IMG/VR virus record: IMGVR_UViG_3300032308_001291
Coordinates: 1 to 32,337 of that record
Length of the DNA stretch: 32,337 nt
Origin: a virus
Direction: 5' to 3' (one strand)
Both the position numbers and the translations under genes were made by a program. Shown piece by piece: positions 1-32,337 of this stretch (the stretch's first letter is position 1; every line of letters begins with the position of its first letter). Below the pieces are notes generated by a model. That model saw only the letters and a program-made list of their open reading frames with translations. It was not told the origin of the DNA and did not search any database.

Positions 1-1511
1 CGCTGGGTGTCGTAAATCTTTGGGATTATGTCAACAATTTGACGGGTAACGTGCCGAATAGCCCGCGCCAGATTGTCCACGTAATGATAAGTGCCAGTAT
101 CAGACTGACGCTCACGCGCCATAATTGCCTTGCCCGATCGCTCATTCGATGTCGCTCCCAGACTGGTGTCATACTGCCCTGTGGTCGACTTGATGTCATC
201 CGACGCACCCATCTTGGCCTGAATTAGACCCGTCTGTGGCAGCGGCGGGGCTGCCCGTTGGGGCAACGGCAGCACGGCGCCTGAACCGTCGGTGACGTCT
301 GGGTTGACCTCCAGATACGGCCAGTTCTGCGTGTTGGCCGTTTTCCACTGCATCTCGTAGCCTTCGAACTGGCCACCGTAGCCGATAAACGGCGCTTTCG
401 GTGCCAAGGCCAGCATTTCAGCTTCTTGGCTCGTCCAGTAGTTGTACATGCGCTGCGCGTCTTTCGCGTTACGCACCAAACCAGAGACGTAAATCTTACC
501 GTCAACCTCGAACTCGTTGCCAACTACGCGTACGACCGGGATCCACTTGCCGACCCAATCACGCTCTTCCAACATCTCGTAGCCGTTGGTCTTGCACCAC
601 TTGACCCGCTTGGCGTGTACCTGACGGGTGCGGATAGGTTTGATGCCCATCTGTTTCATCTGCTTGGCCTCGGGCGAACCTTCGAACGCCGTCATGTTGC
701 CGGGGTACAGGTTCAACGTCGCGTTGTCGTACTCGACGTAGTAGTACTCAGCAATCCGCACCGTGTCCTGGTTGATCCAGACCGAGATCGATTGGTCACC
801 AATGCCCTGCGCCTGCAGGGTTGTCAGCGGGCTGGCGTCTGGGAACAGGCGCTCGAATTCGGAACGCTGCAGGTCTTCGGTGATGAAGCACCACTTAGCA
901 TCCGCACCGCACGGGTCTTGAATAGTGGGATCCATGTAGACCGAAAACGAGTTGCGCACACGCGCAATCTTGATGTCTTGGTCGAACGTGTCGTCGTCGC
1001 AGTATTCCGTCAGGATGCGGATGTAACCTTCGCCGTAAGAGACTTGGTTTTCGCAGGCGGTGTCGTAGGCGACGTCGGCGTCTGAGATGTACTCGATGTG
1101 CCTGACCATGCCGTTGTAGATTTCGGCAACTTCCGGGTCGGCGTTGTCGTCAGCAGGAATAACTTTGCCGCTCGGACGGTTTTGTCTTTGATCATTTGTC
1201 ACCTGCCGCACGTGTTGCGGCAGCTTGTTGATGGTCAGGCAAGGACGGGCGTTGATCGTCTGGCCTTGCACTGCGCCACGGGTCGCCAGCACGTCGGCTG
1301 GCCACTGCCAATGGTTGTCGGGCGAACCGGCATAGAACCGCAGGTCGTCTAGCTCATCTTCCCGCGTCTCCGACATGGCAGATAGCGCCATTTGCAGGCG
1401 TTTTCGCATGGTCGCCAAGACGTCTTGCGTGTCTTTTTTGATGTCGTCAGGCGGCGGGTTTCCACCTACATCCGCGACTTTTGCTGCCTTATTTATGCCG
1501 GTATAGTCCAT
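1..1511 (-). CDS. P22-type portal protein (3' end cut by window edge)
   Basis: This frame is open from the ATG at 1511 to the left edge with no stop, giving about 503 residues, so the C-terminal part lies outside the window. The portal is the dodecameric ring at one capsid vertex through which terminase pumps DNA and to which the tail attaches. Recognisable parts are the N-terminal region with SETREDELDDLRFYAG, the ARPCLTINKLPQHVRQV segment, QNRPSGKVIP, and a C-terminal GASDDIKSTTGQYDTSLG followed by RSGKAILARERQSDTGTYHY. These resemble P22-like portals in my memory. The gene starts directly after the stop of the preceding 48-codon gene (TAA then ATG) and lies downstream of TerL, as expected for a packaging operon. 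Portal identity is strong; the exact family boundary is not tested. Confidence 0.9.
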   Translation of the reverse strand, partial: MDYTGINKAAKVADVGGNPPPDDIKKDTQDVLATMRKRLQMALSAMSETREDELDDLRFYAGSPDNHWQWPADVLATRGAVQGQTINARPCLTINKLPQHVRQVTNDQRQNRPSGKVIPADDNADPEVAEIYNGMVRHIEYISDADVAYDTACENQVSYGEGYIRILTEYCDDDTFDQDIKIARVRNSFSVYMDPTIQDPCGADAKWCFITEDLQRSEFERLFPDASPLTTLQAQGIGDQSISVWINQDTVRIAEYYYVEYDNATLNLYPGNMTAFEGSPEAKQMKQMGIKPIRTRQVHAKRVKWCKTNGYEMLEERDWVGKWIPVVRVVGNEFEVDGKIYVSGLVRNAKDAQRMYNYWTSQEAEMLALAPKAPFIGYGGQFEGYEMQWKTANTQNWPYLEVNPDVTDGSGAVLPLPQRAAPPLPQTGLIQAKMGASDDIKSTTGQYDTSLGATSNERSGKAIMARERQSDTGTYHYVDNLARAIRHVTRQIVDIIPKIYDTQ

Positions 1512-1658
1512 TTACTTCATCTTTTTCGCTGGTTTGGCGGCTGCGCGCTTGGTAGCGTACGCGATCGCCACGGCTTGTTTCACGGGTTTGCCACTTTTAA
1601 CCTCGGCGCGGATGTTTTGCTTGAACGCCTTTTCGGATTTCGACTTAATCAGCGGCAT
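1512..1658 (-). CDS. Tiny basic protein, 48 aa (KQAVAIAY motif)
   Basis: This 48-residue lysine-rich product starts MPLIKSKSEKAFKQNI and contains GKPVKQAVAIAYATKR before a basic AAKPAKKMK tail. It abuts the portal start with no gap and follows another tiny basic gene by 1 nt, so the three small genes and portal are almost certainly cotranscribed and translationally coupled. Similar short proteins beginning MPLIKSKS occur next to TerL and portal in other phages as far as I recall, but no function is known to me. The high charge suggests a nucleic-acid or capsid contact; that is inference only. Confidence 0.75.
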   Translation of the reverse strand: MPLIKSKSEKAFKQNIRAEVKSGKPVKQAVAIAYATKRAAAKPAKKMK

Positions 1659-1659
1659 T

Positions 1660-1815
1660 TTACTTCCCCTTTTTAGCCGTTTTCGCAGACTGCTTAAAAT
1701 CTTTCGCGGTTGGGGCGCCGGGCGAGCCGGGTTTGCGCATCTTTTCGCCAGAACCGGCCTTGATGCGCTCGCGTTTTGCGTGAATGTTACTGTATAGCCC
1801 AGGTTTGGTAGCCAT
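1660..1815 (-). CDS. Tiny basic protein, 51 aa (MATKPGLYSNIHAKRERI type)
   Basis: This 51-residue protein begins MATKPGLYSNIHAKRERI, followed by GSGEKMRKPGSPGAPTAKDF and a KTAKKGK tail. It is rich in Lys, Gly and Ala and has no cysteine. The sequence type is one I recognise as a recurrent small phage protein near the terminase; its role is unknown. It ends 1 nt before the next gene's start and begins 2 nt after the upstream gene's stop, so it belongs to the TerS-to-portal operon. No membrane segment or catalytic motif is visible. Confidence 0.75.
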   Translation of the reverse strand: MATKPGLYSNIHAKRERIKAGSGEKMRKPGSPGAPTAKDFKQSAKTAKKGK

Positions 1816-1817
1816 AA

Positions 1818-2078
1818 TTAACACTTCCATCGTTTAAGTGCTGCTTTTGCACGTTCGCCGTCTTTCGCCTTTGCTGCTACCCCAGACATCCGAGCGCAGA
1901 ACGACTTCTTCCTGCCCTCGTCCGCTTTTGTTTGCGGGTTCGGTGCCGGTGCCTTCAAGTTCGAGCCGGTTGCTGCGTTGTACTTCGCTCGCCCCTTGGC
2001 GGTTAGCCCTGCACCCTTGCTGACCGGCAGCTTCTCGCCCCGGCCTACGCTTAATGACACGCTTTTTTTCGTTGCCAT
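1818..2078 (-). CDS. Small basic protein, 86 aa (DUF6321-like)
   Basis: The reading frame extends upstream to 2147, but the ATG at 2078 directly follows the terminase stop and gives a product that starts MATKKSVSLSVGRGEKLPVS. That start is preferred because the upstream extension overlaps the TerL 3' end and has unrelated composition. The protein carries VSKGAGLTAKGRAKYN, ATGSNLKAPAP and a C-terminal RKKSFCARMSG...KAALKRWKC block with two cysteines. This matches my memory of the DUF6321 phage family, whose function is unknown. It is the third of three consecutive small basic genes between TerL and portal. Confidence 0.75.
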   Translation of the reverse strand: MATKKSVSLSVGRGEKLPVSKGAGLTAKGRAKYNAATGSNLKAPAPNPQTKADEGRKKSFCARMSGVAAKAKDGERAKAALKRWKC

Positions 2079-2079
2079 C

Positions 2080-3618
2080 TTAGTTCCCCATCCAGCCAGT
2101 TGCAACCGCTGTCTGCTGATACGAGCGCGGCGTCGTCCGTGCCACACGATCTACGCTCGATTCGCGGCTAGCTACCGGGAACGCGAACGTCACCGCTAGT
2201 GCATCCGCCGCGTCTGGTGAGGCCAGACCGCGCGACTTCATCTCTTTCTTGCCTTCCAGATAGATCGTCCCCGACGAGTCAGGCTTCTTCATCGGGCCAG
2301 TCAAGTCCGCCTTCAGTTGCCGATCGTTCGGGATGCTGGCTGTACGTAGCCAGTCCTTCATCAGCCCCCACATCTCGGCGCGCTTGTTGCCCCACATGAC
2401 CGGTTTGCTGGACTTCCATCCGAAGTTCACTCCGCGAACCTTGTATCGCTGTTCCTTCAACCTGTCAAGTATGCCGTAACCCAGACCACCTTCGTCGATC
2501 ACCGTCAGTGCTGGCCGGTACTCCTCAATCGCATCAATCACCCTGCCCACGGTCGTCATCGTATCCTCGCCGTGGTACCGCTTGATCGCGATTAAGTCGC
2601 GGCCTTGCCTGACCACTATGACTGTCGCGTCCGCGCCGCCTCGAGCTGGGTCAACGCCGACAACAATTGGCGCCGTCGCGTCCTTGTAACGTGGCCGACT
2701 GGCGGCATCGTCGACAGCAGACGCACCAATAAACTGATCTTCGCCAGCCGAAGGGAATTCACCGTAGACTTCAACCCGAGCCTGTGGCGAATCCTCGCCA
2801 TATTCCGCAATGATCTGCTCATAGATTTGCTTGTCCGTGTCCTCAACCGTTCGGGAGTCAATGTTCTCCGTGTGCCAGAAGTTGCGCTTGGCGTGGAAGC
2901 ATTCGTAGAAGTAGCCTTGATTACGCCGCGGGTTACTAAACGCGAACCAATACCGGTCTAGAATCGGTTCTGTAAAGAAGCCCGCACCGACCGACCAGAT
3001 GGCGTCCGGGATACCTGACGCTTCGTCGAAGATCAGCATCATGCCGTCGTGGTTGTGAACACCCGCGTAGCTGTCCGGGTTCTCTTCCGACCACAGCTTA
3101 CCTTCAGCCGCCCAGTAGCGTGTACCCTTCTTCAGGTCACGCTCGACCAGCTCAGTCAGCCACTTCGCCGGAATCAGCTTCGTCGCACTGATCTCCCACC
3201 AATGGCTGTTGATGATCATCGCTTGCCACTTAGTCAACTCACCCCATGTGACCGACCGGAGCTGCGCTTCTGAGTTGGCCGACACGATGACACTCGACCC
3301 GATGCGGGTCGACAGCATCCACAAGACGAGCCAAGAGACGAGGGCTGACTTACCGATACCTCGCCCGGACGCGACTGCGGTGCGCAGGGCGTCCATGTCG
3401 ACTTGCCCCTTGTTCGTCTTGATGTGCGTGGCGATCCTGCGCAGTATCTTGCGCTGCCAGGTGCGCGGGCCTTTGAACTTAGCGAGCGGTGTGTTGGGTT
3501 GCCCCCACGGGAAGGCGAACAGCACGAACGCCTCGGGATCATCTGCGAGCTGTGGCGCCCACAGCCGGGTCATCAGTAACTGCTCGCCCTCGGCGTCATA
3601 GATCGGCTGTTGCGCCAT
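2080..3618 (-). CDS. terL: Terminase large subunit (packaging ATPase-nuclease)
   Basis: This 512-residue protein powers DNA translocation into the prohead and cuts the concatemer. The N-terminal ATPase shows Walker A SGRGIGKS at residues 84-91, Walker B LIFDEA at 195-200 and a coupling motif SNPRRNQG at 228-235. The C-terminal RNase H-fold nuclease shows VGVDPARGGAD with D323, VIDEGG with D375 and SPDAADAL with D469 and D472. Its ATG overlaps the upstream gene's TAA by one base (TAATG), implying translational coupling. It sits between TerS and portal, the standard order. Headful packaging is likely from the P22-type virion, but I cannot show the termini type from this sequence alone. Confidence 0.95.
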   Translation of the reverse strand: MAQQPIYDAEGEQLLMTRLWAPQLADDPEAFVLFAFPWGQPNTPLAKFKGPRTWQRKILRRIATHIKTNKGQVDMDALRTAVASGRGIGKSALVSWLVLWMLSTRIGSSVIVSANSEAQLRSVTWGELTKWQAMIINSHWWEISATKLIPAKWLTELVERDLKKGTRYWAAEGKLWSEENPDSYAGVHNHDGMMLIFDEASGIPDAIWSVGAGFFTEPILDRYWFAFSNPRRNQGYFYECFHAKRNFWHTENIDSRTVEDTDKQIYEQIIAEYGEDSPQARVEVYGEFPSAGEDQFIGASAVDDAASRPRYKDATAPIVVGVDPARGGADATVIVVRQGRDLIAIKRYHGEDTMTTVGRVIDAIEEYRPALTVIDEGGLGYGILDRLKEQRYKVRGVNFGWKSSKPVMWGNKRAEMWGLMKDWLRTASIPNDRQLKADLTGPMKKPDSSGTIYLEGKKEMKSRGLASPDAADALAVTFAFPVASRESSVDRVARTTPRSYQQTAVATGWMGN

Positions 3619-4133
3619 TATTTACCCAAGTTGATGTTTACTGACCGACCAGAACCGGGCGGCATTTTTTCGCCAGCGTATCTGCGCAGTATTCCATACG
3701 GGTGGTAACTATCTATATTCGTCGGGTTAAAGTCGTAATCGTCTATTGCGCGCAAGTTGCCATCAGCGTCGCGAACGTATTTAAACCGGCCTAGCGTAGC
3801 GGCGGTGTTACCCAACGGATTAGTAATGGCAAGGATAGAGGGCGGCAAATCTACTACGGGAAGAAACTCGTCCCGCAGTTTTCTTTTCTTTTCTTTTATG
3901 TAATCTTTGTACTGCACGTTGCCTCTGCCTTCTGTTGAGTTGATCAGTTGGCGCAGCTGGTTGAGTTCGTCGGGGGTAAAGTCTGCTTCAGTGATGGGGT
4001 CGCGCTTGCCTTGCATTGACTCAAGAAAGACTCGCCCTGCCGTGGGGAACCACTGCGCAGGCGTGTTTTGCACAATGTAGTCTAGCAACCGATTGCTAGA
4101 TTGCGGCGCGAGAGCGTTCGTTGGCTGTGGCAT
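3618..4133 (-). CDS. Unknown protein between TerS and TerL, 171 aa
   Basis: I do not recognise this 171-residue protein with confidence. The N-terminal part (LLDYIVQNTPAQWFPTAG, then FTPDELNQLRQLI) looks globular and helical. The C-terminal third contains DSYHPYGILRRYAG followed by a glycine-rich GSGRSVNINLG tail. No membrane segment, signal peptide or catalytic motif is evident. Its start lies inside the TerS gene (38-nt overlap) and its stop overlaps the TerL start codon by one base. That tight packing suggests a packaging or virion role and coupled translation. Its first residues, NALAPQSSNRL, resemble the N-terminus of the gene at 31102-31557. Confidence 0.7.
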   Translation of the reverse strand: MPQPTNALAPQSSNRLLDYIVQNTPAQWFPTAGRVFLESMQGKRDPITEADFTPDELNQLRQLINSTEGRGNVQYKDYIKEKKRKLRDEFLPVVDLPPSILAITNPLGNTAATLGRFKYVRDADGNLRAIDDYDFNPTNIDSYHPYGILRRYAGEKMPPGSGRSVNINLGK

Positions 4134-4551
4134 GTTCCAGATACTCCGGTTTCTGTTCCGTGATCAGCCCGTCGATGACGCGGGACTGCGCCTGTTGCAG
4201 CGCCTGGGTGATACTGATCTTGTTCGTGACGTCGACGCTGATCTCTTGGCGCGCCGTCCAACCGTGGGCGTGCTGCAAGATCGCTAACGCCGCCTTGGCG
4301 TCGCCATTACGGGCGGCGTCGTGCAGCAGCGCAGACGCCTCCAACTCGCCGTCAGCGCGTCCCTTCTGTTCAGCCATCGTCGCCACCGGATCCATCTCGC
4401 AGAGGTGCCGGTACTCCTGCGGCAACATGCCTGCAGCTAACGCCAGTGTGTCGCCCTTCAGTCCGAGCTTAGCTGCGTCGTAAATGGACTGTAGGCGCGA
4501 CTCCGTGGCCTCAAGTTTGCGAACCGTCAGCGGTAACGAATGTATGCCCAT
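4096..4551 (-). CDS. terS: Probable terminase small subunit
   Basis: This 151-residue, largely helical protein precedes TerL in the packaging operon. After an N-terminal segment resembling a helix-turn-helix (IYDAAKLGLKGDTLALAAGMLPQEYRHLCEMDP), it has EASALLHDAARNGDAKAALAILQHAHGW, the pattern seen in many phage TerS proteins, then a helix leading to the C-terminus. TerS recognises the packaging site and feeds DNA to TerL. An in-frame TAA lies 24 nt upstream, so the ATG at 4551 is the only plausible start; no strong ribosome-binding site is adjacent, and the only GGAGG is about 50 nt upstream. The call rests on position and the helical pattern rather than a diagnostic motif. Confidence 0.72.
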   Translation of the reverse strand: MGIHSLPLTVRKLEATESRLQSIYDAAKLGLKGDTLALAAGMLPQEYRHLCEMDPVATMAEQKGRADGELEASALLHDAARNGDAKAALAILQHAHGWTARQEISVDVTNKISITQALQQAQSRVIDGLITEQKPEYLEHATANERSRAAI

Positions 4552-4774
4552 GGCGGCATGGTAATGGATTTTTTAAAAAAATAAAAAATTTTGTGTAACA
4601 CCTCCGTGGACGTGACCGTCCGGCCGCGGGCCCCCCCACCCCCCTGCCTCGAGCTGGTTGCCAAAAAGCTAACGGATTATGTCAAATAGGGTCATGCTAT
4701 TAGCCAGGCGTGAAACATAGCAGGCTAGTGTTCCACGAAAACTTATTTTTTGTAAGGTTATTTTTCCCGCCAGA

Positions 4775-5033
4775 GTAGGCAATTGCCAATTGCCTTTTTC
4801 ATGCGGTCGGTTGCGTGGCCATGTGACCAGGAAAGGGTTAACAAAAAGGAATCAAATCTGTGGACAACTTTTTTGTTGCCTTTTTGGCATGAAGGCAATG
4901 ACGGCAATTTAAAACTGCCTTTTAAATCGCTGCGCGTGCGAGAGCGTGCGCGTGGCCGGACAAACCTATTAGCATAAAGATAACATTTTTAAGTTCCTAT
5001 AGTTCAATCAAAATAATTGCCTACATTGCCTAC
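4775..5033. repeat. Iteron-like ATTGCCTAC / TTGCC repeat cluster (candidate origin)
   Basis: The 9-mer ATTGCCTAC occurs as a perfect tandem pair at 5016-5024 and 5025-5033, and as a perfect inverted copy (GTAGGCAAT) at 4775-4783. Shorter TTGCC or GGCAA cores fill the space between, for example at 4782-4794, around 4875-4885, and at 4892-4910. Repeated short sites beside A/T-rich DNA are typical of initiator-binding iterons at replication origins. No initiator protein is identifiable in the window other than the primase-helicase, so the assignment as an origin is inference. Confidence 0.55.
4859..4867 (-). promoter_or_regulatory. DnaA-box-like site
   Basis: Read on the minus strand, this 9-mer is TTGTCCACA, one base from the consensus DnaA box TTATCCACA. 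It lies inside the TTGCC repeat cluster and next to A/T-rich sequence. A single near-match is weak evidence by itself; its location among the repeats is what makes it worth listing. Confidence 0.35.
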
Positions 5034-5069
5034 AAAAAGCCAAAAGCCGCACCGGGCCTTGAATATGGT

Positions 5070-5123
5070 GCACGTCATTTACCCACAAAATCATGACGTG
5101 CATTGTGACGTGCCATGACGTGC
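5070..5123. repeat. TGACGTGC repeat cluster (candidate operator)
   Basis: Four copies of one site lie within 54 bases: an inverted copy GCACGTCAT at 5070-5078 and three direct copies at 5093-5101 (ATGACGTGC), 5105-5113 (GTGACGTGC) and 5115-5123 (ATGACGTGC). The direct copies are spaced 12 and 10 bases apart, close to one helical turn, so bound proteins would lie on the same face of the DNA. The cluster ends 41 bases before a strong -35 box. This is the layout of an activator or repressor array controlling the rightward early promoter, although an origin function is equally possible. Confidence 0.55.
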
Positions 5124-5164
5124 AAAATTAATACTTTGATACGCAAATTAATGTAAAATATTCC

Positions 5165-5192
5165 TTGACACTTTTCTTTTCTCTGCTATACT
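5165..5192 (+). promoter_or_regulatory. Strong sigma70-type promoter for the rightward early operon
   Basis: A perfect -35 box TTGACA at 5165-5170 is followed after 16 bases by TATACT at 5187-5192, which matches the -10 consensus TATAAT at five of six positions. Transcription would start near 5199 and leave about a 60-base leader before the ATG at 5259. It is the best sigma70 match I found in the window and would allow immediate early expression by the host polymerase. Confidence 0.75.
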
Positions 5193-5258
5193 TTGTTTTG
5201 CAGCAAACGAATATCTTACAAATCAGCTGATTAAATTTTAAGCAAAGGGGTCAAAAAC

Positions 5259-5477
5259 ATGTATATGGTCACAGCAATCTATCAAGGTAGCGAAATCGGT
5301 TTCGGTGAAGGTGAAGGTCTTAATTACGCAGTCGAAGATTGTGCCGCGTCGATTCCGTCGATATATGAAGATGAAACCGTGACGCTGTCGATTCTGACGA
5401 ATTACGGCGAAACCGCAAAAATCGATGCTCGCGTATATCTCACAATCGACGGATACGTCGGCGTCACAGCAAGATAA
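5259..5477 (+). CDS. Unknown early protein, 72 aa
   Basis: This is the first gene behind the strong promoter at 5165-5192, with AAAGGGG ahead of the ATG as ribosome-binding site. The 72-residue product begins MYMVTAIYQGSEIGFGEGEG and is acidic, with a predicted mixed alpha/beta character and no membrane segment or cysteine-pair motif. I do not recognise a family. As the first-transcribed gene of an early operon, a host-takeover or regulatory role is plausible but unproven. Confidence 0.65.
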   Translation: MYMVTAIYQGSEIGFGEGEGLNYAVEDCAASIPSIYEDETVTLSILTNYGETAKIDARVYLTIDGYVGVTAR

Positions 5478-5485
5478 ACCGAAAC

Positions 5486-5503
5486 GGCCCGCGCAAGCGG
5501 GCC
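5486..5503 (+). terminator. GC-rich intergenic hairpin without a T-tract
   Basis: GGCCCGC at 5486-5492 pairs with GCGGGCC at 5497-5503 around a GCAA tetraloop of the stable GNRA type. It lies nine bases past the first early gene's stop codon. There is no run of T after it, so it may be a weak or factor-dependent terminator, or an mRNA-stabilising 3' hairpin that reduces expression of the downstream genes relative to the first. Confidence 0.5.
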
Positions 5504-5520
5504 CTCATTAGGGGAAAAAA

Positions 5521-5607
5521 ATGAAGCAAACAATTCTTGAGATTCTATTAGGCACGATCGTTTTTCTGTATCTATGGGCTTTTCTTTTCGTTTTAATGTC
5601 ATTCTAA
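5521..5607 (+). CDS. Tiny single-pass membrane peptide, 28 aa
   Basis: An ATG preceded by AGGGGAAAAAA opens a 28-codon frame whose product has a short polar start (MKQTILE) and then an almost uninterrupted hydrophobic helix (ILLGTIVFLYLWAFLFVLMSF). It would insert in the inner membrane as one segment. It lies between two early genes in the same direction. I know of no named family. The good ribosome-binding site and clean transmembrane profile support a real gene, but at this length chance cannot be excluded. Confidence 0.5.
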   Translation: MKQTILEILLGTIVFLYLWAFLFVLMSF

Positions 5608-5632
5608 AAACTTTTTTGAAAGTGATCCGACC

Positions 5633-6277
5633 ATGAAAATTTCAGTAACTTCAAAACTTGACGGTGTGCGCTCCTGGTCACTTGAAGCGCTTGATACATG
5701 CCCTGGCAGTATCGCGGCGCCAGGCGTGCTAGTCGACGCCTGCGCGGGCTGTTATGCCACGACAGGCAATTACCGCTTTGCCAATGTCAAAGCGCCGCGC
5801 GCGCACAATAAAAAAGATTGGCAGCGCATGGCATGGTGCGATGACATGGTGACCGAATTAGCCCGCGATACGCATTTCCGATGGTTTGATTCGGGTGACA
5901 TGTACACGCTGGCGCTTGCTGAAAAGATTCTCGAAGTAATGAAGCGCACGCCATGGGTGAAGCATTGGCTACCAACGCGCATGTATAAATTCCCGAAGTT
6001 CCGTCAAGTATTGTCGGAAATGCAAGCGCTGAAAAATGTATGCGTGCGCTTTTCCAGTGATTCAATCACTGGCGAATACACAAAAGGCTTGCACGGTAGC
6101 GTGATTGTCCCGACACCGGCGGATGCAAAGCGCGGTATGACGCTTTGCGGCGCTTATGACAACGGCGGCGCTTGCGGCCCATGTCGCGCGTGCTATGACA
6201 AGCGCATCAAAGTGATTGCCTATCCTGCGCATGGCAAGAAAATGAACAAAGTGATTCGCATCAAACTTGCCGCTTAA
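5633..6277 (+). CDS. Cysteine-rich phage protein (gene product 88 / DUF5131-like)
   Basis: This 214-residue protein has nine cysteines, including CAGCYA (C37, C40) and a C-terminal GACGPCRAC group (C181, C184, C187), plus C23, C69, C137 and C172. The centre carries HFRWFDSGDMYTL (residues 81-93) and LPTRMYKFPKF (113-123). This arrangement resembles the phage 'gene product 88' and DUF5131-type proteins, whose biochemical role is not established to my knowledge. Clustered cysteines suggest a bound iron-sulfur cluster or zinc. It is the largest gene of the early operon. The exact family name is uncertain; the metal-binding suggestion is inference. Confidence 0.65.
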   Translation: MKISVTSKLDGVRSWSLEALDTCPGSIAAPGVLVDACAGCYATTGNYRFANVKAPRAHNKKDWQRMAWCDDMVTELARDTHFRWFDSGDMYTLALAEKILEVMKRTPWVKHWLPTRMYKFPKFRQVLSEMQALKNVCVRFSSDSITGEYTKGLHGSVIVPTPADAKRGMTLCGAYDNGGACGPCRACYDKRIKVIAYPAHGKKMNKVIRIKLAA

Positions 6278-6294
6278 TTGAAAGGGTTATTAAA

Positions 6295-6534
6295 ATGACT
6301 ATTTTATCTGACACTTGTTTGCTTGTTACTTTGCCATCAGGCAATAAAGCGGTTTATGCGGTATCGCCGCAGCATATAAACGAGCGGCCCGACATAGATT
6401 TAAACGAGCGCGCATACATGTACGGCAAACAGATCGCCGTTCAATTTGATGGTATCTGGTATGCAAGCGAAAACCGCGCGCCGATAACCGATAACCGCAC
6501 AATTTCATTACTTGATAGGTGCCCGACAGCATGA
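6295..6534 (+). CDS. Unknown early protein, 79 aa
   Basis: This gene follows the cysteine-rich gene by 17 bases with GAAAGGG ahead of its ATG, and its TGA overlaps the next gene's ATG (ATGA at 6531-6534). The product begins MTILSDTCLLVTLPSGNKAV and has a mid-section INERPDIDLNERAYMYGKQI. It looks like a small soluble beta-containing protein. No family recognised. Confidence 0.6.
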   Translation: MTILSDTCLLVTLPSGNKAVYAVSPQHINERPDIDLNERAYMYGKQIAVQFDGIWYASENRAPITDNRTISLLDRCPTA

Positions 6535-6758
6535 AAACAATAACCGCCAAATATGACGGATTCTGCGCGGCCACCGGCGCGCGCATATTGCCTGGTGACG
6601 TCATCCAATGGGCGCGCGGCCGCACGGTGCTATTGGAGCGCAAAGCGGCCCGTATCGATACGGTAACGCTGATCGGCGAGCATGGCCCGCGTGACTATTA
6701 CCGCAACGCGCGCGGCCGCTGCATTGATGCGCCGTGCTGCGGATGTTGCACAATCTAA
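6531..6758 (+). CDS. Small protein with zinc-ribbon-like cysteines, 75 aa
   Basis: The ATG at 6531 overlaps the previous stop codon (ATGA) and is chosen over a GTG twelve bases upstream because coupled ATGA starts are used throughout this genome. The 75-residue product has a KYDGFCAATGARILPGDVIQ segment like the small beta/zinc-binding modules of phage accessory proteins, and ends in a dense cysteine group (CIDAPCCGCCTI). It is arginine-rich in the middle. Metal binding is likely; function unknown. Confidence 0.6.
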   Translation: MKTITAKYDGFCAATGARILPGDVIQWARGRTVLLERKAARIDTVTLIGEHGPRDYYRNARGRCIDAPCCGCCTI

Positions 6759-6776
6759 ACTAACGGAGGCTTAACC

Positions 6777-7055
6777 ATGCAAACAATAGTTATCGACGGA
6801 ACAACCTATAAAGTGAAATTTGATCGGGATCCGATCGAATTAGCCAAAGCGGCCCGCAAACCCTATCGGCCGAAAAAGCCAAAAGATATTCGAAAGTTCC
6901 CCTTCTGGACTGAATCGGTATCGACGGCCGAATATATTCGGCGATTCGACGCGCTCAATTTCCTGCAGCCGGTTCAATACGCTGGCGCGAGCGCTGAAAC
7001 GGCCGCGCAGTACGATCCGACAATTCCACTTTGCGAGGTTTTCAATGATGAATGA
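6777..7055 (+). CDS. Unknown early protein, 92 aa
   Basis: A strong ribosome-binding site (CGGAGGC) precedes the ATG at 6777. The product begins MQTIVIDGTTYKVKF, has a basic stretch AARKPYRPKKPKDIRK and then FPFWTESVSTAEYIRRFDAL, ending acidic (EVFNDE). It overlaps the next gene by 11 bases. I recognise no family; the basic patch could contact nucleic acid or an acidic host protein. Confidence 0.6.
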   Translation: MQTIVIDGTTYKVKFDRDPIELAKAARKPYRPKKPKDIRKFPFWTESVSTAEYIRRFDALNFLQPVQYAGASAETAAQYDPTIPLCEVFNDE

Positions 7056-7314
7056 TACCGCTGCAGCGGCCGGTACCAGCGGCCGCCCCTATCCGCACTA
7101 CCTCGAGCGCGTCGACGTGCTGCTAGATGATACCTGGTGGTCTATCTGGGTCGATTTCGAGCCCGCTGATGCCTCTGTAGGGCTACCGGCTACCGCTTGG
7201 CTAGTCCATGCCCATGTCGCCGAGCATTATGCCGATATAGCGGACTATCTGAGCGAATCGACAATCAAGCGCTTGGAAACGGAAGCGGCTGATTATCTGT
7301 CGGGAGGCGGCTGA
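7045..7314 (+). CDS. Unknown early protein, 89 aa
   Basis: The frame may start at the ATG at 7045 or the one at 7048; GCGAGG at 7033-7038 serves either. The product contains YLERVDVLLDDTWWSIWVDF and AWLVHAHVAEHYADIADYLS, and is acidic with tryptophan-rich beta-like strands. No family recognised. It overlaps the previous gene and its TGA overlaps the ATG of the following 19-codon gene. Confidence 0.6.
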   Translation: MMNDTAAAAGTSGRPYPHYLERVDVLLDDTWWSIWVDFEPADASVGLPATAWLVHAHVAEHYADIADYLSESTIKRLETEAADYLSGGG

Positions 7315-7373
7315 TGTTTGCGCTCTTAGGATTACTACTTGCCGCGGCGCTTGCTATCGTGTTAGGTTTATAG
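7314..7373 (+). CDS. Tiny hydrophobic peptide, 19 aa
   Basis: TGATG joins the previous stop codon to this ATG, and GGGAGG sits 6-11 bases upstream. The 19-residue product MFALLGLLLAAALAIVLGL is wholly hydrophobic, enough for one membrane helix. It is the last frame before the terminator. Small size makes this tentative, but the ribosome-binding site and coupling are as good as those of its neighbours. Confidence 0.45.
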   Translation: MFALLGLLLAAALAIVLGL

Positions 7374-7406
7374 CGCGCGTTACTCTCCCGCGTTTTTCCC
7401 CTTTTG

Positions 7407-7429
7407 GCCCGCCTTTCGGCGGGCTTTTT
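7407..7429 (+). terminator. Rho-independent terminator of the early operon
   Basis: GCCCGCC at 7407-7413 pairs with GGCGGGC at 7418-7424 around a TTTC loop, followed by five T residues at 7425-7429. It lies between the rightward early operon and the 3' end of the convergent replication operon. On the minus strand the hairpin lacks a T-tract, so it acts mainly on rightward transcripts. Confidence 0.88.
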
Positions 7430-7431
7430 CT

Positions 7432-9750
7432 TTACTTGACGAGCCGCACGGCCGCTGGGGCCGGTACCTGTTCGACCATGCGCCTGAGTTCCGATTTGGG
7501 CGTATCGGCTAATTCTGGCGCACAGAATATATGCTTCTTCGTTGCGTGTTCCCGCGTATTGATCCGGCCCATATCGACCCAGGCCGCCTCTTTGAGCGCG
7601 TGTAGGAGCGCAGCTTGAGGAATTTTTACGCCAGAGGGCGCGCCATGCACGATACGCTCGCAGAGCGCGTAGAACGGGCTCGCGACAACGCCAGTCGAAA
7701 ACTCACCCAAGCGCGCGCGCATCATATCGACTAGGTAGGATTCGGCAGTCGACCGCCCCTGTTCGACCATGATCATTTTCGCTTCGGTGAGCGGTGGCGC
7801 AGCGCCTGGATTGAACCGTGACACGTCCCGCTGATAGAGCCATCCTGCGGCGGCGGCCACGCCACCGGCGGCGTACCAATCCCATATCGCTTGCGCGTCA
7901 CGCTCGGCCATCCTCGGCGCGTCTGAGTACGTCACGAACCAGCGCCGATCGTCCGATGGCAACGACAGCGGCACACGCTCATTCGAAAAGGCAAGCACGA
8001 AAATGCGGTTCAGCGCCTGGTACGGGTGCAGGCCCTTGCGGTTCACCTGCAGGAACTCGGGCGGCGCTGCAATGATCGGTTTAAGGTGATTCTCGAGCGC
8101 GCGGCGGTCTTTCGCTTCCGCTTGGCGCAGCTCTTCGAACACCATCACCTCGGACTCGAGCGCATAGCCCCATTGGCTCATGATCTCTTCGTTACGCACA
8201 ATTGACACGTTCGCGAGCGACTCGCCACCGATGCCCCATAGCAGCGGCTGCCACATAGTGTCTTTACCCGAGCCTGGGTTACCGATATGCAGCACCGCGT
8301 GATTGATCTTTTTGTTCGGATTCTGCAACTTGTACGCCATCACGTTTAGCACATGCTCGCGCTCGGACGCGTCCGGAATCATCCGCTCGACATGCTCGAG
8401 CCAGACGCGTGGATTACCCGTAGTTGCCACCGGTCGGTGGTCAATCCAGCGGTTACCGTAAGCCTGCCCCTCACGCGCCACCTGGACGCTCTCGCCTGCA
8501 GCGTACGTAATCCCAGCTAACGTCAGGGCGCCCAGCTTCTGGCGGTTCTCATCAAAACAGACTGACGCTTCAATCCGGCGCTTGTAGCGGCTCGGGTGAA
8601 TCGAGAAACAGGTCACATGCCGGTAGAGCGCATTGAAGGTACTGCGCGCGACTTCCCGGCGGTCGTGCAGGTCGAAGTACGCGTCCTCGGACTCGATATA
8701 CGCGTAGCGGGTATACCAATCCGCCTTTTCGACACGGTCGCGCTGCTTTTTCTCAACATCGGCGATTATCTCGGCCGCGGTATCAGGAAATGCTTCGGTC
8801 GGCGTCAGCTGCGACAGCGTGTGGCTCATCGTTTGCGCCAGCAGCTCGTCACGCAGTCCAGGCGCGTGCTTGGGGCCGCCATTGGCCGCAACCCAGTCGA
8901 GGAACACGTTCGAGTCCAAGTCGATACAGTGCGAGTGCAGGCAGCAGTAGGAACGCGTAGCAGGGCTATAGCGCCCCTCCGGGTTGCCATCGGTATGCTC
9001 GGCACTGTTCGGGCAGATGACGCCTGCCCACCCTGCAGGATTCGGTAGCGACAATAGCAGCCCTTGGCTCGAAAGCCACGCCATCACGTCGTCAGCGCCA
9101 TCATCAGACAGTCGGATCGGGCGCACGCCGAGCGACTCGGCAGGCGCAGGTGTTACGCCAAGCGCGTCGCAGATAGCCTCGAGGGTGTACTCGCGCGTCG
9201 GGTGAAACTCGACCAGCTGCGCGGTGAACCGGTCGCGGTTAGGTTTCAGATTGATCGACCCCGGCAGGCGGAAGTTGCGCACCGGGTTGCAGGCGCCGGG
9301 GTCGGTGTAGCCAGCGTCAGCGATCGCTTTGATGGCTGCAGCGTACTCGGCCTTCGTTGGCTGATCGTCTAGGCTGAACGTGTAGCCCCACTGGAATGAG
9401 CCCTTCGACGTCTCGATAATCCATGTCGGCGGCAGTTGCGGTGTCTTCGGCGCCTTGATCGGGTCACCGACGTCGTCCAGCACCATCACGAGAACGTACT
9501 CGCAATTCGCGGCACTCGCTGATGGCTTGCCATCGGTAAAGCGGTCGACGATAAACGACGCGGTGTTGCCGTACCATGCCTGATCAGGCTTGATCTTGCG
9601 CGCGTCGGGTAGCGCAGCAGGCCAAGTGCATTTGATTGCACCATCGGCATGGAACTGCAGCTCACCGTCTTTTAGTTGTGGCTTTTGGCGCACGATTAGC
9701 GCCGTCTCGCCTTCAGGCGCGAGTTTTGTGTAATAATCAAGAAATTCCAA
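7432..9750 (-). CDS. Primase-helicase (AEP-type primase plus SF3/D5-like ATPase)
   Basis: The 772-residue product combines a RepB-like archaeo-eukaryotic primase region with a DUF5906/D5-type helicase. Acidic residues in LVMVLDDVGD (about 87-96) and the NPVRNFRLPGSINLKP segment (about 155-170) fit the primase fold. A zinc-binding group follows at C246, H252 and C269-C275. Walker A GNPGSGKD lies at 490-497, Walker B VMVFEEL at 535-541, and FSNERVPLSLPSDDRRWF contains the sensor and arginine finger. It would prime and unwind DNA for the adjacent polymerase. I place the start at TTG 9750 because GGAGG lies six bases before it. The frame also extends to a GTG at 9819, but that start lies inside the upstream gene and reads through a hairpin. 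It is the last gene of the replication operon. Confidence 0.88.
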   Translation of the reverse strand: MEFLDYYTKLAPEGETALIVRQKPQLKDGELQFHADGAIKCTWPAALPDARKIKPDQAWYGNTASFIVDRFTDGKPSASAANCEYVLVMVLDDVGDPIKAPKTPQLPPTWIIETSKGSFQWGYTFSLDDQPTKAEYAAAIKAIADAGYTDPGACNPVRNFRLPGSINLKPNRDRFTAQLVEFHPTREYTLEAICDALGVTPAPAESLGVRPIRLSDDGADDVMAWLSSQGLLLSLPNPAGWAGVICPNSAEHTDGNPEGRYSPATRSYCCLHSHCIDLDSNVFLDWVAANGGPKHAPGLRDELLAQTMSHTLSQLTPTEAFPDTAAEIIADVEKKQRDRVEKADWYTRYAYIESEDAYFDLHDRREVARSTFNALYRHVTCFSIHPSRYKRRIEASVCFDENRQKLGALTLAGITYAAGESVQVAREGQAYGNRWIDHRPVATTGNPRVWLEHVERMIPDASEREHVLNVMAYKLQNPNKKINHAVLHIGNPGSGKDTMWQPLLWGIGGESLANVSIVRNEEIMSQWGYALESEVMVFEELRQAEAKDRRALENHLKPIIAAPPEFLQVNRKGLHPYQALNRIFVLAFSNERVPLSLPSDDRRWFVTYSDAPRMAERDAQAIWDWYAAGGVAAAAGWLYQRDVSRFNPGAAPPLTEAKMIMVEQGRSTAESYLVDMMRARLGEFSTGVVASPFYALCERIVHGAPSGVKIPQAALLHALKEAAWVDMGRINTREHATKKHIFCAPELADTPKSELRRMVEQVPAPAAVRLVK

Positions 9751-9770
9751 GTGACCCCTCCATTTGGTTG

Positions 9771-9795
9771 AGCCGCCCCGCCAGGCGGCTTTTTT
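9771..9795 (+). terminator. Hairpin with T-tract facing rightward, against the replication genes
   Basis: AGCCGCC at 9771-9777 pairs with GGCGGCT at 9784-9790 around CCGCCA, followed by T residues to 9795. The T-tract is on the plus strand, so this is an intrinsic terminator for rightward transcripts in a region where all genes are leftward. On the minus strand it is a stem without a T-tract between the PP-loop gene stop and the primase ribosome-binding site, where it could trim or stabilise mRNA. Confidence 0.7.
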
Positions 9796-9797
9796 AT

Positions 9798-10499
9798 CTA
9801 TAGCGAACAGACGCGGCACGTCTCTTTGCGCTTGTACTGTCTCAGCTTACGTCCTGCAGCGAATTCTTTACCAAGCGACTCCATGTCAGCAGGCCAAGTA
9901 TCGCGCCCCGGACTGCGGAAGGTCGCGCCGATCTTCTTTTCCAGCTCAACACCCTTCGCCCATAGCACCGGATGCTCGTTGTAAAGGTCGCGCCACTCGC
10001 CCAGCCGCTGATATGGACACCACGCACAATCGGTGCGCTTTGGGATCGCCACACCACGCTTGGCCAAGTAATCCCAAACATCCGCTTCACGCCAGCCCCA
10101 CTCGCGCATCGGGAACCGCACGGTAATGTCTTCACCGAACAGCCCCTTGCGCTCTTCCTCATCCGCGCGCAGCCCAACGTACAGCACCGAGTCCTTCGGC
10201 AGCGCCTCCATGTACTCGATGGTCGGCTCGATCTTTAGGACTCGCGTACACCACCGCCCGAACACGGACGGCAGCATGTTCATCTGTTCAATAGACCGCT
10301 CAAGGTCATACTTGTACCGCACACGCTTGATCGGCTTACCGAGCAGCTCTTCGAGCTTCGCCCAGTGTGCGTGCATTTCAGGCAACTCGTTGCCCGTCTC
10401 ATTGCAAATGTATTCGTAATCGCGCGGCTCCAGCTCGGCCAAACGCAACGCCAACGCCGTACTATCCTTGCCGCCAGACAATCCCACGATATGCTTCAT
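9798..10499 (-). CDS. PP-loop ATPase of the PAPS reductase family
   Basis: This 233-residue protein starts MKHIVGLSGGKDSTALAL with the PP-loop SGGKDS at residues 8-13. The family adenylates a substrate with ATP; members include PAPS reductase, DndC and tRNA-thiolation enzymes. Also visible are ICNETGNELPEMHAHW (31-46), WCTRVLKIEP (83-92) with C84, and GLRADEEERKGL (109-120). Two cysteine pairs, C158-x2-C161 and C228-x2-C231, suggest an iron-sulfur cluster as in DndC-like enzymes. The start overlaps the polymerase stop (ATGA), so it is coupled to DNA synthesis genes. No DndD, DndE or sulfate-assimilation genes are nearby. A role in DNA or nucleotide modification is inferred; sulfur metabolism is the alternative. 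Confidence 0.85.
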   Translation of the reverse strand: MKHIVGLSGGKDSTALALRLAELEPRDYEYICNETGNELPEMHAHWAKLEELLGKPIKRVRYKYDLERSIEQMNMLPSVFGRWCTRVLKIEPTIEYMEALPKDSVLYVGLRADEEERKGLFGEDITVRFPMREWGWREADVWDYLAKRGVAIPKRTDCAWCPYQRLGEWRDLYNEHPVLWAKGVELEKKIGATFRSPGRDTWPADMESLGKEFAAGRKLRQYKRKETCRVCSL

Positions 10500-12454
10500 T
10501 TTCCATACCTTTCCATTACCTTAACGCCTGCCTTCAGGGGCAACCCTTGCGCCCATGCGGGCGCCGTACACATGACCTCGACTAGCCGCTGCTTAGATGC
10601 TTCAGGGTCAGCGGCCTCGAGAACGATCTCATCGTGAACGTGTAGGACTGTTTCGGGAAGTTGGCGTAAAGAATGCCGCAGCAAGTCGTGCGCGATTGCC
10701 TGCGTTATATTCTCACAGGCCAGCCCCCGCCACAAGCGCGCTCTCGGCCATTCCTTCGCATCCGCTGCAGGCTTCCACGCCGCCTTGACGTACGTAATCT
10801 CGTCGCCCTCGAACTTAGCAAATGGATAGCATAGGATGCGGCCTGACGGCAGCGCGTACCACAGGTGCTGGCCGTCGTATAGGTAGGTGATGCGACCGAC
10901 CGGGAACTCACGCCCTGGGTTGCGTAGCGCACGCGTGTACGCCTCCTCGAGCTTACTCCAGTAGCGCACCGCCCACGGGTTAGCGCGGCGCCATGCGTCA
11001 ACGATCCGACGGGAATCCGACTCGGGCAGGACGATGCCGTAATTGCGACCCATCGCCGAGAACGCACCGACCGAGCCACCGAAGCCAAGCGACAGGATCG
11101 CGACCTTGCCGATCTGGCGCTCCTCGGACTCGTCGCCGATGTCCTCCTCGGGCATACGGTAGATGCCTGCGGCTTCGCGTTTGTAGATGTCGCGGCCTTC
11201 GCGGAAGACGTCCAGCACCGACTCGGCCTGCGGGTCAGCGGACGCCCACGGTGTGACGCGTGCCTCGATGGCTGACCAGTCGGCGACGACGAAGGAATGT
11301 CCGGGTGCAGGGATTAGTGCGGGCCGGAGCATTCCCCGGAGAACATCTGTAATGCGTTTTCCAAATCTTGGGGTGACGCTGTGGCCTCGCACCATAGCGT
11401 GGCGTACTGCGTCGGGTTCCTTGGCGCACTTACGAGTGAAGTTGTGAACCTGGGCGCCGTAGGAGCTGGCGCGGCCGGTGGCTGATCCACCAGCGAAAAC
11501 GAATGCGCCCCGTACGCGATGGTCTTCAACATCCGCGAGAGCTGCAAGGCGGCTGAACTTTGCGACCGAAGACGCCCAGAGGTCGTCCGCACATTGAATG
11601 ACGTCCGCAACATTGGCCGGAATCTCATCGGGGTTTTCCTCTGCAAAGTTAAGCAAATTAGCGCGTACGGCCTTATCGATACTGTACTTCTTTTCGCCGT
11701 CTTTGTAGACAACCATCATCTCTTTCGCCTGCGGCCCGACGCGCTCCAACACCCACTCGCGCATACGCGGGCTGCGCACGGAGGCGATTGCACCCTCGGT
11801 CACTTCGGCGACGATCCGCTCGATGTCGTCGGTTTCCTGTGACGCGTAGCTGACCGCGGCTTGTGCCAGCGGCAGGTCGAGCAGCACGCCCCGATCGTTG
11901 ATGCGCTCGTTGACGTGGTAATCAAGCAGCTCGTCGTCTGACAGGTCGCGCATGGCCTTACTGATGGCGCGCATGGCACGGACGTCGGACTCGCAATATT
12001 GGATCATCTCGGCCATCAAGGCCGGGTCATTATTGAAGGTGCCGTCAGCACGAGGTACTGATAGAAGTCTAATAAGTTGCGATCCTCGATGATCCTTGCG
12101 CATGTTGCTGCTAATGGCGCGTCCGACGTCTTCAAGGCTGCCCGGTAGGCAGTTAGCACGCGCTTGAGTAGCGGTGCAGTAGAACTGCTCGAGTTGAAAG
12201 TTACACTGTAAAACGTACCAGAATATGAGTCGCTCGAACGCCGCATTGTGAGCGCGTATCTGCCCCGTGTGCTGGCGAACAGCATCGGGAAATGGCATGT
12301 CGGGAGTCCAGGTGACAACCTCGTCGTCGTCAAACGCGTAGGACATGCAAAGTACATCGGTGGTTCCGTCTTGTGCATAGTTATAGACTCCCCGTGCGGT
12401 GAGGTCGCACCTCGACCGAGTTTCGAAGTCAATCCAGAGAATAGACATAGTCAT
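10496..12454 (-). CDS. Family A DNA polymerase with 3'-5' exonuclease
   Basis: The 652-residue protein is a PolA-type replicative polymerase without the 5' nuclease. The exonuclease has LWIDFET (D9, E11), AHNAAFER (68-75) and YCESDVRAMR (D157). The polymerase has motif A VADWSAIEAR (D392), motif B RQIGKVAILSLGFGG (R446, K450, F458) and motif C HVHDEIV (H607, D608). DWSAIEAR replaces the classical DYSQIELR but retains the catalytic aspartate, as in other phage polymerases of this type. Two ATGs are possible, at 12454 and 12448. The start lies ten bases after a long two-stem RNA fold that contains the nearest GGAG. It overlaps the next gene by four bases. Confidence 0.95.
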   Translation of the reverse strand: MTMSILWIDFETRSRCDLTARGVYNYAQDGTTDVLCMSYAFDDDEVVTWTPDMPFPDAVRQHTGQIRAHNAAFERLIFWYVLQCNFQLEQFYCTATQARANCLPGSLEDVGRAISSNMRKDHRGSQLIRLLSVPRADGTFNNDPALMAEMIQYCESDVRAMRAISKAMRDLSDDELLDYHVNERINDRGVLLDLPLAQAAVSYASQETDDIERIVAEVTEGAIASVRSPRMREWVLERVGPQAKEMMVVYKDGEKKYSIDKAVRANLLNFAEENPDEIPANVADVIQCADDLWASSVAKFSRLAALADVEDHRVRGAFVFAGGSATGRASSYGAQVHNFTRKCAKEPDAVRHAMVRGHSVTPRFGKRITDVLRGMLRPALIPAPGHSFVVADWSAIEARVTPWASADPQAESVLDVFREGRDIYKREAAGIYRMPEEDIGDESEERQIGKVAILSLGFGGSVGAFSAMGRNYGIVLPESDSRRIVDAWRRANPWAVRYWSKLEEAYTRALRNPGREFPVGRITYLYDGQHLWYALPSGRILCYPFAKFEGDEITYVKAAWKPAADAKEWPRARLWRGLACENITQAIAHDLLRHSLRQLPETVLHVHDEIVLEAADPEASKQRLVEVMCTAPAWAQGLPLKAGVKVMERYGK

Positions 12455-12626
12455 GAGAGAGGGTGGCTCCGGTCATTCGACTGCTGTCAGGTAGATCCGA
12501 CCAAGGGTACCTGACATCAAAATGACCAGAGCCATAGAAAGGGTGGGCCTACTCGCTGCGTCTGGCTGCATTGCGCTCCGCTTCACGCAGTGCCGCACAC
12601 CAGCATCCGCTTTGGGCCCGTGTTAC
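12455..12626 (-). promoter_or_regulatory. Structured RNA leader of the DNA polymerase gene
   Basis: In the minus-strand transcript, 12533-12521 pairs with 12477-12465 as a 13-bp outer stem with one G-U wobble. Inside it, TGTCAGGTA and TACCTGACA form a perfect 9-bp stem (12516-12508 with 12493-12485) closed by a 14-base loop. The GGAG nearest the polymerase ATG lies in the 3' arm of the outer stem and would be hidden. Upstream, CTGCGT/ACGCAG (12556-12561 with 12585-12590) and GGGCC/GGCCC (12545-12549 with 12615-12619) can also pair. The same bases on the plus strand would give a C-A mismatch instead of the wobble, so RNA from the coding direction fits better. A translational operator is inferred. 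Confidence 0.6.
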
Positions 12627-13271
12627 TTAACCGCGACGACGACGTGCTGGTGCAGCCTCGGCAGCAGGCGCTGCTTCTTCTGCAGGCGCTTCATCGCGCT
12701 CGCCGTCCATGCCGACCCACTCGACAATCTCAAAGACTGGCGTGAAGATGCGACCGTACGACTTGTGCTGATAGTGGTCTTTCTTCAGACGCACGATCGG
12801 CACCGGCTTGCTTTGGTCTTTCTCAACCTGTTCGGCAATCGCAACAGCTAACGATTGAACCGCACGCTTACCGCCGACAGACGTGACGGTGTAACGCGCT
12901 TCCATGTCCTTGTCAGCGCCTTCGACGCATTTCAGTGACATGCCGACTTGTGGCTCCCAACCCCGCTTGGCGTTGGGCGGTGCTGCTTCCATCTCTGGTA
13001 GCGGCTCGGTGACCGGCACCATTTTCTCGCCCAAGACTTCACCCTCACCCCAGGCAATAAAGCCATGCACGAATGAAAAGGGATTGATCGCCCACGTTGA
13101 ATCGTCTTCGACTTCGGTTTGGTCTGCACCAAACACCCAATGGCCGGTCTTATCCATTTTCAGGATGACCGCGCCAGCTGGGCCGACTTCAGTCTCGAGC
13201 GCACGCAGTGCGGTGGAGAGGGTGGATACTGCAGGCAGGTTAGCGCCTTTGAAGGTTACGATATTGGACAT
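12627..13271 (-). CDS. Conserved replication-operon protein, 214 aa
   Basis: The product begins MSNIVTFKGANLPAVSTLST and contains GHWVFGADQTEVEDDSTWAI (43-62), SFVHGFIAWGEGEVLGEKM, a YTVTSVGGKRAVQ segment and KKDHYQHKSYGRIFTPVFEI. The last 25 residues are Ala/Glu-rich and end in ARRRRG. I recall similar proteins in other phages, always among replication genes, but no proven function. The fold looks beta-rich, and it lies between the nuclease and polymerase genes. A single-stranded DNA-binding role is plausible; the basic C-terminus differs from the acidic tip of bacterial SSB. The ATG is preceded by AAGGAAA. Confidence 0.75.
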   Translation of the reverse strand: MSNIVTFKGANLPAVSTLSTALRALETEVGPAGAVILKMDKTGHWVFGADQTEVEDDSTWAINPFSFVHGFIAWGEGEVLGEKMVPVTEPLPEMEAAPPNAKRGWEPQVGMSLKCVEGADKDMEARYTVTSVGGKRAVQSLAVAIAEQVEKDQSKPVPIVRLKKDHYQHKSYGRIFTPVFEIVEWVGMDGERDEAPAEEAAPAAEAAPARRRRG

Positions 13272-13281
13272 GACTATTTCC

Positions 13282-14406
13282 TTATTGAAGTTTAGAGAGG
13301 GCTGCAGTTAACTGCTTCCCGATTTGCAACACCGCTGGCCTCGGATCGGAGTCCGGTGCCAACGTATCGCCCGAAGAGATAGCAACGACCATCTCAGCGG
13401 GAAATTCGATTTTAGCCTTTTTCAGCGTCTTCTCGAGCTGTGCAGGCGACTTTATTTTTACTGGCTCGTACGCGTCCTTGATGTTGTTTGCGTCGACCCA
13501 TGCTTCGATCTTCGCTTCGTCTACCCACTGACGCGTCGCACGTTTGGCGACCAGTTTGTAACCTGGCACCGGGTGTCCGTTTTCAAGCATCTGAGACGCT
13601 AACGCACGCAGGTCACGCAGATAGTCCTCGATCGCGTCCGCCTGCTGCAGTTGCTGACTGATCTGCTCAGCAGGCAGGTTCACCAGTTGCACCTTCAACG
13701 CGCGCTCAACAGCGCCAGTCATCTGCGGGCAGATCGGTTTCGCTGCGCACCAACGGCAATGGTCGCCCGTCTGCATGGGCGGCTCTGGCCAGGAGGATAG
13801 TCGCACAGCGTAGAGTAGCTCTTGCTCGAACTCACGCACACGCTCGAACGTCGTCACCCAGCGTTTGATCATCGGTGGTTGCACGATGATGCACTCGATC
13901 TCGTCCGCGCCTTCAAACACCCACTTGGCGGCTTCGGTACGCATGGCAGCAGCTGCGTAGAACAGCAACTGCGGATTCTCAACGGCGTCAACGACTACCC
14001 CGTCACCGAACTTCCAATCGATAACGAATGCACGGTTATCACGGCGGCCAAGCAAATCAGTGCTGCCGAAAACATCAGGTAGAAAATCACCAAAGCCAAC
14101 GCGAGTCTCAACCATGTACTCCATTCGCTTGTCCGGATCAATTTCATCGAGGGCCGCGAGAGCGGGAATAATTTTCTCATCGATTAGCTCCTGTGTGAGT
14201 ACCTGATCTTTGTATGCGGCGCCGATGCACTGCTCGGGCTTTTTGTCGAACTCCAGCAGCTCGGCAATCACATTGTGCAGGAGCGTGCCGCGGTCGGCGT
14301 GTTCGTTAGAAGGCTTGGGCGGCATCTTGGCGCACAGAGCGACCGACGCCGGACAGTTGATGACGCGCTTGGCGGTGGAACCGCCGACGATATTGGAGTG
14401 ATTCAT
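13282..14406 (-). CDS. RecB/Cas4-like nuclease with Fe-S cysteines (DUF2800)
   Basis: This 374-residue protein has the PD-(D/E)XK core of the DUF2800 family: RGTLLH with H44, GSTDLLG with D117, VIDWKFG with D130 and K132, and NPQLLFYA with Q146. C18 and the group C217, C220 and C226 (HCRWCAAKPICPQM) match the cysteines that hold a 4Fe-4S cluster in AddB and Cas4 nucleases. It is probably an exonuclease for phage recombination or host DNA breakdown. Its ATG overlaps the upstream stop (ATGA). The C-terminal third (from about residue 280) is a helical extension ending at KLQ. Confidence 0.85.
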   Translation of the reverse strand: MNHSNIVGGSTAKRVINCPASVALCAKMPPKPSNEHADRGTLLHNVIAELLEFDKKPEQCIGAAYKDQVLTQELIDEKIIPALAALDEIDPDKRMEYMVETRVGFGDFLPDVFGSTDLLGRRDNRAFVIDWKFGDGVVVDAVENPQLLFYAAAAMRTEAAKWVFEGADEIECIIVQPPMIKRWVTTFERVREFEQELLYAVRLSSWPEPPMQTGDHCRWCAAKPICPQMTGAVERALKVQLVNLPAEQISQQLQQADAIEDYLRDLRALASQMLENGHPVPGYKLVAKRATRQWVDEAKIEAWVDANNIKDAYEPVKIKSPAQLEKTLKKAKIEFPAEMVVAISSGDTLAPDSDPRPAVLQIGKQLTAALSKLQ

Positions 14407-14573
14407 TTTGTACGCGCCTCCACCATGGCGTCTGCCACCTCATAAGCTCTTTTGACAAACTCATCTAAAGGCGCGTGGACGCTGGACGCTAACAACCCTT
14501 GCATCGCCGCAGCCGCAAAGTAATCACGTAAATCCATGCCGGTCTGGCCACTTACTGTTGGAAACGCTTTCAT
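14403..14573 (-). CDS. Small conserved phage protein, 56 aa (RDYFAAAAMQ type)
   Basis: The ATG at 14573 has GGAGGT nine bases upstream and gives MKAFPTVSGQTGMDLRDYFAAAAMQGLLASS. A longer frame to 14621 has no ribosome-binding site and would start ahead of the -10 box. The LRDYFAAAAMQGLL helix followed by FVKRAYEVADAMVEAR is a pattern I recall from many phage small proteins of unknown function. It is the first gene of the leftward replication operon and overlaps the nuclease start by four bases. Confidence 0.78.
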   Translation of the reverse strand: MKAFPTVSGQTGMDLRDYFAAAAMQGLLASSVHAPLDEFVKRAYEVADAMVEARTK

Positions 14574-14606
14574 TGAACTGTACCTCCGTTTAGTGTTTGA
14601 GCCTCG

Positions 14607-14635
14607 ACTGTACGCCCGCAAATAATCCTTGTCAA
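14607..14635 (-). promoter_or_regulatory. Leftward promoter of the replication operon
   Basis: On the minus strand TTGACA (14635-14630) is separated by 17 bases from TACAGT (14612-14607). The -35 is perfect and the -10 shares four of six consensus positions. Transcription would start near 14600 and give a leader of about 27 bases with the GGAGGT of the first gene. It is the only good promoter candidate for genes 14573 to 7432. Confidence 0.75.
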
Positions 14636-14657
14636 ATACTTTTTTAGCCTTTATATT
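14629..14657 (+). promoter_or_regulatory. Rightward promoter overlapping the leftward one
   Basis: TTGTCA at 14629-14634, a 17-base spacer, and TATATT at 14652-14657. Its -35 box shares five bases with the leftward -35 box (14630-14634), so the two promoters cannot both be occupied. The distance from the -10 box to the ATG at 14664 is only six bases, which places the start site on the start codon and predicts a leaderless mRNA. Confidence 0.6.
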
Positions 14658-14663
14658 TGCGCC

Positions 14664-14948
14664 ATGTTAGAAAAAGAAATCGAGAAGTACTTTGTCTGGT
14701 CGGTCGAGCGGGCTGGCGGCAGGACGTACAAGTTTAAGTCGCCAACGCAGCGCGGTGTGAGTGACCGCATCGCTTGTCTGCCTGATGGCAGCACATGGTT
14801 TGTCGAATTGAAAACCAAAGCCGGACGGTTGTCAGAGTTACAAAAAATATTCCGCAATGACGTACTGTTGCTAAAACAAAACTACGCGTGTTTATGGTCG
14901 AAGGAGATGATTGATGAGTGGATTAACACTCAGACCTTACCAGGATGA
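14664..14948 (+). CDS. VRR-NUC domain nuclease
   Basis: This 94-residue protein is a minimal VRR-NUC nuclease. It shows GGRTYKFKSPTQRGVSDRI with D34, then STWFVELKTKAGRLSELQ with E48, K50 and Q60, the catalytic signature of this PD-(D/E)XK branch. Stand-alone phage VRR-NUC proteins cut branched or flapped DNA and are usually found beside SNF2-type helicases, as here, where the two genes overlap by 35 bases. No ribosome-binding site precedes the ATG; the rightward promoter would start transcription at or next to it. Confidence 0.92.
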   Translation: MLEKEIEKYFVWSVERAGGRTYKFKSPTQRGVSDRIACLPDGSTWFVELKTKAGRLSELQKIFRNDVLLLKQNYACLWSKEMIDEWINTQTLPG

Positions 14949-16260
14949 AGCGGCTGACTTCCTGTACGAGCGTGACCGGGCGATGATCTTAGCGCCTGTG
15001 GGCGCAGGCAAGACGGCGATCACGCTGACCGCCATGCAGGCGATGGTGCAGGACGGTTACGCGTCGCGGTTCCTAGTGCTGGCGCCCAAGCGCGTGTGTA
15101 CGGACGTGTGGCCGATCGAGGTGCCGAAGTGGTCGCCGGGCTTGACTTACCGCGTGGCGGTCGGTAGCCCAAAAGATCGCGCGGCGGCACTGCGCTCGAC
15201 CAGCGAGATCGTCATCATCAACTACGACAACATTCAGTGGTTAGCCGAACAGAACCTGTCCGACTTCGACGCCGTGGTGTTCGACGAGCTGACTAAGCTC
15301 AAGAACCCTTCCGGCACGCGGTTCAAGGCGCTGCACAAGGTCATCGACCAGTTCAAGATACGCTGGGGTCTGACGGGATCGTTTACCAGCAACGGGCTCG
15401 AGGACGTGTTCGGGCAGTGCAAGATTGTCGACGAGAAACTGCTCGGTCGTGCCAAAGGCGCCTTTCTGCAACAGTATTTCGTCTGTATGAACCGCGACTT
15501 CGGCGAGTGGATGCCGCGCCCAGGCGCACTGCAGCAGGTCATGGAGCGCATCAAGCCTGCGACGTACCTGCTGGAGCCGGGCGACTACAAGGACAAGCTG
15601 CCACCCTGCCACGTCGTCGAGCTGCGGTGTGAACTAGACGACCGCGCGCCGTACGAGAAGATGAAGAAAGATTTCGTGGTGCAGTTCCCGAGCGCCGAGA
15701 TTCTGGCGGCAAACGCCGCGGCTGTTACATCAAAGTTGCAGCAGATGGCCTCTGGCTTTGCGTACGACAGCCAGCGGGCGGCGTCTGTCGTGCCGGGTCA
15801 GTTTACCTCGAGCAAGACGGCGGTCTGGTTTAGCAGTCACAAGTTTGATCGGTTGGATGAACTACTACAGGAGAACCAACGTGCGAATACCTTATTGGTC
15901 TATCAGTTTCAAGAAGAATTGGCGGAGATTAAGCGTCGCTATCCGCAGGTTCAGACGCTGGATGACGTGGACGCGGTGGCGCGTTGGAATAAGGGGCTGG
16001 TCGAGCTTATGGCCATTCACCCGAAAAGCGCGGGACACGGACTCAACCTGCAGCACGGAGGCAGCTGCATTGCTTTTATATCCCTACCGTGGTCCCTTGA
16101 GTTGTACGAGCAGACCGTCGGACGTCTGCATCGTTCCGGGCAACTGCGAGAGGTATGGGTGTATATCCTTATGGCACAGAGAACGGTCGACGAGAAAATC
16201 TGGGCCGCCCTGCACGACAAACGAGCAATCTCAGACATAGCGATGGAGGCATTGAAATGA
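14914..16260 (+). CDS. SNF2/DEAD-like DNA helicase-translocase
   Basis: The 448-residue protein has a superfamily 2 layout: a Q-type motif RPYQ (7-10), Walker A APVGAGKT (27-34), Walker B VVFDEL (121-126), motif III LTGSFTSN (153-160), motif V SAGHGLNLQ (372-380) and motif VI QTVGRLHRSGQ (400-410). It resembles phage SNF2-family ATPases that move along or remodel DNA, with the nuclease just upstream as likely partner. The ATG at 14914 is chosen because AAGGAGA ends seven bases before it; an in-frame TTG lies one codon earlier. The stop overlaps the next ATG. Confidence 0.92.
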   Translation: MSGLTLRPYQDEAADFLYERDRAMILAPVGAGKTAITLTAMQAMVQDGYASRFLVLAPKRVCTDVWPIEVPKWSPGLTYRVAVGSPKDRAAALRSTSEIVIINYDNIQWLAEQNLSDFDAVVFDELTKLKNPSGTRFKALHKVIDQFKIRWGLTGSFTSNGLEDVFGQCKIVDEKLLGRAKGAFLQQYFVCMNRDFGEWMPRPGALQQVMERIKPATYLLEPGDYKDKLPPCHVVELRCELDDRAPYEKMKKDFVVQFPSAEILAANAAAVTSKLQQMASGFAYDSQRAASVVPGQFTSSKTAVWFSSHKFDRLDELLQENQRANTLLVYQFQEELAEIKRRYPQVQTLDDVDAVARWNKGLVELMAIHPKSAGHGLNLQHGGSCIAFISLPWSLELYEQTVGRLHRSGQLREVWVYILMAQRTVDEKIWAALHDKRAISDIAMEALK

Positions 16261-16559
16261 AAAAGCTACTCTTACTACTGTTGGCTGCGCCCGTTGCCGC
16301 CGAGCCTGGATACCTGACCTACACCAACGACATTAGTGTCCAGACCGTGCTAACGCAAGACCGCGTTGACGCCTGCCGGGGCCGGTGGTTGATGTTCGAC
16401 ATCGACGGTCGCCAGCGTGCCTACTACGGCTGCTGGTCGTCCGCGCAAGGGTTTGCGCACATCGAGATGGCCGACGGCAGCCAGCGCATCATGCCGTTAA
16501 CACAATTTACTCGATCAACTTTAACCGCAGCACAACCTAAAATGGAGCCAATACGATGA
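16257..16559 (+). CDS. Small secreted protein with signal peptide, 100 aa
   Basis: The ATG overlaps the helicase stop (ATGA), with GGAGG eight bases upstream. The first 15 residues (MKKLLLLLLAAPVAA) form a classical Sec signal peptide with likely cleavage after the AA before EPGYLT, so the mature form of about 85 residues is exported. C40 and C59 (YYGCW) could make a disulfide bond in the periplasm. The remainder is beta-rich with a FDIDGRQRAYYG segment. I do not recognise a family. An exported product within a replication operon suggests host-envelope or superinfection functions, which is inference. Confidence 0.7.
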   Translation: MKKLLLLLLAAPVAAEPGYLTYTNDISVQTVLTQDRVDACRGRWLMFDIDGRQRAYYGCWSSAQGFAHIEMADGSQRIMPLTQFTRSTLTAAQPKMEPIR

Positions 16560-16702
16560 CTGACTTTACTAAATACGAAACACAGCGCGAGATTCTGATC
16601 GACTATCTGCACGTCATGATCGCCCGCAGCGACTGGCACGGCGTGTCGGACGTCGCCAACGACCTGCGCGAACTGGAGGCCGAACAACGTGAAAAGAATT
16701 GA
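16556..16702 (+). CDS. Small helical protein, 48 aa
   Basis: The ATG overlaps the preceding TGA (ATGA) and is followed by 48 codons. The product MTDFTKYETQREILIDYLHV continues with IARSDWHGVSDVANDLRELEAEQREKN and is acidic and helical. Similar 'SDWHGVSDVANDLREL' small proteins occur in other phages as I recall. Function unknown. It overlaps the next gene, which starts at a GTG, by 14 bases. Confidence 0.65.
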   Translation: MTDFTKYETQREILIDYLHVMIARSDWHGVSDVANDLRELEAEQREKN

Positions 16703-16862
16703 TTACTGGAAAGCCAAACTGAAAGCCGCGCAGACAGAAGAACGTCAGCGCATGAAGGAATACAACCAGATCGCCAACGCCTTCCAGCGGGCGATGACTA
16801 AAGTAGCTGAAATTGAATCAAAGGTAGAACATGAAAAAGCTAAGCTGGCGCAGTCTAAATGA
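16689..16862 (+). CDS. Small coiled-coil protein with GTG start, 57 aa
   Basis: A GTG at 16689 with GGAGG 11-15 bases upstream opens 57 codons for MKRIDYWKAKLKAAQTEERQ and a long charged helix that includes AMTKVAEIESKVEHEKAK. Lys and Glu dominate, with heptad-like spacing, so a coiled-coil is likely. It overlaps its neighbours at both ends. No family recognised. Confidence 0.6.
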   Translation: MKRIDYWKAKLKAAQTEERQRMKEYNQIANAFQRAMTKVAEIESKVEHEKAKLAQSK

Positions 16863-17025
16863 CCAACTGCCCACCATGACCGAGGAGGAGGTGTTTGCGA
16901 TGCTGACACACGAATCCATGAACGAGCGCCGCAGCTCGATCTTAGAGCGCCTGCACCAGCGGTACTGCGCCCTGCGGGACGCACGGGAGCGGATCGAGAT
17001 CATGGCCAAGGCGGTACGACCATGA
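16831..17025 (+). CDS. Small helical protein, 64 aa (MTEEEVFAML type)
   Basis: The product begins MKKLSWRSLNDQLPTMTEEE and continues with VFAMLTHESMNERRSSILERLHQRYCALRDARER. The LHQRY..LR..RER pattern is one I have seen in several phage small proteins of unknown role. The frame can start at 16831 or at an inner ATG at 16876; the longer form is chosen because LN.QL ahead of MTEEEV also recurs in relatives I recall. It overlaps the neighbouring genes on both sides. Confidence 0.65.
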   Translation: MKKLSWRSLNDQLPTMTEEEVFAMLTHESMNERRSSILERLHQRYCALRDARERIEIMAKAVRP

Positions 17026-17267
17026 AATGTATGCAGTGCAGCGAACGCACCTACGTCGTCAACGTCATCAAGATGGCCGGTGGCCTGCGACGCCAGCGCA
17101 AGTGCAAGGCGTGCGGGGCAGGCGCCTACACCGCCGAGGTGTGGCTAAAAGCAACGGCCAATGGCGCAGAACCTGTTTATACTAAGGAAGAGGCAGCGTT
17201 AATAAAAAAGAAAGCAGTCAACGCGCGCCGTGCAAATGAAGATAGGAGGAAGAAAGATGTTGCATAA
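17022..17267 (+). CDS. Zinc-ribbon protein, 81 aa
   Basis: The ATG overlaps the previous stop. Two CXXC knuckles, MKCMQCSE (C3, C6) and KCKACGA (C28, C31), separated by about 21 residues form a treble-clef or zinc-ribbon fold like the N-terminus of NrdR. The remainder is a lysine- and alanine-rich helix (KEEAALIKKKAVNARRANED). Similar phage proteins may bind DNA or RNA polymerase; that is conjecture. It overlaps the next gene by 11 bases. Confidence 0.7.
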   Translation: MKCMQCSERTYVVNVIKMAGGLRRQRKCKACGAGAYTAEVWLKATANGAEPVYTKEEAALIKKKAVNARRANEDRRKKDVA

Positions 17268-17472
17268 AGGAAGATTTATTCAAGACAATGTTGTGATCAA
17301 ACCGGCGCCGTATGACACCGGCAAGGTACGGATCGGCGTGTTTTACGATCCGCCGTTGTTTCAGCGCGCGTCGACGCCTGAAGAGCGGTTCATGCAGGAC
17401 GTGGTATTGGGAACGAAACCCTATAAAGAGTCGTCCATCACCAAGCTCTTAGGGAGACTGCTACGGATATGA
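17257..17472 (+). CDS. Unknown protein, 71 aa
   Basis: An ATG preceded by AGGAGG (eight-base spacing) gives MLHKGRFIQDNVVIKPAPYD and then VRIGVFYDPPLFQRASTPEE. A longer frame from 17230 lacks a ribosome-binding site. The C-terminal ESSITKLLGRLLRI is an amphipathic basic helix. No family is recognised. It overlaps its neighbours, and its TGA overlaps the next ATG. Confidence 0.65.
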   Translation: MLHKGRFIQDNVVIKPAPYDTGKVRIGVFYDPPLFQRASTPEERFMQDVVLGTKPYKESSITKLLGRLLRI

Positions 17473-17651
17473 AAGACCTTGTGGTGGTGTACTACGCAGC
17501 AATCGCGGTGGCCACGTTTACCTTTCTTGCCATCGGTTTGCCCGAGCCCAAAGGCCCGACACCGACTGAATGCACGACGAAGGACACGACGATTTGGATG
17601 ACGACGCGTGACCGCGTCATTTGCCAGCAGTTGCGCCGCCGCCTAGTTTAA
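17469..17651 (+). CDS. Small single-pass membrane protein, 60 aa
   Basis: The ATG overlaps the previous TGA. Residues 3-24 (DLVVVYYAAIAVATFTFLAIGL) form one membrane helix, followed by a Pro/Thr-rich segment (PEPKGPTPTECTTKDTT) and a basic cytoplasmic or periplasmic tail ending QQLRRRLV. Its 3' end runs 35 bases into the convergent spanin gene, so the two operons meet tail to tail without an obvious terminator between them. Confidence 0.6.
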   Translation: MKDLVVVYYAAIAVATFTFLAIGLPEPKGPTPTECTTKDTTIWMTTRDRVICQQLRRRLV

Positions 17652-18108
17652 GGCGGACGGCGTCGTACTGGGCATAGCACTGTTTCAACGCGATGAGGAC
17701 TTCGTCGGCTTCTCTGGCGAGTCCGACAACCACTTCGCTATCCTGTCGGTAAAGCTCTCTTGGGGTACAACCGCCTGATCCAGCACCGGTGGCATTGCGC
17801 ACGGCACCGACTTCGGTGGGGCGCTCCGGCCTGTTGCGCAGGCTGTTAGTAAGGGCAGTATTGCGAGCAGCCAGCTCACGTTTCTCACGATCGGCCTCCT
17901 GTCTTAGTTGGTCAGCGCCCAACTGCAGCGCCTGCTGTTTCTCAATCGACTCCTGCAGCGCCCGGTTGTGCGCCTCCTGCTGCTGAATGCGCTCAGCGTC
18001 CCAGGCGGCCTGCACCTTTGCCTGACCGTCGCTGCGACCCTTGACGTAACCAGCACCGCCTGCAGCGCCCACGGCCAGAACGGCGGCTAAAATCAGCCAC
18101 GGATTCAT
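17617..18108 (-). CDS. Rz: Inner-membrane spanin (Rz-like)
   Basis: This 163-residue protein has one N-terminal membrane helix (NPWLILAAVLAVGAAGGAGYV), then a long Gln/Glu/Arg-rich coiled-coil in the periplasm (roughly 30-95) with AWDAERIQQQEAHNRALQES. This is the classical Rz layout: an inner-membrane anchor plus coiled-coil that joins the outer-membrane spanin to fuse the membranes at lysis. The partner Rz1 gene is nested inside it. The start overlaps the endolysin stop by four bases (ATGA). Confidence 0.88.
   Translation of the reverse strand: MNPWLILAAVLAVGAAGGAGYVKGRSDGQAKVQAAWDAERIQQQEAHNRALQESIEKQQALQLGADQLRQEADREKRELAARNTALTNSLRNRPERPTEVGAVRNATGAGSGGCTPRELYRQDSEVVVGLAREADEVLIALKQCYAQYDAVRLKLGGGATAGK
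17685..17888 (-). CDS. Rz1: Outer-membrane spanin (Rz1-like lipoprotein), nested in Rz
   Basis: This frame lies wholly inside the Rz gene in a different frame. A GTG start at 17888 is preceded six bases earlier by AGGAGG. The 67-residue product MRNVSWLLAILPLLTAC has a lipoprotein signal with lipobox LLTAC (cysteine at 17), then a short proline-containing chain (APPKSVPCAMPPVLD). That is the expected form of Rz1, which would be lipid-anchored in the outer membrane and bind Rz. Nested Rz/Rz1 genes are well known in phages such as lambda; a GTG start is less common. Confidence 0.85.
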   Translation of the reverse strand: MRNVSWLLAILPLLTACATGRSAPPKSVPCAMPPVLDQAVVPQESFTDRIAKWLSDSPEKPTKSSSR

Positions 18109-18590
18109 TTAGGTTCCATGAAGTAGAGCGCGATCTCGTCGTTGCGCCGCTTGACCAAGCCCGGCAATACCTTGCCGCCTGCCTTGGTGAACTTTAGAAA
18201 CTCTTCCCTAACGCCTTGGAAGTCGCCTCGGTTGTGCTTCTGGCGCAGGGTCGAGCGTTGCAGGGTGCCTAGCCCAACATTGAACGCAAAGCTGACCAAC
18301 GCTCCCAAGCGATTATCGTTAAGGTGGTCAGGGCAGTAGCGAAGAACGCCAGTGACAAAACGCTGTAGGTCTTTCTCAAGGATCTTATCCACTTCGTCTT
18401 TTGAGAATACACGGAAGTCCTCTATCTTTAATGCGAACTTGTCGCGCTGATCGATGGGCATCTTGCCCTGCTCGGGGTACAGCACATGGCCCACCCCGAT
18501 TGTCCACAACTTCGCCGGGCACTTATAAGGCTTGTATCGAACACCTTCATGGTGTTTGATCATCGCAATCGTTGCCTCGGGCAGTTTCAT
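18105..18590 (-). CDS. Endolysin, T4-type lysozyme (GH24)
   Basis: The 161-residue protein degrades peptidoglycan at lysis. The N-terminal motif HHEGVRYKPYKCPAKLWTIG supplies the catalytic glutamate E15, and T30 lies at the third catalytic position. The usual aspartate of the E-8-D-5-T triad is C24, an E-C-T variant known from other phage lysozymes. FNVGLGTLQRSTLRQK and GGKVLPGLVKRRNDE are conserved C-terminal blocks. There is no signal peptide or anchor, so release depends on the holin upstream. Genes on both sides overlap by four bases. Confidence 0.92.
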   Translation of the reverse strand: MKLPEATIAMIKHHEGVRYKPYKCPAKLWTIGVGHVLYPEQGKMPIDQRDKFALKIEDFRVFSKDEVDKILEKDLQRFVTGVLRYCPDHLNDNRLGALVSFAFNVGLGTLQRSTLRQKHNRGDFQGVREEFLKFTKAGGKVLPGLVKRRNDEIALYFMEPK

Positions 18591-19099
18591 TTACCTGCCT
18601 TGCTGTTGCCACGGCTGCCGAACCACATCGCGATGATGGTGCCCAAGAGCGCCATCTCGTCCGCGTCAAAGACGATCTCCATGATCTGGATGAACTCACC
18701 GATTGACGTGACCTTGTCGCCGTGGACGAATATCCACAGCATGGTCAAGAGGTTGATCAGCACCAGCTCGAACACGAAGATGAAGGTAACGAAGGGCCGC
18801 GTGGCTGCGGTCATGTCCTTAACCCACTGGGACGACGACTCGAGCATCTTCTCTTGGTTGCTGTAGATCGCGGCGGTCTGCGCCATGTACTGCTGGTGAT
18901 CCTGCTCGTCGTTCTCGCGTACCTCTTCGGTCTTGTCCGCTGGCGAGTAGCCCTTTTCCGTCAACGCTAACTGCTGACGCATCTGCATGTGCAGGATGTC
19001 CAACTCATGCTTCTTGTCCGCACGGTCTTGCAGGATGTCGAACAGGCGGGGGAACAGCGCGACGATGTAGCCGCCGATGGTTGAGATGAGTGTTAGCAT
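18587..19099 (-). CDS. Holin, three membrane segments (GTA_holin_3TM type)
   Basis: The 170-residue protein has a hydrophobic N-terminal segment (LISTIGGYIVALFPRLF), a central charged, Gln-rich stretch, a long hydrophobic block at residues 101-127 (TRPFVTFIFVFELVLINLLT, then MLWIFVH), and a third segment with EMALLGTIIAMWFGSRG at 149-165. This matches the three-helix holins of the gene-transfer-agent type. It opens the inner membrane so the endolysin can act. It lies immediately before the endolysin, and GGAAGG precedes its ATG. Confidence 0.85.
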   Translation of the reverse strand: MLTLISTIGGYIVALFPRLFDILQDRADKKHELDILHMQMRQQLALTEKGYSPADKTEEVRENDEQDHQQYMAQTAAIYSNQEKMLESSSQWVKDMTAATRPFVTFIFVFELVLINLLTMLWIFVHGDKVTSIGEFIQIMEIVFDADEMALLGTIIAMWFGSRGNSKAGK

Positions 19100-19102
19100 G
19101 GT

Positions 19103-19408
19103 CTACCTTCCGTAAAGTCGTTCTTCCTGTATTTCACGCCGCAGTTGTTTCATCTTTTTAACTTCGGTCACCGCCGCCTGGGTGGCGTAGTACATGTCGT
19201 AGTACATGAACGCTAATACCGGCATGACGACGAAGAAGGTGAGCAGAACCGCCATCACGGTGATCAGTAAGCCCCAAGGGACGTCTTCATTGTCGCGCTT
19301 CTTGTCGTTAGCCACATCAGACCCACCGCCCACAGCACTACGAAAACGACTGCTGAAATCCAAGTTGCTTTGGCTCTTAGTTCCGCTATTTTTCTTCTGC
19401 GTCGCCAT
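19103..19408 (-). CDS. Membrane protein, 101 aa, overlapping its upstream neighbour
   Basis: The first 45 residues are polar and disordered (SGTKSQSNLDFSSRFRSAVG) and are followed by one long membrane segment (LLITVMAVLLTFFVVMPVLA) and a charged tail (TEVKKMKQLRREIQEERLYG). It lies four bases before the holin. The first 146 bases of the gene are shared, in another frame, with the end of the gene at 19264-19953. Whether the start is 19408 or a later codon cannot be settled, but the membrane part is outside the shared stretch. A lysis-accessory role is inferred from position. Confidence 0.6.
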   Translation of the reverse strand: MATQKKNSGTKSQSNLDFSSRFRSAVGGGSDVANDKKRDNEDVPWGLLITVMAVLLTFFVVMPVLAFMYYDMYYATQAAVTEVKKMKQLRREIQEERLYGR

Positions 19409-19953
19409 CTCGCCATCTGAATCAGTTTAAGCTCTTCTGCGTGCGCCGCCTCCTGCTCGGCAACGATCGTCTGCCACATCTCTTCGAACTTGCTCCAAAG
19501 TGAGCCCAATTCTGGCGGGCTGCGGTACACCATGGTTTCGCGTATCTCGGTCAACATCGCGTCTAAGCGTGTCGTGATGATGATACGCCGCAGCGCCCGA
19601 CGACCGATGCTCTCCTCACCCTTGTACACTTTCTTGCCTGCTACCTGCTCAGCCAACAACGCCTTACTTAGCGCGTCGTAGCTGTCCATCAGTTTGCCGA
19701 GCTGCTCACCGATCTCGGTGTAGACGTCGTTCGGGTCAGCCTTGGCGACTTCTTGCACCCGCTGCACTTCTTCACGGTACTGCTGTTTCTGCGTGGGCGT
19801 CGGGTCGACGATCTTGTCGTACTGCGCTTTCAGATCGGCCAGTACATCTTTGGCCTCCCCCGCCACACCCTTAATTTCCTTGTACAGCTCGCAGCCTTTT
19901 TTGACTGCTGCAACCGCAGCGTTAGCCGCCGCCAGTAAGGTTAGCGGATCCAC
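19264..19953 (-). CDS. Membrane-anchored coiled-coil protein, 229 aa
   Basis: A GTG at 19953 starts MDPLTLLAAANAAVAAVKKG and CELYKEIKGVAGEAKDVLAD, followed by helical, Gln-rich sequence (PTQKQQYREEVQRVQEVAKA), a LDAMLTEIRETMVYRSPPEL stretch that I recall from other phage proteins of this type, and a C-terminal membrane helix (ISAVVFVVLWAVGLMWLT). Function unknown; it belongs to the cluster between tail-fibre modules and holin. The tail of the gene is shared with the start of the following gene. No clear ribosome-binding site is present. Confidence 0.65.
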   Translation of the reverse strand: MDPLTLLAAANAAVAAVKKGCELYKEIKGVAGEAKDVLADLKAQYDKIVDPTPTQKQQYREEVQRVQEVAKADPNDVYTEIGEQLGKLMDSYDALSKALLAEQVAGKKVYKGEESIGRRALRRIIITTRLDAMLTEIRETMVYRSPPELGSLWSKFEEMWQTIVAEQEAAHAEELKLIQMARWRRRRKIAELRAKATWISAVVFVVLWAVGLMWLTTRSATMKTSLGAY

Positions 19954-19954
19954 C

Positions 19955-20176
19955 TCACTTGTCTTGCTTGGCCTCTAGCCGATCAAAAATCTTGCCCAGC
20001 ATTTCCTTCACTTCGCGCATGTCGTCGCGGTAGTCTTCACGGCTGACGTACGTGTGCGGCATGGCACGCACGTCGGTATCCAGACGGTCTATCGAGCGGT
20101 GGATGTTGTTTAACACCCAGCCGCCGAAGAAGCCCGCAATCGCTACTGCGATGTTGAAAAGAATTTGCGAGTCCAT
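19955..20176 (-). CDS. Small membrane protein with coiled-coil tail, 73 aa
   Basis: The product begins MDSQILFNIAVAIAGFFGGW, a single membrane helix, followed by VLNNIHRSIDRLDTDVRAM and a helical tail (EDYRDDMREVKEMLGKIFDR). The layout of one helix then coiled-coil is common in phage lysis regions. It starts one base after the stop of the tail-fibre module upstream. It could be a second holin, an antiholin or a lysis regulator; the sequence does not decide. Confidence 0.7.
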   Translation of the reverse strand: MDSQILFNIAVAIAGFFGGWVLNNIHRSIDRLDTDVRAMPHTYVSREDYRDDMREVKEMLGKIFDRLEAKQDK

Positions 20177-20177
20177 C

Positions 20178-20819
20178 TTATGCCCACGTACCTACGTTCA
20201 CGTTAGCCCCAGATGCACCGATTGGGTAGATCAGGAAATAGCTGCCAGCTTGCGTGGTGTAAGCACCCCCAGGCGCAGCGGACAGTGTGTACTGCGGGAT
20301 AAACGTGCCGCCAGCGTTGACAGAAACTGTACCTCGAACCGCTATAGCAAACGAAATGGTTGCGGAACTAATGCTTCCTGACGCAGTAGCCGAGGTAGCC
20401 GAATTTGAAATGAAATACGCGGCTCCGGTAGCGTATGTAGGAAGCGCGTTATTGATGTAGCTAGTCGGGCCGCCGTGGCTAATGTTGTTCAAAGTAGCCG
20501 TGCCGCCGTAGCCAAGACCAACCGTATGGCTAGTCGTTCCTGCGGTCTTGGTAAAAACATACAGAGCTTCAAACGCATATACCGTACTTGCCGACAGCGT
20601 TACGCCTACCCCAAGTACGCTCTGTGCCGTGTTGACGTTTGCGCCAGCTAGACCAGCATCCAAACGGAAGAACTGCGCGCCCGGCACAACGCCACGCTGT
20701 GTACCTTGCGGCGTGGCGTAAAACACCTTGCCGTCATAGTTAAATTCGCCGGGCGCTGCTGTACCTAACGTATCGGCGTTAAGGACAAAGTTATCTGTAC
20801 CGCTAATGACTACTGACAT
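20178..20819 (-). CDS. Tail-fibre-like beta-rich module, 213 aa
   Basis: The product starts MSVVISGTDNFVLNADTLGT and consists of short strands rich in Gly, Thr, Ser and Ala, with TAQSVLGVGVTLSASTVYAF and TAGTTSHTVGLGYGGTATLN that I recall from many phage virion proteins. It has no cysteines or membrane helix. It overlaps the next upstream small gene by 10 bases and is preceded by GGGGGC. It is probably an exposed fibre or decoration protein for host binding. Confidence 0.75.
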   Translation of the reverse strand: MSVVISGTDNFVLNADTLGTAAPGEFNYDGKVFYATPQGTQRGVVPGAQFFRLDAGLAGANVNTAQSVLGVGVTLSASTVYAFEALYVFTKTAGTTSHTVGLGYGGTATLNNISHGGPTSYINNALPTYATGAAYFISNSATSATASGSISSATISFAIAVRGTVSVNAGGTFIPQYTLSAAPGGAYTTQAGSYFLIYPIGASGANVNVGTWA

Positions 20820-21034
20820 GATAGCCCCCTTAGTTCATCCAAAGTCGTGCAAGTATCCACTTGAGCTGTAATGTCACGCAGACGCTGCTTCTCAGCCACA
20901 ATCGCGGTTGTATCGCCATTAGCTTCTAGCGCACGTTGAAATGCGACATCTTGAGCAGCTAGCAAAGGTGTACGTTCAGCACGAAGCCGATCTTTAGTAA
21001 TCGCCTTGGCCTTGTCAAAGTCTATCGAGATCAT
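20810..21034 (-). CDS. Small helical protein, possible tail-fibre assembly factor, 74 aa
   Basis: The helical product starts MISIDFDKAKAITKDRLRAE and has RTPLLAAQDVAFQRALEANG and VAEKQRLRDITAQVDTC. This pattern resembles the small tail-fibre assembly or chaperone proteins that precede fibre genes in other phages. It overlaps the upstream gene by four bases (ATGA) and the module downstream by 10. The role is suggested by neighbours. Confidence 0.65.
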   Translation of the reverse strand: MISIDFDKAKAITKDRLRAERTPLLAAQDVAFQRALEANGDTTAIVAEKQRLRDITAQVDTCTTLDELRGLSCQ

Positions 21035-21234
21035 TCAGTCACCTCAGTAAAGTCAGCCGTCCATGCGCCACGGAATTCACGGTCAGCCGGAATGTCAGCA
21101 GCGTCTACAACCTTAAACGGCTTGCCGCTAGGCACGTCTTTAGCAGCGATCTCTTGCAGACTTAGACCGCACTCAGGTGCAGGAGTTAAGATGCAGATAC
21201 CGCCGTTGTCGTTAGGGTAGATGATGAGTTTCAT
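21031..21234 (-). CDS. Small tail-region protein, 67 aa
   Basis: Begins MKLIIYPNDNGGICILTPAP, followed by ECGLSLQEIAAKDVPSGKPF and KVVDAADIPADREFRGAW. I recall the pattern 'IAAKDVP.G.P..vvd...lP.DR.FR.AW' from proteins located beside fibre genes in many tailed phages. AAAGGT precedes the ATG. Function unknown; probably works with the small helical protein just downstream. Confidence 0.7.
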   Translation of the reverse strand: MKLIIYPNDNGGICILTPAPECGLSLQEIAAKDVPSGKPFKVVDAADIPADREFRGAWTADFTEVTE

Positions 21235-21243
21235 GGTTGACCT

Positions 21244-21648
21244 TTAGCGGAAAAACGCTACGTTAACGATTGCGTTGTCTGTTGGATTACCATTAGAAGC
21301 CCTCCCAACCACTACTCTGCATTGAGTTGTGCTATAGGTTGTAGCTGCCGATTCTGTCCCTGCAATGTCGACCACGTTTTGCACGTTTGTTGCGCCAACA
21401 GCTAAACATGACCCGCTCATAGAATAATTCGCATCCGGCATCGCACTCGTAAAGTTCACCGTATAGTCGCCCGCACCGTTATCCGTAATCGAACTTACGT
21501 TAAACGATGCACGAATAGCGACAGTGCCTGTACCGTTAAAGTTAACAAACGCGCGGCATAGCGTACCAATCTCCGTTCCGTTAGTGTTGTTAAACGTAGG
21601 TGGAGATGTGCTATTTGATTGTATTGTTCCAACAACGACTGTAGACAT
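21244..21648 (-). CDS. Tail-fibre-like module (FNGTGTVAIR type), 134 aa
   Basis: The ATG at 21648 has GGAG eight bases upstream; a start six codons earlier lies inside the homing endonuclease gene. The product starts MSTVVVGTIQSNSTSPPTFN and contains the repeated virion module AFVNFNGTGTVAIRASFNVS and SSITDNGAGDYTVNFTSAMP. The module is very common in phage tail fibres. The N-terminus resembles that of the 22-codon remnant at 22121-22189 (VGTIQ against VADTIQ). Confidence 0.8.
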   Translation of the reverse strand: MSTVVVGTIQSNSTSPPTFNNTNGTEIGTLCRAFVNFNGTGTVAIRASFNVSSITDNGAGDYTVNFTSAMPDANYSMSGSCLAVGATNVQNVVDIAGTESAATTYSTTQCRVVVGRASNGNPTDNAIVNVAFFR

Positions 21649-21650
21649 AA

Positions 21651-22124
21651 TTAAACTCCAATACAAGGTTTGGCGAATTCGCCATGAACATACGGTGCTG
21701 CTTTTGCATACGCCATAGCCGCCTCTGCTTCTGTGTCAAAAACGCCTAGATACTTTCTAACGCCTTCTTTTTGTATTACTGACATATACCGGCCTGATTT
21801 AAGTCTGTATGCGCCTTTAGTAGCCCTACCTTTATGCGGCTTGCTGTTAGCTTTGTTATCTGACTTTGTTGCCGCCCTTAAATTTTCTATCGTATTGTTT
21901 AACGTATTACCGTCAATATGGTCAACTACTTCAGGCCAACTTCCAGTTTCAAAAAAATATATCACTCGGTGGCAAGAATAGTTTTTTCCGCGAAACTTAA
22001 ACCTCAAATAGCCATGACAATTACTTCCGGCCTTTGAACCAACAGGTGCTTTAGAGTTTGGAGATTTCGCCCAGTATAAAACTCCATCTTTATACGCTAG
22101 ATATTCGGAAAGTAGTTCAATCAT
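21651..22124 (-). CDS. HNH homing endonuclease with AP2 DNA-binding domain
   Basis: This 157-residue protein shows an HNH_3 fold: SCHRVIYFFETGSWPEVVDH with H52, D68 and H69, then DGNTLNNTIENLRAATKSDN with N73, N76, N81 and N90. Residues 103-150 form an AP2-like DNA-binding domain (KGAYRLKSGRYMSVIQKEG, then YLGVFDTEAEAAMAYAKAA). Such free-standing genes copy themselves into phages that lack them by cutting near their insertion site. The gene is more A/T-rich than its neighbours, which suggests recent arrival. Its ATG overlaps the stop of the tail-fibre remnant. Confidence 0.92.
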   Translation of the reverse strand: MIELLSEYLAYKDGVLYWAKSPNSKAPVGSKAGSNCHGYLRFKFRGKNYSCHRVIYFFETGSWPEVVDHIDGNTLNNTIENLRAATKSDNKANSKPHKGRATKGAYRLKSGRYMSVIQKEGVRKYLGVFDTEAEAAMAYAKAAPYVHGEFAKPCIGV

Positions 22125-22189
22125 TTCTTTAGCACCAGCGTACTTGTACTGTCTGCCTGAATGGTATCTGCTACGATAGTTCCAGCCAT
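22121..22189 (-). pseudogene. Truncated tail-fibre module start, 22 codons, fused to the homing endonuclease
   Basis: AAGGAACGATC and an ATG at 22189 open MAGTIVADTIQADSTSTLVL followed by KK and a stop. The residues match the opening of fibre modules such as the adjacent MSTVVVGTIQS. The reading frame ends at the TGA that forms ATGA with the endonuclease start. This looks like the N-terminal stub of a duplicated module whose rest was displaced when the endonuclease arrived. It still supplies a ribosome-binding site and would couple translation to the endonuclease. Confidence 0.6.
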
Positions 22190-22198
22190 GATCGTTCC

Positions 22199-22780
22199 TT
22201 ACTCGTAGAGAATGTTGATGGTGCCAGCGTCGAAGGTGTCGGTACCGCCTACTGTGGTGATGCGGATTTGAGTAAGCGTTGCCCCAATATCGGCCGACCC
22301 CGCGCTAACAGTTAAAAACGCGGCAGAAGGATAATTCAAATTAGCGGCGCACGCCCACGCGTTACCCGTAACATTTACTAAAGTTATTACGCCGCTATAA
22401 GCATTTGCCGCACCTGTTCCCGCCGTTACTAAAAGACCAGTAGTACTGTTTGCGCCTGATGTTTGGTTGGCTCCCCCCACTTGGCTAGACGAGCTAGAGT
22501 ATCCAGCAACCGCAAATCCTCCGGCAGCGCCTAATTGAATTTGATAGTTTGATGTTCCGGTAGTTGACACGCCCCTAAACATCACCGTAATCCGCTTCAC
22601 CCACGACGGTATGCCTGTGAAATCAACCGACGTACCAGACGCAGTTACCGCCGTACCCGACACAATCGGTGCTAACGTACCAGTGACGTTCACCAGCGTC
22701 TGTGTCGTACTGCCCGCTACAGCAGGAGCAGATACCGTAATCGAACCGGATGTATCGCCTGCGAGAACTAAAGAAGCCAT
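22199..22780 (-). CDS. Tail-fibre-like module (GIPSWVKRITVMF type), 193 aa
   Basis: MASLVLAGDTSGSITVSAPA opens a beta-rich protein with VTASGTSVDFTGIPSWVKRI, TVMFRGVSTTGTSNYQIQLG and a C-terminal DTFDAGTINILYE. The DFTGIPSWVKRITVMF block is one I associate with tail fibres of many phages. AAAGGA precedes the ATG. The gene ends 10 bases before the truncated module. It is probably a trimeric surface protein. Confidence 0.82.
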   Translation of the reverse strand: MASLVLAGDTSGSITVSAPAVAGSTTQTLVNVTGTLAPIVSGTAVTASGTSVDFTGIPSWVKRITVMFRGVSTTGTSNYQIQLGAAGGFAVAGYSSSSSQVGGANQTSGANSTTGLLVTAGTGAANAYSGVITLVNVTGNAWACAANLNYPSAAFLTVSAGSADIGATLTQIRITTVGGTDTFDAGTINILYE

Positions 22781-22791
22781 GATTTATCCTT

Positions 22792-23679
22792 TTATAAAAC
22801 GACCCACCGAGCGCCAGACGACACCGTCACAATCACCGCTGCAGTAATTGCAGTGATCGACGCTGACTGCGACGTGCCCACCGTATACGTACCAATGCCG
22901 CCGGTGCCGGTGCCCAACTGTGTAATCGTTGTGCCTGCGGTAATGCCCGAACCTGCAATGATCGAGCCCACACCTAAAGCGCCAGACGTTGCGGTGTCAA
23001 CTGTCAGCGTGGTGCCTGCAATGCTGCCGCTGCCCACAAAGCCAGCACCCAACGTGATTGGGCCGGTGGACATGGCATTCTTGGTCGACGGGATTGTGTA
23101 GCTCAACGTCACCGTCTGGTCGTTCTCATAGAAGACTTCATCAGACCCGTTACCTGTTGCGCCTGCGCCGCCTACCTGGCCCCACTCGCCGTTGGTGTAG
23201 CCCTCGAAGATGTCTTCCGTGCTGTTGTACCGGAACATGCCTTCTGCTGGCGCAGCAGGCCGGTCAGTCGTTGCCCCAACAGGCATCTGCACGTAGCCGG
23301 TGCCGGAGAACGTGACGTCCAGCGTAGCCGACAAGGTGGTGAACGCACCGCTGTTAGGCGCGACGTTACCGATCGCTGGCGGTGAGCCGAACGACAGGTT
23401 GTCGACAGGCACCAGGATGTTATCGGTGGTGTACTGCGTGACGTCGTTCGAGTCGGTGATCAAGAACTTGTACGCAATCGTCGGCTGCAGCCAAATGTTG
23501 GCCATGCCGCGCGCGTCAAGAATAATTGGGTTCGTGTTGGTGCTGCTGCCCGCCTGATCCGTGAACGTCGCAATCGGTGTCGTCGTGCCGCCTGCGTAGG
23601 TGTAAACCTTACCGGCGACTAACGGATTCCCGTTGGCGTCAAAGAACTGCTGCTTGGGTGTTGGGGTTAGGGATGCCAT
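22792..23679 (-). CDS. Tail fibre / appendage protein, 295 aa
   Basis: Residues 1-90 ([20 protein letters not shown] through [17 protein letters not shown]) are the widely shared tail attachment domain that precedes fibre modules in many phages. The middle has [20 protein letters not shown] and a NGEWGQVGG, and the C-terminus ends [11 protein letters not shown]. Between VSYTIP-like strands and that end is a GTTLTV...GIGTYTV module of about 60 residues that the paralogous end at 28297 lacks. It is the most fibre-like protein in this cluster. GAGGAAATAA precedes the ATG. Confidence 0.85.
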
Positions 23680-25788
23680 TTATTTCCTCAACTCGTTTCG
23701 GTTTTCTGGCGCTAAAAGATTCACCGTAGCACCTCTAGCCTCTTTAGGGATCACCATCCATTCCTGCGGATTGTTCAGCGCACGCAAGACGGCGTTGCGT
23801 TCCACAGCCGGTAGCGTATCCAGCAGCCTAGCCATATCTTGGCCAGACTTGGACGCTTCCGTCAACTTGTTCATAACATTCTTGCCGAGCTTTTTCTCTA
23901 GTGCATCTAACGCCGTATTGGTTGCAGTAGCGGTGCGGCTAAACGCAAAGTTCGGCAGCCTGAATCTTGTCTGGTTGGCTTCAATCAATTCACGCAACGC
24001 GTCGCGGCCAGCCGCTGCCTGCTCGCCTACGCGAACGTCGCGCTTGAGTTCGCCCGCAACGCCTTTCAAAGTCGTCATCGCCTTGTCGCTCATCTCTTTG
24101 GCGATGTCGTAGCTGCCCGAGCCGAAGACCTTCTCAACTTCTTTCGGGCTGTTGCCTTCGACCAGTTTGACGAACGCTTTTGGGTCGGTCTGGTACATCT
24201 GCAGCGCCTTGGCCGACATCTTCTTCTCGCTGACAGCCTTTAGCCCAGATGCGTACGCATCAAGGTACGCACCGTAGCCGGTGCCGCCTGCGTCTTCGAT
24301 TGCTTTAACAATCGCAGGACGAACCTTGTCCAACGCCATTGCGGCGAGTTCTTTCTGCGCGTTAGGGTCGTTGGGGTGCAACTGCTTGGCAACCGCGTTG
24401 ACGGAATTCTTACGGATGGTGTCCAACGCCCATGCGTCAATCACACCACCCACGTTAGTCCACTGCTGGATGTCGGTTGCTACCCGACGCAAGACGCGCT
24501 GCAGGTCACGGTTACCAGGTGCGATCTGAGGGTCAGCCAGCGTTCTCTCGATGTTGGCCGTGATGGCGTCGCCCTTCAACGGCTTTAGACCGTGGGCTTC
24601 TAAGCTATTAGCTGCAGCAGTTGCAAAACGCGACGCTTCACCAAACACCAGCGAACCTTCCGCAGCTTTTGTTGCTACGGCATCCGCACGCTTGGCCAGC
24701 TCGCCTTCGTAGGTGTAGCGACCCGGCACAGGCATACCGCGCTCGATCGCGCCTCTTTCGCTACCCGCTCTAGCCAACCGTTCAGCAGCAGGCGCCATAC
24801 GGCGCACGTCACCGACCTTCTCTGCTGCCACTGTGCCCATACGCTCGGCTTGCGCCTCCAAAACAGGTTTTAGCTGACCAGCAGTGTTGGCCGCCGCCAT
24901 CTCGACTTCAAGCTGCGGGATTAACTGGTTGCGTAGTTCTTTCTTGGCTTGTTTCTGCACCGTCCTAGCGCCGGTCTGTGTCTCAGCGCCAGCCAGCTCA
25001 GCAAGCTGGTTTAGCCGTGCAGCTTCCTGCGCTTCAGCGGTCGTCAACAGGTAGCGTGGGTCACGCTTGGCTGCCTGCTCAAGCAGCGCCTGCGTAGTTG
25101 GCGACGTCAGGTCGGAAATCGATTGCGCAGCGGTCACGTCCGTCGGTGAGCTGCGAGCTAACGCGCGGGCTGCGCCAACGTCTACACCTAATGAATCGCG
25201 CAAAATTCTGGCGGCTTTCTGCGTGCCGATTTGGCCGGACAAGGTGTCGTACAGCCAACCCATACCGCGTCCGCCCATCTGCAGGGCTTTGTCGATGTAC
25301 GGCGCCGCCACGCGGCCGCCCGCCTCAAAGATAGCGCCCATTAACAAATCACGCGCGCCAGCGGTAAGCCCTTCGGCTGGCGTCAGCTCGGGAATGTTGC
25401 CCAGCGCAACGTCAGCCCGACGCAGCAAGCCAGATGCTGCGCCATAGCCAGTAGCCGAACCTAGTACAGCACCGCCGGGGCCAGCAGGCGAGCCCGCCAC
25501 CGCGCCGCCCACAGCACCTAATGCTTCCACGGTTGGGCCAAGTACCTCTCGGGCGGTACGCGCGCCTTGGTACAGCTCGGGGTAATCTTTAGCCCACGCC
25601 GGGGTTTGCCCGCGAGGGCCAGGCACTTCGCTCGGCGCTGCTGCAGGCGCGGGTGCTGGCGCTGGCGCGGCGGCTTGCTCTTCAGCAAGTGCCTCTTTAT
25701 ACGCCGCAGCCACCGTTTCAAACTCCGGTGTGCCTTTCTTGTCGGCGTTCTTAACTATCCAACCAGCGTAATCATCTGCAGTCGCCAT
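23680..25788 (-). CDS. Large virion protein, candidate DNA-ejection protein, 702 aa
   Basis: The N-terminus (MATADDYAGWIVKNADKKGT) leads to an Ala/Pro linker (APAPAPAPAAAPSEVPGP) and a hydrophobic Gly/Ala-rich region (about 80-130) that could enter a membrane. Long helices follow, many of them amphipathic and Ala/Arg/Glu-rich (for example MAPAAERLARAGSERGAIER). The size, position after the gp7-like protein and coiled-coil protein, and helical make-up fit the large ejection protein of P22-like phages (gp16 position). I see no lytic transglycosylase motif. AGGAAG precedes the ATG. Confidence 0.65.
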   Translation of the reverse strand: MATADDYAGWIVKNADKKGTPEFETVAAAYKEALAEEQAAAPAPAPAPAAAPSEVPGPRGQTPAWAKDYPELYQGARTAREVLGPTVEALGAVGGAVAGSPAGPGGAVLGSATGYGAASGLLRRADVALGNIPELTPAEGLTAGARDLLMGAIFEAGGRVAAPYIDKALQMGGRGMGWLYDTLSGQIGTQKAARILRDSLGVDVGAARALARSSPTDVTAAQSISDLTSPTTQALLEQAAKRDPRYLLTTAEAQEAARLNQLAELAGAETQTGARTVQKQAKKELRNQLIPQLEVEMAAANTAGQLKPVLEAQAERMGTVAAEKVGDVRRMAPAAERLARAGSERGAIERGMPVPGRYTYEGELAKRADAVATKAAEGSLVFGEASRFATAAANSLEAHGLKPLKGDAITANIERTLADPQIAPGNRDLQRVLRRVATDIQQWTNVGGVIDAWALDTIRKNSVNAVAKQLHPNDPNAQKELAAMALDKVRPAIVKAIEDAGGTGYGAYLDAYASGLKAVSEKKMSAKALQMYQTDPKAFVKLVEGNSPKEVEKVFGSGSYDIAKEMSDKAMTTLKGVAGELKRDVRVGEQAAAGRDALRELIEANQTRFRLPNFAFSRTATATNTALDALEKKLGKNVMNKLTEASKSGQDMARLLDTLPAVERNAVLRALNNPQEWMVIPKEARGATVNLLAPENRNELRK

Positions 25789-25790
25789 TT

Positions 25791-27146
25791 TTACTTCCTA
25801 TTCAATATTTCGTCCGCTTTGGATCGAATATCGCTTTTTGGTTTAGGCGCTGCAGGAGCTGCAGGGGCTGCAGGAGTTGCCCGGTCACTTCGGTACGAAT
25901 ACGTTTCGTCGTACGCTTCTTTTGACCGCCGCGCAGCGCCTTCAACATCAGCAATCGTGTCTTCAATTACACGCCGCACGTCCGCCGCGCCTTGGCGACG
26001 GTCGAGCGCAGCAAACGCCGCCTGCAGTTGCTTGCCTTCTTGGTTAGAGACGTTGCCCAACGCGCCGCCCGTTTTGGAGCTTTCACGCATCGCCTGCAAC
26101 ATTTGAAAACCGCCTCTAGCAATAATTCGGTCGTATATAGCCTGCGCAGCTCGCGCGTCATCCGTAAGCCCTGGCGCGCGGCCTGCGAGTAAACCAGTAA
26201 TCTGGTTTAAGCCAGGATGGTCGCGCAACGCCTGCAAATCTTTAATTAGCGACGCTGCGTTAGCGTCAATCGATTTAATTGCCAACGTGGCTTGCGGACG
26301 AACCGCCTCACGCTTTTGAATTTCTTTGTTAGACAATTCAACGCCGCCTTGCTCAGCTTTACGTGCTTCGGCCGCAGCAGAAATACCAACGCGACGAGCA
26401 TCAAGGTTTTCCATCGCTTTATTGTGGCGCTGCGTTTCTTCCAGTTGTTTCTGTTGCCGCTCCGCCGATGTGCCGGAAATGCTTTCCATTGCTTTTTGAT
26501 GGCGCTGCGTTTCGCGTACGCGGTCGTCTTCTAGCGCTAGACGTTTTTGTTCATTTTCTACGCGGGTCTGTTCGCGGCTTTCGGTTAAACGATCTTTAGC
26601 CGATAACAGGCTGCGCAAAGTTCGCATTTGCCAAGCAGGTATTTCTTCATCTGATGCTGGCAACCCCCCACGAATACGATCGGCGTACTCCGGTTTTAAC
26701 TCGCCAGACAAAACTTTTTTATCGATGTCGGCTTGAATATCACCTAAATTAGTAAAGCTAGCGATGTCCGCAATGGCGGTATCCAGCTTTTCTTTACTTA
26801 GTTTTTGCTCACGTTCTTTTGTTTGTGCTTCGCGTGATTCGCGTTGCGCGAGCAAATTTTCACGCTGAGCCGCGCGGGTAGCAATACCCTCGTACATGCT
26901 AGGCGCTTCAGAAAGTACGCGGTTCATAAACGCATCGGAGCCAAACTCTACGCCCGGCTCACTCATAATGCGCGATAGCGCGTTTCTTTCCCGTTGCTGC
27001 TGCTGATACTCTTGCATCTTCAACGCGTTCATCTGCGACGCTTCTTGCGCACCGCGCAGTTGCGCCATAGCAGCCATTTGGTTTACCGGCGATTCAATTT
27101 GAATCGGCCGATAACCCATTGCAATAGACGTATCAATTTGTGCCAT
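25791..27146 (-). CDS. Coiled-coil virion protein, candidate DNA-ejection protein, 451 aa
   Basis: Starting MAQIDTSIAMGYRPIQIESP, it is almost entirely helical and Gln/Arg/Glu-rich. A near repeat, ETQRHQKAMES and ETQRHNKAMEN, marks two heptad-like segments around residues 214-250. The end has an Ala/Pro linker (TPAAPAAPAAPKPKS) and a basic C-terminus. It lies between the gp7-like and 702-residue proteins, the place of gp20 in P22. Ejection proteins usually form helical tubes that conduct DNA; the function here is inferred from position and composition. Confidence 0.65.
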   Translation of the reverse strand: MAQIDTSIAMGYRPIQIESPVNQMAAMAQLRGAQEASQMNALKMQEYQQQQRERNALSRIMSEPGVEFGSDAFMNRVLSEAPSMYEGIATRAAQRENLLAQRESREAQTKEREQKLSKEKLDTAIADIASFTNLGDIQADIDKKVLSGELKPEYADRIRGGLPASDEEIPAWQMRTLRSLLSAKDRLTESREQTRVENEQKRLALEDDRVRETQRHQKAMESISGTSAERQQKQLEETQRHNKAMENLDARRVGISAAAEARKAEQGGVELSNKEIQKREAVRPQATLAIKSIDANAASLIKDLQALRDHPGLNQITGLLAGRAPGLTDDARAAQAIYDRIIARGGFQMLQAMRESSKTGGALGNVSNQEGKQLQAAFAALDRRQGAADVRRVIEDTIADVEGAARRSKEAYDETYSYRSDRATPAAPAAPAAPKPKSDIRSKADEILNRK

Positions 27147-27152
27147 AGTCGT

Positions 27153-27854
27153 TTACGCCAAATCAGTGGGGTTGTATACGCCAGCGGGAAGTGCGGGGCT
27201 CATCATGCTGCCGCCCTGTTGCGGAAACATACGCGCCATCAATTGCTGATTCTGATAGTAGTTCAGCCCTTGGCCCAATGCGTTACTTAACGCATTTGCC
27301 GTGCCCATGTACCCAGACGCGCGAGCGTTAGCTGCGCCAATAATGTTGGCGCCGATATTTTGCCCAAACTGACCCGCTTGTTGTGCCATAGTTGCTGCAT
27401 TAGACTGCCCCATGCCCGCCAGACTTTGCAGCGGGTTCAAACGAGCCGCGCGTTCTGCTTGATAACGATTAAACGCGTTAGTAAACTCTTGCGAACCTAG
27501 CTCTTGCCCAAAACGCGTGACGCCGCGCATCTGATTGCCTGACAGCAAACCGCCTCGCGCTGCCGCCGTGTTCTCTAGCGCACGAAGACCTTCTTTCATT
27601 CGAAACGCATACCCTGGGTCTTGTTGGAATTGCTCCATGCCAAACGGCGTGTAGCGAGATGCTTCCACCAGTTCGGGCAACGCGTTAACACCGACTTGGC
27701 GAAACGGCTCCTGCAACTGAACCTGACGATTGAACATGCGCTCTTGCGCTTCGGTTGCGCGGTCGGCAGCGCGCGCTTGTGTTTTAGCGGCTTGATTTGA
27801 CGCAATGCCACCTACAATGGCGCTTCCGGCTATAGCTGCGGCGACCCATGTCAT
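27153..27854 (-). CDS. DNA ejection protein, P22 gp7-like, 233 aa
   Basis: MTWVAAAIAGSAIVGGIASN is a Gly/Ala-rich helix that may act as a membrane-active or propeptide segment. It is followed by a Gln-rich helix (AQERMFNRQVQLQEPFRQVG) and the conserved block DPGYAFRMKEGLRALENTAA, ARGGLLSGNQM and QELGSQEFTNAFNRYQAERA. I recognise this arrangement from podovirus internal or gp7-type ejection proteins. Its ATG overlaps the upstream stop (ATGA). It would leave the virion with the DNA. Confidence 0.8.
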   Translation of the reverse strand: MTWVAAAIAGSAIVGGIASNQAAKTQARAADRATEAQERMFNRQVQLQEPFRQVGVNALPELVEASRYTPFGMEQFQQDPGYAFRMKEGLRALENTAAARGGLLSGNQMRGVTRFGQELGSQEFTNAFNRYQAERAARLNPLQSLAGMGQSNAATMAQQAGQFGQNIGANIIGAANARASGYMGTANALSNALGQGLNYYQNQQLMARMFPQQGGSMMSPALPAGVYNPTDLA

Positions 27855-28300
27855 GATGCGGTTCCTTCCAAAAGTCTTTCTTTAACGTCATTACGCGCAT
27901 CAAACAGCGCGGTAGTATCAGGCTCAATCAATTCGACTTCTATTTCGTCTAGATCAGTTTTATCTGTTCGATGGATTGTGATGCCAATTGAATCGGTTAC
28001 CGCCATCGTTACGCGTTTAGTGCCAGGCTTAGATTCCACAACATCGCCAGCACGTAAAGTCACCATGCCGTTTTCCGTCCACGCCACTATTTCACCCATA
28101 GCGCACAAGAAAAAATGCGGCTCTTTGTGAACCTTACCGACAATCACCGTGCCCGCTGGGCGGAACACTTTGCGCATATACATGCCGGGCGAAAAATGAT
28201 GTTCGGTCACCAGCTCAGCCTGTGGCATCTTGACCATCTCAGCTTGCAAACGGTCGATCTGCTCTCGGCTGGGCACAAAATTTTCAGTAATTTCGTTCAT
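27851..28300 (-). CDS. Cupin-like virion or tail-associated protein, 149 aa
   Basis: The ATG at 28300 overlaps the tail-fibre stop (TTATGA); a GTG four codons earlier is less likely. The product has MNEITENFVPSREQIDRLQA, then a beta-barrel sequence typical of cupins: HHFSPGMYMRKVFRPAGTVI, GKVHKEPHFFLCAMGEIVAW, TENGMVTLRAGDVVESKPGT and VTDSIGITIHRTDKTD. H39-H40 and H62 could hold a metal. I recall cupin-like proteins beside tail genes of other P22-like phages. Role unknown; may be a sugar-binding or structural domain. Confidence 0.7.
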   Translation of the reverse strand: MNEITENFVPSREQIDRLQAEMVKMPQAELVTEHHFSPGMYMRKVFRPAGTVIVGKVHKEPHFFLCAMGEIVAWTENGMVTLRAGDVVESKPGTKRVTMAVTDSIGITIHRTDKTDLDEIEVELIEPDTTALFDARNDVKERLLEGTAS

Positions 28301-29679
28301 AACACCACCCACCGTGAGCCGCTTGCCACCGTCACCGTTGTGCCGCTGGCCACGGTAATTGGCCCTGACGACATACCTGACGTACCCGAAGCAATTGTAT
28401 AGCTGACATCTATAGTTAAGTTGTTAACATAGATGCCGTTGCCTGCTATGAAATGCTCCGATGTTAATTCACCTGTGCTAGGTTTGTACAGATATTTGGC
28501 GTTGCTGGTATAGATGGTCGACAGCGCGCCTGACGTGGCTGCAGCGAAGGTTGGGTAGACGTTCGTTGACGTGCTGGTGTCGTTCGAAATTGTTGCGCCC
28601 GAGCCAGTCGCTACCGCCCAAACCGCCGTCGTGCCATTCGAGGTCAGCACGTAATTGTTGGCGCCAATCGGCAGGCGGGTAGAGCTATTCGCCCCATTAC
28701 CGATGATCAAGTCGCCTGTGCTGGTGACCGGCGACAAGGCATTAAAGGCTGCACTCGCGCTCGTCTGGCCGGTACCACCATTAGCGATCGGCAGCGTGCC
28801 AGTCACCTGCGTGGTCAAGCTGACGTTTGATAGAGTGCCACCGAGTGTCAGACTACCGCTGGACGTCACCGTGCCGGATAGGCTAATACCGTTGACCGTA
28901 CCGGTGCCGGACACGCTTGTGACCGTACCGACGTACTGATCGTTCGACGTGATGGTGAAGTTAGGGTATGTGCCCGAGATGCTGGTCGTGCCAGCGCCGG
29001 TTAACGACACCACCTGGTCAGGCGCAGTATTGGTGATGGTAAAGCTCGGGTACGTACCTGACGTGCTAATGCCTGTGCCGCCGGTCAGCGACACTACCTG
29101 ATCAGGTGCCGAATTATTGATCGTAACGGCGACCGAGCCGTCATACGTCGTGCCAACGCTGTACGAGATGCCGGTGCCTGCCGTCAAGGCGTTGGCCACA
29201 CTGCCTGCTTGGCCGGTAATGTTGCCGGTTACTTTGCTACCTGCAATCGACGTTATCCACGTTGGGTCGGCGTAACTGCCGGTGGTGTAGACGCCGTTAG
29301 TCACGGTGCCTGAGTTGCCTAAAATATCAATATTCCAAGTGCCGGTCGCACCTGACCCCGTTGTGCTGGGCACGTCTAAATTAGTACGCGCGCCAGAGGC
29401 TGTAGTAGCGCCTGTGCCGCCATTATCGACATCTAAGGTGCCAGCCAGCGTGATGGTGCCGGAGGTAGTAACTGGGCCGCCCGAGGTCGTCAGGCCCGTC
29501 GTGCCGCCCGACACATTAACGGAGGTCACCGTACCGGTGCCGCCACCGCCGCCTTGGTTGGCCTTGTTGAGTAAGTTTAGAAAAAATCGATACCAGTCAC
29601 GCGAAACAAGCCCCGTCCGGTCGTCAGTAATGGGCGACTGGTTCTTGGGTATTTGCGGTTCGTTATCTGCGTTAGGCAT
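28297..29679 (-). CDS. Tail fibre protein with NGGTG-type repeats, 460 aa
   Basis: The ATG at 29679 is used (ATGCCTAA also carries the upstream stop); an upstream extension would overlap gp10 out of frame. The N-terminus has PNADNEPQIPKNQSPITDDR and a RDWYRFFLNLLNKAN attachment segment, then Gly/Thr/Ser-rich strands with LDVDNGGTGATTASGARTNL, twice APDQVVSLTG, and TLPIANGGTGQTSASAAFNA. The end is SGTTVTVASGSRWVVL, like that of the gene at 22792-23679. The strand pattern is typical of a fibrous trimer exposed for host binding. Confidence 0.85.
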   Translation of the reverse strand: MPNADNEPQIPKNQSPITDDRTGLVSRDWYRFFLNLLNKANQGGGGGTGTVTSVNVSGGTTGLTTSGGPVTTSGTITLAGTLDVDNGGTGATTASGARTNLDVPSTTGSGATGTWNIDILGNSGTVTNGVYTTGSYADPTWITSIAGSKVTGNITGQAGSVANALTAGTGISYSVGTTYDGSVAVTINNSAPDQVVSLTGGTGISTSGTYPSFTITNTAPDQVVSLTGAGTTSISGTYPNFTITSNDQYVGTVTSVSGTGTVNGISLSGTVTSSGSLTLGGTLSNVSLTTQVTGTLPIANGGTGQTSASAAFNALSPVTSTGDLIIGNGANSSTRLPIGANNYVLTSNGTTAVWAVATGSGATISNDTSTSTNVYPTFAAATSGALSTIYTSNAKYLYKPSTGELTSEHFIAGNGIYVNNLTIDVSYTIASGTSGMSSGPITVASGTTVTVASGSRWVVL

Positions 29680-31105
29680 TGGTGCCGGACAAAGCGAGTT
29701 CGGCACCCATAATGGCGATCTTGACGGGGTCGGTGCCGGACACCTCGTAGACGCGGTCACGCAACTTGTTAGTCATGCCAAGCCGCCGCCAAAAGGCACG
29801 GTAGCCGTAGTTGCCGATCTTACCCATGCCCGTCCAATGTTCGTTCGACCAGGTATGGCCGCCATCGTCTGACCAACGCATGATGATTTGCGGGTCGTTA
29901 CCTTGGCCGGTAGCAAGGCCGACGCCTGTCTCGCACTCAAGCTGCAACGCGTGCTGGGCGGTACGTTTTAAGTTGTTCTGGCCGGTTGGCAGCGCCCGCC
30001 AAGACCGCAGCCATTTCTGAGGCAGCGTGTCGTCAGCAAACACATCAAGGTCGTAAGCGTAAATCTTGCCGTTTTGGAAGTCGCCTACCACCACTTGATT
30101 GTTGTAAAACATCTGGCAGTTAGCACGGTGGCGGATAAACTCACCGTTAGCAAACCCTGCTCGCTCATGCCATGCGCCAGTAGCTACGTCAAACACCCAT
30201 GTTTTTTGGGCGGTCGGAAAGCTCAGCACGTAAAAAGCATGGCCGTCTTGCTGATAAGTAAACGCGATTGCGTCTGAAATGGTGCCGTAGCTCTGGATGG
30301 CGTACTCGACCGCATGGGTTGAGATGCGCTGACCAGTGTAGCCGTTAGCACGGAACACCACGCCTTGACCGCGGGCGTCAGACCCTAGCCAGAACAGCGA
30401 GTTGTCCATCTTGGCAACCGAGAAGGTGGCCGCGCAGCCTAGTTCGTTGACCGCACCTTGAATACGAGCCAGCGGGAACGGTGTATCGCCTGCGTTGTAC
30501 CAGACCTCAACTGACTGGGTGCCAAACAGCCATACCTCGCGGTGATCGACAAACAGCGACACTAAGTTGTCGGGCATACCCTCGGCGCTGGCAAAACTCA
30601 GAGGGTCAAGCTGCGTACCATCCAACAGCTCAGACACCCAAAACTTTTGTGAGTTAGGCTCTTGGAAGATAAAGTAACCATCAAGATAGCCAACCGTCAC
30701 CGCGCCTGGAAAGTCTACGTCGGTGATCTCAGCGTACTCTTCGGTAGACGCGTCGTAAATGTAGCCGTCTGGGTTAGCCGCAATGAAAAGCTGCGTGCCA
30801 TTGTCGACCATCGACACCGGGCCGGTGCCCGACACGCCGCCGATTTGAGTGACTGTCCAGTTGGTGTCGACGCGGTACAGCCGCGACCCGGACACCACGT
30901 AGCCGTACTCACCATAAGCCCACAGCCCACGGATAGGGCCGGTGCCAACGGTGGCAAGCCTACGTAAGCCAGGCGCCCGATTCAGGTACGCAGGCTCGTT
31001 GCCTTCCGGTGACGGTGTGATCTCTGGGTACAAGTTGACCATACGCGCGGCTGCAGCGTTAAGGCTGCGAGCCACGTAGGCTTGACCAAGGATAGGCGTC
31101 TTCAT
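29672..31105 (-). CDS. Packaged-DNA stabilisation protein, P22 gp10-like
   Basis: This 477-residue protein (P22 gp10 has 472) is the tail 'hub' that closes the portal after packaging. It begins MKTPILGQAYVARSLNAAAA, RMVNLYPEITPSPEGNEPAY and has PGLRRLATVGTGPIRGLW. Blade-like repeats follow, including PDNLVSLFVDHREVWLFGTQ and TFSVAKMDNSLFWLGSDARG, and a C-terminal HALQLECETGVG, then MRWSDDGGHTWSNEHW. This is the P22 gp10 arrangement. Its ATG overlaps the upstream stop, and its stop overlaps the fibre start. Confidence 0.93.
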   Translation of the reverse strand: MKTPILGQAYVARSLNAAAARMVNLYPEITPSPEGNEPAYLNRAPGLRRLATVGTGPIRGLWAYGEYGYVVSGSRLYRVDTNWTVTQIGGVSGTGPVSMVDNGTQLFIAANPDGYIYDASTEEYAEITDVDFPGAVTVGYLDGYFIFQEPNSQKFWVSELLDGTQLDPLSFASAEGMPDNLVSLFVDHREVWLFGTQSVEVWYNAGDTPFPLARIQGAVNELGCAATFSVAKMDNSLFWLGSDARGQGVVFRANGYTGQRISTHAVEYAIQSYGTISDAIAFTYQQDGHAFYVLSFPTAQKTWVFDVATGAWHERAGFANGEFIRHRANCQMFYNNQVVVGDFQNGKIYAYDLDVFADDTLPQKWLRSWRALPTGQNNLKRTAQHALQLECETGVGLATGQGNDPQIIMRWSDDGGHTWSNEHWTGMGKIGNYGYRAFWRRLGMTNKLRDRVYEVSGTDPVKIAIMGAELALSGTNA

Positions 31106-31557
31106 TTCATGCCGCCGTATCGGTACACCAAACCGCGCTGTATTGCCTCTATTTGCGCGGGTGTCATGGTGCCGGGTGTGTGGGGGTCACGGCCAGTTAC
31201 ACTCATATAGTCTTCCATCCACGCAGTTGGGTGGCTAGTAGATTTAACGCTTTTTCCTTGCGGCGTAGTGCTACCCCAATGTTGCATTTCTTTATCAAAC
31301 TCGTAATCTTGCGGGCGCATTCCTGATTTCCACGCTGCGCGGTAATTGTACTCAGGGGAGTCTAAATTTGGCGCCTCACCGAACTTTTTGATGAATTGTG
31401 CATACCAAGGAGTTTGCCGAATGCCTATTTGGAATGCTTTTTCATCGGCAGCAGTCCATGTACCTAACTCTGCTTCAGGCGCAATAGAATAGCTTGGCGT
31501 AAGGCGCAAACCTTGAGCCAGTCTATTTTTGTTTGGCGGCGCTAAAGCGTTAGGCAT
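31102..31557 (-). CDS. Virion-associated unknown protein, 151 aa
   Basis: The gene lies between the gp4-like and gp10-like genes. Its product begins MPNALAPPNKNRLAQGLRLT and contains SPEYNYRAAWKSGMRPQDYE, MQHWGSTTPQGKSVKSTSHP and TAWMEDYMSVTGRDPHTPG. The YNYRAA..G..P...HW.S...hPT pattern recurs in small proteins of the tail modules of many phages. No domain name is certain. The C-terminus (TPAQIEAIQRGLVYRYGGMK) is helical. Its stop overlaps the gp10 start (ATGAAATGA). Confidence 0.72.
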   Translation of the reverse strand: MPNALAPPNKNRLAQGLRLTPSYSIAPEAELGTWTAADEKAFQIGIRQTPWYAQFIKKFGEAPNLDSPEYNYRAAWKSGMRPQDYEFDKEMQHWGSTTPQGKSVKSTSHPTAWMEDYMSVTGRDPHTPGTMTPAQIEAIQRGLVYRYGGMK

Positions 31558-31559
31558 TT

Positions 31560-32270
31560 TTAGTAGTTACCAGCGTAGATGTTAAACCGCTGGCGAGTAG
31601 CGACCAGCGAGTAAGGCATCGACATCACGTCGTCTGGGTTGTTGATGCGCTTCAGGTTGCGCTTAGACGTCATCGCAATACGAGTAACCTGCGGCATAGG
31701 CTCAACGCCAAACTCGTTGGCAATTTCCATTGCTAGGTTGTACTTGAACGCACGCAGGTAGCCCGGCGGAAACGACAGCGCGGTGTTAAGCGTTGCCGGT
31801 TTATCTAGCTGCTGCACCGACACAAAATGCCACTCCAGCACACGCGTTGGCTTGGGGTAGATCGTCATGGTGATGTCTGGGAACGTGTTGTTCACAAACA
31901 TGACCTGCGGGTAGGTGCTGGTAACTGTCTTGACCGCAATGCCGTTGTACTGCTGCTGGTTGATCAGCTTGATGCCGTAAGACACGTTGGTCTGCGGATC
32001 ACGGAAGTACGTCGCATCGTCAATCAGAATAGGACGATTGCCGACAAAGTCGCCGGTTGGGCCAAGGGTCTGGGTAATTAGATCCGGCGGCCAGTTGAAC
32101 ACCTGATCTTCGGTGCAAAACACAGCCAGACGCTCGGTATTCCACGAATCAATCATCTGATTCATGGCGTTTAGCGCATCTTGGGCAGCCTGCGGTGATG
32201 GCTCTTCACCTTCGGCCAGTTGGCCAATCAGCCGAAGCGCTGCCTTAATCTGGTCAAAGGCGGTTGCCAT
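31560..32270 (-). CDS. Tail accessory factor, P22 gp4-like
   Basis: The 236-residue protein starts MATAFDQIKAALRLIGQLAE, then GEEPSPQAAQDALNAMNQMI and DSWNTERLAVFCTEDQVFNW, the hallmark of the gp4-like ring that binds the portal below. AAGGAGCTTGA before the ATG is a good ribosome-binding site. P22 gp4 is 166 residues; this version has a longer C-terminal part (LAMEIANEFGVEPMPQVTRI and beyond), as in many environmental relatives. It is the adaptor between portal and the gp10-like protein. Confidence 0.92.
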   Translation of the reverse strand: MATAFDQIKAALRLIGQLAEGEEPSPQAAQDALNAMNQMIDSWNTERLAVFCTEDQVFNWPPDLITQTLGPTGDFVGNRPILIDDATYFRDPQTNVSYGIKLINQQQYNGIAVKTVTSTYPQVMFVNNTFPDITMTIYPKPTRVLEWHFVSVQQLDKPATLNTALSFPPGYLRAFKYNLAMEIANEFGVEPMPQVTRIAMTSKRNLKRINNPDDVMSMPYSLVATRQRFNIYAGNY

Positions 32271-32279
32271 TCAAGCTCC

Positions 32280-32337
32280 TTATTCTGCCGCTGCTACCTC
32301 TACAGGCGGGCGGCTACGACGACGTTTGACATCCAGC
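32280..32337 (-). CDS. C-terminal end of an upstream gene (cut by window edge)
   Basis: Eighteen codons and a TAA stop are visible; the visible end reads LDVKRRRSRPPVEVAAAE. It lies nine bases before the gp4-like gene, with its stop inside the gp4 ribosome-binding region. In P22-like phages the position upstream of gp4 belongs to the coat protein or a small protein after it. The fragment is too short to identify. Confidence 0.6.
   Translation of the reverse strand, partial: LDVKRRRSRPPVEVAAAE

Follow-up and report, generated by a model that had tools for sequence, protein, structure and literature searches.

The closest described systems are the mobile ORFs (mORFs) of fungal mitochondria, which sections of one report describe from atp6 of Allomyces and from atp6, atp9, cox2, and nad3 of Glomus (PMC3630166), with similar atp6 and cox2 cases mentioned in sections of another (PMC4019555). 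According to the former, an endonuclease gene invades a protein-coding gene, a divergent piece substitutes for the terminal part of that gene, and the native remnant stays close to its counterpart in relatives; the substitute provides the C-terminus and leaves the remnant downstream (PMC3630166). Among phages, sections of a further source describe mobE, mobA, and segF of T4 as free-standing homing endonucleases (HENs), promoter-less cassettes in coding clusters (PMC2988022). A UAAUGA start/stop overlap at mobE suggests coupling, host genes split by mobA in T4 and by mobE in Aeh1 are encoded as two polypeptides, and a group I intron encodes I-HmuI (same sections of PMC2988022).

Here, we describe a locus in a viral stretch of 32,337 nucleotides (the window), whose arrangement would be, by analogy, the mirror image of a mORF at the 5′ end of a gene, working like a mORF without being a member of that group. 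As in the mORFs described in sections of PMC3630166, an endonuclease gene appears to have invaded a protein gene, a divergent piece substitutes for one end of it, and the native remnant is close to that of relatives, with 65 of 65 nt identical. Unlike in mORFs, the substitute is not C-terminal but forms the N-terminus and has its own start, while the remnant lies upstream, at the translation start of the HEN. The setting differs as well: a phage, with HNH or GIY-YIG-like HENs of putative mobility. The locus shares with the free-standing HENs of T4 the position of the HEN in a coding cluster, a start/stop overlap, and the splitting of a host gene (sections of PMC2988022), but unlike the split genes of T4 and Aeh1, the host gene of the window begins anew behind the HEN and encodes a single complete protein from a substitute start. 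Our search of the open-access literature, in the sections it covered, found no description of such a start-capture anatomy in phages.

The stub, the endonuclease, and the slot they occupy

All features of the locus lie on the minus strand (Table 1). The stub, translated from 22189 to 22121, reads MAGTIVADTIQADSTSTLVLKK followed by a stop codon, and its TGA overlaps the start of the HEN as ATGA (22124..22121), so that it ends flush with the endonuclease start, as the first-pass annotation of this DNA had noted. That annotation had also given the stub a ribosome-binding site and a fibre-type N-terminus resembling that of the next module, and both observations held: AAGGA precedes the ATG by 6 nt, and the stub peptide aligns to the start of the next gene, MSTVVVGTIQSNSTS, with a local score of 40, which a fraction of 0.0013 of 1532 mismatched pairs reached. 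The next fibre gene starts 2 nt past the HEN stop.

Table 1. Features of the locus, listed in the direction of transcription.
Feature	Coordinates	Strand	Details
Upstream fibre-type gene, 193 aa, C-terminus ..TFDAGTINILYE and stop	22199..22780	-	Tail fibre PHROG_18673, E 1.4e-7
Shine-Dalgarno (SD) motif of stub, AAGGA	22196..22200	-	Overlaps upstream-gene stop; 6 nt before ATG; -6.1 kcal/mol
Stub, captured native fibre-gene 5′ end, 22 codons	22121..22189	-	nt 22189..22125 match intact gene at 65/65, then HEN start
HNH HEN, 157 aa	21651..22124	-	HNH_3 domain and weak AP2 match; PHROG_99
SD motif of restarted fibre gene, GGAG	21656..21659	-	Within final HEN codons; -5.9 kcal/mol
Restarted fibre gene, 134 aa	21244..21648	-	Tail fibre PHROG_11355, 2.6e-17
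Substitute 5′ end MSTVVVGTIQSNSTSPPTFNNTN, 69 nt, 23 codons	21580..21648	-	67/69 in L003
Fibre core	21244..21579	-	First half nearest to cores of MAG-type-start genes

Sequence comparison confirmed that the stub is real: it represents the opening 65 nt of a tail-fibre gene, which relatives lacking the HEN carry intact. All 65 nucleotides are identical to the starts of full-length fibre genes in four contigs (L091, L099, L119, and L120; L168 and L166 denote the same contigs as L091 and L099, respectively). A viral-contig pattern scan and two protein scans yielded 46 distinct ORFs with this type of start among the loci examined; a pattern scan of genome contigs gave no matches. Forty-four of these ORFs are closed at the 3′ end, and stubs occur only in the window (22 codons) and in a sister locus, L003 (20 codons); the next shortest closed ORF has 122 codons. 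The full-length module that the first-pass annotation had expected in relatives without the endonuclease is therefore present, and these genes, together with similar captures elsewhere (see below), support its proposal that the HEN took over the start of a fibre gene.

The intact fibre gene sits, in L091/L168, L099/L166, and further relatives, between homologs of the upstream and downstream genes of the window, the upstream-gene homologs standing ahead of the same slot. The early part of the single slot gene of these relatives corresponds to the stub of the window, and a later part to the core that follows the HEN. Because it matches both, the slot holds one gene, consisting of a native 5′ end, the HEN, and the restarted gene, rather than two modules. 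The first-pass annotation had instead suggested a duplicated fibre module, of which the HEN left just the first 22 codons in one copy, the rest being absent from this position. The N-terminal similarity of the stub and the next gene fits such a duplication, but the relatives examined have one slot gene that accounts for both parts, and the supposedly missing remainder is the gene downstream of the HEN, with another 5′ end. This rules out two modules among the relatives examined and makes duplication a very improbable origin of the stub. In another phage, a homolog of the upstream gene is followed by an ORF that appears GIY-YIG-like by eye (L205:4649-5257).

The HEN of the window matched HNH_3 above the cutoff (E 1.3e-14) and PHROG_99 (3.3e-51). 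An AP2 match stayed under the cutoff (E 0.0066; 17.2 bits against 33.3), PDB AP2 chains matched weakly, and of seven other HNH HENs scanned, five gave a weak AP2 signal. In its HNH region, the protein is similar to PDB 1u3e (E 5.7e-5), which we take to be I-HmuI; unlike for I-HmuI, no group I intron was matched at the window. The HEN is an ORF of its own (22124..21651) outside any detected intron, and its GC content is 40.5%, against 55.6% for the window. A group I intron carrying the HEN was considered and rejected, as no Rfam intron and hence no catalytic RNA was found in 20800-22900 down to an E value of 1. The sole Rfam match near the HEN was rmf, at E 0.81 and 20 bits against a gathering score of 45.

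Duplex energies with the anti-SD sequence were -6.1 kcal/mol for the stub, -2.8 for the HEN, and -5.9 for the restarted fibre gene. Among 2000 random 20-mers from the window, the mean was -2.6 kcal/mol, and 8.5% reached -6. The SD of the HEN is thus no better than background, while that of the stub is fair, and the HEN probably relies on the captured fibre-gene start for its translation.

The substitute start and possible traces of endonuclease loss

The divergent substitute piece sits on an intact 134-aa host-gene frame, as judged from the reading frame. Its 69 nt match L003 at 67 positions, while the next best of 48 other genes compared scored 0.65. The core that follows is of another type. 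Over its first 90 nt, compared without gaps to 40 genes, it shares 77-86% identity with 16 genes that start with MAGTIVAD or MAGTVVAD, against 67-76% with the MST-type genes of L001, L245, and L183. The comparison is not clean, as L116, which has a MAGTVVAD start, reaches 60%, three MAGTVIAD-type genes 69-73%, and genes with longer cores 51-66%. All of the best 14 other blastn matches listed for the window core carry MAG-type starts.

Starts of the MST type are ordinary alleles, as they directly follow a longer open frame, with no stub, at 21 of 22 loci, many of them near-identical. An allele swap without any HEN could therefore have made the junction seen in the window. In such a scenario, an MST-type start recombined in first, the old start was left as debris, and the HEN settled later at the ready junction. 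L003 fits this scenario, as it has a stub and an MST start with no HEN in between: MAGTIVADTIQADSTS-LGGA and a stop codon are followed by an MST-type gene at TAATG. The window and L003 are identical at 115 of 120 nt from the restart and then continue into different cores, so that the same start is joined to two cores, whose best matches, apart from each other, are MAG-type genes. The breakpoint of L003 is earlier than that of the window, after 16 native codons. Against a prior swap, the stub of the window extends 17 nt beyond that of L003 and is flush with the HEN start, and no spacer like that of L003 is found beside the HEN. A similar anatomy also occurs with HENs in other genes, as set out below.

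A further argument against a prior swap comes from L090. Here, MAGTI is followed by YLVTNNL, which are the next seven residues of the HEN in L088, and then by GGAGAAGCATA and a recoded fibre start. Seven HEN codons thus remain between the native and the substitute start, while the HEN itself is absent, and the locus reads as a scar of HEN loss. Taken together, we consider the allele swap unlikely, although less so than duplication. Since L090 suggests that stubs can persist after loss of the HEN, L003 may also be such a scar rather than a counterexample to the takeover. The first-pass annotation had held that relatives without the endonuclease having only the short frame would speak against its reading; this is the case for one relative, L003, and not for L091, L099, L119, and L120, which have the full gene.

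The 15 nt ahead of the L003 restart are nearest to those of L090 among 3868 other SD-led starts, with 12 of 15 positions shared (next best, 11). Part of this spacer motif is common start context in these arrays, which makes the likeness weak, so that we only infer a scar in L003. Two other origins of the L003 spacer were not supported: as mutated native codons, 2133 of 20000 shuffles scored as high, and as a remnant of the 3′ end of the window HEN, 19995 of 20000 did. If L003 did lose a HEN, and a different one from that of the window, a single substitute start would have been used with two HENs. A scar screen of 3064 gene starts covered the 319 short ORFs with an SD ahead of them, and L003 ranked top with a score of 40 (99.9% null score, 33.6; null maximum, 50). 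Second in this screen, with a score of 35, was a 27-codon ORF before a gene start at L073:3831, which may be a frame artifact.

Similar captures in other phage genes

By sequence, an anatomy like that of the window can be recognized at HNH HENs in L317, L286, L338, L324/L111, L269, L268, and L025 and at GIY-YIG-like HENs in L088/L324. L317 has a 13-codon stub like that of the window; in-frame fusions of the captured start to the HEN are present in L111/L324, L286, L338, L269, L268, L025, and L088. In L111 and L324, an HNH HEN continues the frame of MSQV, the native start of a post-fibre gene, and behind it this gene restarts with other codons, ATGAGTCAAGTG for ATGTCACAAGTA. In L269, another HEN is entered from a start that equals the native one of L132 over 21 nt. 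L025 has a HEN that extends the frame of the fibre start MSQVRVNTIVDANSGNTAQINGMTPTA and is followed by a different fibre allele; in L019, this start leads into a fibre-type frame. The GIY-YIG-like HENs of L088 and L324 both carry a fused MAGTI that belongs to the fibre family of the window; the HEN of L088 matched the profiles of NUMOD3 (6.3e-10) and, under its cutoff, GIY-YIG (0.0012). Behind the GIY-YIG-like HEN at L324:1479-2090, the fibre gene shows ATC and no ATG where a restart is expected, and it may thus either initiate at an unusual codon or be nonfunctional.

The restarted genes of L317, L324, and L088 diverge from a native gene at the extreme 5′ end and resemble it closely thereafter. 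In L324, 84 of the first 120 nt and 115 of the next 120 match native L105. The fibre restart of L088 matches L106 and L115 at 23/30 and 21/30, respectively, and then both at 30/30, while native L106 and native L115 match each other at 28/30 and then 30/30. The restarted nuclease gene of L317 was compared with MW202545.1, a named relative of this gene that lacks the HEN and has a different upstream flank. Here, 42 of the first 60 nt and 86 of the next 90 match; later 30-nt segments range from 19 to 29 of 30, and since they drop to 19-23 in places, the divergence is not limited to the 5′ end. L286 gives a mixed picture, as its restart matches native L006 at 44/60, while native L006 matches three other natives at 56/60, 50/60, and 47/60. 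In a manual alignment of the starts (first 4 to 13 codons) of six parallels (L317, L338, L286, L268, L269, and L111), the two copies differ at 22 of 31 degenerate codons that encode the same residue; all four of those in L269 are among the nine unchanged. At L338:2474-3581, an HNH HEN starts with MTVKLVWIT and precedes a gene similar to phage thyX genes, which starts with MSVKLIWIT; all five same-residue degenerate codons among its first nine are changed.

In a gapped screen, the peptide immediately preceding each HEN was aligned to the beginning of the gene that follows it, with 1532 mismatched pairs as null. From 139 HEN ORFs, 117 remained after dropping HENs identical over a 120-nt stretch, and 103 were scored; for the other 14, no downstream start could be scored within 45 nt, as in L111, where the contig ends. 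Scores of at least 40 were found for four of the 103 (L286, 52; L317, 46; L338, 44; window, 40), where approximately 0.13 are expected from the null, which reaches 40 at a rate of 0.0013 and has a maximum of 47; without the window, this makes three of the other 102. L269, L268, and L025/L266 scored 25, 23, and 27, under the 99% null score of 29; the captures in L269 and L025/L266 were identified from reading and from starts without a HEN, and that in L268 from reading. Captures such as MSQV of L324 were missed by the gapped screen and found by reading. In an earlier, ungapped prefix screen, L142 was top with 19, and the window scored 6, a low value due to its two starts differing by one residue in length.

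None of the 16 HENs from named phages showed the capture anatomy, the best score being 22 against a 95% null score of 23; we picked these regions from 60 listed of the 1362 records with a match. Among seven array HENs read, six lack a capture, and all seven have an SD-like motif of the next gene near their 3′ end. HNH HENs also lie between a large fibre gene and a MASLVLAG-type or MSSV-type gene in L006, L093, L166, L201, and L228; in L006, L166, and L201, a start capture was not seen, and an SD-like motif of the next gene lies at the HEN 3′ end. The six array HENs and the 16 named-phage cases without a matching start agree with an ordinary free-standing HEN, common in the family, that sits in a gene junction beside a stub that is a neutral leftover with no role. 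The HEN of the window, however, has no SD above background and starts inside the stop codon of the stub, and captured starts are fused in frame to HENs in the loci listed above. An ordinary HEN next to a functionless stub is therefore a highly improbable account of the locus.

Proposed mechanism and its implications

The stub identity, the one-gene slot, the substitute 5′ end, the SD placement, the parallels, and the L090 stub with its HEN codons, all of which are found in the sequences, point to a probable explanation: the one fibre gene of this slot carries a mobile HEN in its 5′ end, keeps its native start as a leader, and restarts behind the HEN. The native start, comprising the SD, the ATG, and 21-22 codons, would remain upstream as a short leader ORF. 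Ribosomes loading on the stub SD would stop at the ATGA and re-initiate on the HEN by coupled translation, and the HEN would in this way obtain the fibre gene's own translation start. At the new SD in the final HEN codons, the fibre gene would restart with the substitute N-terminus joined to the fibre core, so that the fibre protein would still be made. The HEN would cut intact fibre starts and home into them. The different substitute DNA would shield the HEN-bearing allele from cutting, providing immunity, and would hinder loss of the HEN through recombination between the two start copies; the HEN and the substitute end would have arrived together. Counting against this explanation are the MST-type alleles, which are stub-free in 21 of 22 loci, the substitute start of L003 without a HEN and with an earlier breakpoint, the weak likeness of its spacer to that of L090, the uneven core comparison, the later divergence in L317, the mixed picture of L286, the unchanged codons of L269, and the lack of a capture at six of the seven array HENs and at all 16 named-phage HENs.

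More tentatively, HENs from two or more families in phages, HNH and GIY-YIG among them, may be recurrent start-capturing cassettes, which enter a gene within its first codons, use its SD and start through fusion or coupling, supply a recoded 5′ end and a new SD, protect the gene, make the allele immune, and leave a stub-plus-recoded-start scar upon HEN loss. We give this general reading slightly less than an even chance, and it is weakened by L317, in which divergence is not confined to the 5′ end.

The locus illustrates a way in which a HEN might invade the coding region of a gene that the phage needs, with neither an intron nor an intein. The parallels in other phage genes suggest a recurring route to invade a gene without destroying it. 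The predicted footprints are tiny leader ORFs with a differently coded gene start behind them, even after HEN loss, as in L090. Annotated gene starts in HEN-rich phages should thus be treated with caution, as they can be supplied by a HEN.
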